Shown in pieces: positions 1 to 64,000 of a DNA stretch of 64,000 nt. Positions within the stretch are counted from its first letter, which is position 1. Each line of letters starts with the position of its first letter. The notes below the pieces were generated by a model. It was given only the letters and a program-made list of their open reading frames with translations. It was not told the origin of the DNA and made no database searches. The position numbers and the translations under genes were made by a program. The DNA lies in assembly GCF_000238255.3 (NCBI RefSeq), contig NZ_CP011039.1, forward strand, positions 1,785,001 through 1,849,000, read 5' to 3'. The DNA comes from Pseudoalteromonas spongiae UST010723-006. GTDB lineage: Bacteria; Pseudomonadota; Gammaproteobacteria; Enterobacterales; Alteromonadaceae.

Positions 1-2206
1 CTTGCCAGCCACGGGTTTTTAAACCGCAATCTGGATTTATCCAAAGGCGCTCCACCGGCACTTTCTTCGCTGCCTCTTTCATCAACTGTTTAATCCAGGT
101 TACCTCTGGAATATTCGGGCTGTGAATATCGTAAACGCCAGGTCCTATCTCATTTGGATAATCAAAATCTTCAAATGCGTTAAGCAATTCCATATTTGAA
201 CGCGACGTTTCAATGGTAATTACGTCTGCATCCATATCGGCAATCGCCGCGATAATATCGTTAAATTCGGCATAACACATATGGGTATGAATTTGCGTGC
301 TGTCGCTTACGCCAGATGCCGATACACGAAACGCATACGCCGCCCAGTTTAAATAGTCTTGCCACTTTGATGCTTTTAAAGGCAACCCTTCACGAAATGC
401 AGGTTCATCAATTTGAATAATGTTTATGCCCGCTTTTTCTAAATCAACCACTTCGTCGCGCAGCGCCAGCGCTATTTGATTGGCAATGATTGGTTTTGCT
501 AGATCATCGCGGATAAATGACCAAAACAAAATCGTTACAGGGCCTGTTAACATGCCTTTCATCTGTTTGTTAGTGAGTGATTGTGCATATTCGGTCCAGT
601 TAACCGTCATCGGGTGTTTACGGCTAATATCGCCCCAAATAATCGGTGGTTTAACACAGCGTGAGCCATACGATTGCACCCAGCCAAATTGTGTAAAGGC
701 AAAGCCTTCGAGCAATTCACCAAAATACTCCACCATATCGTTACGCTCTGCTTCGCCGTGAACTAGCACATCGAGGTCAACAGCTTCTTGCTGTGCTACG
801 GCATAAGAAATCTCATTTTGCATTTGAGCCGTGTAATCGGCTTCGCTAATATTCCCGGCTTTAAAATCGCGACGCGCCTTACGGATAGCCGTTGTTTGCG
901 GGAAAGAGCCAATAGTAGTCGTTGGTAAAATAGGTAAACCAAGCGCTTGCTTTTGAACCAACTGACGTTTAGCAAAAGGGCTCGTACGCTCACCATCTTG
1001 CTTGGTTAGGCTATCAAGGCGTAACTTCACTGCGGCATCGTTTACACGAAGCGATTTAGCACGCGCTTTCACTGGCGCTGAATAATCAATGAGCGAAGTT
1101 ATATCCCCCGACAGCAAGGCCTGTTTCAATAACGATAATTCGTGCCCTTTTTGTTTTGCAAATGCAAGCCAGGATTTAATTTCACCATCAAGCGTTGTTT
1201 CTAAGGCTAAATCAACAGGCGTATGCAACAACGAACACGAAGGCGCTAACCAAACATGCTCACGTGATGAAACCACCGATTGTATTTGGTTGAAAACCGC
1301 TTCGAGATCCGTTTTCCAAATATTACGGCCGTTGATAACACCTAAAGACAATACTTTATCTTTAGCTATGCGCTCGTTAATGTTATCTATATCTTGCGCT
1401 TCGGCAACCAAATCAAAATGCACGCCGTCTACTGGGTACGCTGCAATATCATCTAGGTAATTTTCTACTGAACCAAAATACGTTGCCAGCAGCAGCTTTA
1501 CACCTTGTCCTTGCAGTTTATTAAAACTGGCTGTGAGCGCATATAGGTATTCTGGTGTTAGTTCTAACGCTAAAATAGGCTCATCTATTTGCACCCATTC
1601 AACACCTAAATCAGCTAATTTACTCAATACATGTTGATACGCTGTCAGTAGACGTGGCAGCAGGGCCAACTTATCAAATTCGCCGACAGTTTTTGCCAAA
1701 TGCAAATAAGTTACCGGACCAACCAACATAGGTTTCACCTGATGACCGAGCGCTTGCGCTTCTTTTACCTGATCAAACAGCTCTGTAAAGCTAATTTCAA
1801 ATGTTTGATTTTCAGTCAGTTCAGGTACGATGTAGTGATAGTTGGTATTAAACCACTTGGTCATTTCACTTGCAGCGCATGCACAACCAGACGGTGCTCT
1901 GCCGCGCCCAATGCGAAATAAGGTGTCTAAATCTACCGTTTGTGTTTCATTTTGGTGACGCCTTGGTACCACGCCGAACAGCAAAGAGGTACTAAGTACA
2001 TGGTCGTACCATGCAAAATCCCCTACAGGCAACAACTCAACACCTTGGCTTTGCTGTAATTGCCAATTGTCTTTGCGAATTGCTTGTCCTTGCTCTTGCA
2101 ATTCTTTGAGTGAACTCTCATTTCGCCAATAGGCCTCAACCGCCTTTTTAAGTTCGCGCTTTTTCCCGATACGGGGAAAACCTAAGTTGTGAATTGTAAT
2201 TGCCAT
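1..2206 (-). CDS. metE: Cobalamin-independent methionine synthase, 3' end cut by window edge
   Basis: Transfers a methyl group from 5-methyltetrahydropteroyl-triglutamate to homocysteine, the last step of methionine synthesis, in the cytoplasm and without B12. I read 735 codons from the ATG at 2206 (AAGGAT ribosome site upstream). The N-terminus [20 protein letters not shown] is the classic MetE start. Zinc ligands are visible as HMC in the [12 protein letters not shown] segment and as the Cys of NPDCGLKTR close to the window edge. E. coli MetE is about 753 residues, so only some 20-25 C-terminal residues should be missing. Divergent metR and candidate MetJ/MetR operators lie upstream, as in enterics. 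The identity is secure; only the end is unseen. Confidence 0.97.
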
Positions 2207-2226
2207 CTTGGTATCCTTTTTATTTA

Positions 2227-2242
2227 AGACGTTTAGATGGCT
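2227..2242 (-). promoter_or_regulatory. Candidate MetJ operator (two tandem met boxes)
   Basis: Two adjacent 8-mers read AGACGTTT and AGATGGCT. Against the met box consensus AGACGTCT they match 7/8 and 6/8. MetJ binds at least two tandem boxes. They sit 21-36 nt upstream of the metE start codon, just downstream of a possible -10 (TAATAT on the minus strand, 2245-2250), so binding would block transcription start. The match is seen; the function is inferred from MetJ regulons in related gammaproteobacteria. Confidence 0.6.
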
Positions 2243-2254
2243 AAATATTAGTGG

Positions 2255-2267
2255 TAAATTTAATTCA
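2255..2267. promoter_or_regulatory. Candidate MetR binding site
   Basis: TAAATTTAATTCA matches the MetR consensus TGAA-N5-TTCA at 7 of 8 defined positions. It lies about 50 nt upstream of metE, near where the -35 region would be if TAATAT at 2245-2250 is the -10. That suits an activator site in the metE-metR intergenic region (2207-2510). The rest of that gap is AT-rich with no other feature I can name. Confidence 0.4.
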
Positions 2268-2510
2268 ACAAAATCGCAAGTTTTTCCAATTTAACTTGAA
2301 ATAAATTAATACAAAATAGAAAATCAAATTTTTCCATATAAGCCAAACACCAATTGACAGCGTTATCATAATTTATACATATATATAAAATAGAAATTTA
2401 TTATTAAAATGACGGCGATATGTACAAATCAACATTGAAACATGAAAAATAAACAGCTAGTATCAAATCTCTCTCACGGTCGTTCAAGTTTAATATGAGT
2501 ATTCCTAAAG

Positions 2511-3395
2511 ATGATTGATGTAAAACACCTTAAAACCATCGCAACCCTTAAAGAGACAGGGTCTTTGGTTAATACCGCACGAGAGCTTTTTTTAACGCAA
2601 TCTGCTTTATCTCACCAAATCAAAGATTTAGAAAACAAACTCGATTGCCAGTTGTTTGAGCGTAAAACACACCCCGTACGTTTTACCCCACAAGGTATGT
2701 TGTTGTTAGAGCTTGCTAATGACGTACTGCCAAAAGTGGAAGCAACCAAATGCAGATTAAAAGAGAGCTTAAACCAACCTATCTCGCAATTGCGTTTAAG
2801 CGTTGAATGCCATGCGTGTTTTCATTGGTTATTGCCAACAATTAAAGAATTTAACAACTTTTGGCCGGATATTAAGGTGGATTACGAGCGAGGTTTTAGC
2901 TACGACGCCATTCCGGAGCTGTTAAACGATGAGTTGGATTTAGTACTTACTTCGGATATTCGTGAAACAGAGCGCCTTGAGTTCGCACATTTATTTGATT
3001 TTAAGTTAAAGCTAATTGTCAGCCCAGATCATCCGCTAGCTAAAAAAGCGTATGTAACCGCGCTTGATTTAAAAGACGAAACGATTATTTCGTATCCGAT
3101 CCCACGCGAAAGACAAGATATTTTTAAGCACTTTATTCAAAATGCGCGTTTCGATGGCACCTTAAAAACTGTCGATCAAGGCTTGCTTATTTTTCAGCTT
3201 GTAAGCGCCGGTATGGGTGTTGCCGCTTTACCAGATTGGTTAGTAACCCCTTATGAAAGCCAAGGATTAATTAAGTCAATCCCACTAGGTGCGCTTGGTT
3301 TATCACGCCCGATGTATTTAGCGATGAAAAAAACCATGAGCGACAATCCAGTTTATCGTCACTTTTTAAATACCTGTAAACAAAAAAAGGGTTAG
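2511..3395 (+). CDS. metR: LysR-family regulator of methionine genes, MetR
   Basis: A LysR-type DNA-binding regulator of 294 residues. The N-terminal winged helix-turn-helix covers about residues 1-60 (LKETGSLVNTARELFLTQSALSHQIKDLE) and is followed by a substrate-binding effector domain. Family members use homocysteine as co-regulator and activate metE and metH. Divergence from metE, the length and the opening MIDVKHLKTIATLKETGSL fit MetR rather than a generic LysR protein. The ribosome site before the ATG is weak. The stop codon lies inside the stem of a terminator hairpin. Confidence 0.92.
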   Translation: MIDVKHLKTIATLKETGSLVNTARELFLTQSALSHQIKDLENKLDCQLFERKTHPVRFTPQGMLLLELANDVLPKVEATKCRLKESLNQPISQLRLSVECHACFHWLLPTIKEFNNFWPDIKVDYERGFSYDAIPELLNDELDLVLTSDIRETERLEFAHLFDFKLKLIVSPDHPLAKKAYVTALDLKDETIISYPIPRERQDIFKHFIQNARFDGTLKTVDQGLLIFQLVSAGMGVAALPDWLVTPYESQGLIKSIPLGALGLSRPMYLAMKKTMSDNPVYRHFLNTCKQKKG

Positions 3396-3412
3396 CAAAT
3401 GCTAACCCTTTT
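3384..3412. terminator. Bidirectional intrinsic terminator, metR / 3430 gene
   Basis: Perfect stem GGGTTAGC-AAAT-GCTAACCC (3389-3408) flanked by A-run and T-run, so it works on both strands between two convergent genes. The metR stop codon TAG is in the left arm. Confidence 0.9.
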
Positions 3413-3429
3413 AACTATTTAACTACAAA

Positions 3430-4479
3430 TTAGCTTTCTAGTTCTTCATTAATTTGCTCTTCGCCACTTAATAACATTGCAAGCCAGCGCCCTTCTTCAC
3501 TGTTTTCAAGGGCAATTTTCACAACCATGGTAAGCGGTACAGACAGCAACATGCCAACCGTGCCAAGTAACCAGCCCCAAAACAATAATGATAAAAACAC
3601 GACAAGTGGTGATAAGCCTAAACCTTTACCCATAAAGCGTGGCTCAATCATATTGCCCATTACGGTGTTAATTGCCATGTAACCAATGCCAATTAAACCT
3701 GCAACGCCAGGCCCTTGCAGTACAACAGCAAGTAATACCGCCGGAATTGCCGCAATGATAGAACCAATATTAGGAATATAATTTAAGAAAAACGCCAAGA
3801 CGCCCCACAAAATAAAATAGTCGATGCCAAATGCCCAAAGCATTACCGTAACCAAAACACCGGTCGCTAAACTAACCAGTGTTTTGATAGCGAGATACGA
3901 ATTAACCGAGTCTAAAAATAGGTCGATTTGTTTTTGCTTCATATCGGGATCATCAAGGGCTAAATGCACTTTTTTACCAATGTAAGGCGCTTCAACAAGC
4001 ATAAATACGACGGTTAAAATAATTAAAAACAAGTCAGCCATTACGCCACCAACGCCCGCGAGTGTATTCGCCGCAAGATCGATAAGTTTGCCGGGATCTA
4101 AAAACGACATAATGCGATCTTTATCGATCAAAATATTATACTCAGCCAACATGGTTAATAAGCCTGAGAACTCGGTTTGTAATTGCTCTTTATACACGGG
4201 AACATTTTGCGAAAAGCCATTAACCGATTGACCAACAAGCCCTGCCAGACTGACCACAATTAACATAATTAGTAAAATAACCAGTGTAATTGCTGCGCCT
4301 TTTGGTACGCGATAACGTCCCATTAAATTAATCAACGGACTACAAATAATGGCAATAAATACGGAGAGTAAAAACGGAACGACAATTGCGCTTGCTAATT
4401 TCAAGCCGGCTAAAACAACGATTAAGGCCGCAAAAATCAATAAACTTTTACTGGCACCAGTAAAATTGGGCTGAACCAT
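3430..4479 (-). CDS. AI-2E family transporter (PerM/YdiK-like membrane protein)
   Basis: Integral membrane protein of 349 residues in the AI-2E transporter (UPF0118) family. Hydrophobic helices lie at about 12-50 and 60-85, and a block of helices fills 150-330 around the conserved region GVLAFFLNYIPNIGSIIAAIPA. Members have been linked to autoinducer-2 export or to Na+/H+ antiport, so the substrate cannot be told from sequence. The ATG at 4479 follows AAGGA at a good distance. It is a single gene convergent with metR and divergent from the epimerase at 4569. A second member of the family (perM) lies at 23752-24822. Confidence 0.88.
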   Translation of the reverse strand: MVQPNFTGASKSLLIFAALIVVLAGLKLASAIVVPFLLSVFIAIICSPLINLMGRYRVPKGAAITLVILLIMLIVVSLAGLVGQSVNGFSQNVPVYKEQLQTEFSGLLTMLAEYNILIDKDRIMSFLDPGKLIDLAANTLAGVGGVMADLFLIILTVVFMLVEAPYIGKKVHLALDDPDMKQKQIDLFLDSVNSYLAIKTLVSLATGVLVTVMLWAFGIDYFILWGVLAFFLNYIPNIGSIIAAIPAVLLAVVLQGPGVAGLIGIGYMAINTVMGNMIEPRFMGKGLGLSPLVVFLSLLFWGWLLGTVGMLLSVPLTMVVKIALENSEEGRWLAMLLSGEEQINEELES

Positions 4480-4568
4480 AGCTATCCTTAGTTCGTATTA
4501 TCACTTTGTTCTAATTAGCGCTATGCTACATTATAAGCGTGGCAAATAGGAAGCTATTTGATTTATCT

Positions 4569-5465
4569 ATGAATATTTTAATCACTGGGGCCACAGGCCT
4601 AATTGGCTCACACTTGTGTAAGCACTTAGCAAACCATCATAAGTTAATGGTGCTTACCCGCAAAAAAGAAAAAGCGTTTACCATTTTGGGACACCATGTA
4701 AATGCGTTTGAAACCCTAGAGGATATTGACTTTAACCAGCTTGATATTGTGATTAATCTTGCCGGCGAACCGATAGCCGATAAACGCTGGAGCAAAGCGC
4801 AAAAACAAAAAATTGAATCTAGCCGCTGGCACATTACTGAACAAATCACCGACAAAATTAACGCAGCAGATAACCCACCACATACTTTTATCTCGGGCAG
4901 TGCGATAGGCTATTACGGCAGGCAAACCGAGTCGGTTGATGAACAGCATAACCAACCTTTTAATGAATACAGTCACTACCTTTGTAAACAGTGGGAAACG
5001 CTTGCCAAAAAAGCGCAATCGGATAAAACTCGCGTATGTATTTTGCGCACCGGTGTGGTGCTGGCAAAACACGGTGGCGCACTGAAAAAAATGGTACCAC
5101 CATTTCAGTTTTGCCTAGGCGGCCCTATTGCAGATGGTACACAGCAAATGTCGTGGATCCACATTAACGACATGGTAAACATTATTCTGTTTTTAATCGA
5201 AAACAAATCGCTAAACGGTGTGTTTAACGCAACGGCGCCTAATCCGGTTTCGAATAATCAATTCTCCGAAAGTTTGAGTGAAACGTTAGAAAAGCCTAAC
5301 TTTTTTAGAATGCCTGAATTTGTATTGCGATTAATGTTTGGTGAGATGGCTGATTTACTAGTATTTGGTCAAGCGGTTAAGCCAAAAGCGCTGCAAGACG
5401 CAGATTTTAAATTTCATTTTCCACATTTAAAACCTGCCCTTGAAAATATATTAGGTGGGCGATAA
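4569..5465 (+). CDS. yfcH: TIGR01777 (SDR39U1-type) NAD(P)-binding epimerase family protein
   Basis: Extended short-chain dehydrogenase of 298 residues. The nucleotide-binding motif GATGLIG is at residues 7-13 and the family segments VINLAGEPIADKRW and SGSAIGYYG follow. The E. coli homologue is YfcH; its reaction is unknown. An upstream GTG at 4539 would add ten residues, but ATG 4569 starts directly at the beta strand MNILITGATG, as in the family, so I chose it. The stop codon forms the loop of the downstream terminator. Confidence 0.88.
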   Translation: MNILITGATGLIGSHLCKHLANHHKLMVLTRKKEKAFTILGHHVNAFETLEDIDFNQLDIVINLAGEPIADKRWSKAQKQKIESSRWHITEQITDKINAADNPPHTFISGSAIGYYGRQTESVDEQHNQPFNEYSHYLCKQWETLAKKAQSDKTRVCILRTGVVLAKHGGALKKMVPPFQFCLGGPIADGTQQMSWIHINDMVNIILFLIENKSLNGVFNATAPNPVSNNQFSESLSETLEKPNFFRMPEFVLRLMFGEMADLLVFGQAVKPKALQDADFKFHFPHLKPALENILGGR

Positions 5466-5478
5466 CGCCCACTTTTTT
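5455..5478 (+). terminator. Intrinsic terminator overlapping the yfcH stop codon
   Basis: GTGGGCG-ATAA-CGCCCAC followed by six T. The loop contains the stop codon of the epimerase gene, and the T-run abuts the end of the convergent ybbP gene. Confidence 0.85.
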
Positions 5479-7972
5479 ATAGCGCCCTAACAAGGCCTTG
5501 GGTGTTTTTTCGCAGCGTTTTTGCCACTAAACTATAGCCAAGCACAGCTACAAATAAGGCACCAACTACAGGCCCGTAAAGCCACATTGTTGGGTGCAAA
5601 TTACCAATTTGCTCAAACATACGGTACTGCACAACGAGTAATGCAATATCGCTAAACAGTGCTGCAGAAATGCCCGCAAATAAACCCAGCAATACAAATT
5701 CGTAAAGCACCGCATTTTTAATAAGCTTGGCTTTAGCACCAAGGGTTCGCAATATCACCACTTCTTGCATGCGGTCGTGCAAACTTGCCTGCACTTGCGA
5801 CACCAATACTAACGCACCGCAAATCACCACAATAATCAGTACAAAACTAATGGCCGTTGCAACTTGGTCGATAGTTGAGCGCACCTGCTTTATCATTGAA
5901 TCTACATCAATAATGCTCACACTAGGGTGATTGCGCACCAGTTGCTGCAACGCACGTTTAGATTCGGTCGGTGTGCTAATGGCAGAAATATACGTTGCCG
6001 GAAATTGTGACAGCACTTTAGGACTTAAAATAATAAAGAAGTTGGGCTGCATGGTAGACCAGTTCACCTCACGCAGGCTGGTAATTTTGGCACTAAAACG
6101 CTGTGAGCCAATTAAAAACTCAAGCTCATCGCCAATTTTCACACCTAACCGCTCAGCCATAGATTGCTCCATGGAAAGCTCGTTGGCATCTGGGTTTAAC
6201 CACTCACCTTCAACAATTTCATTGTGTTTCGGCAAGGTATCACGCCATGTTAAGTTAAGCTCACGACCAACACCCGAACGCGCTTCTTCATCGCGTTTTT
6301 CGTTTTCTTGTGCCGATACAGAACGCGCTACTTGCTCACCGTTAATACTATTTACGCGACCGCGCACCACAGCATAAAAATCGGTTTGCTGAATGTTGTT
6401 TTCGGCTAAAAAATCGGCGATATCACTGCGTTCATATTCGCTAATATTTACCAAAAAGCCATTTGGCGCGTTTTCAGGTAGTTGCGATTGCCAATCGGCA
6501 ATTAAATCGTTCTTCATTACTACTAAAAATAAAATGAGCTTGATTGCAAGTGCAAAGCTAATTACTTGCACCGCATTAGCGTTTGCGCGTTTTTGTAGTG
6601 ACGCAATTGCCAAAGACCAGCTATTACTTGGCTTTAATCCCAGTTTACGTGACGAGGTAAACAGTAATCGGCTTAAACCAAATAACATACCCGCTAAAAG
6701 CGCACATGACACAAACATAATACCCGCAATCACGACACTGCGACTAAATAAACACATCAAGCCAAACACGGTAAGTGTTGCAAGTAACAGGTGCAGTTTT
6801 GATACTTTAAGGGAATCCCCTAAATTACGGCGCAGCACCCGCATTGGTGGAATATCAAATAAGTCCATTAACGGTTTAAGCGAGAACATAACGGCACAGA
6901 TCAAACCGGTAAAGGTAGCTAGTCCAAGCGGCCAAAGTGATGCTGGCGGCAGGGCTTTACCCATTTTTTCACTCAGCACATCGATTGCGATAACTTGTAA
7001 AATAAAACCTAGCAACAAACCAATAATGACCGAAAAAACAGTCACTAACAGTAAATGTACAATGTAGATATTACGAATAGTCGTGCGCGAACCGCCCAGT
7101 GTTTTCATCATTGCAACGGGGTCGTACTGACGCTCACAGTAGCGCCTTGCAGACACGGCAATTGCTACCGCCGCAAGCATAATGCCGAGCAAGCCTGCCA
7201 GTAATAAAAATCTCTCAGCGCGGTTTACAGAATCAGATACTGGACCTTGACGATCTTTTACGCCATACCAACGCTGGTTTTCAAGTAATTGCGGTTTGAG
7301 CCAAGCGTAATAATCATTAAGTTGCTGCTCGGTGCCGGCATATAAATAACGATAAGAAACGCGGCTACCTGGTTGGATCACTTGTGTTTTTTCAACATCG
7401 GCGATATTCATAAGTACCCGACGCGAACTTGAAAAAATCGCAAATGGTGCATCAGGCTCTTCAGCAAGAATTTTTTCTGCAATGAAATTGGCTTCACCAA
7501 TTTCAACCACGTCCCCTACTTCAATATTTAAGCTGTAAAAAACCGTATCGGACAACCATATATTGCCAGGCGCTGGGTGCGCCTCGGTAACATACTCGGG
7601 CCCTTCAAAACTGTCTTTAAGTTTTAATTGGCCTTTTAGTGGGTAGCCTTCGTCGGTTGCCTTAATGTACGCTATTTGCATTTCATCATTGGCAAACAGC
7701 ATGCTATCAAAACCATACCAAGTGGCCGTTTGCAGGCCGTCATCAATCGCTTTTGTGAGGAATTCTTGTGGCAGCTTGTGGTTACTTTGCAAGCCACGGT
7801 CTGCGGCTATAAACTCGCTACTTTTTTGATTGATAGAAAGACCGATGCGATCAGTGATTGAAGACAATGTCATTACCGTCATGACAGCGAGCGCAATCGC
7901 CAATAAAATAATATTGAGTTCGCCTCGTTTTAATTCTTGGCGAAATAATTTAAACGCTAATTTAGCCCACAT
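5477..7972 (-). CDS. ybbP: ABC transporter permease, FtsX/MacB type (YbbP)
   Basis: Large inner-membrane permease of 831 residues. It has one N-terminal membrane segment (about 17-40), a long periplasmic domain, a central group of helices (about 255-450) and a second FtsX-like unit ending in three C-terminal helices, which is the usual ten-helix architecture of YbbP. I chose ATG 7972 because CGGAG lies 9 nt upstream and the protein then starts MWAKLAFKLFRQELKRG, as in the family; ATG 7996 would add eight residues with a weaker ribosome site. The start overlaps the ybbA stop by 11 nt, so the two are translationally coupled. Its role, probably in lipid or lipoprotein handling near TesA, is inferred only. 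Confidence 0.9.
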   Translation of the reverse strand: MWAKLAFKLFRQELKRGELNIILLAIALAVMTVMTLSSITDRIGLSINQKSSEFIAADRGLQSNHKLPQEFLTKAIDDGLQTATWYGFDSMLFANDEMQIAYIKATDEGYPLKGQLKLKDSFEGPEYVTEAHPAPGNIWLSDTVFYSLNIEVGDVVEIGEANFIAEKILAEEPDAPFAIFSSSRRVLMNIADVEKTQVIQPGSRVSYRYLYAGTEQQLNDYYAWLKPQLLENQRWYGVKDRQGPVSDSVNRAERFLLLAGLLGIMLAAVAIAVSARRYCERQYDPVAMMKTLGGSRTTIRNIYIVHLLLVTVFSVIIGLLLGFILQVIAIDVLSEKMGKALPPASLWPLGLATFTGLICAVMFSLKPLMDLFDIPPMRVLRRNLGDSLKVSKLHLLLATLTVFGLMCLFSRSVVIAGIMFVSCALLAGMLFGLSRLLFTSSRKLGLKPSNSWSLAIASLQKRANANAVQVISFALAIKLILFLVVMKNDLIADWQSQLPENAPNGFLVNISEYERSDIADFLAENNIQQTDFYAVVRGRVNSINGEQVARSVSAQENEKRDEEARSGVGRELNLTWRDTLPKHNEIVEGEWLNPDANELSMEQSMAERLGVKIGDELEFLIGSQRFSAKITSLREVNWSTMQPNFFIILSPKVLSQFPATYISAISTPTESKRALQQLVRNHPSVSIIDVDSMIKQVRSTIDQVATAISFVLIIVVICGALVLVSQVQASLHDRMQEVVILRTLGAKAKLIKNAVLYEFVLLGLFAGISAALFSDIALLVVQYRMFEQIGNLHPTMWLYGPVVGALFVAVLGYSLVAKTLRKNTQGLVRAL

Positions 7973-8675
7973 CAGCCTGTACTCCGATACGGTCATCGAT
8001 TAATTGGCCTGCATCAATATGAAGGGTGCGTTGGCACTTTTCAGCAAGGTGTTCGTCGTGCGTAACCAATACTAAGGTTGTGCCGGCGACTTTATTTAAA
8101 TCAAATAAAAGTTCTTCAATGATGCGGCCATTTTTGCTATCAAGATTAGCCGATGGTTCATCTGCGAATAGCACCTTAGGTTCGCCAATATATGCGCGCG
8201 CAATCGCAACGCGTTGCTGCTCTCCACCCGATAGTTGTGAAGGAAAATGATGTAAACGGTGTGAAAGCCCAACTTTTTCAAGCAGTTCTTTGGCTTTTTC
8301 TTCAGCGTTTGTTTCACCTGCAAGCTCCGCAGGTAGCATTACGTTTTCAAGCGCCGTTAGGCTTTGCACCAACATAAACGATTGGAAAATAAAACCGACA
8401 CTCTTAGCACGTACCGCTGCACGCTGCTCTTCATCTAAACTATGTAATGGCTCGCCATCTAAAAATATTTCACCTTGGGTGACGCTATCAAGGCCCGCAA
8501 GTAGCGCAAGCAAGGTAGATTTACCTGAGCCCGATGCTCCGACAATCGCAATTGACTCGCCTGGCTTGACATTAAAACTGATGCCAGAGAGGATAGTTAG
8601 GTCGCCATCAAGTGTTGCGACAGTTTTTTCAAGGTCTTTGACCTGAATCACATTCATTTGCGAAAGCTTATTCAT
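7962..8675 (-). CDS. ybbA: ABC transporter ATP-binding protein (YbbA)
   Basis: ATPase of 237 residues in the LolD/MacB subfamily. Walker A GASGSGKSTLL is near residue 50, the signature LSGGEQQRVAIARA near 145 and Walker B VLFADEPSANLD near 168, with the switch His in VTHDEH. Partner of YbbP downstream. Only 10 nt separate its ATG from the divergent tesA ATG, the E. coli tesA/ybbA/ybbP arrangement. GAGAG precedes the start; MNVIQVKDL at 8657 is an alternative start. Confidence 0.93.
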   Translation of the reverse strand: MNKLSQMNVIQVKDLEKTVATLDGDLTILSGISFNVKPGESIAIVGASGSGKSTLLALLAGLDSVTQGEIFLDGEPLHSLDEEQRAAVRAKSVGFIFQSFMLVQSLTALENVMLPAELAGETNAEEKAKELLEKVGLSHRLHHFPSQLSGGEQQRVAIARAYIGEPKVLFADEPSANLDSKNGRIIEELLFDLNKVAGTTLVLVTHDEHLAEKCQRTLHIDAGQLIDDRIGVQADVG

Positions 8676-8685
8676 AGGACTCTCA

Positions 8686-9336
8686 ATGTTGTTACGTAGT
8701 TTATTCGTTATCTTACTTGTTATTAGTTACACGGCAATCGCCAACACCGATCACACTGATGGTAAAAGCGACAAAAATCAAGTAACTAAATTACTTATCT
8801 TAGGTGACAGCTTAAGCGCAGGCTATGGTCTAAAACAAGAACAAGCGTGGCCTCAGTTGTTACAAAATGCGTACAACCAAGAAAAATCCCCTATCACATT
8901 GATAAATGCAAGTATTAGCGGTGAAACCAGTGGTGGTGTATTGCAACGTCTTCCCGCTTTATTAGATGAACATTCGCCAAACTGGGTATTAGTAGAAATA
9001 GGCGGTAACGACGGTTTACGCGGCTACCCGGTGAAATTACTCAAGAATAACTTACGCCAAATTATTGATAAAAGCTTAGCTGCGAACGCAAACGTCATTT
9101 TAATGGAAGTAGCTATTACTCCTAATCTCGGTAAGCGCTACGCAACACTGTTTCAAAACGCCTATAAGCAGGTCGCAAGTGAAAAATCTGTACCAACCAT
9201 TCCATTTTTTATTGAATCGGTGGTGACCAAGCCTGAGCTTATGCTACCCGATGGCATTCACCCTAATGCAAAAGCACAACCTTTATTAGTAGAGATAATG
9301 AAACAACATTTTGCAGATTTAATTTTAAATAATTAA
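8686..9336 (+). CDS. tesA: Periplasmic arylesterase / acyl-CoA thioesterase I / lysophospholipase L1
   Basis: SGNH-family hydrolase of 216 residues with a signal peptide (about residues 1-19). Block I GDSLSAGYG carries the catalytic Ser42, block III GGND supplies the oxyanion Asn, and DGIHP near residues 189-193 holds the Asp-His pair. It hydrolyses acyl thioesters, esters and lysophospholipids in the periplasm. AGGA stands 6 nt before the ATG. With 10 nt to the divergent ybbA start, its promoter must lie inside ybbA coding sequence. Confidence 0.93.
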   Translation: MLLRSLFVILLVISYTAIANTDHTDGKSDKNQVTKLLILGDSLSAGYGLKQEQAWPQLLQNAYNQEKSPITLINASISGETSGGVLQRLPALLDEHSPNWVLVEIGGNDGLRGYPVKLLKNNLRQIIDKSLAANANVILMEVAITPNLGKRYATLFQNAYKQVASEKSVPTIPFFIESVVTKPELMLPDGIHPNAKAQPLLVEIMKQHFADLILNN

Positions 9337-9662
9337 CGATTAGTAATAATTGGCTTATATTTGCAATAACGTTAACTGACAAAATACAACAATCGAATTT
9401 AACTAAGCTGTTGAGTAAAAGAATATTGATTTAAATGAGTTATCAGGCTTGTTTTTAAATACTCTTGTTTGTTGATTGATTAAATTAATGAGTCTTGATA
9501 GTGAGCCGCGATAAAATATCTCTCTTTGTTTAGACGAAGAACACATGTATTCGATGTATAAGGTAAAACAATAACAATCGTACGTGACCAGTTATATTCA
9601 AAATATAACAGCTAACACTTTCATTAAATCGTATATTTATCACGCAGTTAAACCTAGACTAG
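9337..9662. other. AT-rich intergenic stretch, no gene seen
   Basis: I see no open reading frame with a ribosome site and no clear terminator after tesA. The stretch is AT-rich and leads into the tRNA-Pro promoter. Confidence 0.5.
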
Positions 9663-9691
9663 TTGCTTTTACATAAATCCGAGAATACACT
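9663..9691 (+). promoter_or_regulatory. Sigma70 promoter of tRNA-Pro
   Basis: TTGCTT, 17-bp spacer, TACACT. The predicted start falls a few bases before the tRNA 5' end, leaving a very short leader. Confidence 0.65.
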
Positions 9692-9702
9692 AGCAACTAT
9701 GT

Positions 9703-9779
9703 CGGCATATAGCGCAGCTTGGTAGCGCACTGTCATGGGGTGTCAGGGGTCGCAGGTTCAAATCCTGCTATGCCGACCA
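9703..9779 (+). tRNA. proL: tRNA-Pro (anticodon GGG)
   Basis: 77 nt with encoded CCA. Acceptor CGGCATA pairs with TATGCCG, the D arm is GCGC/GCGC, the anticodon loop ATGGGGT gives GGG, and the T arm is GCAGG-TTCAAAT-CCTGC. The anticodon stem keeps the T-T mismatch also present in E. coli proL. It reads codons CCC and CCU. Confidence 0.97.
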
Positions 9780-9991
9780 TTCTTTTCTCACCCTAATCAG
9801 ATACTTCGAACTTTTAAATAAGTAAGTAAGAATTATAAAATTAAGCAAATTTAAATTTAATCAAACAGCTTTAACTCTAATCCCCACAAAACTACATAAA
9901 CCGTTTGTTTAAAATCAACAATCCTTGACTATTTAGCCCACTGCTTTAAGTTATTTATGCTATCGAGGTTGATTATTTAAAGGACTAAACC

Positions 9992-10912
9992 ATGCCGGGT
10001 GCATTTGCACACATTACAGCGGTTAATTTCGCTACCGAAAATAAATCGCTACACCAATTAGACATACCCAAAAAAGCCAAATTAATTTTAAGTAAAAACA
10101 AAAAATATCTGGAATTAGGCTGTGTTTCACCAGATTACCCTTATTTGGTGGTGGGTTTAGATAAAGAGCTACAAAATAAATGGGCTGATCTTATGCATTA
10201 CGAGCGCACAGGAGACGTCATTAAAGCCGCTATTGCCTATTGCAAAACTCTGGAAGGAAGCGCGCAAGAAAAATCATTTGCTTGGCTGTGTGGCTATATG
10301 GCTCACGTTGCCGCAGACATTACTATTCACCCTGTCGTTGAATTAAAGGTGGGGCCGTACGAGCAAAACCAAAAAGCACATAGAGTTTGTGAAATGAATC
10401 AAGATGCCTTTATTTGGCAACGGCTTAATCTTGGCGAAATTGGTTATGCTGATCGGGTCGAGCTCAATATTGGCTCATGCACTAATGCAAATAACGAATT
10501 GGATGACGATATAAAGCAAATTTGGCGTTTTTGTTTAGAGCAAATTCACCCTGAATATACAAAAAATGTAGAACCTGATTTTGATGCATGGCAGTCAGGC
10601 TTTCAGCTTGTAGTTAATAATGCTGAAGAGAGCCACCGGCTTTTTCCTTGGGCACGACATGTAGGTGTTGACCATGGTCTAACCTATCCAATGTTTGAAG
10701 AAGTCGATTTAGATTTCATTTCCCAACTTGAAACGCCTCACGGCAAAATGCATTACAACGATGTGTTTGATTTAGCTATTGAAAATATCAAATACTATAT
10801 TAGTATTGTCGCCAACAGTGTATTTGAAGATATGCCTTGCGACGCTATTTGTAATTGGAATTTAGATACCGGTAAAGACGAAACTAATAAGTTAACTGCA
10901 TGGGAGCACTAG
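9992..10912 (+). CDS. Zinc-dependent phospholipase C family protein
   Basis: 306 residues resembling the zinc-dependent phospholipase C family (PF00882). The start MPGAFAHITAV puts a His near the N-terminus, where the family has its first zinc ligand. Further candidate ligands are H in DLMHYERTGD (about 70) and the pair in GYMAHVAADITIHPVV (about 107 and 115). There is no signal peptide, unlike secreted clostridial PLCs, so a cytoplasmic or non-classically exported enzyme is possible. The lipoprotein gene starts one base after its stop codon. Activity on phospholipids is inferred from the family. Confidence 0.75.
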   Translation: MPGAFAHITAVNFATENKSLHQLDIPKKAKLILSKNKKYLELGCVSPDYPYLVVGLDKELQNKWADLMHYERTGDVIKAAIAYCKTLEGSAQEKSFAWLCGYMAHVAADITIHPVVELKVGPYEQNQKAHRVCEMNQDAFIWQRLNLGEIGYADRVELNIGSCTNANNELDDDIKQIWRFCLEQIHPEYTKNVEPDFDAWQSGFQLVVNNAEESHRLFPWARHVGVDHGLTYPMFEEVDLDFISQLETPHGKMHYNDVFDLAIENIKYYISIVANSVFEDMPCDAICNWNLDTGKDETNKLTAWEH

Positions 10913-10913
10913 T

Positions 10914-11312
10914 ATGAAACACCTTATTGTAATTATGGGTATGCTCTTTTGCATAGCATGTGCCAACAAGCCAAATGAGTATGAGCCTGAAAAAATGGCG
11001 GACCTAGCGTCACAATTAAAAGACATTGCAGCAGCACTAGACGGCACATTGAAGTTTAGCGACACACATTACACTGAAGGACAGCAGTTGCTACAAGACG
11101 CAATTGATAATGATGCCAATCGGTTAGCGCCGTTTAACCAATTCCAGCTTCACGTTATTATTGATGAAACCAACGCAGCCTTGCTGCTTTGTGATAACAA
11201 CACCTTACTAATTGAAGATGCTGGCTGTACGGCGCAATCAGATGTGCAACACTGGCGCCAGCCTAACAATGAATGCAAAGCAACGTTAGCGCTAAGCCAA
11301 GTATGCAACTAA
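10914..11312 (+). CDS. Small predicted lipoprotein, unknown function
   Basis: 132 residues. The hydrophobic N-terminus MKHLIVIMGMLFCIAC ends in a lipobox-like CIAC with the candidate lipidated Cys at 16 (Cys at -3 is unusual). The mature part is acidic and has four further Cys in the C-terminal third (LLCD, AGCT, NECK, QVCN) that could form disulfides. It begins one nucleotide after the phospholipase-like gene, so the two are almost certainly co-translated. I do not recognise the family. Confidence 0.75.
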   Translation: MKHLIVIMGMLFCIACANKPNEYEPEKMADLASQLKDIAAALDGTLKFSDTHYTEGQQLLQDAIDNDANRLAPFNQFQLHVIIDETNAALLLCDNNTLLIEDAGCTAQSDVQHWRQPNNECKATLALSQVCN

Positions 11313-11323
11313 AGATACTAGAT

Positions 11324-11354
11324 AAAAAACGCAGCCAATTGGCTGCGTTTTTTT
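11324..11354. terminator. Bidirectional terminator, lipoprotein gene / topA
   Basis: A perfect palindrome, ACGCAGCC-AATT-GGCTGCGT (11329-11348), with an A-run before and a T-run after, placed between two convergent genes. Confidence 0.92.
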
Positions 11355-11364
11355 ATTTTGATAA

Positions 11365-14019
11365 TTAGTTTTTGGCTTTCGCTTTAGATTTTGGTTTTGC
11401 TTTCGCCTTTGATTCTTCTACCCACTTGCCATCAACGAATTGTGCCGTCCAACCAGTTGCTTTACCCTCAACTTCAGACATTACATATTGTGATTTAGCT
11501 TTGCGGCTATAGCGGATAATCGCGTCATTACCATCTGGATCTTTCTCTGGCGCGTCTGCTAAGTAATAAAACTTAGGTGAAATACGATCGCGAAAACGTT
11601 TTAACTCAGACACTTTAGGCGCTCGCGTTTCACGTGATTTCGGGAACGTTGACGCAGCCATAAAGATACCTGATGCGCCGTCACGTAGCACAAAGTATGC
11701 TTCCGACTTTTCACACGGTAACTCAGGTAGGTGTACCGGATCTTCTTTCGGAGGCGCAGCTTCACCATTTTTAAGCAGTTTACGGGTATTTTTACATTCC
11801 TCGTTAGTACAACCAAAGTATTTGCCAAAACGACCCGACTTTAATTGCATTTCAGACTGACACTTGTCGCATTCGATAACAGGGCCGTCGTACCCTTTAA
11901 TTTTAAAGCTACCGCTTTCAATTAAATAGCCATCACAGTCTGGGTTATTACCACACACATGCAATTTTCGCGTTTCGTCAATGAGGTAAGAATCCATCGC
12001 TGTTTCGCATTTAGGACAGCGTTTCATCTGACGAAGCACTTCTGTTTCTTCGTCTTCCACATCTGCGGCCACCGCTTCTTCACCCGGTACCAAATTCATC
12101 GTTTGCGTACAACGTTCTTTAGGTGGCAATGCGTAACCTGTACACCCTAAGAACACACCTGTTGAGGCGGTGCGAATGCCCATATTGCGACTACATGTAG
12201 GACACGACAAATCGATTTCAACCACTTGGTTGGTACGCATGCCACCTTCATTTTCATCTGAACTGGCTTTATCTAAATTTGCTGAGAACTCTTGGTAGAA
12301 CTTATCAAGAACCTGTGTCCACTCACGCTCGCCTTCTGCGATATCATCTAAACGCTCTTCCATTTTCGCGGTGAAATCAAAATTCATTAAATCGCTAAAG
12401 CTTTCAACCAAGCGCTCATTAACAATTTCACCCATTTTTTCTGCAAAAAAGCGACGATTTTCTACACGCACATAACCACGATCTTGAATCGTAGAAATAA
12501 TTGATGCATACGTAGATGGACGACCAATACCACGTTTTTCAAGCTCACGTACCAAGCTCGCTTCACTAAAGCGTGCAGGAGGCTTGGTAAAGTGTTGTTT
12601 AGGATCCAGTTCAACAAGTTTTAATACATCACCCGTTTTAACCTCAGGCAATGCTTGTTCTTCTTGATTTTTCTTTTTAACTGACGGCTGAACACGTGTC
12701 CAACCATCAAACTTCAGTACTCGACCCTTAGCTTTTAATTCATAGCCATTAGCGGCAAGGGTAATTGTTGTTAAGTCATACTCTGCTGGTGTCATTTGGC
12801 ATGCCACAAACTGACGCCAAATCAGCTCGTACAGTTTCTTCGCGTCAGCCTCGACACCGTCTAAATGGCCCGACAAAATAGCAACATTAGATGGACGAAT
12901 TGCTTCGTGCGCCTCTTGCGCACCATCTTTTGACGAATAACGAATTGGCGATGCAGGTAAATATTTATCACCAAACTCATTTTCGATATAGCCTCTACAA
13001 GCCTCTACAGCGTCATTTGATAAATTTGTAGAGTCAGTACGCATGTACGTAATAAAACCAGCCTCATAGAGCCTCTGAGCGAGCATCATGGTCTTTTTAA
13101 CACCATAACCTAAGCGCGTACTCGCTGCCTGCTGCATTGTTGAAGTAATAAATGGCGCTGATGGTTTGCTTTTGCTTGGTTTTTGTTCGGTTGCTGCAAC
13201 CTTATATTCCGCAGCTTTTAATTTGGCAACGGCTTCATCTGCATCTGATTTATTCTTAGGTTCAAACGCCTTGCCTAAATATTTTGCTACCGCAAAACGA
13301 ATTTGATCTTCATGAGATTTCAGCTCTGCGTGAATATCCCAAAATTCTTCCGGAATGAATGCTTTAATTTCACGTTCACGTTCAACTAATAAACGCACTG
13401 CTACCGATTGTACTCGACCTGCTGACAAACCGCGTGCTACTTTCGCCCAAAGTAACGGCGACACCATAAAGCCAACAACACGATCGAGAAAACGACGCGC
13501 TTGCTGCGCGTTAACCATGTCGGTATTTAATTGGCCTGGCTCAGCAAAGGCATTCTGAATCGCGTTTTTAGTGATTTCATTAAATACAACGCGTTTATAC
13601 TTTGACTCATCGCCACCAATGACCTGCTCAAGGTGCCAAGCAATTGCTTCCCCTTCTCTATCCAAATCGGTTGCGAGATAAACGTAGTCAGCGTCTTTTG
13701 CGAGTTTTTGTAATTCAGCAACAACTTTTTCTTTACCAGGAAGCACTTCATAATGTGGTTGCCACCCTTTATTAGGGTCAATACCCATACGCGCAACTAA
13801 ATTCGCATAATCTTTTTCTTTGCGATATTTAGCTTTTTCTTCTGGTGACATTTTGCGTACTTCAGCTGGCGATTTAGTAGCGGCTTTGTTCGCTTTCCCA
13901 GATGTTGGCAGATCACGAATGTGGCCAACACTGGATTTTACGACGAAATCCTTGCCCAAATATTTATTAATTGTTTTCGCCTTGGCTGGTGACTCAACAA
14001 TAACTAACGACTTACCCAT
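11365..14019 (-). CDS. topA: DNA topoisomerase I
   Basis: Type IA topoisomerase of 884 residues that relaxes negative supercoils. The Toprim domain opens with [18 protein letters not shown] and carries [12 protein letters not shown]. The catalytic Tyr is in [13 protein letters not shown] (near 320). Three Cys4 zinc ribbons follow at the C-terminus (CPTC, CPKC and CDKC clusters), then a basic Lys/Ala-rich tail. The length matches E. coli TopA (865). It is monocistronic, with its own promoter (14086-14114) and a shared terminator. Confidence 0.98.
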
Positions 14020-14085
14020 ATTTGCCTATTTTTATTTACGCAATGCGATTTAATTTGTTAACCCATTTAGGGCGCTATTATTAAA

Positions 14086-14114
14086 GGTATATCGACAAAG
14101 TGCCAGCCTGACAA
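14086..14114 (-). promoter_or_regulatory. Sigma70 promoter of topA
   Basis: On the minus strand TTGTCA, 17-bp spacer, TATACC. The start would be about 60 nt before the topA ATG. The spacing is ideal and the GC-rich spacer suits a supercoiling-sensitive promoter, though that last point is inference. Confidence 0.6.
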
Positions 14115-14232
14115 GCATATTTTTAAAAAACTCGCTATTTTTATATGTGTTAGCGTTAAAAATACACGGCTTGATTAAAATTTGAGTAGATTGAACTGGT
14201 AGATTTCTGAAGGGAAAATAGATTTAGTGTAT

Positions 14233-14262
14233 AAAAAAAGCGCCGTTAAGGCGCTTTTTTTT
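14233..14262. terminator. Intrinsic terminator after the Ig-like lipoprotein gene
   Basis: AAAAAAAGCGCC-GTTAA-GGCGCTTTTTTTT. It lies 11 nt past the stop codon of the minus-strand gene at 14273. Confidence 0.88.
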
Positions 14263-14272
14263 ATCTCAAGGA

Positions 14273-17200
14273 TTACCCTTCATCTATAACTAACAAAGAA
14301 ATTTTCTTTATCGTTGACTTTGGTGTTATAAATTCGAAATAAAATTCGCCTGTTACTTTCTTGTTAGGTTCTCCTTCACGACCAATAATATGGCTTGAAT
14401 AAGCTGCCCATGTCGTATTTGAGCTGGGAATATCATAGCCACCATCATCCGTCTCACCATTGCTAGCGGTATATGTTACTTTAGTACCCGCTGGTAGTGG
14501 ATTGTTAAATATGTCGCTATAGTAAAAATTAAAAGGCACATATGACAAACCAACGTCAATTGGTGTATCAACATCACCGACACATATACCGTTTTCAACT
14601 ACCGCATTAGGCTGGTCACACGCTGCTGGCGTGTTCACATCGTCATCATCATTAATATGAATAAAATAACGAGAGATATCAACTGAGTGTACATCACAGA
14701 AATCTTGGGTTTCTGATTCTTCGAGTGCTAGTAAAACTCTAGCATTAGTTGTTCTGTCCATAAACTCCCATGAACCGTTAGCTGGTGGTTCAAGAACTAA
14801 ATTATCACAATTTCCTGGGATTAAACCTTCAGTACCCAAAACCGGATGAACAAATTTGGCAGATTTACTAATCGTGTAACGACCGAATGCTTCGCTACCC
14901 GACATTACAATTTCAATATTTCGACGCAAATCTACTAAACTTTTCGAACAATCTCCATTAGCTTCAGCTTGTTCAGAACACACTAAACCATTAAATTTGC
15001 CATCGGCAAGTGAGTACTCACCATCTCCATTGAGATCAACAAACTCTTCGAATTCACCGCCATTAGTGTTTCCTGGTATACAATTAGTGCCAGTGCTACA
15101 GTCTACATCACCGTTAAAGACCCCATTTTCATTACTATCTAAGAAAGCTTCTGGAAGGTCAAAAGGTGCATAAAATTCACCACTATCAAACATCCCATTT
15201 GCATTCCGGTCAATGTAACTTTCTTCACCTGATGTAGTCGCTAAAATTGTAGCCCGCCCACCAAGTGGTACGCCATTTGAGTTATCGTTTGCATTTAGAA
15301 GACCAAACCTACAAGGAGCAGGAAGACCAAACCAAGGGTTACAATTAACTTCATTTGTTACAGGGTTTACACCACTGATAGAGTTTCCCCATTTACTTTC
15401 TGTAAATGGTTTTGGATCTTGACTTCTCCATTGAACAGTACAAACACCATCTATCGTTTCACAACGCAATAAGTCACTAAATTGCTCACCATCTATGAGG
15501 CCAATAGCACCACCTTCTGCACGCAAATAAACAGGAGTTCCATCAGGAACGAAATTACCAAAGTGGTCAGCCATGAAAATAGTTACATTGGCTGTTACGT
15601 TGTCATACTGTAAACCTTCAACATTATAATTGTCAGATGCAACAGTAAAACTATCATTGTCTGGTAAACCTGATGTAATTGTTAATAAATCTGACACACT
15701 AGTAATTTGTGAGTCTAACTGAACAAGATTAAGTTGCCCTTCAGGACAGTCTTCCGCTTTTGGTGTTGTTTTACACTGATCAAAAAACTCTTTCCAGCAC
15801 GTAACGTCGTTAAATGGATAGTCTGACGGTATTTGCTCATCTGGTATGTAACACGCGTGAACGCGCACCGCCATAGGTATTTTGCCAGATGTTACAGTAA
15901 CTTCTGAAATACCTTGGCTATTTGTATTAATTGAATGCCGATTTAGCGAAACGCCACCGTTGTTAGAACTCAATTTAAAATCAATACGGCTATTAGCAAC
16001 AGGTTGTTTTAACTCATCGATCAACTTAAATTGAATGTTACTTGATTCAGTCCTATTTTTTCCGCCAGTACCCTTCAAAGCAATTACTGTCTCAGAGGAA
16101 TCTATGAATTCGATTGACGCCACTTCAGAAGCTGAAAGTGGTAACAGTGTAGAAATAGATTTACCATTTATAAATGCTGTCACTGTATCTGTTGGATTGC
16201 CCTCACAACCAAGAGAGCGATATGTGGCAGACGCAATACCACCAATGCTTGTGGCTTTGGTATCAAGTTCGGCACTGCCGGCCTGTTTACACGCTGAGCT
16301 AAATTCAACATCCAAAGGAATTAAAAGTAGCTGACCATCAGCATCTCTCAATTCAACCGTAATAACTGTTGTCGCACCCGATGCTAAGGTTTGATACTCT
16401 CCCGACCCATCGTTTTTAAGGTGTAACCCATTATTTATGCTTAAAGAAAACTCAGCTACGCCGACACTAAACGCTTTACTCGTTGATACATTACGGACAG
16501 TTGCTGTTAATTCACCAGTATCATTTTTGGTACCTGGCTCAAGAGTTAATAAAGCAATACCATTAGCGTCTGTTACGGCTTTTCCAGACTCTGGTGATAG
16601 TTTACCTACTGTAGTGCTAACAGTTGCCAATACATCTGCAAAACCATCGCCTGTTTTAGCATTTACAGCGGAAACAAACACAGTACCAATCTGATCTGAA
16701 GAAATATCTCTATTTACGACTGTACAACCTGTGATTGGATCTGTTGGGTCTAAACGGTTGTTATCACGATCAGCATCCCACCCGTCATTACAACCCACCA
16801 GTATTTTAACATCTACTATTGTTTCTGCAGTTTCGACCGATGCATCATCACCAGACGAGAAAAAGCCTGTGCTCTTGGTTATAGTTGTACCATCGATTTG
16901 TGCTATTACTTTACCCGCACCTTTAAAGTTACCAGAACCAAGTGCGACAGTTGCAATACCATTATCATCTAAAAGTTGAGTTCCAGTATCTGATAAGACT
17001 GTTCCCGTATGCTCTGTACTAAAAATCACAAGACCATCCGTGATTGGTAAACCATCACTTTTAACAACCGCACGAACAATTCCCTGATTATCTTTGCTTA
17101 AAGGATTTGCTTCTGTGAACTTATTACCATTTTTATCCAAAACGGTCAGTTCTAATGTTACAGCACCACTCACACCGCCATCTGATTCGTCACCAGCACT

Positions 17201-17629
17201 CGTAAAAGTTAGCGAAACTTGTAACGGGTCGGTATCTGTCGGGGCAAAAGTCGCCGTCACTTTACCAGAACCAACTACTGAGCCTGCACGCAATGTAATT
17301 TCGGCGACACCCTCGGAATTTGTTTGTGCGGTACCTATTTCAGGATCCAATTTACCGACAGTATCACCATTAAAGTCTGAAAGAATAAATGAAACCAGTT
17401 GATTTGCATACGCTTTACCGTTTTTAGTTAAAGTAGCTTTTAACAAACCAGGTTGAGCAGCAGATACTTGAGAAATACCATTCCCACCATCTGTTGAGTG
17501 AAGAGTAACTTTAAGTTCGTAGCTATTCGCTGAACCACCACCATCTGGTGACTCTAAGCTACCACCACCGCCACATGCTGTTAGCATAAAACTGCACAGC
17601 AGAGCGAAGAGTAATCGGATCGAAGGCAT
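14273..17629 (-). CDS. Large Ig-like (Big-1 type) surface lipoprotein
   Basis: 1118 residues. The signal peptide ends in lipobox LTAC (lipidated Cys19) followed by a Gly-rich linker. Then come at least three or four tandem repeats of about 100 residues with the Big-1/invasin pattern of ...G.a..TL.....G...V.A.... (for example GVAEITLRAGSVVGSGKVTA and GIATVALGSGNFKGAGKVIA). The C-terminal third has Asp-rich EF-hand/dockerin-like loops (DRNANGMFDSGEF, DSNENGVFNGD, DLNGDGEYSLADG) that probably bind calcium, and several Cys pairs. A GGGAG ribosome site precedes the ATG. Probably an outer-membrane-anchored adhesin or structural protein; the role is not provable here. Confidence 0.8.
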   Translation of the reverse strand: MPSIRLLFALLCSFMLTACGGGGSLESPDGGGSANSYELKVTLHSTDGGNGISQVSAAQPGLLKATLTKNGKAYANQLVSFILSDFNGDTVGKLDPEIGTAQTNSEGVAEITLRAGSVVGSGKVTATFAPTDTDPLQVSLTFTSAGDESDGGVSGAVTLELTVLDKNGNKFTEANPLSKDNQGIVRAVVKSDGLPITDGLVIFSTEHTGTVLSDTGTQLLDDNGIATVALGSGNFKGAGKVIAQIDGTTITKSTGFFSSGDDASVETAETIVDVKILVGCNDGWDADRDNNRLDPTDPITGCTVVNRDISSDQIGTVFVSAVNAKTGDGFADVLATVSTTVGKLSPESGKAVTDANGIALLTLEPGTKNDTGELTATVRNVSTSKAFSVGVAEFSLSINNGLHLKNDGSGEYQTLASGATTVITVELRDADGQLLLIPLDVEFSSACKQAGSAELDTKATSIGGIASATYRSLGCEGNPTDTVTAFINGKSISTLLPLSASEVASIEFIDSSETVIALKGTGGKNRTESSNIQFKLIDELKQPVANSRIDFKLSSNNGGVSLNRHSINTNSQGISEVTVTSGKIPMAVRVHACYIPDEQIPSDYPFNDVTCWKEFFDQCKTTPKAEDCPEGQLNLVQLDSQITSVSDLLTITSGLPDNDSFTVASDNYNVEGLQYDNVTANVTIFMADHFGNFVPDGTPVYLRAEGGAIGLIDGEQFSDLLRCETIDGVCTVQWRSQDPKPFTESKWGNSISGVNPVTNEVNCNPWFGLPAPCRFGLLNANDNSNGVPLGGRATILATTSGEESYIDRNANGMFDSGEFYAPFDLPEAFLDSNENGVFNGDVDCSTGTNCIPGNTNGGEFEEFVDLNGDGEYSLADGKFNGLVCSEQAEANGDCSKSLVDLRRNIEIVMSGSEAFGRYTISKSAKFVHPVLGTEGLIPGNCDNLVLEPPANGSWEFMDRTTNARVLLALEESETQDFCDVHSVDISRYFIHINDDDDVNTPAACDQPNAVVENGICVGDVDTPIDVGLSYVPFNFYYSDIFNNPLPAGTKVTYTASNGETDDGGYDIPSSNTTWAAYSSHIIGREGEPNKKVTGEFYFEFITPKSTIKKISLLVIDEG

Positions 17630-17796
17630 GACTTCTCCCTTGCATTAAAATTATAATTAGAGTTATTCAGTCTATATTAAACTAATAATCCAACAAAAAT
17701 CATAGCATTTTTAAAAAAACTTACCGTATTTCCTTTAAATTTTTATGTTCACTGGTAGGCTATGCAGAAAATCACAATAAATATACATACTAAATT

Positions 17797-19128
17797 ATGA
17801 CATCCACTATTTCACAACCTAAAGGTTTGGGGTTAACAGGCAAGATCCTCATCGGTATGGTTTTAGGTATTATCACCGGCTTTTTGTTCAAAGCGCTAAT
17901 GGGCGAATCAGGTGATTTCACTCTAACTGCGGGTGAGTTTACGTTTTCGTTTAAAGGCTTTTTTGTTGACGGTATTTTTCATATTGGCGGTCAAATATTC
18001 GTTAATAGTTTAAAGATGTTAGTCGTACCTTTAGTATTTATCTCGCTTGTGTGTGGCACGTGTAGCTTAAGCGACCCTAAAAAATTAGGTCGCTTAGGTG
18101 GCAAATCAATTGGCTTGTACCTTCTTACAACTGCCATTGCGATTACCATTGCAATGACTCTAGCACTTGTAATAAACCCCGGTGAAGGCATTAATATGCC
18201 AAGTTCATCTACGTTTGATGCGAAGCAAGCGCCGACACTTGTTGATGTTATTATAAACATGTTCCCAACCAACCCGATTAACGCAATGTCTAGCGGAAAT
18301 ATGCTACAAGTTATTGTGTTTGCACTGTTATTTGGTATTGCAATGGCACTTAGCGGTGACGCGGGCAAACGTTTGACGGCAGTGTTTGAAGATCTAAATA
18401 CAATTATTTTAAAACTAGTCACTATTTTAATGAATATTGCACCTTACGGTGTGTTCTTTTTAATGGCGAAGCTATTTAGCTATATTGAAGGCGACTTAAT
18501 CGTTAAGCTTATCTTTTACTTCGGTACTGTTTTACTTGCGCTATTTATTCATGCACTAATTGTATACCCAATGCTATTTAAAACATTTACAGGGTTAAAC
18601 CCACAAATATTCCTAAATAAAGTAAAAGAGTTGTCTATTTTTGCGTTTAGTACTTCAAACTCAAGCGCAACCATGCCAGTAACACTAGAAACAGCCACTA
18701 AAAAACTAGGTGCCGATAACAAAGTTGCTTCTTTCACGGTACCATTAGGTGCAACCATTAACATGGACGGCACCGCAATTATGCAAGGTGTTGCCACTGT
18801 ATTCATCGCACAGGTATTTACTGTTGATTTAGGCTTTACCGATTACTTAATGGTTATCCTAACTGCAACACTTGCCTCTGTTGGCACAGCGGGCGTTCCA
18901 GGTGTTGGATTGATTATGCTTGCGATGGTTCTTAATCAAGTGGGCTTACCTGTTGAAGGTATAGCCATTATTATAGGTGTAGATCGCCTGTTAGATATGA
19001 CTCGCACCGCTGTTAACGTAACAGGAGATTGTATGGTTACGTGTGTTGTTGCTAAGTCTGAAGGCGAATTTGATGATGCGGTATTTAACGATACCAATGC
19101 CGGTAAAGAATTTGAAAATATACGCTAA
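17797..19128 (+). CDS. Dicarboxylate/amino acid:cation symporter (DAACS family)
   Basis: Membrane symporter of 443 residues related to GltP/GltT/DctA. The family hallmarks are the Ser-rich re-entrant motif STSNSSATMPVTLE (near 288) and GATINMDGTAIMQG (near 322), then RLLDMTRTAVNVTGD near the end with the substrate-binding Asp/Arg/Asn residues. It imports glutamate, aspartate or C4-dicarboxylates with Na+ or H+; which one cannot be decided. No good ribosome site is seen before the ATG, but no other start fits. Confidence 0.9.
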   Translation: MTSTISQPKGLGLTGKILIGMVLGIITGFLFKALMGESGDFTLTAGEFTFSFKGFFVDGIFHIGGQIFVNSLKMLVVPLVFISLVCGTCSLSDPKKLGRLGGKSIGLYLLTTAIAITIAMTLALVINPGEGINMPSSSTFDAKQAPTLVDVIINMFPTNPINAMSSGNMLQVIVFALLFGIAMALSGDAGKRLTAVFEDLNTIILKLVTILMNIAPYGVFFLMAKLFSYIEGDLIVKLIFYFGTVLLALFIHALIVYPMLFKTFTGLNPQIFLNKVKELSIFAFSTSNSSATMPVTLETATKKLGADNKVASFTVPLGATINMDGTAIMQGVATVFIAQVFTVDLGFTDYLMVILTATLASVGTAGVPGVGLIMLAMVLNQVGLPVEGIAIIIGVDRLLDMTRTAVNVTGDCMVTCVVAKSEGEFDDAVFNDTNAGKEFENIR

Positions 19129-19143
19129 CGCTGAGTGTTTATT

Positions 19144-19173
19144 AAAAAGCCGCTAATTTTAGCGGCTTTTTTT
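19144..19173. terminator. Bidirectional terminator, symporter / sohB
   Basis: AAAAAGCCGCTAA-TTT-TAGCGGCTTTTTTT between convergent genes. Confidence 0.9.
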
Positions 19174-19191
19174 GTCGCAAGAGGTTAATTA

Positions 19192-20202
19192 TTAATGATA
19201 AAGCTCTTTGCTTTTTGATAATAATTTGGCAATCACATTATCAATAATTCCTGTCACGCCTAACCCGAGTTTATCTGATAAGCCTTTTTTGGTTTTATAG
19301 GTTATCTCAAGCAACTCGAATTGCTCATTTAACGCTAGCAATAAATCGTCACTTGTCTGGATCTCATCAACTAATCCTAACTTGTGTGCATCTGTACCAA
19401 ACCAAGTTTCACCTGTCGCCACTTTTTCTACATTTAGGTGTGGCCTAGCAGATTGGACATGTTCGCGAAACAATTCATGAATTTGCTCTAGCTCTTGCTT
19501 AAACTTTTCACGGCCAATGTCATTATTTTCACCGAACATTGTTAACGTGCGTTTAAACTCACCGGCAGTGATTTGCTCGAACTCTACGTGATTTTTCTTT
19601 AGCAATTTGTTGAAATTTGGTAACTGCGCAATAACACCTATGCTGCCAACCATAGCAAACGGGGCACAAACAAATTTATCTGATACGCAGGCCATCATAT
19701 AACCACCACTTGCTGCAATTTTGTCTACACTAACAATAAGTTCAAGCTTTGCCTGTTTAAGGCGTGCTAATTGCGATGCTGCCAGCCCATAACCATGCAC
19801 TACGCCACCACCGCTTTCAAGCTTAAGGACCACTTTATCGCTTGGCTTTGCGACCTGAATAATCGCCGTCACTTCATTTCGCAGTGACTCGACTTCCTTC
19901 GCATCAACGCCGCCCTTAAAAGACAGTACAAATACTTTATTTAGGTTTTCGTTAGCAATGTCTTTAGATGCTTTTTTTTCGCTCTTCTCAAAATCTTTAA
20001 AGGCATTTTTATCAAGCGTTACGCTTAATAGCGCTTTCTTTTGTTGGTCTAACTTTTCGCTTAAGCTTTCAATCGCTAATTCACCTTTACTTGCTTTAGG
20101 TTTACTTGAGGCCCCCACAATCAACACAACAATAATGGCAAACGCAACTACAAATGTGACTGTTTTTGCGAGAAATAATCCATATTCGTATAAAAATTCC
20201 AA
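19192..20202 (-). CDS. sohB: Inner-membrane serine protease SohB (S49 family)
   Basis: 336 residues, one N-terminal membrane helix (about 7-30) and a periplasmic or cytoplasmic S49 protease domain. The nucleophile Ser lies in KIAASGGYMMACVSDK and the general base Lys in TAGEFKRTLTMFG, giving a Ser/Lys dyad. The start is a TTG at 20202, supported by GGAG seven nt upstream and by the opening MEFLYEYGLFLAKTVT, which matches E. coli MELLSEYGLFLAKIVT. topA and yciK are close by, as in enterics. Confidence 0.95.
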   Translation of the reverse strand: MEFLYEYGLFLAKTVTFVVAFAIIVVLIVGASSKPKASKGELAIESLSEKLDQQKKALLSVTLDKNAFKDFEKSEKKASKDIANENLNKVFVLSFKGGVDAKEVESLRNEVTAIIQVAKPSDKVVLKLESGGGVVHGYGLAASQLARLKQAKLELIVSVDKIAASGGYMMACVSDKFVCAPFAMVGSIGVIAQLPNFNKLLKKNHVEFEQITAGEFKRTLTMFGENNDIGREKFKQELEQIHELFREHVQSARPHLNVEKVATGETWFGTDAHKLGLVDEIQTSDDLLLALNEQFELLEITYKTKKGLSDKLGLGVTGIIDNVIAKLLSKSKELYH

Positions 20203-20251
20203 ACTTAAACTCCGTAATTAATTTTTTGCGTACTCTAATTAAAATCGAGGC

Positions 20252-20282
20252 AAAAAAAAAGCCGCACTAACGAGTGCGGCTT
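20252..20282 (-). terminator. Intrinsic terminator of the VolA-like lipase gene
   Basis: On the minus strand GCCGCACT-CGTT-AGTGCGGC followed by nine T, 17 nt after the lipase stop codon. It separates the lipase transcript from sohB. Confidence 0.9.
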
Positions 20283-20298
20283 GATATTGTGTTTAATA

Positions 20299-22746
20299 TT
20301 ATTCAGTTACAACAGCTGTATTTGTAACTTGTAGCATTAAGCCTCTGCTCGCTAAGAACGACGCAATCTGGCTTTGCATTTCAGCATTAGCAGCTGCAGC
20401 ATCCGAAGGTGCTACGCCGTATGCTGGTGCAGGTGTTAAAACCGAACCATGGTGGCCTTTGGTAAATTTAACTAAATAGCTCGCCGGTACTTCAGATACC
20501 TGTGAAGTTGCGACAGGTGTCAGCCCCATAAATAAACCCGATGGAACAGTACCCGATACTGGACTTACAGTTGAGTAAGGTGGGATTACAGTATCAGCCG
20601 GGTTACCCATCCCGTCACCAACTACTACATTCTGGTAGATAGCTGTGCCTTGAGAAGCCACCTTACTAGCTAACGAGTTAGAATCAGCCGCATCGACAGC
20701 TGTTTGAATAGCAAATGCAAATTGACTAATCGTGCCTGAAATATTGGCTAACTTTTCAGTCTCCTCAGCCTGAGCAAGCATAGTTGTATATGCAACAAAT
20801 GCGCAACCCGCATATTCGCTTTGCGACCCAGCAAACTCTGCGCATACTTGCATACCTTCTTCAGATTGCATAAACGCAATAAACTCAGCTGACTCAGCAG
20901 TTCCTGCTGAAGCTAATACTGAACCTTTTATTACGTTACCAAAAGCGTTTGATTCAAGTAAAAAGCCAGCTAAACCACCGCCACCACTTGCAAGTGCCGC
21001 TGTGTTTACCTTGAATAGCGGGTCAATAAGAGCTGCTGTTTCTGGGCCTACTAAAGGAGCAACTGACTCATTTGCAGCAGCTAAGAAACCTGGCGCAACC
21101 ACAGCACCAAGAGAGTGACCAACAAAGCTTACGTCTGTCGGGTTTATGCCTTGTAGGTTTGTCGCCGCTAATGATAAGCGTAAACCGAGTAAGTCAGCCA
21201 TTGATTGACGTAAATTATCACGCGCCACTAAACTTGATGATAAATTCATGTAATGAAGCACGTTGCCATCATCGCCAGATGCAATGAAATCGAAATTACC
21301 ATCACCGTCAACGTCAATTCCGCGTTCACCATGAATCGGATGGTCGATGGCAACTGTAACGAACCCTTGTAATGTAAGTGCTGCTGTTATAGCTAACATG
21401 CTCTCTTTTGTACTTGTGATACCGTGTTGCAGCATTACAACTGGCCACCCTGTTGCTGGCATTGCAATCGCCGGCATACCAAGTTGCGCCCTTACCGCAT
21501 TTAAAATAGTTAGGTCATCAGCAGGCGTAGTAACTTGGACTGGCACATTCGCATAGCTATGTGGCATTGGTAGCGGGTTGTATTTAGTGAGGTGACGCTG
21601 TTCATCTAGCCCCAAATCACGCAGTAAACCACCGGTTGCATTAAAGCACAGTGCATCTTTCTCATTTATTGGCTCCGCTGGAACAGAACCGCCCTGAGCA
21701 ACATAACCTGCAATCGTCGCCGCGCCGTCACATAGACCTTTCCAGTAAGTGCTATTTAAAGCACTATCGTCTTGTCCTTCAGGTGTTTTAAGGTAGTGAG
21801 GTAATACTACAGAACCACGCTCGTACTTGATTTGATCAAAAACGGGCGAAGGCGGCTGTGCGCCTTGAGAGCGAAATAATACATCACCTACAGTCATACC
21901 AGTAGATGGGCCCATCATAAGTTGTGGCATATTTTGTTGTGTAGCTGCACTCATCGCATACACATTTTTAACCATACTCATAACTGAACCAGCTGATTGA
22001 ATGCTCATTGCGCCAGTATAAATAATATCGTCTTTGGTTAACGAGCCCGATTGCACTACCACGTTCTCGTAACTGTTAATAACCGCTTGAAGCGCTTTTT
22101 GCTCGTCAGTTACCAATGGTAATGAATTAATGTCGAGTTTAACTAAACCGTAAGTTTCTGAAGGCTCAAATGACTCGCCTCGAGTATCGCGCAAAGAGTT
22201 AGTAACTACATTAATGTAAGCTGACCCCTGATTTAACGGCTTAAGTGGAACAATTGCAATGTTATTGCCGTTTGCTTGCGCAATAAAGTCAACACCAAAC
22301 GTCAACTCTTTTAAATATTTACAGGCAAGACCAGCTTGGATCTGTGCACATTCAGCGTCAGTAATACTTGCACCCATTACAACTTCAAACAAACGCACTG
22401 AATCTGCATTTACGGTACTAGCGTCTAGAATCAAAGTTGCAGGTACATCTAATGCAATTTGATATGGTGACTGTGTTGACCAACCATCAAGAGCGCCTAA
22501 CGCCGTTTGAGGGTCAGCATAATTAACTTCTTCAGCGACTTCGCCTGGCATGTTGAGCGTACCATCAGTAGTACCTAAAAACAGTAAATCATTTGGTACT
22601 GATATCACACCGTTTGAGGGATCAAATGCGACGGAAGCTGTGACCTTAGGCACAACTATTTCTGACTCATTTTTAACATCTTCTAAGCTTTCACCACAGC
22701 CGTATAACGCTGTAGCAATCGCCATTGTGAGTAGCACTTTTTTCAT
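20299..22746 (-). CDS. VolA/Pla-1/cef family lipase, surface lipoprotein
   Basis: 815 residues. The signal peptide ends in a lipobox with Cys17 (ALYGC). The N-terminal half is a beta-rich region with Ig-like character; an alpha/beta-hydrolase domain starts near residue 430 (PVVMLQHGITSTKE) and has the nucleophile elbow GHSLG at Ser545 and DHPIHGERG upstream. The family includes Vibrio VolA, a surface lysophospholipase that frees fatty acids for uptake, and Aeromonas Pla-1. The fadL-like partner found beside volA in Vibrio is not present here. Substrate class is inferred from the family. Confidence 0.88.
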   Translation of the reverse strand: MKKVLLTMAIATALYGCGESLEDVKNESEIVVPKVTASVAFDPSNGVISVPNDLLFLGTTDGTLNMPGEVAEEVNYADPQTALGALDGWSTQSPYQIALDVPATLILDASTVNADSVRLFEVVMGASITDAECAQIQAGLACKYLKELTFGVDFIAQANGNNIAIVPLKPLNQGSAYINVVTNSLRDTRGESFEPSETYGLVKLDINSLPLVTDEQKALQAVINSYENVVVQSGSLTKDDIIYTGAMSIQSAGSVMSMVKNVYAMSAATQQNMPQLMMGPSTGMTVGDVLFRSQGAQPPSPVFDQIKYERGSVVLPHYLKTPEGQDDSALNSTYWKGLCDGAATIAGYVAQGGSVPAEPINEKDALCFNATGGLLRDLGLDEQRHLTKYNPLPMPHSYANVPVQVTTPADDLTILNAVRAQLGMPAIAMPATGWPVVMLQHGITSTKESMLAITAALTLQGFVTVAIDHPIHGERGIDVDGDGNFDFIASGDDGNVLHYMNLSSSLVARDNLRQSMADLLGLRLSLAATNLQGINPTDVSFVGHSLGAVVAPGFLAAANESVAPLVGPETAALIDPLFKVNTAALASGGGGLAGFLLESNAFGNVIKGSVLASAGTAESAEFIAFMQSEEGMQVCAEFAGSQSEYAGCAFVAYTTMLAQAEETEKLANISGTISQFAFAIQTAVDAADSNSLASKVASQGTAIYQNVVVGDGMGNPADTVIPPYSTVSPVSGTVPSGLFMGLTPVATSQVSEVPASYLVKFTKGHHGSVLTPAPAYGVAPSDAAAANAEMQSQIASFLASRGLMLQVTNTAVVTE

Positions 22747-22952
22747 TTTATTGCTCCAAACCCGATCTTTTTTATTGTGTGTATTTGATATTAAACATCA
22801 AAAATTAATTTGTCGGTGGTTATTATTAAGACATTAGACCAGTTAAAGTTAACTTAAACAAAGCAATTTCTCCACCTAAATTTAAATAAATCACAAAACT
22901 ATTTTACTTGACTATGGTATGATGGCGAAAAATTTTGAACACCTAAACTAAT

Positions 22953-23699
22953 ATGCATGATTATCAAGCAAGTAATGACGCGCTTAACAACAAAGTCATT
23001 CTCGTAACAGGTGCCGGTGATGGCATCGGTAAAGTTGCCGCAATTGAATTTGCAAAACACGGCGCAACGGTAATTTTATTAGGTAAAACAGTTGCAAAAC
23101 TTGAAGCCGTATACGATGAGATTATCGCATTAGGTGCGCCCCAACCTGCAATTGTACCGCTCGACATGAAAGGCGCAACGAAACAACACTATCGTGACTT
23201 AGCAGCCACAATTGAAAATGAATTTGGCCGCCTTGACGGACTATTAAATAACGCTTCTATTATTGGTTCATTAGGCCCACTGGAGCATTTCTGCGTATCA
23301 ACATTCGAAAACATTATGAAAGTGAACGTTACCGCACAAGCTGTGTTAACTAAGTCGCTTTTTCCACTGTTAAGAAAGTCTGATAACGCATCAATAATAT
23401 TTACATCAAGTGGCGTTGGCCGCGAAGGAAGAGAATTCTGGGGTGCTTACGCAATTTCGAAGTTTGCCACAGAAGGCATGATGCAAACGTGGTCTAAGGA
23501 AGTTAGCAAAACGAATATTCGTATCAACTGCATCAACCCAGGTGCAACACGCACAGCAATGCGTGCAATTGCGTTCCCTGGTGAAGATAAAGACAAGTTA
23601 AAAACACCAGCCGATTTAATGCCAACATACCTGTACTTAATGTCGGATGATTCAATTGGTGTAAATGGCCAATCGATTGACGCGCAACCTAAAGTATAA
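22953..23699 (+). CDS. yciK: YciK-type short-chain dehydrogenase
   Basis: Classical SDR of 248 residues. The cofactor motif TGAGDGIG is at about 20-27, NNAS at about 98 and the catalytic Ser-Tyr-Lys triad follows (TSSGVGREGREFWGAYAISKFA, where Y and K are four apart). The C-terminus INPGATRTAMRAIAFPGED is diagnostic of YciK. Its substrate is unknown. No strong ribosome site is seen. Conserved neighbourhood with sohB and topA. Confidence 0.93.
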   Translation: MHDYQASNDALNNKVILVTGAGDGIGKVAAIEFAKHGATVILLGKTVAKLEAVYDEIIALGAPQPAIVPLDMKGATKQHYRDLAATIENEFGRLDGLLNNASIIGSLGPLEHFCVSTFENIMKVNVTAQAVLTKSLFPLLRKSDNASIIFTSSGVGREGREFWGAYAISKFATEGMMQTWSKEVSKTNIRINCINPGATRTAMRAIAFPGEDKDKLKTPADLMPTYLYLMSDDSIGVNGQSIDAQPKV

Positions 23700-23713
23700 G
23701 TTGCAAAACACAT

Positions 23714-23747
23714 AAAAAAATAGCGCAGTAATCTGCGCTATTTTTTT
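23714..23747. terminator. Bidirectional terminator, yciK / perM
   Basis: AAAAAAATAGCGCAG-TAAT-CTGCGCTATTTTTTT between convergent genes, with an 8-bp core stem extended by A-T pairs. Confidence 0.92.
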
Positions 23748-23751
23748 GCCT

Positions 23752-24822
23752 TTAAGCTTTGACTGTCTCGTGTTGATTCGACATTGACCACGCATTTAGT
23801 AACGCTCTCACGAGCGACGCTAACGGTATTGCAAAGAAAACGCCCCAAAAACCCCACAAGCCGCCAAAAAACAATACCGCAACAATGATATAAACTGGGT
23901 GTAAGTCTACCGCTTCTGAAAACAGCAGTGGCACCAATAAGTTTCCATCTAACGCCTGAATAACACCATAAGCAATGATCACATACCAAAACTCACTGCC
24001 CACACCAAATTGAAATAACGCCACAAGCGCTACAGGGATTGTTACCAGCGCCGCACCTACAAACGGAATAAGCACCGAGAAACCAACTAACGTGCCAAGT
24101 AACGCCGCATAGCGTAAGTCTAATATTGTAAAAGTAATAAACGTGGTTGAACCAACAATTAAAATTTCAAAAATTTTGCCACGTATATAGTTCATAATTT
24201 GCTGGTTCATTTCCTGCCAAACCTGACTTATTAGTTTTCTCTCTTTTGGAATAAACTTTTCAAAACCCGCGAGTAGCAAATGTTTATCTTTCAGCATAAA
24301 AAACACTAAAAGAGGCACAAGAATCAAATAAACTAACCAAGCCACCACATCTTTTAATGAATTAAGTGACGTAGATAGCACCGTTTGACCAATCGTCACT
24401 GCATGCCCTTCCACAGACGACAATATCGATTTAACTTGCTCAGGGTTAACCAATTCAGGATAATTACTCGGAAGCGTCATTAAATACCCTTTTCCCTGCT
24501 CTAACATGGAAGGCAAATCTTGCACAAAATTTGATAATTGGTGCCATAACACCGGTATAATACCAACCACAATAGATACAACTACACCACTGAATATCAA
24601 CATCACCAAAGTGCTAGAAATAACGCGAGACACGCCCGTATGCATTAGTTTTTGTACCGGCCAATCTAATAGATATGCGATAACTAAAGCCACCATAACC
24701 GGAATAATATACGTACCAAAAAAATAAAATGCCGCAGCTAAACCCAGCGTCAGCATTAATAATGTAATTGAATTTGGATCTGAAAACTTGCGCGAGTACC
24801 ATTGTTTAAAAATATGTAACAC
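23752..24822 (-). CDS. perM: AI-2E family transporter PerM
   Basis: 356-residue membrane protein of the AI-2E/PerM family, with helix pairs at about 20-45 and 60-90 and a helical block at 150-340 around GFSVLIPFVGAALVTIPVA. It starts with GTG at 24822, overlapping the TAG of the upstream TusA-like gene (TAGTG), so the two are translationally coupled. In E. coli perM sits beside bepA (yfgC) and yfgD; here those genes lie just beyond a short gap on the other strand, which supports the symbol. The transported substrate is unknown. Confidence 0.9.
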   Translation of the reverse strand: MLHIFKQWYSRKFSDPNSITLLMLTLGLAAAFYFFGTYIIPVMVALVIAYLLDWPVQKLMHTGVSRVISSTLVMLIFSGVVVSIVVGIIPVLWHQLSNFVQDLPSMLEQGKGYLMTLPSNYPELVNPEQVKSILSSVEGHAVTIGQTVLSTSLNSLKDVVAWLVYLILVPLLVFFMLKDKHLLLAGFEKFIPKERKLISQVWQEMNQQIMNYIRGKIFEILIVGSTTFITFTILDLRYAALLGTLVGFSVLIPFVGAALVTIPVALVALFQFGVGSEFWYVIIAYGVIQALDGNLLVPLLFSEAVDLHPVYIIVAVLFFGGLWGFWGVFFAIPLASLVRALLNAWSMSNQHETVKA

Positions 24823-25034
24823 TAATTCGCTTCCTCAATGGGGTTAGTTACAGTTAATACATTAGATTGCCATGTATAGGTTCGCTGTTGGTTGTCAAGA
24901 TAGCGAAATACATCGTTAAGCTGTGCATCTTGAGCAAACTTAAACACCACATAATTGGCCGTATTGTTTTGTTTTAATAGATATTTAAATTGAACAAATA
25001 ATTGAGGACATTTCAGCCCTGTTAAATCTTTCAT
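24822..25034 (-). CDS. TusA-like small protein (sulfurtransferase family)
   Basis: 70 residues with the TusA/SirA fold signature: Gly-Leu-x-Cys-Pro (LTGLKCPQLF, Cys9) followed by the helix VQFKYLLKQN and a C-terminal beta-rich half. TusA proteins carry persulfide sulfur on this Cys. Here the second Pro of the usual CPxP is Leu, so it is a diverged paralogue rather than TusA itself. It is coupled to perM by a one-base overlap. Function beyond family membership is unknown. Confidence 0.75.
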   Translation of the reverse strand: MKDLTGLKCPQLFVQFKYLLKQNNTANYVVFKFAQDAQLNDVFRYLDNQQRTYTWQSNVLTVTNPIEEAN

Positions 25035-25205
25035 ACAGAATAAAAAACATGTCTTTTACGCAATTAACGTTATCACAAAACGCACCATGAAACAGCTTGA
25101 TAAAGCAGTTACCGCTCAGTAATTTACAAAGCGCAAGCATGTTTTTGATGATTATGCTAAATTCACAGTATACAAGCCGAATTTGATCATATTAGCTTTC
25201 TGTTT

Positions 25206-25874
25206 ATGACAAAACAAAATAAAAAAAACGAACTACCGAAAAACCCCACGTTAAAAGACATTAACTGGTTTAAAAAACAGTTAAATTGGGGTGAACTACC
25301 GCCTTTTTATCATTTGGTGGCAGCTTCTGTAGGTGAAGCTGAAGGTGTATTTAGTCATGGCTTTGATAACGCGATTAAGCGTATTACCGATAAACGCAAC
25401 TGGAACTTAGCACTCCTTGGTGGCGAAGAACTCGAAAACGGTGAAATTAAATGCGATAACCCACCAAGACTTGCCCTTTACCAAGTATTTACGGAACGTG
25501 GTTTTGAACTTTTTGCCTTTCCTTATGCCAAAGACAAAGAAATCGACCAATACGTAAAAGAAAATAAATTGATGGAATTTAAAGTATGGGATCCCCATGC
25601 AATGCGCAATGTGCTGCGAATTAATCAGCTCCATAAGTACATCCAGTTTTATTTTCAACGCGGTGATGAAGCAGACAAAGCGTTAATTTTGCATTCACAT
25701 AAAATAGTGCATAAAACCATTGAATTTTTAAAGAGCGAACTAAACGTTATAAAAGTATCGGGTGTGTCGATTAAAGAATACTACCAAAAAGCAGAACGCA
25801 CAGCCGACGCTTGTGAGGATGAACTTGCACTCGCTCATTTAATGGCAAATGAAATGCTACAAAAAAAGGAATAA
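25206..25874 (+). CDS. Unknown cytoplasmic protein coupled to bepA
   Basis: 222 residues, charged, with no signal peptide or membrane helix. The N-terminus is very Lys/Asn-rich (MTKQNKKNELPKNP). The middle has a mixed alpha/beta pattern with many aromatics (PPRLALYQVFTERGFELFAFPYAKD), and the C-terminus is helical and acidic. I do not recognise a family. Its stop codon is one base before the bepA ATG, so it shares a transcript with the outer-membrane quality-control protease, which is the only clue to its role. Confidence 0.7.
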   Translation: MTKQNKKNELPKNPTLKDINWFKKQLNWGELPPFYHLVAASVGEAEGVFSHGFDNAIKRITDKRNWNLALLGGEELENGEIKCDNPPRLALYQVFTERGFELFAFPYAKDKEIDQYVKENKLMEFKVWDPHAMRNVLRINQLHKYIQFYFQRGDEADKALILHSHKIVHKTIEFLKSELNVIKVSGVSIKEYYQKAERTADACEDELALAHLMANEMLQKKE

Positions 25875-25875
25875 C

Positions 25876-27324
25876 ATGCCAAAACCCAGCCTTTTAAAAA
25901 AGCTAACGTGCTTTTGTTTCGCACTATCGCTTCCTGTTGTGGCTCAAAGTAATTTTAAGTTACCCGATCTCGGCACCTCTGCAGTACAAGTATTATCTAT
26001 CGAAAAAGAACGCGCCATTGGCGATATTATGATGATGCAAGTGCGTGGCACCTCACGTGTAATGCAAGACCCCGCACTTGATGAATACCTTACCAATATT
26101 GGCAATCGTCTTGTTGCTCATGCTGATGACATTCGCTTCCCGTTTGAGTTTTTCTGGATTAATAGCACAGATATAAATGCGTTTGCCTTTTACGGCGGTC
26201 ATGTTGGCGTGCATACGGGCCTAATTATGAACGCCGATAACGAAAGCCAGCTGGCGTCAGTACTTGGACACGAAATCGCTCACGTAACACAACGTCACTT
26301 AGCAAGGCGTTTACAACAAGCCAAAGACAATCAAGGACTCACCATCGCAGGGATGATAGCCGGCATTTTAACAACCATGATTGCCCCCGACGCAGGTATG
26401 GCTATTTTGGCTGCAAGCCAAACACAAGCGCAACTAAGTCAGTTAACGCACAGCCGAGGTGCAGAACAAGAAGCTGACCGCATTGGCATGCAAACACTAA
26501 ATAGCGCCGGATTTGATCCCAGAGAATCAAGCGAATTTTTAGCAAAACTTGCCGATCAAATGCGTCATATGCCCAAACCACCGGCATTCTTACTGACTCA
26601 CCCATTACCCGATTCTCGTGTTTCAGATGTGCGTATGCGCGCACTGCAATACCCTGAACGCTTTATCGATTCGTCGTTAGATTTCTCGTTAGCAAAAGCA
26701 CGCGTAATTGCACGCTACGGGCAAGAAAGCGCGAAAGCAGAACAAGAATTTCGTAAACATTTACGCATTAATCGTTTTGCACTTACCACAGCAGCAGAGT
26801 ATGGCCTTGCCTTAACACTGATAGACCAAGAGAAATATGATGAGGCAAACGACCTGCTCACTGATTTAGAGAAAAAAGTACCGGGCAGCTTATTTATTCT
26901 TGATTCAAAAACCGATTTATTGCTCGGTCAGAAAAAATACGACGAAGCACTCGCCATGCTAAAAAAAGAGTACCAACGCCAACCTAATAATCAGGTGGTC
27001 ACGCTCAATTATGCCAATGCGGCTATAACAGCAGGCAAACTCGATTTGGCACACCAATTACTTAAGTACTTTTTGCTCGAAAAACCAGGACATGTATTAG
27101 GTAAAGAACTGCTAGCACAAACATATAAAGAGCAAGATGACAAAGCGTCTTACCATGAATTAAGAGCCAGCATTTACACTGATTATGGCGCCTATGCTCA
27201 AGCTTCAAACGAAGTACAAAAAGCATTGAATCATGTGGATACGGAAGATGACATTAAGCAGCAACGCTTAAAAGCGCGATTAAAAGAATATCGCCTAATG
27301 CAAAAAGAGCTCGCGAAACTTTAA
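25876..27324 (+). CDS. bepA: Periplasmic metalloprotease/chaperone BepA
   Basis: 482 residues. The signal peptide (about 1-24, ending VVAQS) is followed by an M48 protease domain with HEIAH at 132-136 and the third zinc ligand in AEQEADRIGMQ. A TPR-rich C-terminal half (about 270-480) binds the BAM complex. It helps LptD and other outer-membrane proteins assemble or be degraded. I start at ATG 25876, after AGGA at proper spacing and directly before the signal sequence; an in-frame upstream ATG at 25849 would spoil the signal peptide. E. coli BepA has 487 residues. Confidence 0.95.
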   Translation: MPKPSLLKKLTCFCFALSLPVVAQSNFKLPDLGTSAVQVLSIEKERAIGDIMMMQVRGTSRVMQDPALDEYLTNIGNRLVAHADDIRFPFEFFWINSTDINAFAFYGGHVGVHTGLIMNADNESQLASVLGHEIAHVTQRHLARRLQQAKDNQGLTIAGMIAGILTTMIAPDAGMAILAASQTQAQLSQLTHSRGAEQEADRIGMQTLNSAGFDPRESSEFLAKLADQMRHMPKPPAFLLTHPLPDSRVSDVRMRALQYPERFIDSSLDFSLAKARVIARYGQESAKAEQEFRKHLRINRFALTTAAEYGLALTLIDQEKYDEANDLLTDLEKKVPGSLFILDSKTDLLLGQKKYDEALAMLKKEYQRQPNNQVVTLNYANAAITAGKLDLAHQLLKYFLLEKPGHVLGKELLAQTYKEQDDKASYHELRASIYTDYGAYAQASNEVQKALNHVDTEDDIKQQRLKARLKEYRLMQKELAKL

Positions 27325-27375
27325 TTTCATCTGTAAGCACATTACAATCACGCAAAAAATAGATTTGAGAATCCT

Positions 27376-27723
27376 ATGACTGTTAAAATTTTTCACAATC
27401 CTCGCTGTTCAAAATCACGTGAAACCCTTGCATTGCTTGAAGAAAATGCCGTTTCTCCTGAGATTGTTGAATATTTAAAAGACGTTCCAAGCGCGCAGGA
27501 TATTAAACAACTTTTATCCCTATTAAATTTTGATTCTGCGCGTCAATTAATGCGCACTAAAGAAACAATTTACAAAGAGCTTAATCTAAAAGATGAAACA
27601 AGCGAAGACGCATTAATTGATGCAATGGTTGCTAACCCTAAATTAATTGAGCGCCCAATCGTTATCAATAATGGCAAAGCAGCAATTGGCCGTCCACCTG
27701 AAAGCGTGCTTGCAATTATCTAA
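27376..27723 (+). CDS. arsC: ArsC-family reductase (YfgD type)
   Basis: Thioredoxin-fold protein of 115 residues in the glutaredoxin-dependent arsenate reductase family, with Cys11 in HNPRCSKSRETL and the Arg-rich segment LIERPIVINNGKAAIGRPPE. Following bepA, as yfgD does in E. coli, argues for YfgD-type function, which is not certainly arsenate reduction; no arsB or arsR is nearby. The stop overlaps the next start (TAATG). Confidence 0.9.
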   Translation: MTVKIFHNPRCSKSRETLALLEENAVSPEIVEYLKDVPSAQDIKQLLSLLNFDSARQLMRTKETIYKELNLKDETSEDALIDAMVANPKLIERPIVINNGKAAIGRPPESVLAII

Positions 27724-28271
27724 TGTCTTATTTATTAGTGCTGTATCATTCTCGTACCGATTCAGTAAAAAATATGGCGTACGAGATCAGCGACGCAGCA
27801 CAACACGCCGGCATCGACGTAAAAATTCGCTGTTTCAGCGATGATTCTGACGACCTAGTTGTGACCATTGACGATTTAAAAAATTGTGCGGGCCTTGCCT
27901 TTGGTAGTCCAACACGGTTTGGCATGATGGCCTCACCAGCAAAACAGTTTTGGGAAACTACTAGTGATTTATGGTTAGCCGGTCAATTGATTGATAAGCC
28001 CGCTGCTGTATTTACGTCATCAAGCAGTCAACATGGCGGTAATGAATCAACATTACTGTCAATGGCATTGCCTCTGTTGCATCACGGCATGCTGTTATGC
28101 GGCGTACCCTACGATGTACCAGCGTTATCAGCCACACAAACTGGTGGCACCCCGTACGGTGCAAGCCATGTATCTGGGCTTACAAATTCAAGTAATTTAA
28201 GTCAGGACGAAATCGCCATTTGCCAAAGTGTTGGCAATCGACTCGCTAAACTAATTAAGCAATTACAATGA
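27723..28271 (+). CDS. WrbA-like flavodoxin-fold NAD(P)H:quinone oxidoreductase
   Basis: 182 residues. The flavodoxin-like FMN-binding loop YHSRTDSVKNMA is at the N-terminus, followed by GSPTRFGMMASPAKQFWE and the WrbA-typical TSSSSQHGGNESTLLS. Predicted to be a two-electron quinone reductase in the cytoplasm. It overlaps arsC by one base and the next gene by four (ATGA), so the three genes form a coupled set. Confidence 0.88.
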   Translation: MSYLLVLYHSRTDSVKNMAYEISDAAQHAGIDVKIRCFSDDSDDLVVTIDDLKNCAGLAFGSPTRFGMMASPAKQFWETTSDLWLAGQLIDKPAAVFTSSSSQHGGNESTLLSMALPLLHHGMLLCGVPYDVPALSATQTGGTPYGASHVSGLTNSSNLSQDEIAICQSVGNRLAKLIKQLQ

Positions 28272-28702
28272 GTAAAATAGAGAAACAAGCAATTACAAAG
28301 CGCTATCAAAAAATTGCGCTATTCGGTTACATTGGGTTATTAATTTTAATGCCAACCTGGTTACTCTGGTTATCACCACGTGAAGGTTACAGCACAGGGT
28401 TCGTTATTGGCCTTTACATTGTGCCTTTATTACTACCACTAAAAGGTATTATTCAAGATAAACCTTACACGTATGCTTGGGCTAACTTTATTGTCATTAT
28501 CTATTTTTTGCATGGCTTTACCTCCTTATGGGTGACGCAAAATGAGATGATTTTTGTTTTGCTTGAGCTGCTTTTTGCCAGTTGTATGTTTATTGGTTGT
28601 ACATACTACGCTCGCTATCGTGGCCAAGAGTTAGGGCTTAAAATTAGAAAGCTAAAAGAAGAGCTTGCTGAAGAAAAAGCAGCCTTTGAAGATAAAGAAT
28701 AA
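28268..28702 (+). CDS. DUF2069 membrane protein
   Basis: 144 residues with four predicted membrane helices (about 15-35, 43-60, 70-88, 94-115) and a short charged cytoplasmic tail rich in Lys/Glu. Family of unknown function that commonly follows wrbA in Vibrio, Shewanella and Pseudoalteromonas. It overlaps wrbA by ATGA and ends at a shared terminator. Confidence 0.85.
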   Translation: MSKIEKQAITKRYQKIALFGYIGLLILMPTWLLWLSPREGYSTGFVIGLYIVPLLLPLKGIIQDKPYTYAWANFIVIIYFLHGFTSLWVTQNEMIFVLLELLFASCMFIGCTYYARYRGQELGLKIRKLKEELAEEKAAFEDKE

Positions 28703-28730
28703 AAAAAGCGGCAAATATGCCGCTTTTTTT
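28701..28730. terminator. Bidirectional terminator, DUF2069 gene / yqcA
   Basis: AAAAAAAGCGGCA-AATA-TGCCGCTTTTTTT between convergent genes. Confidence 0.92.
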
Positions 28731-28747
28731 CAATCTCTCACTAACAA

Positions 28748-29197
28748 TTACTTATCTAATGTTTCAAGCAGTGAGTTAAACCAAGGTGCCGCCACCGGCA
28801 AAGGATCAAAGTGTTCGCTCGCATCGACCTTTAACAGATCTATCACTTCATTTCCTTGCAACTCAATGAGTAACTCTCTAAATTTTCTGCCAGCACCACA
28901 GTAAGTTTCGCCATAACTACTGTCTCCCATTGCAATCACAGCAAATGGCTTATTAGAAATTAACGGAAACTCCGATTTAAGGGCCAAATACAAAGATTCA
29001 AGCTCAAAAGGAATATCCCCCTGCCCAGTTGTTGATGTAACTACCAAAATCACATCACTTGAAACAAAGTCAGCGATACTGCCTGGGTTATAGAGTTCAA
29101 ATCCATGACCTTTTGACTGTGCAATTGACTCTAGTTGTTCGGCAAGGGCTTCTGCCCCCCCGTAAACGGTACCAATAAAACACCTAATATTTGCCAT
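28748..29197 (-). CDS. yqcA: Flavodoxin (YqcA/MioC type)
   Basis: Flavodoxin-like FMN protein of 149 residues. The phosphate loop is GTVYGGAEALAEQ near the N-terminus, and flavin-stacking loops VTSTTGQGDIP and MGDSSYGETYCGAG follow. It carries single electrons to a partner that is not identified here. In E. coli yqcA is next to truC and yqcC, and the same neighbours occur here, so I prefer YqcA over MioC. A gap of 137 nt separates it from truC, with no clear promoter or terminator. Confidence 0.85.
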   Translation of the reverse strand: MANIRCFIGTVYGGAEALAEQLESIAQSKGHGFELYNPGSIADFVSSDVILVVTSTTGQGDIPFELESLYLALKSEFPLISNKPFAVIAMGDSSYGETYCGAGRKFRELLIELQGNEVIDLLKVDASEHFDPLPVAAPWFNSLLETLDK

Positions 29198-29334
29198 TTT
29201 CTCTCCTAGTGTTAGTGCCCTAATCCAACTTCATTAATGTGTAATGCCCCACATCTTTAACCTCGCAGATGAGGTAGTTAACTTACTCCCAAATTAATAA
29301 CGCTGGCACCAAAATCAGTTTAGGCAATCAGGTG

Positions 29335-30087
29335 TTATTTTAGCAACCGATAATCTTTTTCTTCACCTGGCCAGCCTAAGCGCTTAAATAGTTCAAGCTC
29401 CGGCTCGCCTATCGAGGCCTCAATATGAATTGTCTGCTTACTAAAGGGATGCTCAAAAGTGAGTTCTTTAGCAAATAGCATCAAGCGATTTAAACCAAAC
29501 TCTTGCTGGAAAAAATGATTCTGCTTGTTATCACCATAATTTGCATCATTCAAAATAGGATGATTAATATGGTTTAAATGGCGCCTAATTTGGTGCTTAC
29601 GGCCAGTTTTTGGTAAACACTCTACCAGTGAATAACGCACCGTTGGAAACTTACCAAGTGGTTTATTGATCACAGCTTGGTGTAAACACTTAAAGTCAGT
29701 TTGTGCTTCTTGCGCTGGTTTTTCTTTATCGGCAAACTTATCGGCAATCTTATCGTGTTTATATTTGAGTGCATGATCCACATGTAACGACTCTGGCGCA
29801 AACCCACGTGTTAGGGCTAAGTACCGCTTGCTGATCTTATGCTCTGAAAAGAGTGAACTTGCGGTACGCGCTACATCACTACTTAAACCAAATAACAACA
29901 CACCAGAAGTAGGCCTGTCTAACCGATGAAGCGGAAACACATGTTGATCAATTTGGTCGCGTAGCATCTGCATCGCAAAATGAGTTTCACGTTTATCTAA
30001 AAAAGAGCGATGCACTAATAAACCCGACGGTTTATCAATCGCAATAAAGTGTTCATCACGATATAAAATCGGTAATTCACCAAACAT
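29335..30087 (-). CDS. truC: tRNA pseudouridine(65) synthase TruC
   Basis: RluA-family pseudouridine synthase of 250 residues. The catalytic Asp57 is in HRLDRPTSGVLLF, with YLALTRGF and the conserved GRKHQIRRHL in the second half. TruC modifies uridine 65 of tRNA-Ile and tRNA-Asp. There is no S4 domain, as expected for TruC. Its ATG overlaps the yqcC stop codon by one base (TAATG). Confidence 0.93.
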   Translation of the reverse strand: MFGELPILYRDEHFIAIDKPSGLLVHRSFLDKRETHFAMQMLRDQIDQHVFPLHRLDRPTSGVLLFGLSSDVARTASSLFSEHKISKRYLALTRGFAPESLHVDHALKYKHDKIADKFADKEKPAQEAQTDFKCLHQAVINKPLGKFPTVRYSLVECLPKTGRKHQIRRHLNHINHPILNDANYGDNKQNHFFQQEFGLNRLMLFAKELTFEHPFSKQTIHIEASIGEPELELFKRLGWPGEEKDYRLLK

Positions 30088-30377
30088 TAATTAAGCGCCT
30101 TATCTAATTTTTTAATCACATCAATCACTTTTGGATAATCGCCTAACATTTGCTCTGCCATCGGCGTGATATTGGCACCTTTTGGCAACGGTTGATTTGC
30201 GGCAACGAGTTGCTTCATTTTGATAATAAATACAAATTGTAACCATTGTTCAAACCGCATTGTGTCATAACAAAATGGCGCAGTAGATGCGAATGCTGCA
30301 GTATTTGGTGGTGTGTTTGACCACAGTTGATGTACTTTTAACGTGTCACTTAATTCGTCGAGCAGTTGAATGATCAT
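30087..30377 (-). CDS. yqcC: YqcC family protein (DUF446)
   Basis: 96 residues, all-helical, of the YqcC family. The pattern LWSNTPPNTAAFASTAPFCYDT followed by MRFEQWLQFVFI is typical. Function unknown; it always accompanies truC and is translationally coupled to it here. In E. coli csrB lies beyond yqcC toward syd, which matches the RNA gene at 31829-32221 here. Confidence 0.92.
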   Translation of the reverse strand: MIIQLLDELSDTLKVHQLWSNTPPNTAAFASTAPFCYDTMRFEQWLQFVFIIKMKQLVAANQPLPKGANITPMAEQMLGDYPKVIDVIKKLDKALN

Positions 30378-30472
30378 ATCGGTGTTATATTACTTAGCTA
30401 TTCACGTATTTTATCAAAACTTCGCTGCTTTTCATTGTATAATGAGCAAAATGCTCGAATGGATTATTATTA

Positions 30473-31495
30473 ATGCAACACACTATCTCAAGCCTTGGCG
30501 AACTTCTTGATAATGCAGGCACAACATGGCGCGTTTTTGACATGGGTCGCCGCATTCAAAAAATTGATAAGCAAACATTTTCGCAAATAGAAAATAATCA
30601 AATCCCCTATCCATTTCCATTGCAACAACATGCGTTTTTAGCGATTCAATTTTGGAATAGCCACGAGACAGAAACGCCCTACATTTGGTTTTTGAAAATG
30701 CCGCTCGACGAACAAAGTAAACTGGTTCAAGCAAGCCGCAATCATTTTGCATCTATGGTACTCGAGGCACTTGGAAATCAACTTACGGGTAATGATGAAG
30801 CGCAAAGCCAGCTCGATAATAACCCGTATGTATTTACACCAAACGCAAATAAACTCGCGGCGTTTAATGCCATTATTAAAAAAGAACTAAAACAAAGCGC
30901 ATCAACCTACTATGAACATGTAGAACTTTATTTTAGCGGTAAGCTTGGTTTTAATGAATGGCAGCAACTTGGCTTGCAAGGCATCGCTGATTTTGCAATG
31001 CGCTTAACAGATACCAATCAAAACAACTTAATAAAAGCATTAGATCAGTTACCACAGCCCGTTGTTAATTCATTGGCTGCAACCCTTGAACACAGTGCAA
31101 TTTCGGTTGCTTTAACTGAAGCGTTGTACGTTCAGTTTGAAAACGCCGTTAAACAACAAAACAGTGAAAATATCATTAACTACTTACGCATGATGTCGAA
31201 TACTTCTGCCACTGGTATTTTAGAACGTGCTGTCGCAATATTAGTAACGACACCAACCTTGCTTAACCTTGATACTGTGTTAACGCTCACAGGACGCTGC
31301 TGGCATGTGCTCGAAAATCATGTTGTCGCTCTTATGGATTACCTTGCATCAGAGCACGACCAAGATGTTTTTGGTGGCATTTTTGCTGATCTTGTTGCAA
31401 TTCCAAGTTTACGCCCTCATATGTTAGCAATGATCCGAATGCAAAATAGAAGCGAAGCCCTTTCGCGTGCAATTGGAAAACTATTTCAACAATAA
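30473..31495 (+). CDS. DUF3549 family protein
   Basis: 340 residues, cytoplasmic and largely helical, matching DUF3549. It opens with ISSLGELLDNAGTTWRVFDMGRRI and has PYIWFLKMPLDEQ near residue 65. No catalytic motif seen; function unknown. It is usually followed by DUF3301, as here (15 nt gap), and belongs to the yqcC/truC/syd neighbourhood in marine gammaproteobacteria. Divergent from yqcC. Confidence 0.85.
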   Translation: MQHTISSLGELLDNAGTTWRVFDMGRRIQKIDKQTFSQIENNQIPYPFPLQQHAFLAIQFWNSHETETPYIWFLKMPLDEQSKLVQASRNHFASMVLEALGNQLTGNDEAQSQLDNNPYVFTPNANKLAAFNAIIKKELKQSASTYYEHVELYFSGKLGFNEWQQLGLQGIADFAMRLTDTNQNNLIKALDQLPQPVVNSLAATLEHSAISVALTEALYVQFENAVKQQNSENIINYLRMMSNTSATGILERAVAILVTTPTLLNLDTVLTLTGRCWHVLENHVVALMDYLASEHDQDVFGGIFADLVAIPSLRPHMLAMIRMQNRSEALSRAIGKLFQQ

Positions 31496-31510
31496 TTATT
31501 AGGTAACGTT

Positions 31511-31813
31511 ATGGCGTCAATTTGGCTTATTCTGGCGGTTGCTACACTGATCTACTTATTTTGGCTTGACCGACAAGCTGCTGAAAGTGCAAGAGAATAT
31601 GCCAATCGCCATAGCGAAAAACTGAATGTACAGTTTCTTAGTATTGCGTGTACCAAAAAACGTATCGGTATTTTAAAAAATGGAAAACCAGGGCTTAAAT
31701 CAACTTTTGTTTGGGAGTTTTCGAGTAATGGCGAAGACAGTTACAATGGCGTCGTTAATTTAGAAAATGACAAAGTAATTAGTGTTGATGTGCCGCCACA
31801 TAAAATAAACTAA
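31511..31813 (+). CDS. DUF3301 membrane-anchored protein
   Basis: 100 residues. One N-terminal membrane helix (IWLILAVATLIYLFWLD, residues 4-20) is followed by a soluble domain with a single Cys and a conserved WEFSSNGEDSYNGVV segment. Family of unknown function, in operon with DUF3549. No terminator on the plus strand: the hairpin just downstream belongs to the opposing csrB-like RNA and lacks a T-run in this direction. Confidence 0.83.
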   Translation: MASIWLILAVATLIYLFWLDRQAAESAREYANRHSEKLNVQFLSIACTKKRIGILKNGKPGLKSTFVWEFSSNGEDSYNGVVNLENDKVISVDVPPHKIN

Positions 31814-31828
31814 TTTTTAGTACGTCAG

Positions 31829-31860
31829 AAAAAGCTAAGGCGCAACATAATGCCGCGCCT
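31829..31860 (-). terminator. Rho-independent terminator of the CsrB-type RNA
   Basis: On the minus strand AGGCGCGGCA-TTA-TGTTGCGCCT forms ten pairs (two G-U), followed by TAGCTTTTT. It is unidirectional because the other side has no T-run. Confidence 0.88.
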
Positions 31861-32221
31861 CAAATTCGAAAAAACATCCATTTTTCCTTGGTTATCCATC
31901 ACCATTTATGCTTTCGCACATCCATTTCTCATCCATTGAAGGAAACCAATCCATGCTTCCCTGGCTATCCTTGTCCCAATTCCTACCCTCATCCTGAGGT
32001 GTCCTCTTTGCTCCTAGCCTTTCCCTGTATTTTGGTTTTTCCTAAACCATCCTTTAAACGCTCCTGCGTTTATCCCTTTTGCATCTTTGCAAAACACTAA
32101 CTCATTTAGTGCACCGCCATCCCTGCATCCTTGTCCTTTGTTCCCTTGATACGCCCTGTATCTATGCCTAAATTCCATTCCTTGGCATAAAACATACTTC
32201 CTGTATGTTTGCTTCCTTGTT
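31829..32221 (-). ncRNA. csrB: CsrB-type CsrA-sequestering small RNA
   Basis: Read on the minus strand, about 393 nt contain 26 GGA triplets, against roughly six expected by chance. Many sit in loops of perfect small hairpins: AAACATAC-AGGAA-GTATGTTT (32190-32210), TAAACGC-AGGA-GCGTTTA (32055-32072), TGGTTT-AGGAA-AAACCA (32033-32049), CCTCA-GGA-TGAGG (31987-31999) and GATAC-AGGGC-GTATC (32148-32162). Other hairpins (32077-32094, 32095-32111) and single-stranded AAGGA/AGGGA linkers alternate. This is the architecture of CsrB/CsrC/RsmZ RNAs, which titrate the translational regulator CsrA. A strong intrinsic terminator and a promoter fit the ends. The neighbourhood (yqcC, truC, syd) is where E. 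coli has csrB. The 5' end is estimated from the -10. Confidence 0.9.
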
Positions 32222-32228
32222 GATGTTA

Positions 32229-32258
32229 ATAATAGTGAGAATTTGTGACTAATGTAAT
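32229..32258 (-). promoter_or_regulatory. Promoter of the CsrB-type RNA
   Basis: On the minus strand ATTACA, 18-bp spacer, TATTAT, predicting a start near 32221. The -35 matches 4 of 6, which suits an activator-dependent promoter. TGTAATACA (32312-32320), about 75-90 nt upstream, resembles half of a GacA/UvrY box (TGTAAG-N6-CTTACA) but is not a full match. Confidence 0.5.
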
Positions 32259-32330
32259 GAGGTAAATTGATTCTAAATTTATTAATCTTTTATACATATT
32301 ATAATTTTTCTTGTATTACATAGAGTTAAA

Positions 32331-32358
32331 TGAAAATAAGTGCTATTTACAGCACTTA
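32331..32358 (-). terminator. Candidate terminator of the GNAT gene
   Basis: On the minus strand TAAGTGCT-GTAAAT-AGCACTTA followed by TTTTCATTT. Eight-bp perfect stem with an interrupted T-run. A second hairpin CTCACA/TGTGAG (32371-32386) lies between it and the gene. Confidence 0.6.
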
Positions 32359-32419
32359 AAGCATCACAAACTCACATCATTGTGAGATATTTCCTACACA
32401 CTATTTGTCAGAAAGCGAC

Positions 32420-33073
32420 TTAGCCCTTTTGCTTAACAAACAGTTTTCCAGACACTTTGGTAAATGTAAGTTCAGTTTCACCTTGGTAACCTTCACTTAT
32501 AAATAAATCGTGAAAACGTTCCCGTGTAATGAACACCGCACTTGCTTGCGCCCCATCAGATTTAACAACGTCATCAATTGCCCTTAATAAGTAGCGGCCG
32601 ATACCTTGGTGTTGCACATGAGGATCGACTGCAAATAAGCTAATAAAGCAGCAATCAGTGAAGCTTGCGACGGCTTGGTGGATTGCTTTTTCTTTTTCGA
32701 TAAGCTGATTGGTAGATAATACTCCGGTGTTGAGCATTAATTTTAAGCGCCAGTGCCATACTCTGTCCGCAGCTAAAGCATCATTGGCTTTTTGCACACA
32801 GCTAACCGCGAGCAAATTGTCACCGGCAAATACGCCGATAATATGCTGATGGCTTTGCCAAAAGCTAGCTAGCTCTTCACGTATTAATAAGCGGAGTTTT
32901 TTCTCGTAAGCACCTTTATTTGCTTTATCGTATCCCAAGATTTGCTGAAATAACTCATCATCGTGATACGCTTGATACAATACACTTGCTGCGATTTTGC
33001 AGTCTTCTGCGGTTAAATAGCTGGCTTTTAATTCGGTATCTAACGCTGGGGTTGCTAATGTTTCAGCGGCCAT
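32420..33073 (-). CDS. GNAT-family N-acetyltransferase
   Basis: 217 residues with a GNAT fold. The acetyl-CoA binding segment is LFAVDPHVQHQGIGRYLLRAID (the Q/RxxGxG/A loop as QHQGIG, near residue 160), with the preceding beta strand CCFISLF. The N-terminal 100 residues are helical and less typical (LIREELASFWQSHQHIIGVFAGDNLLAVSCV). The substrate is unknown. Convergent with nothing; it lies just upstream of the csrB-like RNA promoter, separated by a candidate terminator. Confidence 0.8.
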   Translation of the reverse strand: MAAETLATPALDTELKASYLTAEDCKIAASVLYQAYHDDELFQQILGYDKANKGAYEKKLRLLIREELASFWQSHQHIIGVFAGDNLLAVSCVQKANDALAADRVWHWRLKLMLNTGVLSTNQLIEKEKAIHQAVASFTDCCFISLFAVDPHVQHQGIGRYLLRAIDDVVKSDGAQASAVFITRERFHDLFISEGYQGETELTFTKVSGKLFVKQKG

Positions 33074-33183
33074 AATATCTTCCTTTATTATTATTGTTCA
33101 CACTTCAAGTTAGCACATTATTTGAGCTATTCTATAGTTATAGCGTTAAAACAACCTTCTTTAGCAAACATAGGAGCAATATT

Positions 33184-33411
33184 ATGGAATCAGGTTCGCA
33201 TGCAATGAATGATCTGTTTTCACAACTTGGGCTCGATTCGACAGATGAAGCGATTGAAAAATTTATCGCTACCCATAAAATTTCACCAAGCCTAATACTT
33301 GCCGATGCGCCATTTTGGAGCCAAAGCCAAGCGAGCTTTATTAAAGAATCAATCGAGCAAGACGCTGATTGGTGTGAAATTATCGATCAACTCGATAGCC
33401 TGCTCCGTTAG
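33184..33411 (+). CDS. DUF2789 family small protein
   Basis: 75 residues matching DUF2789: HAMNDLFSQLGLDSTDEAIEKFIATH, then a buried region ending in DAPFWSQSQASFIKESI. Acidic and helical, function unknown. I start at ATG 33184, seven nt after AGGAG; the in-frame start at 33094 would add thirty residues without family support. Divergent from the GNAT gene. Confidence 0.85.
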   Translation: MESGSHAMNDLFSQLGLDSTDEAIEKFIATHKISPSLILADAPFWSQSQASFIKESIEQDADWCEIIDQLDSLLR

Positions 33412-33452
33412 ATTACAGTAAAATTGCCCAATGGTTTTAAAAGGGCACATTT

Positions 33453-33725
33453 ATGCAAGATATCGTCATCGCAACTATCAGTAAGCTGTTAGCTGCCAAC
33501 AAGCAACCCAACGTTGCACTCGTAAAAGCAAATTTACCTCAACCGGTGCCAATGCCTATCATTATTGATGTGCTTGCACGTTATAAACAAAGCCCAAGCG
33601 ATTTTGAACGTCAAACACTAAAGCAAGTGCAACAGCCAGAACAAACCTCAAGTGCGTCGCAAACGCAACTCGATCGTATCGAAGCTAAGCTCGATAAATT
33701 GTTATCCCTGCTAGAAAATAAATAA
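33453..33725 (+). CDS. Unknown 90-residue protein with C-terminal coiled coil
   Basis: Helical N-terminal half (MQDIVIATISKLLAANKQ, then LPQPVPMPIIIDVLARYK) that could be a helix-turn-helix-like unit, a Gln/Ser-rich linker, and a C-terminal amphipathic helix TQLDRIEAKLDKLLSLLENK with heptad Leu/Ile, a likely short coiled coil. No family recognised with confidence. The gap to the DUF2310 gene is only four bases, so they share a transcript. Confidence 0.7.
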   Translation: MQDIVIATISKLLAANKQPNVALVKANLPQPVPMPIIIDVLARYKQSPSDFERQTLKQVQQPEQTSSASQTQLDRIEAKLDKLLSLLENK

Positions 33726-33729
33726 TCCC

Positions 33730-34503
33730 ATGTACATTGTCGACCTTACCTTTGATTGCTATCAAGACACCACACTCGATGCGGCTGAACAAGCCATAGT
33801 GCGTTTAGTTAATGCACTGCGCTTTAATGGCCAAATTATCGGGGAAGAATTTCCAACAACGCTAAAAGATGGCTTTTTTATTACCCGTGTTATGTGCCCA
33901 GAAGAAGACGCACTGCATCCATTAAATCACAGTCCATTTGTAAAATTTAGCTTAGAGAAACTCAATGAAGCTGGCTTATTACAGCCAAAAGTAAAAGTAA
34001 TTGGGCAAGATATTCATTCCAATGGCTCTGACGCTTGCTCATCACCATCGAGCTATATTTTATATACTACCTATTTGCATACCTGTAGCCCGCTATACTG
34101 TGGTGACGACTTTATGCCCGTACCACTCTATAAAGTGCCTGCTGTTGCCAATGGTGACTTTAAAGCCCTGCTAAAGTGGCAAGAAGATTGGCAAGCCTGC
34201 GACCAAATTCAAATCAATGGTGCAACACGCTGTGAATTTGCAGCAATTAAAGAATTAGCCGATATTGATAGTGACCTTTTTAGACGCGGGATGGATTTAT
34301 CAAAGCGCATTCGCTTCCTTACGAAAAAACCGGTGTATTACTATTTATACCGAGTGGGCGGGTTATCAAAAGAGCAAGAGTTGTCGCGTAAATGCCCAAA
34401 ATGTGACGGTGATTGGCGCTTAGAGGAGCCATGGTTTGGCTTGTTCGATTTTCGCTGTGATACCTGTGAGCTGGTATCTAATATTTCATGGGACTTTCAG
34501 TAA
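33730..34503 (+). CDS. DUF2310 Zn-ribbon protein
   Basis: 257 residues of the DUF2310 (Zn-ribbon-containing, possibly nucleic-acid-binding) family. The C-terminal zinc ribbon is CPKCDGDWRL...CDTCELVSN with two CxxC knuckles about 22 residues apart. A further CxxxxCxxxSP-like segment (HTCSPLYCGDDF) occurs mid-protein. Function unknown; the gene commonly neighbours syd in Vibrio and Shewanella, as here, where it is convergent with syd. Confidence 0.85.
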   Translation: MYIVDLTFDCYQDTTLDAAEQAIVRLVNALRFNGQIIGEEFPTTLKDGFFITRVMCPEEDALHPLNHSPFVKFSLEKLNEAGLLQPKVKVIGQDIHSNGSDACSSPSSYILYTTYLHTCSPLYCGDDFMPVPLYKVPAVANGDFKALLKWQEDWQACDQIQINGATRCEFAAIKELADIDSDLFRRGMDLSKRIRFLTKKPVYYYLYRVGGLSKEQELSRKCPKCDGDWRLEEPWFGLFDFRCDTCELVSNISWDFQ

Positions 34504-34516
34504 TTTCAATAAAGCA

Positions 34517-34539
34517 ATAAGGCGCAAAGCGCGCCTTAT
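34517..34539. terminator. Hairpin after the DUF2310 gene
   Basis: ATAAGGCGC-AAAGC-GCGCCTTAT, nine perfect base pairs, but no T-run on the plus strand. It may serve as a weak terminator or as 3' end protection. Confidence 0.45.
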
Positions 34540-34637
34540 GATAGTAATTACATTAATTACCGCTTTTTCTTCGACAAAAACGATTCTGCAACAGAGCGAA
34601 AATTTTGACTGTTGCTGTCACGGCAATTTTTCAACGT

Positions 34638-34685
34638 AGGTGATGGTGCTTTGGCTCGCAAGCACGACCACATAGTTAATCACCT
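34638..34685. repeat. Nested inverted repeat downstream of syd
   Basis: Outer arms AGGTGAT (34638-34644) and ATCACCT (34679-34685) enclose an inner hairpin GTGCTT (34647-34652) / AAGCAC (34660-34665). There is no T-run on the minus strand, so it is not a standard terminator for syd. Role unclear. Confidence 0.4.
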
Positions 34686-34697
34686 TGATATTAAACG

Positions 34698-35246
34698 TTA
34701 TTGTGCGTAGTAGAGACCAGAGCAGTCAGCTAAAAATGCTTCCATTGAGTCTGCTAATTTATGATGTGGTTCTTTGCCAAGGTATTCAAGCCAGATACTT
34801 GCATCCTCTAATTTCATTACAAGTAGCAAATCATCTTCTTCACAGGTTGCAAAAAATACCGTATCAGCCTGTTTTAATCGGCGCTTCATAAGCACATGGC
34901 CGGTTATATTTTGCTGCAACCGATCAAAGTCTTGTTCGCTCCAAGCTTGCAACAAACAAAGATTATGTTCTTGATAGCTGGCAAATAAATTATCGCTGTA
35001 AAAGCTGCCAAAATAGGCCTGAAGTGCCGCTGGAAATTGTGTTTCAAGGGCTTTTTCTAACGCCTGCATATTGCCGTTTTGCGCCACTTGCTGCCAAGCA
35101 ACCGAATCATTTTCGACACTATTTGGTATTTCACATGGACTTGGCCAATCGCTATCGTGAAACACGCGTGGTGCCTGCCCTGTTTTTTGCTGTGCTAATT
35201 GCGTAATTTCCGTGTACACGCGTTGTAAGTTTTCGCTAATTGACAT
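34698..35246 (-). CDS. syd: SecY-interacting protein Syd
   Basis: 182 residues, close to the 181 of E. coli Syd, with the family ends [12 protein letters not shown] at the N-terminus and [18 protein letters not shown] at the C-terminus. Syd binds SecY on the cytoplasmic side of the inner membrane and monitors translocon integrity. I use ATG 35246 after AAAGG; the TTG at 35261 would add five residues with no better ribosome site. Divergent from queF, as in enterics. Confidence 0.93.
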
Positions 35247-35307
35247 ACTGCCTTTGCCCAATTTATTCGTTACAATAGTTAATTATTTTACCGATTTTAA
35301 TCTGATT

Positions 35308-36156
35308 ATGTCACATTACCAAGACGCGCCTGAATTAAAAGGTGCATTACTCGGACAACAAACCGAATATAAAGACAGTTACGATGCATCGTTACTGTTT
35401 CCCATTGCACGAAAACTTAATCGCGACGATTTAAATATCGATGAAAGTGCATTGCCATTTAAAGGCGAAGATACATGGACAGGCTATGAGCTTTCTTGGT
35501 TAAATCAAAAAGGTAAGCCAGTCGTTGCAGTTGCTGAGTTCATTTTCCCAGCCACCAGCAGCCATATTATTGAATCAAAGTCATTTAAACTGTATTTAAA
35601 CAGCTTTAACCAAACTAAATTTGATTCTATGGCGCAGGTTCAGCAAATTCTAACCAGCGATTTATCTAAATCGGCAAATTGCGATGTGGTTGTAAAACTT
35701 TTCAATGCCGACGATTTCGATTGCTTAATGCCAACCCCGTTTACTGGCACGTGTTTAGATGACTTAGATATTGAAGTAAGTGAATACGATCTCAATACCG
35801 AGCTACTCAAAGCTGATGCGAGCAATGAGATTGTGACTGAGACACTGTATAGCCATTTATTAAAGTCTAACTGCTTGATCACATCACAGCCAGATTGGGC
35901 ATCGGTGGTGATCCGCTACACCGGCAAAAAAATATGCCATGAGAGTTTACTCAAGTACCTTATTTCATTTAGAAATCATAACGAATTTCACGAACAATGT
36001 GTCGAGCGCTTGTTTTGCGATATTCAGAATAAGTTTTCTATGACGCAACTTGAAGTATTTGCACGCTATACACGTCGTGGTGGTTTAGATATCAACCCGT
36101 ATCGCTCTACCGATTTTGCGACAACACAATTTAAGTTAAAAAGTAACCGCCAATAA
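35308..36156 (+). CDS. queF: NADPH-dependent 7-cyano-7-deazaguanine reductase
   Basis: 282 residues, the same length as E. coli QueF (bimodular YqcD type). The nucleophilic Cys is in [17 protein letters not shown] with the conserved Asp seven residues on, and the second half shows [25 protein letters not shown]. It reduces preQ0 to preQ1 in queuosine synthesis. ATG 35308 gives [17 protein letters not shown], the family start; an in-frame ATG at 35212 would overlap syd coding sequence. Confidence 0.97.
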
Positions 36157-36175
36157 GCAGTTACTTAAACTATCT

Positions 36176-37066
36176 TTATTTTTCTGTGGTTTTTACGCGC
36201 TTAGGCACATTTAAGCCACAGACATCGATGTAATTTGCTTGGTGGTGAAACCAAGGTTCCGGGCGATTGCGTCGTGATTCAATATACTGCTTAAAACTAT
36301 CACTGTTGGTTTTCATCACTTCAATATTATGCGCTGGCGAATCGCTTAAATCTGCTGCCACAACAAAATTGCGAATTGGATTAAAGCTAACATCTTCAAT
36401 AGTCGTTTTTGGTTTTCTATCTAGTCGTTGAATATGCTCAATACCCGTTACAACGCGCCCAAACGATGTGATATTTAAATCTAAATAACGGTGATTGCCC
36501 AAAATCACGTAAAATTCTGTACCACCACTATCAAGCTCGTTGCCTCTTGCCATGGCAAAATTACCAATACAGTGGGTTTGCCATGTTTGGGTGCTCGCCG
36601 CATTTTGCGCCACAGCAAAACCATTTAAAAAGCCGGTTTTATCAGCATAACCATCTTGTACATCCACTAGCTGAATCGCGATTGGCTTTTGTGTTGTTTT
36701 TACAAATTCCGCGGTGATGGATTTGCTGGCTGTTTTCGGCTGTTTCTTTTCGGAAATATCACCACCTTGCGCAACAAAGCCCTCTACAAAACGATAAATA
36801 TTTAAGTCTTTATAAAACCCTTCTCGTACTAACTTTTTAAAGTTAGCAACGTGATTAGGAGCAAGCAACGGGTTTAGCTCAATTACTACATCGCCAGTGT
36901 TTAGCGATAGTATTAACGTGTTTTCTAAATCGAGCGCACGCCATTCATTTTGGCTTGATTGTGCTATCACTTTGGCAGGTGATAATGGCTTATCATTGCT
37001 TTGGCTTGCTGTGCTGGTAACAGCCAACGCGCCTACAACCAGCGATATTAGGGTTTTTCTTATCAT
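36176..37066 (-). CDS. Periplasmic cyclophilin-type peptidyl-prolyl isomerase
   Basis: 296 residues. A signal peptide (about 1-21, ending STASQS) is followed by a cyclophilin domain at about 50-230 with FYKDLNIYRFVEGFVAQGGD, FAMARGNELDSGGTEFYV and FGRVVTGIEHIQRLDR. The C-terminal 60 residues are an extension not seen in PpiA. It probably assists folding of exported proteins. The ATG is two bases after the tamB stop codon, so it is likely co-expressed with tamAB, a plausible link to outer-membrane protein assembly. Confidence 0.88.
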   Translation of the reverse strand: MIRKTLISLVVGALAVTSTASQSNDKPLSPAKVIAQSSQNEWRALDLENTLILSLNTGDVVIELNPLLAPNHVANFKKLVREGFYKDLNIYRFVEGFVAQGGDISEKKQPKTASKSITAEFVKTTQKPIAIQLVDVQDGYADKTGFLNGFAVAQNAASTQTWQTHCIGNFAMARGNELDSGGTEFYVILGNHRYLDLNITSFGRVVTGIEHIQRLDRKPKTTIEDVSFNPIRNFVVAADLSDSPAHNIEVMKTNSDSFKQYIESRRNRPEPWFHHQANYIDVCGLNVPKRVKTTEK

Positions 37067-37068
37067 TA

Positions 37069-40000
37069 TTAGTCCCAATCAAATTTATATAAAATATCGA
37101 GCGAATCATTTAGGCCACTAATCGCTTCAATATACAGTTTTGGTAGTAATTGATAACGCACTGCAACTTCGCTCATCGAATCAAATATGCCAATACTGTA
37201 TCGCACTTGAATGCCGGGCGCGACATAACCTGAAATCTCTACTTTGGTTTCTTCACCACTGCCGCGTGATGATAACGACACATCTTCAATACCGATTGCT
37301 TCACCGATTTTTGTAATACTGCCCTCACCACGCGCAAGACCGCGCGATAATAAAAGCTGGGTTAACATGCCATCACTCGATGAATTAGAATCGCTAAGCG
37401 GACGCCCTGACAATAAATAAGACAGCGCCATAGCTTGATCCATTTTGGGATCTGAAAATACTTCAAGGCGTGGTTGTTCAACACCACCGGTGAGTTTTAT
37501 GCCAGCAATAACACCGTCTTCAGTAAGGTCAGGATTACGAATAGCTCTTACATTCAGTAGCGGTTTATCAACCGCACCATTAAAGGCGATTTGCCCTTTT
37601 TCGATTTGTAGCTCCTGCCCTAACCCGCGATAGTAACCTTCTAATAACGCCACTTCACCCGTTGCAATCAGCGGCGTATCGCCTACTTGTTTAAATAGCA
37701 CATCGCCCTTTAACTTTGAACGTAAACCAAACGAATCAATACGCACATTGTCATCAATGACAACTGAAAGGTCGATACCGTAGCGAATTGGTAACGGTTT
37801 CTTTGTTTGTTTAGCAGCATCGACAATAACTTCATCATCGGAAACACTTACAGCACCTTCAGGTAGTTCTTTTACTTTAATGCGGCCATCAACGACACGG
37901 ACTTGCCCTGAGACATTGGCGAATTGCTGTTCATAGGTCATATTAATATTTGGTGATATTGCAAACCACAAATTCGGCTCAAGGGCGATTTTAAAACCAT
38001 TGCCTTTAATATTAGCACTCACACTCGGTTCGCCTTGCCAATTTGCTTGGCCATCAAGCGCTAAGCTGCCTTTATTGCTATCAAATAATTCGCCGTTGAG
38101 ATTAGCACTGTGATCATTAAAGTTTATAGCCATATTGCCTTGTTCAATGCTCAATGGCGTCCATGGCGCGAGAAACGCAAGCCCTTGCAAAGCTAGTTTT
38201 CCGTTTACTTGTGGCGAAAACGCGCTACCTGATAAAGTAACATCGGCATTAAGTTCACCGTCGAGCTTATCAATTTGCTGGCTAAAGCCGGTTAAATTAC
38301 TAAAATCGAGCGCTTGTAATTGTATTTTGCCGGTTAACGCACGTTTTCCGGTCACATCAGTAATATCGATATCACTAATAATGTTGCCGAGCACGGACGA
38401 TGCTAAGTTTGCGTCTAGCATTACGTTTTTTTGATCCGCCTTAGCGTTCAAATAAAACTGTTCGATTGGCACTTGCGTTTTAATAAAGCTTTCGTTGATT
38501 GCAAAATTAACATCGCTGGATTTGATCTCACTATTTAAACTCAATAATTTGCCATGTTGCCAGCGTGCATCTAAATGGCCGACTAATTGGCCTGCAGGCG
38601 CTATGGTTTTAGGAAGCGCTAACGTTAATACAGAAAGATCAAAGTGCTTTAATGCTAACGATAATTCACCTTGCTCGGCCGATGCCGTTAATGGTTTTAA
38701 ACAAAAGGCTGTATTAGTGCCTTGCCAGCAATGTTCGCTAACATTAACTTGCCCAGAGTTTACGTGATAACTGAAATCTATCGCTTGCTGATTGGTTAAA
38801 TTGATTTTTTGATTTTTAAGCGCCAGCTTATTTACGCTACCAGCATATTGGTTGTTGATTAAACCACCGTTAATTTGTGATTTTGCATTTACTGTTTCAG
38901 ATTCTAACGATAGCTTAGCCAGATGTTGCTTTAAGTCGCCCTCTATCGAAACAGAAACCGCATGAATTGGCTGATCATCAAGTGAGATCCCTTTGGCATC
39001 AAATGCAATCTTACTTAAATAATTTTTTGCAACATCAACATGGCCTTCACTGCTTAGCGCATCAATTCGGTACTCTTCAAATGCCAACTGTTTTAAATTT
39101 GCTTGCCAGCGCGCTTTTGGTTTTTCGAGTTCGCCAGTAATTTTAAACTCAGCGTTTCCGTGTCCTGACAGCCTTGGGTCAAGCGTATCGGGGTTTACTA
39201 AATTCAGGTTACCTGAAATATCCCACTCTTTTGTTATTTCACCGTGTAACGTTAATTGATTTTTGTCACTGGTAATCTGTAACTTAGATATTGACGCTTT
39301 TAGGCGATCATCAACTTTCATCGCAACAATCGCATCGATAGGCGCATTGTTTATTTGACCGGCAACGGCAAATTCCGGAATATCGAGTTGCCACTTGTTA
39401 CCATTTGCGTGTACCGCCAAGTCACCTTTTAGCGCTAAATTAGAAGCAACCGAAGGCAAAAATTCCTCAGTGCTAATATTCTCAGATAATACTGAAATAG
39501 AGGCATCAACGCCTTGTTGCCAATTGACCTTACCTGCGAGTGTTAATGTACTCTTTTCACTTTCGATACCCAAGCGTTCAATATTGAGTTCAGAGAAGTT
39601 ACCTTTGCCCTCACCATCAATCGCAAGCTTTGGCATATCTGTAACACTTAGCTTTGTGTTCAAACTATAGTCAAAAGCGGTCAAATCGCCTTTTGCACTA
39701 ACGCTTGCGTCATCTACGGCGATTGTTTTATCGTCTTGTACTAGCTCTAAGTGCTTTGATAAAACGTTCAGTTCAAACGGTAATTGCTCATTCAGCAGCG
39801 ATGCACTGCCATTAAGTGATGCACTGTATAAGCCCGTTAATTCACTGCTTATTGTTAATGCACTTAAATCACCTTCAAGATTCGCCTTAATAGCGTGTTT
39901 TGGGTGTTCAACGGTTGCGGTTAAGCTTATTGGGTTATGGTTTGCTAGTGACAACGCGCCGTTCAGTGCCGCACTGATGTCCTGATAATCAAGGCTTAAG

Positions 40001-40770
40001 TGAATAACATTTAAATCACTTGCTTGCTGCTTTGCCTGCAACGATACATTGCGGATCACTTGCGATACGTCTGCTTGCGCTAGTTCGAATTGCGATACAC
40101 GTAGCGCGTTTATTTGCCAATCAAGTGGGGTTTCAAAATGCAGTGGCGATATTTTTGGCATCGTTATTGGCGATGTTGTTTTTGTAGCACTGGTTTCTTT
40201 ATTTTGTGCAGGCAACGCTAACTTAATCTTATTTACTGCTAAGCGTTCAACGGTCAGTTCACTCTTTTGCGCATTAAGTTGGGTAAAAAACTCAGTGACA
40301 TCAAGCGCCAACTCGCCTTGGGTAAAACGAAATGATTTTATTGAAAATGTTTTTACCGCTAGCGACATTGGCAGCTCTATTTTGCCAAGTGGCGATTGCG
40401 TATCAGGCTCTTGGGTATTTTTACTTGCTGCTAACTCAACCGCAACAGATTGCGCGTTAAACTGCTTCACACATATTGCCGCACAACTATAAAAACGCAC
40501 ATCAAGCTGCGCATTAACTAACGTAAGCGCTAACTGTTCATTTTTATAATTAACGCTAAACTGACCGCCGCGTAACAAAGGATCGTCTTTCATGGAAATA
40601 GAAAGATTTGGCACCAGTTTGTTTGCACCATAGACTATCAGTTGATTACCAACACCACTGAATACCAGCGCGACTAATCCAATAAGCAGTACTAACAAAG
40701 ACCAAAATAGATTACGAAACACGCGTAAAACCGTTTTCGTAAGCGGGGTTTTAGTTACCGTTTCACTCAT
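37069..40770 (-). CDS. tamB: Translocation and assembly module protein TamB
   Basis: 1233 residues (E. coli TamB 1259). One N-terminal signal-anchor helix (about 18-45), then a very long periplasmic repetitive beta structure of AsmA-like repeats, and the conserved C-terminal DUF490 domain ending SIGIFDSMSEVAVRYQLLPKLYIEAISGLNDSLDILYKFDWD-type strands (the last residues are typical). TamB spans the periplasm with TamA and takes part in outer-membrane protein assembly and phospholipid transport. The start overlaps the tamA stop by ATGA. Confidence 0.96.
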   Translation of the reverse strand: MSETVTKTPLTKTVLRVFRNLFWSLLVLLIGLVALVFSGVGNQLIVYGANKLVPNLSISMKDDPLLRGGQFSVNYKNEQLALTLVNAQLDVRFYSCAAICVKQFNAQSVAVELAASKNTQEPDTQSPLGKIELPMSLAVKTFSIKSFRFTQGELALDVTEFFTQLNAQKSELTVERLAVNKIKLALPAQNKETSATKTTSPITMPKISPLHFETPLDWQINALRVSQFELAQADVSQVIRNVSLQAKQQASDLNVIHLSLDYQDISAALNGALSLANHNPISLTATVEHPKHAIKANLEGDLSALTISSELTGLYSASLNGSASLLNEQLPFELNVLSKHLELVQDDKTIAVDDASVSAKGDLTAFDYSLNTKLSVTDMPKLAIDGEGKGNFSELNIERLGIESEKSTLTLAGKVNWQQGVDASISVLSENISTEEFLPSVASNLALKGDLAVHANGNKWQLDIPEFAVAGQINNAPIDAIVAMKVDDRLKASISKLQITSDKNQLTLHGEITKEWDISGNLNLVNPDTLDPRLSGHGNAEFKITGELEKPKARWQANLKQLAFEEYRIDALSSEGHVDVAKNYLSKIAFDAKGISLDDQPIHAVSVSIEGDLKQHLAKLSLESETVNAKSQINGGLINNQYAGSVNKLALKNQKINLTNQQAIDFSYHVNSGQVNVSEHCWQGTNTAFCLKPLTASAEQGELSLALKHFDLSVLTLALPKTIAPAGQLVGHLDARWQHGKLLSLNSEIKSSDVNFAINESFIKTQVPIEQFYLNAKADQKNVMLDANLASSVLGNIISDIDITDVTGKRALTGKIQLQALDFSNLTGFSQQIDKLDGELNADVTLSGSAFSPQVNGKLALQGLAFLAPWTPLSIEQGNMAINFNDHSANLNGELFDSNKGSLALDGQANWQGEPSVSANIKGNGFKIALEPNLWFAISPNINMTYEQQFANVSGQVRVVDGRIKVKELPEGAVSVSDDEVIVDAAKQTKKPLPIRYGIDLSVVIDDNVRIDSFGLRSKLKGDVLFKQVGDTPLIATGEVALLEGYYRGLGQELQIEKGQIAFNGAVDKPLLNVRAIRNPDLTEDGVIAGIKLTGGVEQPRLEVFSDPKMDQAMALSYLLSGRPLSDSNSSSDGMLTQLLLSRGLARGEGSITKIGEAIGIEDVSLSSRGSGEETKVEISGYVAPGIQVRYSIGIFDSMSEVAVRYQLLPKLYIEAISGLNDSLDILYKFDWD

Positions 40771-42476
40771 ATTTCTGGCCCTATGGTAATACTAAAGCGA
40801 CCTGTACGCGTGTCATCAGTAACAGCAAAGGCATAATCAATTCGTACCGGGCCAATTGGCGTTAACCATCGCAAACCAAGGCCTGTACCTACCTGAATTT
40901 TATCTTCGAAATCGTTGGTTGCAGTACCAGCGTCAATAAATAACGCGGCCCGCCAATTCGGTAAAAAGCGATAGTTATATTCGGCACTGGTAGTCGCTAA
41001 GTACTGCCCACCAACAACTTGATCATTAATTTTTGGTGCCACCGACTCGTAACGATAACCGCGAATGCTTTTATCACCACCAGCAAAAAAGCGCATCGAA
41101 ATTGGTACATCATTAATATCGTCGGTGATTATGGCGCCTATATTAATGCGGCCAAATAACATATGACGCTCAGCAAAGGTGGTAAGACGTTGACCTAATA
41201 GCTGCACTTTTACTAAGTCTGTATCGGATGCGAGGCTTTCACTGGCAAACTCGGTAGAAATTAACAACTGCTCACCCCAATATGGCGTAGTTCCACCTAA
41301 CGTACGTTTTCTTGCGTAACTAATGCCCGGTAGTACCATATTGCTGTGATAATGCGTGCTGTCTATTTCATAATTTTCGATTTCATACTTTAAAAACGCA
41401 GTACGGATCCAATTACTCTCTGTCAGCCATTGTCGTTGTGCTTGCACAGTTGCTTTTCGAGATAGTTTATTATCGTCATAAATATAACCCGCGCCAAAAC
41501 GCCAAACATCATTATTCGGATCGTTCACCGGAATGGTATAGCTAATACGTGCTTGTGGGTCTACTTGACTGGCTTCAATATTGGTTTCAAGGTAATGGCC
41601 ATTTTCGCTGATCCATGGTTTAGTCCATTTAAACCGTAACTTTAAACCGTTATCGTCGGTGCTTACACCACCACCGACCTCGAAACTGTTCTCAGGTTTA
41701 TGCAGCAGTTGTACGATAACCGAGATCTCACCATTTTCACGATTAATAATATCGGGATATACACGCACACTTTTAAAGTAAGGCATGTTTGACAGTTGAA
41801 TATTAAAATCAGTTACCGTGTTGTTATCATATGGATTGCCAACAACCATTGGATTTAAACGGTGCACCAACTCGTACGCTTTTATTTCTTTATCTAGTAC
41901 AACAGGGCCAAATTTATAGCGAATTCCCGAATCCACATGTAATCGAATAACCGCGCTGTAAGTACCACGGCGTACTTCAATGGCATGCTTTAACCACTTT
42001 GTGTCAAAATAGCCATATTCGAAAAGCACTGAGCTGATCTGGCTTTTTGCTTTTTCATACGCGCTATGATTAAGCGCCTGACCAACCGCCAAGTTAAGTT
42101 TTGCAATCTGTTCGTTAATTTCTTTTTGCTTTGCAGCGTCACCAAAAATCTGAATATCGAGCTGGCTAATCTGTGTCACCGTTTTTGCATCGACATTAAC
42201 AACGAGGTGTACTTGCCCGCCGTCATCTTGTGCTTTAACGTCAATGGTGGGTAAGTAATAACCGAACGGTTTTAACGCATTTTGCGTAAGCGTTTTGGCT
42301 TTTTTAATGATGCTTGGAGAAAATGACTGTTGTTTGAGTTCATTTAAATATAACTCGACGTTGCGTTTTAACCCGTCGTTGTCTGTTTTTACAGTTATGC
42401 TCGAAACAATTGGCGATGCCAATACTGAGCAAGAGAACAAACATAACACTGTAAAAATAAGAATGCTGCGGAACAA
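40767..42476 (-). CDS. tamA: Translocation and assembly module protein TamA (Omp85 family)
   Basis: 569 residues. A signal peptide (about 1-20, ending VLAS) is followed by three POTRA domains (about 20-265) and an Omp85 barrel with the conserved RFFAGGDKSIRGYRYESVAPK loop and QVGTGLGLRWLTPIGPVRIDYA near the C-terminus. It works with TamB in the outer membrane. E. coli TamA has 577 residues. First gene of the tamA-tamB-cyclophilin operon. Confidence 0.96.
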   Translation of the reverse strand: MFRSILIFTVLCLFSCSVLASPIVSSITVKTDNDGLKRNVELYLNELKQQSFSPSIIKKAKTLTQNALKPFGYYLPTIDVKAQDDGGQVHLVVNVDAKTVTQISQLDIQIFGDAAKQKEINEQIAKLNLAVGQALNHSAYEKAKSQISSVLFEYGYFDTKWLKHAIEVRRGTYSAVIRLHVDSGIRYKFGPVVLDKEIKAYELVHRLNPMVVGNPYDNNTVTDFNIQLSNMPYFKSVRVYPDIINRENGEISVIVQLLHKPENSFEVGGGVSTDDNGLKLRFKWTKPWISENGHYLETNIEASQVDPQARISYTIPVNDPNNDVWRFGAGYIYDDNKLSRKATVQAQRQWLTESNWIRTAFLKYEIENYEIDSTHYHSNMVLPGISYARKRTLGGTTPYWGEQLLISTEFASESLASDTDLVKVQLLGQRLTTFAERHMLFGRINIGAIITDDINDVPISMRFFAGGDKSIRGYRYESVAPKINDQVVGGQYLATTSAEYNYRFLPNWRAALFIDAGTATNDFEDKIQVGTGLGLRWLTPIGPVRIDYAFAVTDDTRTGRFSITIGPEI

Positions 42477-42550
42477 TTTATACTCAATTAATTTTAATCA
42501 TGAATTCGGAGGCGATTGATTCTTTAAACGCGTATCAGCCTTTAGTTATT

Positions 42551-42646
42551 GAAGCTCACGTAAATTACACGGCGAAACATCAAACTCCGCGATAGAAACA
42601 CGCTCAACGAGCACAAAAATAGAACGTTAAAAATCAACCGTACCTA
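42551..42646. repeat. Decayed relative of the MITE-like repeat
   Basis: 42587-42638 aligns without gaps to 47068-47119 of the larger element: 41 of 52 positions agree, including a 13-base identity ACAAAAATAGAAC. Weaker similarity continues to the end of the terminal repeat (CCTA) and leftward. The matching left end is not found, so this is a remnant. Confidence 0.65.
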
Positions 42647-42756
42647 TTCTAACCTGCCAAAATGTGCGAATAAACAAAAACATTCACGATTACATATTTA
42701 CCCCGTTTCACGCACGCAGTAAACTTAGCGCTATAAATTATTACGTGAGTACCTTG

Positions 42757-43083
42757 ATGGATTTTCCAACAGACGACAATGGGCAAATTTTGGCCGAGAT
42801 GCACCAAGAAGGTGTCGATTTAACCAAGACACACACGCTAGACTTTTTTATTCTTTTTGAAAAAGTCAGTGATGCAGACAAGTTTGCCAAAGTTATTAGC
42901 GAGGACGATCTTGCACCTAATACCAAACAACAAAAATGCCCAGATACGGGTGTGTTTGAAGTTTTAGTGAGTGTAGAAATGGTACCGGACCATCAGCTTA
43001 TTACTGATTTAGAGAACTATCTAGAATCGGTTGCTAATCCGCTTAATGGCTACGGCGACGGTTGGGGTATTTTAGCTGAGTAA
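42757..43083 (+). CDS. RraB-like ribonuclease E inhibitor family protein
   Basis: 108 residues. MDFPTDDNGQILAEMHQEGVDL and the segments DFFILFEKVSDADKFA and KCPDTGVFEVLVSVEMVP, ending GYGDGWGILAE, match the RraB family, whose E. coli member binds RNase E and alters mRNA decay. It is shorter and less acidic than E. coli RraB (138), so a paralogue is possible. I place the start at ATG 42757; upstream in-frame codons from 42664 lie in non-coding-looking DNA. Confidence 0.8.
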   Translation: MDFPTDDNGQILAEMHQEGVDLTKTHTLDFFILFEKVSDADKFAKVISEDDLAPNTKQQKCPDTGVFEVLVSVEMVPDHQLITDLENYLESVANPLNGYGDGWGILAE

Positions 43084-43089
43084 GCTAAT

Positions 43090-43121
43090 AGCGTTAGTAA
43101 GTATGTTAACTTGCTAACGCT
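43090..43121. terminator. Long hairpin between convergent genes
   Basis: AGCGTTAGTAAGT (43090-43102) pairs with ACTTGCTAACGCT (43109-43121), 13 pairs with one G-U, loop of six. No T-run on either strand, so the termination role is uncertain. Confidence 0.5.
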
Positions 43122-43133
43122 AAGCCAGCAGAA

Positions 43134-44084
43134 TTACGCCACATTAATGGTGTTTCGCCCTGCTTCTTTTGAACGATATAGTGCTTTATCGGCGTCTTCA
43201 ATCCACTGTTCGTATTTTGTATATTTACCATCAAACTGCGCAATACCTATGCTTATAGTAAGCGTGATTTCCGACTCTTCGTAATGGATCACCGCATCTT
43301 CTATGGTTTTACGCAAGCGTTCGGCAAATACTTTAGCGCCATCTAAGTCGGTATCAACTAACGTAACAGCAAATTCTTCACCGCCATAACGCCCTGCTAC
43401 ATCTGACTCGCGCAGCACTTTTTTCAACGTTTGTGATACAAAACACAGCGCTGCATCGCCACCTTGGTGACCAAATAAATCATTGATCTTTTTAAAGTGA
43501 TCGATGTCGAACATTAACAAGCTACTTTTTGCCTGACTGCGTTGCTGACGCTTAAATTCTTTTGAAAAGCTTTCTTCCCAAAAACCCCGGTTATAAAGGT
43601 TCGTTAACCTATCAACTCGGCTTAACTCTTCTAGTTTTGCATTCGCTTGTTCAAGCTCTAGTTTGTTAACCGCCTCATCAGTCACGTCGTAAATAATCAC
43701 GCACAAGTGAGAGACTTCGCCTGTGGTGTTCGTCAGCGGAATAAGAGTGCCATTTTGGTACATGTAATCTGCTTTACCGGTGATTGGTCGGTAATTTTTA
43801 AACTTAAAAATATACGGGTGTTGTTCCCAAATGGTGAAAGAACGGGTTTTTAACACAAATACCGATTCGGCTTTTGAACGAAACCATGTTTCATCGATGC
43901 CTGGGAAAGCATCGAATACGTCTTTACCTTTTACTGCACTGGGTAACAAACCAGAATGAGCTTCCATAAAGCCATTCCAAACACAAATATTGTATTTTCT
44001 GTCTAACACCACCAAACCGACGTCTATGGTGTTAAACATATCCATCATCCAGTGAATTTCATTGAGTTCAAAGTCTACGCTCAT
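43134..44084 (-). CDS. PAS-GGDEF diguanylate cyclase
   Basis: 316 residues, no membrane helices. A PAS domain (about 10-130, MFNTIDVGLVVLDRKYNICVWN) precedes a short helical linker and a GGDEF domain (about 155-316) with active-site YGGEEF and an intact inhibitory RxxD site five residues upstream (RESDVAGRYGGEEF). It should make cyclic di-GMP with product inhibition. Its ATG is four bases after the stop of the response regulator-CheC gene, indicating one signalling unit. Confidence 0.92.
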   Translation of the reverse strand: MSVDFELNEIHWMMDMFNTIDVGLVVLDRKYNICVWNGFMEAHSGLLPSAVKGKDVFDAFPGIDETWFRSKAESVFVLKTRSFTIWEQHPYIFKFKNYRPITGKADYMYQNGTLIPLTNTTGEVSHLCVIIYDVTDEAVNKLELEQANAKLEELSRVDRLTNLYNRGFWEESFSKEFKRQQRSQAKSSLLMFDIDHFKKINDLFGHQGGDAALCFVSQTLKKVLRESDVAGRYGGEEFAVTLVDTDLDGAKVFAERLRKTIEDAVIHYEESEITLTISIGIAQFDGKYTKYEQWIEDADKALYRSKEAGRNTINVA

Positions 44085-44088
44085 AGTG

Positions 44089-45093
44089 TTAGTCTTCTAA
44101 TAAGTATTGTGTTTTAAACTTGAGTGTTTTTAGTGAGTCTTCAGTAAATAACAGCATTAGATCACAGTTTACGTTGTGATTTTCAATGCCGTAACTGATC
44201 TCAATTGCTAACGTACGCTGCCAACGATCTTGGTTAGTACTGACTAAATCGGCTACGTTACAATGCTGCCCCATTACCACAGGATGCCCTTGTGAAAAGT
44301 GCATATCAAGCTGCTTAGCAAGCCCCGTTAATACTGCGCCAATGAGAATATTCCCCACATCCATTAACAGCTCTAGCTCTACTTTTTGATTCAGTTCACC
44401 TTCGTAATTCATTAAAGATGCGATTTCAACAAAACTTGAATCATTGAGTAGCAATAATGCTTCACCCGATACGCCACCGCCTATAAAGCCCTGACATACT
44501 CCAGATGTGGATGCATTGGTATCAATTGATTGCAGCGCCATTGAAAGCTCATTGACTTCCAATACATTAACGTTGGGAATAGGTAGTTCAACAAAGACGT
44601 TAAGCAAACGTGCTAGTAAGTTACCCGCTTGCCCCATCGCTACGTTAGTGATCTCTTGATAGATATCTCGCAGTTCAGGATCGAGTTGCTCGCCAAGAGA
44701 GTGCTGCAAGCGCTCGCGCATGGCTTTATCTTTAATGCCATGCTTTTCAATAATCTCTTCTAGCTTAGCGCCATCACACGGCTTAGTTATAAAATCAATC
44801 GCCCCCAGTGCCATCACTCGTTCATGGGCCGTTGGCTGAATATCACCAGACACCACCACCACCAGCACGTGCAAATTCTCTGCTTTAATTGCTTGCAGCA
44901 CTTCGTAGCCATCCATTTGTGGCATATTGAGATCGAGGAACAGAATTTCAGGTTGAATCGCTTTTATTTGCTCTAAACAATGAAGACCATTTTCAGCGTA
45001 TTCAATTTGTATGTCCCAATCATCTGGTAGCGAACGAGCGAGCTGTCGCCGCGCCAAACGAGAGTCATCACATATTAAAACTGGGGTTGCCAT
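44089..45093 (-). CDS. Response regulator fused to a CheC-like phosphatase domain
   Basis: 334 residues. The REC domain (1-120) has the acidic pair DD at 9-10, Asp54 in FLDLNMPQMDG and Lys in TKP. The C-terminal domain (about 135-330) shows two CheC/CheX-type active-site motifs: DIYQEITN followed 23 residues later by Pro fits D-x3-E-x2-N-x22-P exactly, and ELLMDVGN with the same spacing to Pro is the second, with E and D exchanged. CheC proteins dephosphorylate CheY-P. No chemotaxis genes are nearby. Paired with the diguanylate cyclase, suggesting phosphorylation-linked control of cyclic di-GMP. Confidence 0.88.
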   Translation of the reverse strand: MATPVLICDDSRLARRQLARSLPDDWDIQIEYAENGLHCLEQIKAIQPEILFLDLNMPQMDGYEVLQAIKAENLHVLVVVVSGDIQPTAHERVMALGAIDFITKPCDGAKLEEIIEKHGIKDKAMRERLQHSLGEQLDPELRDIYQEITNVAMGQAGNLLARLLNVFVELPIPNVNVLEVNELSMALQSIDTNASTSGVCQGFIGGGVSGEALLLLNDSSFVEIASLMNYEGELNQKVELELLMDVGNILIGAVLTGLAKQLDMHFSQGHPVVMGQHCNVADLVSTNQDRWQRTLAIEISYGIENHNVNCDLMLLFTEDSLKTLKFKTQYLLED

Positions 45094-45354
45094 ACTATCA
45101 CTCTTATTTTTTGTCTTTATAAGTTTAGAGCAGGAAGTAGGTTTTAACTAGCACTGCATGAAATCTAAGACTATTGTGCTAAAAATTGTAACAAATTACA
45201 AAAGTTTCGTTCACAAAGTTGCATATTTCACCAAATTGTTAAGTTTTGTATCGCGTGTCGAAAACCATTATTAGATAACTATTATTATCACTTTATCGGT
45301 GTCTTACACGTGTGCTAAATTAACATTACTTATAGCAGAAACTGTGTTTTTATT

Positions 45355-45957
45355 ATGTTAAAAAATTTAATGACGTTAACGGGTTTAATTAGCGCATCTC
45401 TTTTGTCTTTAAACCTAGCGGCAGCGCAATATCAATTACCTCTGAATCAAACTGATTCTGGTAAAATTTCAGCCAACAGTAAAATGCTTACCTTGCGTGG
45501 TAATGCGGTTGAGCTAGGACAACAAGCGCCCGATTTCAAAGCGGCAAACAATAAATTTGCACCTGTCTCTTTAAGCGACTTTGAAGGAAAAGCGGTAATG
45601 ATTAGCACAGTGCCAAGCCTAGACACTGGCGTATGTAGCTTACAAACAAAACACTTCAATGATAAGTTTGCAGCGAATTACAGTGACGTGGTGATGCTTA
45701 CTATCAGTATGGATTTACCATTTGCACAAAGCCGTTTTTGTAAGGCCGAAAACATTACCCAAATGCATACTTTATCAGACGCGGTATGGCGTGAGTTTGC
45801 CCAAAATTATGGCTTGCTAATACAAGATATGGGGTTATTAGCGCGCGGTGTGATCATCTTAAATAAAGACCACAAGATTGTTTATAAGCAGTTAGTGACT
45901 AATTTAGCAAAAGAACCTGATTATGTCTCAGTAGAGTCAGCTCTTAAGAAGTTATAA
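45355..45957 (+). CDS. tpx: Exported thiol peroxidase (Tpx family)
   Basis: 200 residues. Unlike E. coli Tpx it has a clear signal peptide (about 1-23, ending LAAAQ). The peroxiredoxin domain has GNAVELGQQAPDF, the peroxidatic Cys in PSLDTGVCSLQT and the resolving Cys in RFCKAENI, the typical Tpx atypical 2-Cys pair. It should reduce alkyl hydroperoxides in the periplasm. In the upstream 260 nt I see no secure promoter or OxyR site. Confidence 0.9.
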   Translation: MLKNLMTLTGLISASLLSLNLAAAQYQLPLNQTDSGKISANSKMLTLRGNAVELGQQAPDFKAANNKFAPVSLSDFEGKAVMISTVPSLDTGVCSLQTKHFNDKFAANYSDVVMLTISMDLPFAQSRFCKAENITQMHTLSDAVWREFAQNYGLLIQDMGLLARGVIILNKDHKIVYKQLVTNLAKEPDYVSVESALKKL

Positions 45958-45972
45958 TTAACGTTCAGATAT

Positions 45973-46003
45973 AAAAAAACCGCCGAGATGGCGGTTTTTT
46001 TAT
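45973..46003. terminator. Bidirectional terminator, tpx / adk
   Basis: AAAAAAACCGCC-GAGAT-GGCGGTTTTTTT between convergent genes. Confidence 0.92.
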
Positions 46004-46013
46004 TTATTGGGTA

Positions 46014-46667
<654 letters not shown>

Positions 46668-46812
46668 TCAAGATGTTTTTTAATTGGGGGAATTCTTTCA
46701 CAGTGGCAGTTGATTCTCAATAGTGATTAGCCAAAAGTTTAACCTTTGTTTAACCAAGTAACTGCAAAGCCATTATTTCGCGTATTTTTGCTTAAGGGCT
46801 GACGAGCTTTGT

Positions 46813-47128
46813 TTAGGGTCTGTTGACCTTTCAAGTTCGTTTTTGCAGCAGTTTGATTGGGTTTTATACAAGGCGGAGGCTGCGTGGCATAGTTATTCTA
46901 TGTGAGCCAGCCGATAACACAGTAGAAAAGCCAAGCAAGCGCTGCCGAACGGTTCTTTTGAGCGCACTTTTCTCATTGTTGCCTATATGGATGTAGGTAA
47001 GGGGCGTGAGCAGGACGCGGAAGCTTTGCTCGATATTCGCTTAGATTACTAGGCCACACACCGAGCGCCGCGATAAAAGCACGCTTAAAAAGAACAAAAA
47101 TAGAACAGCAAAGGTCAACAGGCCCTAA
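46813..47128. mobile_element. MITE-like element with 19-bp terminal inverted repeats
   Basis: The left end TTAGGGTCTGTTGACCTTT (46813-46831) and right end AAAGGTCAACAGGCCCTAA (47110-47128) are inverted copies with one mismatch; weaker pairing extends inward. About 316 bp with no coding frame. If the core is GGG...CCC the flanking TA on both sides would be a TA target duplication, as in IS630/mariner-type elements. The interior contains a smaller hairpin around ATAG-TTATT-CTAT. A decayed relative is at 42551-42646. The rest of the gap before cstA (47129-47271) shows only a ribosome site AAGGA. Confidence 0.75.
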
Positions 47129-47271
47129 TAATCAAGCTAAAAATATAAAGGAGCTCAAGCCAAAGCGAAATAAATAGCGCCGTGTTATGCCAAAGTCTCA
47201 GGCCAAACACTTGCTTTTACAATATGCTGCTTTAAGCTGGTTTAAATAATAATCAATTATAAGGAACACCT

Positions 47272-48960
47272 ATGCAATCTGTCGTTATTGTATTGCTCGG
47301 CATTATCGGCATGCTGTTTGGCTGGTTTGTCTATTCTAAGTTTATTGCAAGTCGCATTTTCCAAATGGATGACAAGTACATTACCCCAGCTCATCAAATT
47401 AATGATGGCGTTGACTTTGTACCAACCAAAAAAGTGGTACTTTGGGGTCACCACTTTACCTCTGTTGCTGGCGCTGCACCGATTGTTGGTCCTGCCATTG
47501 CGGTTTATTGGGGCTGGGTACCCGCTGTTATTTGGGTAGTACTCGGAACTATTTTCTTTGCCGGTGTTCACGATATGGGCGCACTTTGGGCGAGCAGTCG
47601 CCACAAAGGTAAATCAATTGGCGCACTATCAGAAGAAGTTATCGGTAAACGCACCCGCGCTTTATTTATGATAGTGGTATTTTTAGTGCTGTTAATGGTT
47701 AACGCGGTATTTGGCGTGGTGATTGCCAACTCATTTGTTAGCCAACCAACTGCAGTATTGCCAGCCTGGGCTGCGATTGTGTTTGCCTTAATTATTGGTC
47801 AGTTAATTCGCCGCAACTTTAACTTAGTGTTTTTGTGTTTGTTGGGAGTAGTCGCGCTTTACTTAACCGTGTATGCAGGTAGCGAAATGCCATTGGCACT
47901 GCCAAAAGAAATGTTCGGGTTAAGTGACAAAGCTAACTGGATAATCATTCTATTTATATATGCCGCTGTCGCATCATTATTACCTGTGTGGGTGCTGCTA
48001 CAACCTCGTGACTTTATTAATGGTGTTCAATTATTGGTGGGGTTAGTGTTACTTTACGGCGCCGTATTTATGTTTATGCCTGACATTACCGCACCTGCTT
48101 TTAATAGCGAAGTTGCAGAGTCTACGCCCAGTATTATCCCACTATTATTCGTTACGATTGCCTGTGGTGCGGTATCTGGTTTCCACGGTATTGTATCGAG
48201 CGGCACCAGTTCAAAACAATTAGATAAAGATACCGATGCACGGTTCGTTGGTTATTTAGGTGCTGTTGGTGAAGGTTCGCTTGCCCTTATTACCATTGTT
48301 GCTGTCAGTGGTGTAACACTCGCAATGAGCCCGCAGGAGTGGCACGAAGTATATAGCCATCTCGGTGCTGGCAGTGTTGGCGCATTTATTCAAGGTGGCT
48401 CAAACCTAATCTTCCAAGGTTGGGGCATTCCATCTGAACTTGCGTCGACCTTACTTGCTGTAATGGTTGTATTGTTTGCTGGAACAACAATGGATTCAGG
48501 TGTTCGCTTACAACGCTATATTATTCAAGAATGGGGCGAGATATATCAGATCAGCGCATTTAGAAATGGCATTATTGCTACACTGATTGCTGTTGCGTGT
48601 TGTTTATTATTAGCGTTTGGTGCAGGCGGTTCGTCTGGTTCGGGCGGCATGATCATTTGGCCATTATTCGGCTCAACTAACCAAATCCTTGCCAGTTTAA
48701 CACTGTTAGTTATTTCTGTGATGTTAATAAAGATGGGGCGACCTGCTCGTTACACATTAGTGCCCATGCTATTTGTGCTAGTGATGGCATTTTTCGCCGG
48801 CATACTTAAACTGCAAGAATACTACAATGCGGGTAATTGGTTATTAGTTACCTTAGATATTATTGTGTTAGTCGTTTGTGTTTTAGTAATGCTCGAAGCG
48901 TGGACAGTTATCAAAGCGCAAAAGCAGCAATTAGCGCCAACGACCGAAGAAAATGACTAA
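47272..48960 (+). CDS. cstA: CstA-family carbon starvation/peptide or pyruvate transporter
   Basis: 562 residues with about 14 to 16 membrane helices. Conserved CstA segments are the GHHFTSVAGAAPIVGPAIAV region near residue 63, FFAGVHDMGALW, and SGFHGIVSSGTSSKQLDKDTDARFVGYLGAVGEG. Members import peptides or pyruvate when carbon is scarce. It is shorter than E. coli CstA (701) but within the range of marine homologues. AAGGA precedes the ATG. It separates adk from htpG, which are adjacent in E. coli. Confidence 0.9.
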   Translation: MQSVVIVLLGIIGMLFGWFVYSKFIASRIFQMDDKYITPAHQINDGVDFVPTKKVVLWGHHFTSVAGAAPIVGPAIAVYWGWVPAVIWVVLGTIFFAGVHDMGALWASSRHKGKSIGALSEEVIGKRTRALFMIVVFLVLLMVNAVFGVVIANSFVSQPTAVLPAWAAIVFALIIGQLIRRNFNLVFLCLLGVVALYLTVYAGSEMPLALPKEMFGLSDKANWIIILFIYAAVASLLPVWVLLQPRDFINGVQLLVGLVLLYGAVFMFMPDITAPAFNSEVAESTPSIIPLLFVTIACGAVSGFHGIVSSGTSSKQLDKDTDARFVGYLGAVGEGSLALITIVAVSGVTLAMSPQEWHEVYSHLGAGSVGAFIQGGSNLIFQGWGIPSELASTLLAVMVVLFAGTTMDSGVRLQRYIIQEWGEIYQISAFRNGIIATLIAVACCLLLAFGAGGSSGSGGMIIWPLFGSTNQILASLTLLVISVMLIKMGRPARYTLVPMLFVLVMAFFAGILKLQEYYNAGNWLLVTLDIIVLVVCVLVMLEAWTVIKAQKQQLAPTTEEND

Positions 48961-48983
48961 TTTAACGACTTAACACTTACAAT

Positions 48984-49013
48984 AAAAAAGGGCGCTTAGC
49001 GCCCTTTTCTTTT
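48984..49013. terminator. Bidirectional terminator, cstA / htpG
   Basis: AAAAAAGGGCGC-TTA-GCGCCCTTTTCTTTT between convergent genes. Confidence 0.9.
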
Positions 49014-49024
49014 AACCAGATTGA

Positions 49025-50935
49025 TTACTTGCTTAAATCTAACATTAGTTTGTTTAAGCGAGAAACAAAGCCTGCTGGGTCTTTTAAGCTACCGCGCTCT
49101 GCTAGTAATGCTTGGTCAAGCAGTACATCAGCCCATTGTGCAAAGTTGTCTTCATCTTGCACATCATTTAAGTGCTTAACAAGTTGATGCTCTGGGTTTA
49201 ACTCAAACACTGGCTTAGTTTCAGGTGCTTGTTGACCAATTTGCTCCATTAGCTTTTGCATTTGCGAGCTCATGTCGTGTTCATCGGCAACCACACAGGC
49301 TGGCGAGTCTGTTAAACGGTGAGTAAAGCGCACTTCTTTTACTTTATCACCCAGCGCTGTTTTAACACGCTCAATTAAGCCTTCGACTTCTTTTTCAGAC
49401 GCTTCTTGCTCTTTCTTGCTCTCTTCGTCATCCAGATCACCAAGGTCTAAATCACCACGAGTAATTGATGCAAGCTGTTTACCGTCAAATTCCGTCAGAT
49501 GACTCATCATCCATTCATCAACACGGTCTGAAAGCAGTAACACTTCAATGCCTTTCTTACGGAAGATCTCAAGGTGTGGAGAGCTTTTCGCTGCTTGGAA
49601 GCTATCAGCCACAACATAATAAATCTTATCTTGACCTTCTTTCATGCGTGCAATGTATTGTTCAAGCGATACATTTTGTGTCTCAAGATCAGAGTCAGTC
49701 GACGCAAAACGAAGTAGCTTAGCAATGGCTTCTTTGTTTGCCATATCTTCAGCCGGACCTTCTTTAATCACTTGGCCAAACTCATTCCAGAATGTTTGGT
49801 ATTCTTCTGGTTTGTTTTTACCCATGCGATCAAGCATCTTAAGCACACGCGATGTACAGCCTTTACGAATTGCTTGCGTCACTTTGTTGTCTTGTAAAAT
49901 TTCGCGCGACACATTAAGTGGAAGGTCATTTGAATCTAGTAAGCCTTTAACAAAACGTAAGTAGTTAGGCATAAACTGCTCAGCATCATCCATAATGAAT
50001 ACGCGTTGCACATACAGTTTTAAACCGTGTTGACGTTCGCGATTCCACATATCAAATGGCGCTTTTTTAGGAATATAAAGCAGGCTTGTGTATTCTGTTT
50101 TACCTTCAACTTTATTGTGAGCCCATGTTAGTGGCTCTTCCCAATCGTGACCAACGTGCTTATAGAATTCTTTGTATTCTTCATCAGAAATTTCTGATTT
50201 ATCACGAGTCCAAAGCGCTGTTGCTTTGTTAATTGCCTGCCACTCACCTGGCGTTGCTGGAATTTTCTCGCCATCAGGACCTTCTGACTCTTCCGTTGGC
50301 GCTTGATACATTTCCACTGGAATTGATACGTGATCTGAGTATTTAGTTACGATTGAACGTAAACGGAACTCTTCTAAAAATTCTTTTTCATCGTCACGTA
50401 AGTGCAGAATAATTTCAGTACCACGCTCGGCTTTTTCAATATCCGCTAGCGTGTATTCACCTTCACCTTGTGAATGCCATTCAGTTGCTTGCGCTTCACC
50501 CGCTTTACGAGTGCGCACAGTCACACTATCAGCAACGATAAACGCTGAGTAAAATCCCACACCAAACTGACCAATCAGTTGTGAATCACGTGCTTGATCG
50601 CCCGTTAAGTTTTGGAAAAATTCAGCCGTGCCTGATTTTGCGATAGTACCAAGTGAACTAATCACTTCTTCGCGACTCATACCAATACCGTTATCTGAGA
50701 TAGTTACGGTGTTTGCATCTTTGTCAGCGCTAATACGAACGCGTAACTCGCCATTACCTTCGTAAAGGTCGTTATTCTCTAATGCGAGAAAGCGCAGTTT
50801 ATCTGCTGCGTCGGATGCGTTTGAAACAAGTTCACGTAGAAAAATCTCTTTATTTGAATAAAGAGAGTGGATCATAAGCTGTAGAAGTTGCTTTACTTCG
50901 GTTTGAAAACCAAATGTTTCTTTTTGGGCAGACAT
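49025..50935 (-). CDS. htpG: Hsp90-family chaperone HtpG
   Basis: 636 residues. The N-terminal ATPase domain has [26 protein letters not shown] and [15 protein letters not shown]; a middle domain and C-terminal dimerisation domain follow. ATP-driven cytosolic chaperone. I choose ATG 50935 ([14 protein letters not shown]), six nt after GGAG; the in-frame start at 50950 has no ribosome site. Confidence 0.98.
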
Positions 50936-51128
50936 TGAAAACTCCGTCAAAATCTTAGGTTTTTGCTATGTTGCAATTGGATATAGGGTTGAGTTTCGAG
51001 ATTTCAAGAGTAAACGTTAAAATCCGAAATAGTTGCCGAAATTAAGCGCAATCAGACTTACACTTGTTTTAAATATTCCCCGTAAACGATACAATCACCG
51101 ACCAAGCTGTATTGAGTTAATAACAACA

Positions 51129-52334
51129 ATGACAATCGCCATTCGTACTCTGATTTTTATACTAATTATTTGTTGCACAGCCTTCGTTTATTCAGCGATT
51201 CATAATCGTGACGTGCATTTAAGCCACTTTGATTTTCTGACAAGCCATCAGATTTTATCGGTAAAAGAAAAGCCTGAAGTTAAACATTGGTATTTTACAG
51301 CTTACCCAAACAACAATTACCACTATGGACTTTCGAACAATGAAGTAATCGAAGGTAAATCAAGCTTGTTTATCGTTAATAAGCTTCCCAGCAAAGATGG
51401 CGCTGCCTCAATCAGACAAACTATTCAGGCTGCAAGTTTTAAAAATCAAAAAATCGAATTATCGGGTTATGTCAAAGCGAGCAACCTTGATGGAGAAATT
51501 ACGTTGCAGTTGGATATGCTTGATCACGATGACAATATTGTTCGCCGCGCTGATGCCAAGTTTATTGGCACTAATACAGAGCTTGATTGGCAACGCTTTT
51601 CAATTGTCGCTCAGGTCCCTGCTGATTCATCTGCGCTATCTTACGCTGGCATACTCCGTGGCTCTGGGCAAGTGTGGTTTGATAAGTTTGAACTTAAACT
51701 CGCGCCAAATGAAGCGAAAGACAACAGTTATGCCTATGGGTACACAATGCCAAAGGAGGAAGCGCCCAGCCCTGCTCGCACTAGATACCTGAATATCGTT
51801 GGTTACAACACCCAACCCTTTGGTACCTTAACCAAAGGAGCACAACCTATAAACCACTCAACATGGGAAATAAGTGATGAACTAGATGGTGAATACCAAA
51901 TTAGTAACGACACGGGTACATTGCTGCTCGAGAGCATAGTGGATGAACCTAATTTTGGTGTAGTGCTAAAGCGCTTTGACTTTAACGCAGCAAACGCTAT
52001 TAAAGAAAACATTACTGGTATTCGGTTTCGTGCACAAATAAAACACCAGTTTGTAAAGTCGATAGCCAGTATTTGGATGCGCATTGAAGATAAACACACC
52101 AACGCATTGGCGTTTGATAATTTACGTTACACCAGTGGCGGAGGCACTCGCGACTGGCAAGATATCGAAGTAACACTGCCCATTACAGAAAATGCTGCAA
52201 TTGTGTCGTTTGGTGCGCTTTTGATAAGTCGCGGTAAACTTTGGTTACGTAACCCCCATATCGAGTACGTACATGAACCGGTGCAGCGCAATACGCAGTT
52301 ATTGGCAAAGCCGAGTAATCTTGGCTTTGAGTAA
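51129..52334 (+). CDS. Membrane-anchored protein with two carbohydrate-binding-like domains
   Basis: 401 residues. An N-terminal hydrophobic segment (ILIICCTAFVYSAI, about 8-22) acts as anchor or uncleaved signal. Two beta-sandwich units of about 150 residues follow with the pattern of CBM4/9-like jelly rolls: unit one (about 55-205) with GYVKASNLDGEITLQLDML and SGQVWFDKFELKL; unit two (about 220-385) with GIRFRAQIKHQFVKSIASIW and RGKLWLRNPHIEYV. I recognise the fold pattern, not a specific family; ligand unknown. ATG 51129 is chosen because the protein then begins at the membrane segment. It sits between htpG and recR. Confidence 0.7.
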   Translation: MTIAIRTLIFILIICCTAFVYSAIHNRDVHLSHFDFLTSHQILSVKEKPEVKHWYFTAYPNNNYHYGLSNNEVIEGKSSLFIVNKLPSKDGAASIRQTIQAASFKNQKIELSGYVKASNLDGEITLQLDMLDHDDNIVRRADAKFIGTNTELDWQRFSIVAQVPADSSALSYAGILRGSGQVWFDKFELKLAPNEAKDNSYAYGYTMPKEEAPSPARTRYLNIVGYNTQPFGTLTKGAQPINHSTWEISDELDGEYQISNDTGTLLLESIVDEPNFGVVLKRFDFNAANAIKENITGIRFRAQIKHQFVKSIASIWMRIEDKHTNALAFDNLRYTSGGGTRDWQDIEVTLPITENAAIVSFGALLISRGKLWLRNPHIEYVHEPVQRNTQLLAKPSNLGFE

Positions 52335-52392
52335 TTGGCTCATTTAGTAACTTAGTGTATGTTATAGCAAAATTGGAAAACTCAAACTCCTT

Positions 52393-52995
52393 ATGAAATT
52401 AACATCAGGCGTAAGCCAACTTGTTGAAGCCTTGCGCTGCTTGCCTGGCATCGGCCCAAAATCAGCGCAACGTATTGCATTTCACCTGTTAGAACATGAT
52501 CGCGATGGCGGTCGTCAATTAGGTCAAAGTTTAACGTTTGCAATGGAAAACGTCGGCCATTGTAAAACTTGTCGAACTTTTTGCGAAACCGATCAATGTG
52601 ATATTTGCTTAAGTACAAAACGCCAAGATTCCGGTCTGTTATGTGTCGTTGAATCACCAACGGATATTCTAGCGATTGAGCAAACGGGGCAATTTCAAGG
52701 CCGTTATTTCGTTTTAATGGGTCACTTATCGCCACTTGACGGCATCGGACCAATGGAACTTGGTCTGGATGTGTTTGAGCAACAATTAAAGTCGGGCACC
52801 ATTGAAGAAGTTATCTTAGCGACAAACCCAACGGTAGAAGGTGAGACAACGGCGCATTATATTGCCGATATGTGTGCTAAAAATAACATTAGTGCATCAC
52901 GTATTGCCCATGGCGTGCCGGTTGGTGGTGAACTTGATTTAGTAGACGGTATGACACTCTCCCATGCGTTTTCAGGCAGAAAGAAAGTCAATTAG
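52393..52995 (+). CDS. recR: Recombination protein RecR
   Basis: 200 residues. Helix-hairpin-helix [17 protein letters not shown] is at about 17-33, the Cys4 zinc finger CKTC...CDIC at about 57-72 and a Toprim domain ([14 protein letters not shown]) follows. With RecO and RecF it loads RecA at gaps. The dnaX and ybaB genes that usually precede recR are absent here; instead the carbohydrate-binding-like gene does. Confidence 0.97.
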
Positions 52996-53015
52996 CCTTA
53001 ACAAAATAAACACAA

Positions 53016-53045
53016 AACAGCCCGCAATGCGGGCTTTTTTGTTTT
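53016..53045. terminator. Terminator after recR
   Basis: AAAACAGCCCGC-AAT-GCGGGCTTTTTTGTTTT; strong on the plus strand, and weaker on the minus strand for the membrane-protein gene at 53064. Confidence 0.9.
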
Positions 53046-53063
53046 AACTTTGGCGTAAAATTT

Positions 53064-53738
53064 TTAGTTTAGTAACTTAGATTCAATACGTTGCGCTGCA
53101 ACATAACAAATCAGTTTAACAATAGCACCGTAGTAAAACGTCAAAATTGATACAGCAAATGCAGGGCCAATTACACTGCTAAACTCTTGTGCACTAATAT
53201 TTGATGCCATCGCCACCCAACCAATCAAGGTCGTAATGCCGCCACACCACAAAGCAGAATTTCCTAGTACCGAAAAAACACGCTTTGATTGCACGAGTTC
53301 TCTCTCACTAAAGCTTCTTTCATCACTTACCACGCAACCAAATGCAAAGGTAAATTCTTGCCAAGACGTAGCAGCAATAGCAAAAAAGATAGCTGGAGGA
53401 AACACCAACATTGCTGATGGCACATCAATAAACGCGGTTACATCCGCACCCATAACCATGCCAAATACCATCATCGACATAAACACAATTAGACTTAAAA
53501 TAAACATGATTAACCCTCTTTGAGTTGTTGGCATAAAACGGTAGGCTAGATTAAACGTCTGCTGCCAATACCAATATTGAATTGCAATCGGCGCGAGGCC
53601 TTGTTGTTGTTTTAAATAATACGTTTCTTCTAAATCGCCAATTACCGCATCGCGTATTGACGCAGGTAAGCTCCAGCTCAGCAGTTTATTTGCTAGCACC
53701 ATTTCGTGTTTGTTTTTAAGCGGAGATGAACTATGCAT
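53064..53738 (-). CDS. PadR-linked membrane protein with permease-prefix-like N-terminus
   Basis: 224 residues. The N-terminal 65 residues (LLSWSLPASIRDAVIGDLEE, then QYWYWQQTFNLAYRF) resemble the prefix domain that precedes MacB-type ABC permeases in PadR-associated operons. It is followed by four membrane helices (about 75-98, 102-122, 150-175, 185-210), but there is no permease domain. The start overlaps the padR stop by eight bases. Function unknown; probably the direct target of the PadR repressor. Confidence 0.72.
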   Translation of the reverse strand: MHSSSPLKNKHEMVLANKLLSWSLPASIRDAVIGDLEETYYLKQQQGLAPIAIQYWYWQQTFNLAYRFMPTTQRGLIMFILSLIVFMSMMVFGMVMGADVTAFIDVPSAMLVFPPAIFFAIAATSWQEFTFAFGCVVSDERSFSERELVQSKRVFSVLGNSALWCGGITTLIGWVAMASNISAQEFSSVIGPAFAVSILTFYYGAIVKLICYVAAQRIESKLLN

Positions 53739-54066
53739 AATGTGCTAACTTACTTAACTGCACACCTTGCCATAAGGTATCAAGTGCATTTTTAGCACGA
53801 TTAAGCGCCTGCTTTCCTTGACCGGTTACAGCATAAAACTTCTTTGCTCTACCACCTCGTTCAGCAATTGCTTCCCCTTGCGAGCTTGTTAACAAACCTT
53901 TTTTTTCAAGGCGTTCCAAAGTGGTATACAAGGCCCCTACACTCACATCGCGATCAATTGCTTCAACTAGCATGTCGCGAATAGACACCCCGTATGCATT
54001 GTCATTGAGTTTTAAAATGGCAAGCATCACCATTTGTTCAAACTCACCTAGAAACTTCTCTTTCAT
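53731..54066 (-). CDS. PadR-family transcriptional regulator
   Basis: 111 residues with a winged helix-turn-helix: FEQMVMLAILKLNDNAYGVSIRDML, then VSVGALYTTLERLEKKGLL and the wing GGRAKKFYAVTGQG. PadR proteins repress operons for stress, phenolic acids or transporters, often their own. Ligand unknown. Repeated motifs just upstream (54093-54141) are candidate operators. Confidence 0.9.
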   Translation of the reverse strand: MKEKFLGEFEQMVMLAILKLNDNAYGVSIRDMLVEAIDRDVSVGALYTTLERLEKKGLLTSSQGEAIAERGGRAKKFYAVTGQGKQALNRAKNALDTLWQGVQLSKLAHYA

Positions 54067-54092
54067 TGCTATTTAAATATATTATTTTTATC

Positions 54093-54141
54093 ACAATGTA
54101 GAATAAATAATATAACCCGTCCAATTAATTCTACAATGTAG
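54093..54141. promoter_or_regulatory. Candidate PadR operators
   Basis: ACAATGTAG occurs twice, exactly 40 bp apart (54093-54101 and 54133-54141), each followed by an AT-rich AATAAT-like tail. The second copy is within CTACA-A-TGTAG, a perfect half-site pair, and TGTAGAAT/ATTCTACA forms an inverted pair across the region. PadR dimers recognise TGTA/TACA-type palindromes. They lie 27-75 nt before the padR ATG, where autorepression is expected. Confidence 0.5.
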
Positions 54142-54321
54142 TATTAATATACGAATAAAGCGTGAGATAAGATAACGCATATTAAACGTAGTTTGTGCAC
54201 CAAATTAACCCGAGTTGAGGTTAAATAGAATTTACAGATTCAATGATTTATAGAAAGGTGGACGCAAGTAATAAAGCCAAGCGTGGTTTTAACAGCCTGG
54301 CTTCGCTTGATGTATATTTTG

Positions 54322-54858
54322 TTATTTTTGACTTAGTATATTTTGCAACTCAACAATTTGCGTTGGCGTTAAGTCGGCCGTGTTCAAAAGGTGTTTTAAC
54401 GCATGAAAAGGTCCATCCGATTCATCGCCTTCAAATTTAAACTTAAATACTTGAGCCTGCTTTTCACCGTCACTCAAAACAAATACATTGCTACCGCTTT
54501 GTGACGACCAAGCTTCATCAGCATGGATTTCGATATGCTTTTCAATATCGCCCTCACCACTTTTAAATGCAAATACCTTCAATCCTTGATCATGTTCAAC
54601 CTCAAGGTTACGTAATAACTCTCGCACCTTTTCTTGTTTTTCAGATGGTAAACCCGCAACTGCATCTTCAATTTGCTGCTCACTCGGCTTGCCATCGAAC
54701 TGTATCTTAATAGGCGTTGTTGCCCCATCACTTATCAGTTCAATATCGGTTTTGTATTCAATAACTTTTACTTTTTTCTCTGTATCACCCGCCATCGCTG
54801 TAGTACATGCAAGTGCTAATGCCGCTAATAGTAAAAAACGTGTTTTTTTTAGTAACAT
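54322..54858 (-). CDS. Exported protein of unknown function, divergent from the sensor kinase
   Basis: 178 residues. The signal peptide (about 1-23, cut after AMA) is followed by an acidic periplasmic domain with alternating beta strands (KVKVIEYKTDIELIS, TTPIKIQFDG, KHIEIHADEAW, NVFVLSDGEKQAQVFKFKFEG), a helix-rich middle (SEQQIEDAVAGLPSEKQEKVRELL) and a C-terminal helix LTPTQIVELQNILSQK. No family recognised. AAGGAA precedes the ATG by seven nt. A sigma54-like promoter and a palindrome lie upstream, next to the sigma54-dependent regulator, so it is probably that system's output or a feedback partner of the sensor. Confidence 0.78.
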   Translation of the reverse strand: MLLKKTRFLLLAALALACTTAMAGDTEKKVKVIEYKTDIELISDGATTPIKIQFDGKPSEQQIEDAVAGLPSEKQEKVRELLRNLEVEHDQGLKVFAFKSGEGDIEKHIEIHADEAWSSQSGSNVFVLSDGEKQAQVFKFKFEGDESDGPFHALKHLLNTADLTPTQIVELQNILSQK

Positions 54859-54907
54859 GGTTAATTCCTTGTTTAATTGATTTTGTTGTTAACTCTGTTT
54901 GTTACTA

Positions 54908-54923
54908 AGGAATTTTCATGCCA
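54908..54923 (-). promoter_or_regulatory. Sigma54-like (-24/-12) promoter for the 54322-54858 gene
   Basis: On the minus strand TGGCATGAAAATTCCT compared with TGGCACGNNNNTTGCW: all defined bases agree except two (C to T, and G to C in the -12 GC). GG and the -12 doublet are ten bases apart as required. Transcription would start about 40 nt before the ATG. Confidence 0.5.
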
Positions 54924-55008
54924 AAAGTATAATCATTTGATTTAAAATGGTTTTTGCTATTTTTTAATCATTTTAACGAAATTGAGTTTGCCTATATGCG
55001 GGTCGCAT

Positions 55009-55024
55009 TTCCTGATATCAGGAA
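55009..55024. promoter_or_regulatory. Perfect 16-bp palindrome, candidate enhancer site
   Basis: TTCCTGATATCAGGAA lies about 100 bp upstream of the sigma54-like promoter and about 180 bp before the kinase gene. That is the usual place for an NtrC-family activator site. The remainder of the 54859-55205 gap is AT-rich. Confidence 0.5.
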
Positions 55025-55138
55025 TTGTAGTATGAAAACTGTGAGCACTTTTTTAATACTGAATTACATTTGAGTAGTAACTATATAACTTTCAATGTGT
55101 TGTATAGTTATTCTTAATTTAGGCATTAGCTGATAATC

Positions 55139-55154
55139 TGGTACAAAGTTTGAA
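55139..55154 (+). promoter_or_regulatory. Weak sigma54-like promoter before the sensor kinase
   Basis: TGGTACAAAGTTTGAA compared with TGGCACGNNNNTTGCW has three mismatches, including GA for the -12 GC. The position would give a leader of about 40 nt to the TTG start. Could indicate autoregulation; weak alone. Confidence 0.3.
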
Positions 55155-55205
55155 TTAAGATATGGCCACGTGTTATTTACATTCGATAAAAAAGGAAAGC
55201 CCTCT

Positions 55206-56573
55206 TTGAGTATCAGAAAACTGTTAATTATCACCTTAGTTGTGTTGTTTGCCAGCGTCGCATTAATTCAAACGGCACTCACTATGTATTTTAAGCAACA
55301 AATCGAAAGTGAAATCTTAAGTAAAAGTGAAGTATTAACAGAAAAAATATTAGCCTCGACCAAAGATAAGGTTCGTAAAAAGCTAATTGAAATTGCCCCA
55401 AAAAGTGGGGATAACAGCGATATGAAATTTGAATTTCATATCGCTGCAGAATCAGATAGCGATGCTCATGCAGCATCTAACGCGCACGAAAACAGTACTA
55501 CTGTTGTAAAACGCCATGTGGTAATCGATAAAGATAACGAACGCAGTATTGAAATTATTAGTCAGAATGCAGAGCAGATTGAAGCGGTGTTTATGGCGGT
55601 AGACGACTTAGACAATATGCAAGTACATCGTCAAATTAGTACCGAATACCTTACCGACAGCGCGAGTTTTGAACGCTTTACGCAGTCAATTCTTTGGAGT
55701 ATTGCTATTTCCTCTGCCCTTGCATTGCTACTGGCGCTTTGGCTTACCAACAAAATCACGCGGCCAATTAATCAGCTAGTGCAAGCGATGAATGAGTTAG
55801 ATAACGATAAACTCGGTATTCAAATTCCTGCAAAAGGTGTAACCGAACTTAAGCGTTGTGCACAGCAGTTTAATTCAATGAGCAGCAAACTGGCCGAATT
55901 CGCCAAAGTACAGCATCAAATAGAACAGAAAAAACACCTAGCGCAGCTTGGTGAATTAAGTCGGGGTATTGCCCATGCACTTCGTAACCCAGTTCACACC
56001 CTAAACTTAACCATAGACCAATATTTTAAAGCACCCGAAACAGAGCGTACTAAGCTAGAACAAATTGCGCATACTAAAATCGAGCATATTGATAAAAATA
56101 TTAATGCACTTCTAACCCTCTCCAAAGATAAAGTCGACAGAAGCACTGAGGTACCGCTTGCTGCCGTACTAACGGATATAAAGCTCGAACTATTATCAGA
56201 AAATACACCCATTAACATCAATTGCGATAACAGTATTAAACTCGTTGGCCTCGAAACCGAAGTACGCAGTATTTTACATACGCTTATTGTCAATGGTATT
56301 GAATCAGGCGGCGAAAACAACGTTATTGATATTGATGTAAATACACATGAAAAAACGGTAAACGTTGAGATTAATGACAAAGGTAAAGGTGTAAATTCAG
56401 CTATTCAAGCGCAATTATTCCAACCGCATGTAAGCGACAAGCCAGATGGTGCCGGCATCGGCCTTTACCTCGCTAAACAGATTATCAATTTGTATTACGC
56501 GGGCGATATTCAACTTATTAACACCAGTCAAAATGGTAGTCACTTTCGCGCAATGTTTAAAAGAGAAGTTTAA
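55206..56573 (+). CDS. Membrane sensor histidine kinase
   Basis: 455 residues from TTG 55206, which has AAGGA nine nt upstream and starts MSIRKLLIITLVVLF; GTG 55170 would add 12 residues without a ribosome site. Membrane helices lie at about 5-27 and 161-181 and enclose a periplasmic sensor of about 130 residues rich in acidic and His residues. A HAMP domain follows, then the H-box GELSRGIAHALRNPVHTLNL (His257) and an HATPase domain with NGIESGG, NDKGKGV and GAGIGLYLAK. It phosphorylates the NtrC-family regulator, whose ATG overlaps its stop (TAATG). The signal is unknown. Confidence 0.88.
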   Translation: MSIRKLLIITLVVLFASVALIQTALTMYFKQQIESEILSKSEVLTEKILASTKDKVRKKLIEIAPKSGDNSDMKFEFHIAAESDSDAHAASNAHENSTTVVKRHVVIDKDNERSIEIISQNAEQIEAVFMAVDDLDNMQVHRQISTEYLTDSASFERFTQSILWSIAISSALALLLALWLTNKITRPINQLVQAMNELDNDKLGIQIPAKGVTELKRCAQQFNSMSSKLAEFAKVQHQIEQKKHLAQLGELSRGIAHALRNPVHTLNLTIDQYFKAPETERTKLEQIAHTKIEHIDKNINALLTLSKDKVDRSTEVPLAAVLTDIKLELLSENTPININCDNSIKLVGLETEVRSILHTLIVNGIESGGENNVIDIDVNTHEKTVNVEINDKGKGVNSAIQAQLFQPHVSDKPDGAGIGLYLAKQIINLYYAGDIQLINTSQNGSHFRAMFKREV

Positions 56574-57922
56574 TGGATAACGTACATATTCTATTGGTTG
56601 AGGACGATACTGCTCAAAATGAGTTAATCGCTGCAATGTTAAGTGCTGAGGGGTTTACCGTTACAGCGACATTTAGCGTGGAAGAAGCTATTGTGGCGCT
56701 TAAAGCTGATAATCGCATTAGCTTAATTTTTAGTGATTGGAAACTAGGCCAATTAAGCGGGCTTGAATTATTAGAGTTTACGCGAAAAAACAACTTCCCT
56801 GTGGGTATTGTTATTGCCACAGCTTACGGCTCAATTGATCATGCTGCACTTGCCATTGAAAAAGGCGCGGATGACTATTTAGCAAAGCCATTTCAGCGCC
56901 AAGAGCTATTACTGGCACTCGCCAAAGCAAATAAAGCCAATCAGTTACGTTTAACCAACCAAACGCTTAATAGTCAACTGAGCCAACAAGATAGCATGGT
57001 CGATTTGATTGGCAGTGCCCCATGTATGCAAAAGGTATTTCAACGTATTGAAAAAGTGGCTTCCACTAACGCAACCGTTTTAATTAGTGGTGAAAGCGGA
57101 ACCGGAAAAGAGCTTGCAGCGCGTGCACTTCATAAAATTTCACCGCGCAAAAGTAGCCCATTTATTGCGATTAACTGTGGCGCAATTCCTGAATCCATTG
57201 CCGAAGCTGAATTATTTGGCGCCAAAAAAGGGGCTTTTACTGGAGCTAATCAAGATAAGCTCGGAAAATTTGCCGCGGCCGACGGTGGTACTTTATTTTT
57301 AGATGAAGTAGCGGAGCTTAGCCCGCAGTTACAAACTAAACTACTGCGCTTTTTACAAGAGGGGGTGATCACCCCGTTAGGCTGTCACCAAGAAGTAGCG
57401 CTTGATGTACGTGTGATTGCAGCAAGCCATAAACAATTATTAGCACAAGTTGAAGAAGGCCTATTTCGCGAAGACTTGTATTATCGCTTAAACGTTGTGC
57501 CTATTCATATGCCAGCACTGCGTGAGCGAAGTGAAGACATCGGCAAGCTTATTCATTACTTTAAAGACAAATTTAGCCAACAGTATGGTGGAGATATTGA
57601 GCCATTAAGTGCGCACACGTTAAAACAGCTATTAAGCTACCCGTGGCCTGGTAATGTTAGGCAGCTGTCAAATTGCATTGAGCGTTACGCGCTACTTGGC
57701 GATGAGGACGAACTATTAGAGAGCCTTACACACGAAAACGGGCAACTCCAGCAAGGCGGTCAATATATTTTGCCTAGTGAGGGAATAGATTGGCATCAGT
57801 TTGAACGCGATATTTTATTGCAATCGCTTAAACGCTGTGAAAATAATAAAACTGCAGCCGCAAAATTATTAGGGCTAAGTTACAAAGCCTTTTTATATCG
57901 ACTCGAAAAACACCAAATTTGA
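56573..57922 (+). CDS. Sigma54-dependent response regulator (NtrC family)
   Basis: 449 residues. REC domain (1-120) with phospho-acceptor Asp55 and Lys104; AAA+ domain (about 145-370) with Walker A GESGTGKE, the sigma54 contact loop GAFTGA and Walker B GGTLFLDEVAEL; C-terminal Fis-type helix-turn-helix ENNKTAAAKLLGLSYKAFLYRLEK. It activates RNA polymerase-sigma54 from enhancer sites. The best local target is the divergent gene at 54322-54858, which has a matching promoter and palindrome. Confidence 0.93.
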   Translation: MDNVHILLVEDDTAQNELIAAMLSAEGFTVTATFSVEEAIVALKADNRISLIFSDWKLGQLSGLELLEFTRKNNFPVGIVIATAYGSIDHAALAIEKGADDYLAKPFQRQELLLALAKANKANQLRLTNQTLNSQLSQQDSMVDLIGSAPCMQKVFQRIEKVASTNATVLISGESGTGKELAARALHKISPRKSSPFIAINCGAIPESIAEAELFGAKKGAFTGANQDKLGKFAAADGGTLFLDEVAELSPQLQTKLLRFLQEGVITPLGCHQEVALDVRVIAASHKQLLAQVEEGLFREDLYYRLNVVPIHMPALRERSEDIGKLIHYFKDKFSQQYGGDIEPLSAHTLKQLLSYPWPGNVRQLSNCIERYALLGDEDELLESLTHENGQLQQGGQYILPSEGIDWHQFERDILLQSLKRCENNKTAAAKLLGLSYKAFLYRLEKHQI

Positions 57923-58001
57923 CCGTTTATCATTAAATTTCACATTGTGTATGTTTTTGCATTAAGCTAAAGCCACATTTACTCGAAGGTTAGGAGCGAC
58001 A

Positions 58002-58244
58002 ATGAGTGGCACAACGATGATTGTGATGATCGTATTTGTCTCAGTAGGTTTTGGCGTATTGGCAGATATGTACAACAAGCACATTAAATTTAAAGAGAAG
58101 ACGTTAAAACACAATCAAGCAAATGATGCACAAACAGAAGATTTAAAACAACAAATCACCAAGCTAACTGAACGTGTTCAAGTACTCGAAAAAATTGTAA
58201 CGGACGATGGCTACCAAGTAGCGAAAGAAATCAATAAGTTATAA
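58002..58244 (+). CDS. PspB-like small membrane protein
   Basis: 80 residues: one N-terminal membrane helix (MIVMIVFVSVGFGVLADMY, about 6-24), a basic linker and a C-terminal coiled coil LKQQITKLTERVQVLEKIVTD. The layout and the RVQVLEKIV heptad resemble phage-shock protein B, which tethers PspA or PspC at the inner membrane. No pspA, pspC or pspF is in this window, so a stand-alone paralogue is possible. Own terminator follows. Confidence 0.7.
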   Translation: MSGTTMIVMIVFVSVGFGVLADMYNKHIKFKEKTLKHNQANDAQTEDLKQQITKLTERVQVLEKIVTDDGYQVAKEINKL

Positions 58245-58279
58245 AAAAAGCGCTAAGTATTTTACTTAGCGCTTTTTTT
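58243..58279. terminator. Bidirectional terminator, PspB-like gene / methyltransferase
   Basis: AAAAAAAGCGCTAAGTA-TTT-TACTTAGCGCTTTTTTT, a ten-bp perfect stem overlapping the stop codon of the 58002 gene. Confidence 0.93.
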
Positions 58280-58300
58280 GTTTTGCATCGGCTACTTATT

Positions 58301-59224
58301 TTACGCTAGACGATAAACCAGCGCTTTTAAATTTGCGCCATCTGGCTCTTCAAAACTCGGAGCCGCTGGTAGTCTTTCAACAAAGCTCAGTCGCCCTTCG
58401 GTGGCGTCACTTATCATCTCGATAAACAGGTTTTCTGAGACATCAGGGCTGTTAGCACATAACAATAGCTGCGTATTGCTGTGGCATAAATCCGGCAAAC
58501 GGCGTAAAATTTTTTGATAATCTTTGGTTAGTACGAAACTGCCTTTTTGAAAACTCGGCGGATCAACCACAATTAAATCAAATGGCGCGGCCTTTTTTAA
58601 TTTACCAAATGACTTCAAAATATCGTGAGGTAAATAACTAATATTTTCCGCCACCTTATTTAATCGATGATTATCAGCCCCCGTACGCAACACTGATTTA
58701 TTCATATCCATATTAATAACTTGTTGAGCGCCACCTAATTTAGCGACAACCGAAAACGCACAGGTATATGAAAATAAGTTAAGTACTTTTGCATCGTGAC
58801 TATTATTTTTAACAAACGCCCTGCCCTCACGCATATCAGGAAAAATACCCGTATTTTGCGTTTTGGTTAGTTGTACCCAATATTTGGCGCCAAGTTCAGC
58901 AACTTCGAATCGGTCTTGCACCTCACCAAACGGTACAGACACTTGCGTATCACGTCCGGCACGATACTGAAACACAAGCCCTTTTGCGTTAAATCCAGCA
59001 GCTTGCTGCGCTTGCCAAACGGCTTCTGTTAGAGCGTTTTGCGTTGTTTCATCAATTATGTTGTAGCACGCAAGAAATAAATACGGCGGGTACCAATCTA
59101 AATTGATGAAATTAGTTTCACCTTGGCTATCACCGCGGCCATGGTAAACACGGCACACTTCATCGTTAAACGGTGCGCCTTTGGCAATAGCGCTTAGTAA
59201 ATTGGTTAAATCGATATTAGGCAT
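58301..59224 (-). CDS. Class I SAM-dependent methyltransferase (RlmI/RlmK-like fold)
   Basis: 307 residues. The SAM-binding motif [20 protein letters not shown] (about 147-166), an acidic residue in [10 protein letters not shown] and the catalytic loop [22 protein letters not shown] place it with rRNA large-subunit methyltransferases such as RlmI and RlmL C-terminal domain. There is no PUA domain, so it is not RlmI itself; the substrate is unknown. It overlaps the uvrB stop by eight bases and is likely co-transcribed with it. Confidence 0.85.
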
Positions 59225-61232
59225 TTATTAATTCTTGATGTAATTGTTGAATTTGATCGCGTACGCTTGCTGCCTTTTCAAATTCAAGGTCTCGGGCAAA
59301 CGCCAACATTTCAGATTCAAGCTGTTTGATTTTCTTGTTAATTTCATCGGCTGATAAAATTTCAGCGGTCGCTTTACTGACCGTTCTCTTACTTGCTTTC
59401 GGCGCATCATCAACTTGTTCACCCACGTCCATAATGTCGGTGATTTTCTTATTCAGGGCTTGTGGCGTAATGCCGTTATCTAAGTTGTATTGGTGCTGAA
59501 TACTGCGTCTACGTTCGGTTTCGTCAATTGCCCGCTTCATCGAATCTGTTATGCGATCCGCATATAGAATTGCGCGGCCGTTAATATGACGGGCAGCACG
59601 ACCAATGGTCTGAATAAGCGACCGGGTTGAACGCAAGAAACCTTCCTTGTCAGCATCTAAAATCGCCACCAAAGACACTTCTGGCATATCTAACCCTTCA
59701 CGAAGCAAGTTAATTCCGACCAGCACATCAAATACACCCGCACGTAAGTCACGAATAATTTCAACACGTTCAACGGTATCTATATCAGAGTGAAGGTAAC
59801 GCACTTTTACATCGTGATCATTTAAATAATCGGATAAATCCTCAGCCATGCGTTTGGTTAATGTGGTAACTAATACACGCTCGTTTAGCTCAACACGCTT
59901 ATAAATTTCAGATAATAAATCATCCACTTGCGTTCCGACTGGGCGAATTTCAAGTTCCGGATCTAATAGGCCTGTTGGACGAATAACTTGCTCGGCTACT
60001 TCGTTATTGGAGCGTTCTAATTCATAATCGCCAGGCGTTGCCGACACATAAATCGTTTGCGGCGAAATCGCTTCGAATTCTTCAAACTTTAACGGACGAT
60101 TATCAAGTGCCGATGGTAAACGAAAGCCATATTCCACAAGGTTTTCTTTACGACTGCGATCGCCACGATACATTGCGCCTACTTGCGATACAGTTACGTG
60201 TGATTCATCAATAATCATTAACGCTTCATCAGGCAAGTAATCAAGCAATGTCGGTGGTGGCTCGCCAGGTGCCCGGCCCGATAAATAACGCGAGTAGTTT
60301 TCAATGCCCGAGCAATATCCCAGCTCGCTCATCATTTCAATATCATATTGGGTACGCTGTGCAACGCGCTGCTCTTCAACTAAACGGTTATTATCAAGTA
60401 ACTGTTTACGACGAATTTTCAACTCTTCTTTAATGTTGTCTATTGCCGCTAAAATCTTTTCACGCGGCGTTACATAGTGGGTTTTCGGGTAAATTGTGGC
60501 GCGAATAATATGCCGTTCCACCGCGCCTGTAAGTGGATCAAAAATGCTTAAGCGGTCCACTTCATCGTCAAACATTTCAACGCGAATAGCCATGGTTTCA
60601 GATTCAGCAGGAAAAATATCTATTACTTCGCCGCGCACACGATAGGTACCACGTTGAAAATCAATGTCATTGCGGGTGTATTGCAGTTCAGCAAGTCGGC
60701 GCAGTAAGTCACGCTGATCTATGGTGTCACCTTGCTTTATCAGTAACATCATCTTTAAATAAGAGTCAGGATCGCCCAAACCGTAAATTGCCGAAACTGA
60801 AGCAACAATAATAACGTCTTGTCGCTCAAGCAACGCTTTGGTTGCAGATAAACGCATTTGTTCGATGTGGTCGTTTATTGAAGCATCTTTCTCAATAAAG
60901 GTATCACTTGCAACTACATACGCTTCTGGCTGGTAATAGTCGTAGTAAGAAACAAAGTACTCCACGGCATTTTCAGGAAAGAACTCTTTCATCTCACCGT
61001 ATAGCTGAGCTGCTAGGGTTTTGTTATGCGCCAAAATAATGGTCGGGCGATTTAGCTCTGCAATAACATTCGCCATGGTAAAGGTTTTACCTGTACCGGT
61101 AGCACCCAGTAAGGTTTGGTGGGCCAATCCTGCTTCGAGTCCATCAACTAGTTGCGCGATGGCAGTGGGTTGATCGCCATTGGGTTTAAAGGGCGATACC
61201 AATTTGAAATCTGAAACATTTTCTTTACTCAT
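59217..61232 (-). CDS. uvrB: Excinuclease ABC subunit B
   Basis: 671 residues (E. coli 673). Walker [14 protein letters not shown], the beta-hairpin [14 protein letters not shown], helicase motifs including DESHVT and QTIGRAARH, and the C-terminal UVR motif [21 protein letters not shown] that binds UvrC. Damage verification in nucleotide excision repair. I did not find a clear LexA box before the start, but the gap to the MATE gene is only eight bases, so they may share a promoter. Confidence 0.98.
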
Positions 61233-61240
61233 ATTTCCCT

Positions 61241-62623
61241 CTAAACAGTGTGTGGCACAATACTATTATGGCATTTGGTTAACTGCTTTTTAAACCATGT
61301 GTATGAAACGCATGCTGTGAATAAGTTACCCACTAACGCACCAATAAATAGCCCTTGTAAGTCGCCGATTAAACTACCGACATAGGCAAATGGCAAATAA
61401 AACACAAATAAGCGTACAATACTAAGTACCAGCGCGTGCATTGGCTTGTGTAATGCGTTTAATGATGAATTAGTTAAAATTATAATACCCTGCAAACCGT
61501 AGCCTAACGGTAAAATGTAGATAAACAGTTTTATCACATCGATAACACTTTGCTCTTCAGCAAATATATGGCTTATCACACCACTTAACGCGATAAGCAC
61601 TAGGTAAATAACGAACTGCCATATAAGTACAAACTTCAGGCTCGCCATATAAGCTGCCTCAACACGGTCGTAACGATTTGCACCGAAATTTTGGCTAATA
61701 AAAGGTGGTAGTGTCATAGAAAGTGCTAACACCACAATACTGGCGATTGATTCGATACGACTTCCCACACCAAATGCCGCCACCGCATGCGCGCCATAGC
61801 TTGCGACAATCGCAGTCATAATTGCCATTGCTATCGGCGTTAGCATATTTGCACTGGCTGCTGGTACGCCAATTTTTAGCATTTTTACCGTTGCAGTCAT
61901 AAAGCTTTGCTGACACTTTTCCCAAGCCACAAGTTTGCGTTTAATAATCAGTAGATAAAGAATAAAGGCAACACCAAATGACCAGGCAATAACACTCGCA
62001 ATCGCAGCACCTTTAATGCCCATGGCAGGCACTGGTCCAAAGCCAAAAATTAAAATAGGGTCCAAGATTGCGTTTATCACCCCCGCCCCGCCCATAATAA
62101 TGCTGGGTGTTTTAGTATCGCCGCTAGCACGCAAAACGGCGTTACCAATCATTGGGGTAATAAGTAGCGCGCTGCCGATAAACCAAACCGTCATATAATC
62201 ACGAATATAAACCAGCAGTTCTGGTGTCGCGCCAAGTAATGTAAAAATCGGTGTGATCAGTAAATAGCCAATAAATGACGTCACCACAACTAACAATGCA
62301 GACACGATTAATGCGACTGCACCATCGAAACGCGCTTCAGCGTGATTATTTGCACCAAGTGCTTTAGCAATTATTGCCGATGTGGCGATACTGAGGCCTA
62401 TTGCAAGGCTGATAACCGTAAATGTAACCGGAAAGGTAAAACTAATTGCAGCAAGTTGTTCTGTGCCCAACATACTGACAAAAAAAGTATCGACAATATT
62501 AAACAACATTAAGGTGATCATGCCGAAAATCATTGGCACGGTCATTTTAACAAGTGTTTTTTCAATCGGCGCTTCGAGAAGCGATGCGGCGCTATTTGCT
62601 GATTGCGATTTAGACTGTTGCAT
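61241..62623 (-). CDS. MATE-family multidrug efflux transporter
   Basis: 460 residues with twelve predicted membrane helices in two halves of six. The first helix region shows [30 protein letters not shown] and the second half [35 protein letters not shown], typical of NorM/DinF-like exporters. Exports cationic drugs in exchange for Na+ or H+. I start at ATG 62623, after AGGG; the in-frame start at 62734 would add 37 residues that look non-coding. Upstream of uvrB with an eight-base gap. Confidence 0.88.
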
Positions 62624-63898
62624 GAGGACCCTTATATAAGCACCGCAACATTCTAATGAAATGAGCGCGTTGATACCATCGCAAATTAACTTTTTACAAA
62701 CCCGCCCAACCAATGTAAACAAAAAGTAAACCAAAAGAATTCTATATTTACATTTGATTTATATAAATACACTGATATTCCGATAGATACTCAGTTAGTA
62801 ACAGCTAACAACCACTGCTCCGACTAGTTTTTACACAACAACTTGCGCAATAAACATACCGAGATTACATTTCGAACAATTTTCAACCAAAAACCATCAA
62901 ATAAATTAAATCATTGAATTTATTAGCAAATATTTTTTATTTGAAAACTATTGCATTTCTCTTACAACCGATAAATAAAGGGCTTGGTTATGTTCTCAAA
63001 GATTCATAAACAGAGTTATCCACAGATTTAGTGGATAACTAAATGTAGCCCTTTATTAATCAGCGATTACAAAAATAAATATGTCATAGAGTGCGCTAAT
63101 ATCAGTATCAAAAAAATTGCCAAGAAAAATATTGATACTTTTTCACTAGTGATTAATTCATTAATCGTTAGGTAAATCAAAATACTTATTATTAGAACCA
63201 ATTGCGCGTTTTATTTGCTCTTTGCTCTTAGCTCTTAAATAAGTATAAGGCGATTTACAACCGAGTATGTCTTTTTATTAGTGTCGGATAAGCGAAAACG
63301 ATACTTTTTAAGTTCCCAATCTCCTTATAGTTAAACTAGGCATAGCGTATTGTTTTTTAGCATTACACGTTTTCACTAATTTAATTGTTCTGGGCTTAAT
63401 TCTAATTATGATGAGTATTTGTGCCTTTTAGCTTCTTTATACACTCGAGTTTGAGATGTATCGCCACCGTTTTGCATTAGCCTGTCAGTTCAGTGAAGCA
63501 AATAAATCACAAAGTATTCGTAAATGCTCGCTTTAACATTTTATCTAAAAACACAGTTATAAGCCTGTATCCTATTGAGAATTAGACATTGTGAGTTTGA
63601 CTCAGTAATCAATAGCTTTTAGATATCCACCAATAATCGCTGATTATTTAAAAGTGTTAAAAGTAAAAACCAAGTTCAGTGTTTATATCATCCGTAAGCA
63701 CAATTTTAAGGTAATAAAATGAATGGCAAGGTAGCGAGTGTCTAATTTTTGACTTTAGATACTTCATTTTAATATGTAATTTCCATCATTTTTAAAACAC
63801 TAATGAACAAATAACACACGAAAGCAGTTAAAAAACTAGCAAGTTGCACAACAAATATGCATTCAAACCACTTTTTTAACTTTCTTAATTAATAGTTG
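62624..63898. other. Long AT-rich non-coding region
   Basis: About 1.27 kb between the MATE gene and the tRNA-Asn promoter with no frame above 60 codons and no recognisable gene remnant. It holds the nested inverted repeat at 62974-63057. It may be a decayed region, contain an unrecognised small RNA, or act as spacer before a tRNA cluster. Confidence 0.6.
62974..63057. repeat. Nested inverted repeat with a DnaA-box pair
   Basis: Outer arms AATAAAGGGCT (62974-62984) and AGCCCTTTATT (63047-63057) are perfect inverted copies. Inside, GTTATCCAC (63015-63023) and GTGGATAAC (63031-63039) form a nine-bp stem. The left inner arm with its next base is TTATCCACA (63016-63024), a perfect DnaA box; the right arm read in reverse is TTATCCACT, one mismatch. 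Two facing boxes could bind DnaA or the stem could be an RNA hairpin. Confidence 0.65.
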
Positions 63899-63927
63899 TT
63901 GACACTTCCCCATGCTGTCATTAATAT
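63899..63927 (+). promoter_or_regulatory. Strong sigma70 promoter of tRNA-Asn
   Basis: Consensus -35 TTGACA, 17-bp spacer, -10 TAATAT, followed by a GC-rich discriminator (GCCCC) typical of stringently controlled stable-RNA promoters. Confidence 0.85.
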
Positions 63928-63952
63928 TTCGCCCCGTTGAGAACAACGCCAT

Positions 63953-64000
63953 TCCCCCTTAGCTCAGTTGGTTAGAGCGACGGACTGTTAATCCGCAGGT
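63953..64000 (+). tRNA. tRNA-Asn (anticodon GTT), 3' end outside the window
   Basis: Acceptor TCCCCCT, then TA, D arm GCTC-AGTTGGTTA-GAGC, anticodon stem ACGGA/TCCGC-like with loop CTGTTAA giving GTT. The window ends in the variable loop, so the T arm and acceptor pairing cannot be checked. It reads AAC and AAU. Confidence 0.9.

Follow-up and report, generated by a model that had tools for sequence, protein, structure and literature searches.

A probable csrB orthologue between yqcC and syd in Pseudoalteromonas spongiae, and its repeat-expanded relatives in the genus

Regulatory RNAs of the Csr type have been described in several relatives of the bacterium considered here, and CsrB of E. coli is the classic example. 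E. coli CsrB (NC_000913.3, 2924156-2924524) carries 22 GGA motifs, the first at +9, and its far-upstream UvrY box, TGTGAGAGATCTCTTACA, begins 191 nt upstream of the RNA start and is reported to be centred at -183/-182 (PMC4682653). Shewanella oneidensis has two neighbouring csrB genes, CsrB1 and CsrB2, both with UvrY boxes, whose expression reportedly drops more than 100-fold when barA or uvrY is mutated (PMC3171408). In the marine relative Alteromonas, three short Csr-type RNAs, Aln1a-c, lie in one 404-bp intergenic region; we liken them to the present RNA by the description in PMC5864184, whose authors call them analogues of CsrB-C. Closest of all are the three Csr RNAs of Pseudoalteromonas fuliginea BSW20308: Pf1, with 21 GGAs according to the 2023 paper (PMC9927453) and 25 according to the 2025 paper (PMC11882849), Pf2 with 21 GGAs and Pf3 with 9. 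In E. coli, Pf1 acted against CsrA, and EMSA showed binding of CsrA by Pf2 and Pf3 (PMC9927453; PMC11882849). Outside the genus, the authors found nothing that matched Pf1 or Pf2 significantly, and a passage of the same paper suggests that both emerged de novo (PMC11882849).

Here, we analyse a stretch of 64,000 nt from the chromosome of P. spongiae (hereafter the window) and describe an unannotated RNA of about 393 nt on the minus strand at 31829-32221 that very probably acts as a sponge for the global regulator CsrA. We hold with high confidence that it is the csrB orthologue of this Pseudoalteromonas and the counterpart of P. fuliginea Pf1. Since Pf1 is a published counterpart within the genus, the window RNA is less novel than the preliminary description of this DNA supposed; RNAs of this kind are already known, and the interest lies in the question of their origin and in repeat-expanded relatives rather than in the window copy itself.

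The minus strand of 31829-32221 contains 26 GGA motifs in 393 nt, exactly as many as the preliminary description had counted, and 14 of them are AGGA. The plus strand of the same segment has a single GGA, and the maximum elsewhere in the window is 7 per 393 nt on either strand. In agreement with the claim that hairpins present AGGA or GGA in their loops, the minimum-energy fold places 10 of the 26 motifs in hairpin loops, and the mean unpaired probability is 0.84 for the guanines of GGA motifs versus 0.29 for other guanines. This difference of 0.55 compares with 0.14 ± 0.08 in dinucleotide shuffles and was reached by none of 60. The folding energy is likewise low, with a z-score of -6.3 against 100 dinucleotide shuffles (none as good) and of -7.7 in a second run with 60. 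We aligned the window with strains P1-9 and G4 and genome G087 and counted identity relative to the window: GGA columns are 96% identical (75/78) in both G4 and G087, compared with 80% (251/315) and 78% (245/315), respectively, for all other columns (Fisher P = 2e-4 and 6e-5), and 23 of the 26 GGAs are kept whole in each. Among the four sequences we find two clear compensatory base pairs, one of them in a GGA-presenting hairpin, and many helices of the window fold are broken in G4 or G087; because of this mixture and the small number of close homologues, we do not rely on covariation.

The RNA ends at an intrinsic terminator (31829-31863, minus strand), in which a hairpin at 31863-31835 with 13 pairs (G-U allowed), six of them G-C, is followed by the T run that had been noted before; the T run and most of the 3' arm are invariant across 10 aligned homologues. 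The start is set from the first GGA and from a promoter-like pair at 32229-32258 (minus strand), with a -35 of ATTACA, a -10 of TATTAT, a spacer of 18 and 9 of 12 matches. The preliminary description had seen a fitting promoter here. Such a pair is indeed present and its -10 part is kept in strain G4, but the motif alone is no evidence, because 1.6 kb hold six such sites against 4.4 ± 1.8 in shuffles. Farther upstream, at 32381-32398 (32398-32381 as read on the minus strand), lies TGTAGGAAATATCTCACA, which by sequence match is a putative GacA/UvrY binding box. It resembles the UvrY/GacA box TGTAAGN6CTTACA, in the form given in the text of PMC3171408, and also the E. coli csrB box quoted above from PMC4682653. 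From the start of the putative box it is 182 nt to the first GGA and about 177 nt to the assumed start of the RNA, compared with 191 nt to the RNA start in E. coli csrB. Two features of the E. coli system, the many GGAs and the far-upstream box, recur here.

The position of the RNA tells the same story. In E. coli K-12, truC, yqcC, csrB and syd follow one another in that order on one strand. In the window, a truC-like pseudouridine synthase gene (29335-30087, minus; PF00849, RNA pseudouridylate synthase), yqcC (30087-30377, minus; PF04287, DUF446), the RNA and syd (34698-35261, minus; PF07348) keep this order, all on one strand, and the RNA thus lies between yqcC and syd on the strand of both. 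The neighbourhood is therefore that of E. coli csrB, as the preliminary description had recognized, with YqcC and Syd identified by Pfam and with additional genes interspersed, which is a difference from E. coli: a DUF3549 gene (30473-31495, plus; PF12069), a DUF3301 gene convergent with the RNA (31511-31813, plus; PF11743), a GNAT acetyltransferase gene upstream of the RNA and on its strand (32420-33073, minus; PF00583), DUF2789, DUF2310 and one unnamed gene. By Pfam, the complete order is TruC-like, YqcC, DUF3549, DUF3301, the RNA, GNAT, DUF2789, DUF2310 and Syd. The DUF3549 protein is closest to those of Pseudoalteromonas sp. P1-9 (97%), P. sp. G4 (84%) and nine other Pseudoalteromonas (53%). 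The genome comprises 4.75 Mb in two contigs.

How well do sequence and family models recognize this RNA? By BLAST, it shares with E. coli csrB only pieces of at most 21 nt (best E 0.005), and near-full-length nucleotide matches occur in 4 of 108 genus genomes, the source genome included. The Infernal search with Rfam models that the preliminary description had proposed as a check gave CsrB (RF00018) as the best match in 31500-32500 when an E-value threshold was used (31826-32089, 40.2 bits, E = 2e-9); this match is significant, though below the gathering score of 71, and by the Rfam rule the window RNA is for that reason not filed as a member of RF00018. At gathering thresholds, Rfam reports two tRNAs in the window and nothing else, and a whole-genome RF00018 search with stricter filters gave no match anywhere in the source genome, the window RNA included. 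Whole-genome searches in the genus gave RF00018 matches with E <= 1 in 8 of 36 genomes and none over the cut-off; the model evidently covers Pseudoalteromonas poorly. When 12 related or sibling loci were scanned together, six matched CsrB at E <= 0.1, one of them over the cut-off. At the homologous place, the CsrB model scores 59.2 bits in G015 and 48.4 bits in G087, and it scores 21.8-32.3 bits in L139, L127 and L187. In G055, a genome of another family, a match next to DUF3301 reaches 90 bits and exceeds the gathering score; the window Syd has no match in the G055 stretch. Neither the CsrB nor the CsrC model matches L183, L188, L189, L104 or L121 among the 12 loci.

Because nucleotide BLAST is nearly blind here, we sought homologues by synteny through DUF3301, which was found in all 107 genus genomes searched and, in a sample of 197 genomes across the order, in 127. 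We inspected 80 regions of the genus: 60 were selected from the 107 so as to be well spread, and another 20 were added, of which 11 belong to clades with long RNAs. Of the 80 regions, 76 carry 12 or more GGAs in a run on the strand opposite DUF3301, and none does so on the DUF3301 strand. The loci of the 11 named Pseudoalteromonas listed above (P1-9, G4 and nine others) all have 21-26 GGAs per 350 nt at this place. Two of the four regions without a run, L094 (1030 bases) and L095 (2312 bases), are short stretches that reach a contig end, and L094 has 14 GGAs per 300 nt despite its shortness; the stretches of the other two, L093 (G064) and L101 (G028), contain neither a GGA cluster nor a GNAT match, perhaps because of an insertion at the locus. 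Outside the genus, 19 of 40 regions have at least 14 GGAs per 300 nt on the RNA strand; in 17 the cluster lies no more than 2.8 kb from the DUF3301 end and in two it lies further off. The remaining 21 have no such cluster on that strand.

The upstream box accompanies these clusters. With at most three mismatches, it is found upstream of 104 of 112 GGA clusters within and outside the genus, compared with 320 of 1760 shuffled upstream stretches. The eight clusters without a box at this threshold belong to L109 (two clusters) and to L094, L134, L145, L146, L156 and L157 (one each), and three of them, those of L094 and L109, are cut by contig ends. A strict box pattern, defined after inspecting the boxes from the three-mismatch search, occurs upstream of all 77 genus runs with full upstream sequence, the window included, and only once elsewhere in 502,674 nt of RNA-strand sequence from the same regions. 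In the genus, the distance from the start of the box to the first GGA is mostly 179-184 or 212-215 nt, with extremes of 134 and 222 nt. An IHF site with 0-1 mismatch between box and promoter, present in 51 of 77 runs versus 299 of 770 shuffles, is suggestive only. The combination of synteny and box thus finds csrB where Rfam does poorly, as the 76 of 80 genus regions compare with none of 36 genomes over the RF00018 cut-off.

Several other readings of the locus have to be weighed. The C/T-rich composition of the plus strand could be the codon bias of a translated protein gene, as the frame at 31888-32100 is open over 70 codons and also open in P1-9 (99% identical). However, this 70-aa frame, antisense to the RNA, starts with TTG, has no Pfam match and is interrupted by stops in strain G4, where the gap region is 77% identical, and the conservation follows the GGA motifs of the opposite strand; we reject the protein-coding reading, which retains a negligible probability, and agree with the preliminary description that the frame is a false one. 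The RNA might also lack a promoter of its own and arise solely by processing from the 3' end of the GNAT mRNA, given that the GNAT gene is codirectional and ends 199 nt upstream, and that the promoter motif of the RNA is weak. Such processing is hard to reconcile with a terminator-like hairpin at 32358-32337 that lies between the GNAT gene and the RNA, with the activator-type box upstream of all 77 genus runs, and with L075, L105 and L113, which have a GGA cluster and a box (2-3 mismatches) though their stretches have no GNAT match, and we regard it as extremely unlikely.

Did the RNA descend from the csrB of other Gammaproteobacteria, or was a Csr-type RNA born de novo in Pseudoalteromonas, as proposed in PMC11882849? 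The latter would be in line with the reported lack of significant matches to Pf1 and Pf2 outside the genus, with the fast divergence seen in our own BLAST searches within the genus and against E. coli csrB, and with the sub-threshold Rfam score. On the other hand, gene order, strand and far-upstream box are those of E. coli csrB. Moreover, the 17 near clusters outside the genus, on the RNA strand beside DUF3301, come from 9 of 13 regions of other genera of the family and from 8 of 27 regions of four other families, and the G055 cluster, from one of those other families, exceeds the CsrB gathering score. Most non-genus clusters also have a box; the larger cluster of L145, the nearer one of L134 and the larger one of L157 have none at three mismatches or fewer. 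Synteny and box argue against the published de novo origin, which we consider very unlikely, and for Pf1 being a csrB that has diverged beyond the reach of nucleotide search. On this reading, a marine genus that is widely studied has its main Csr RNA at the locus where other Gammaproteobacteria have csrB.

The CsrB-type interpretation of the preliminary description is thus upheld by the significant, sub-threshold CsrB match, the exposed and conserved GGA array, the terminator, the box, the E. coli synteny, the recurrence of the run in the genus and the presence of both csrA and uvrY, all features read from the DNA itself. That description had made its reading depend on the presence of csrA, for which the genome has one match, a 63-aa ORF. 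The UvrY orthologue shares 69% identity with E. coli K-12 UvrY (E 2e-94; next match E 2e-24). If the locus works as in the known Csr pathway, BarA/UvrY-type signalling would phosphorylate UvrY, which would bind the box at 32381-32398 and turn on the promoter at about 32229-32258, and transcription would end at the intrinsic terminator. The 26 GGA sites, presented in short hairpin loops and linkers, would then bind many CsrA dimers, and the RNA would in this way draw CsrA off its mRNA targets. Transcription, dependence on UvrY, CsrA binding and the effect on targets are all expected here by analogy with that pathway.

The window RNA and Pf1 are alike in that both are GGA-rich, intergenic RNAs of the first chromosome of a Pseudoalteromonas and have a GacA box (PMC9927453; PMC11882849). 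Exact copies of the 18-nt box published for Pf1 are present in 3 of 108 genus genomes (G031, G069 and G105). In G031 and G069, it lies at the place between DUF3301 and GNAT, on the RNA strand, and the RNA behind it has 29 GGAs in G031 and 25 in G069, the latter being also the Pf1 count of the 2025 paper. In G105 (C1:62454-62471, L189), the exact box is reversed and lies before a different GGA-rich RNA, on a contig other than that of DUF3301. Taken together, the window RNA is most probably the orthologue of Pf1, and we infer that Pf1 also occupies the csrB place in BSW20308 itself.

The source genome appears to contain counterparts of the other two P. fuliginea RNAs as well. A second Csr-type RNA, Pf2-like (L182, about C1:2269899-2270201, plus strand), has 18 GGAs, a terminator-like end, a GacA-type box at C1:2269708 and a weak CsrC match (20.9 bits, E 0.03). 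A third, Pf3-like and AAT-rich (L183, about C1:2779523-2779794, minus strand), has 9 GGAs and a terminator-like end, gives no match to the CsrB clan in Rfam, and is flanked by ORFs that read by eye as cytochrome c and methyltransferase. In each of the two, a GacA-type box precedes the first GGA by 196-198 nt. The Pf3-like stretch is matched, at least in part, in all 107 genus genomes; for the Pf2-like stretch, the match covers most of its length in 4 of 107 genomes, the source among them, and is limited to short pieces in another 13. A loose box pattern gave 67 sites in the genome versus 53 for a reversed control pattern, and four sites besides that of the window were picked by eye from among those listed of the 67; two of these picked sites, C1:3124928 (at most 7 GGAs per 300 nt) and C1:1061372 (at most 5), have no GGA cluster. 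As judged from sequence, the three Csr RNAs fit the published P. fuliginea set, and further ones may exist.

Within the genus, the number of GGAs per csrB RNA ranges from 16 to 80. A run with at least 45 GGAs occurs in 7 of the 60 spread-chosen regions and in 18 of the 80 overall, 11 of the 18 having been picked for long RNAs. These 18 long RNAs have 51-80 GGAs and measure 705-1098 nt from the first GGA to the terminator; each has one strict box and contains a tandem array with 3.8-9.3 copies of a GGA-rich unit of 79-89 nt. The giant csrB loci are L104, L110, L117-L119, L121, L074 and L191-L201. In L110, L119 and L121, a crude finder places an extra terminator-like hairpin behind the array, about 80 nt before the last one, which counts against a single long RNA there. 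In the 79-nt unit of G062, AGGA lies in three apparent short hairpins, two of which form when the unit is folded alone, and in the whole G062 RNA 23 of 69 GGAs are in hairpin loops. The arrays are not simply an assembly error, because the copies differ by point changes and because some assemblies with 2-3 contigs (G062, G078, G094, G100 and G130) contain arrays of 6.5-8.5 copies. Near relatives differ in copy number: G095 and G100, with 98.6% identity across a promoter stretch of 220 nt, have 5.6 and 8.5 copies, respectively; the number in G095 may reflect collapse, since this is a draft of about 210 contigs.

Other arrays in the genus have periods of 108-110 nt (L078, L098 and L100) or 124 nt (L088 and L089), and arrays outside the genus have periods of 78 nt (L130) and 72 nt (L164); these several periods suggest that expansion recurs. 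No tandem array was found in most RNAs of the genus, that of the window included. A literature search limited to open-licence papers found no report of a tandem-repeat csrB, and candidate papers on tandem repeats or variable numbers, among them PMC8383071, were set aside, as the accessible parts of their text concern other things. Is the csrB locus then a minisatellite? We see an even chance that whole GGA-hairpin modules of 79-124 nt are gained and lost there, and that the copy number sets the capacity to titrate CsrA. If so, this behaviour would help to explain the near absence of sequence similarity among Csr RNAs, the dosage of CsrA would be a quickly evolvable and perhaps strain-variable trait, and the window RNA would be an unexpanded allele. 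The expanded alleles raise the question of whether bacteria tune a global regulator via the number of binding modules on its sponge.

Copies of csrB also vary as whole genes. Some loci contain tandem duplicates, each with its own box: three Pseudoalteromonas (L123, L124 and L125; G086, G085 and G008) have two copies, and four genomes from another family (L139, L162, L163 and L164) have three. The Shewanella CsrB1/CsrB2 pair, as described in PMC3171408, resembles these duplicated loci, whereas the window has a single copy. Finally, csrB and DUF3301 lie between tens of bases and 3-11 kb apart, or no csrB was found in the stretch (L091/G066, L122/G131, L101/G028 and L093/G064), and the junction behind csrB resembles a hot spot for insertions.
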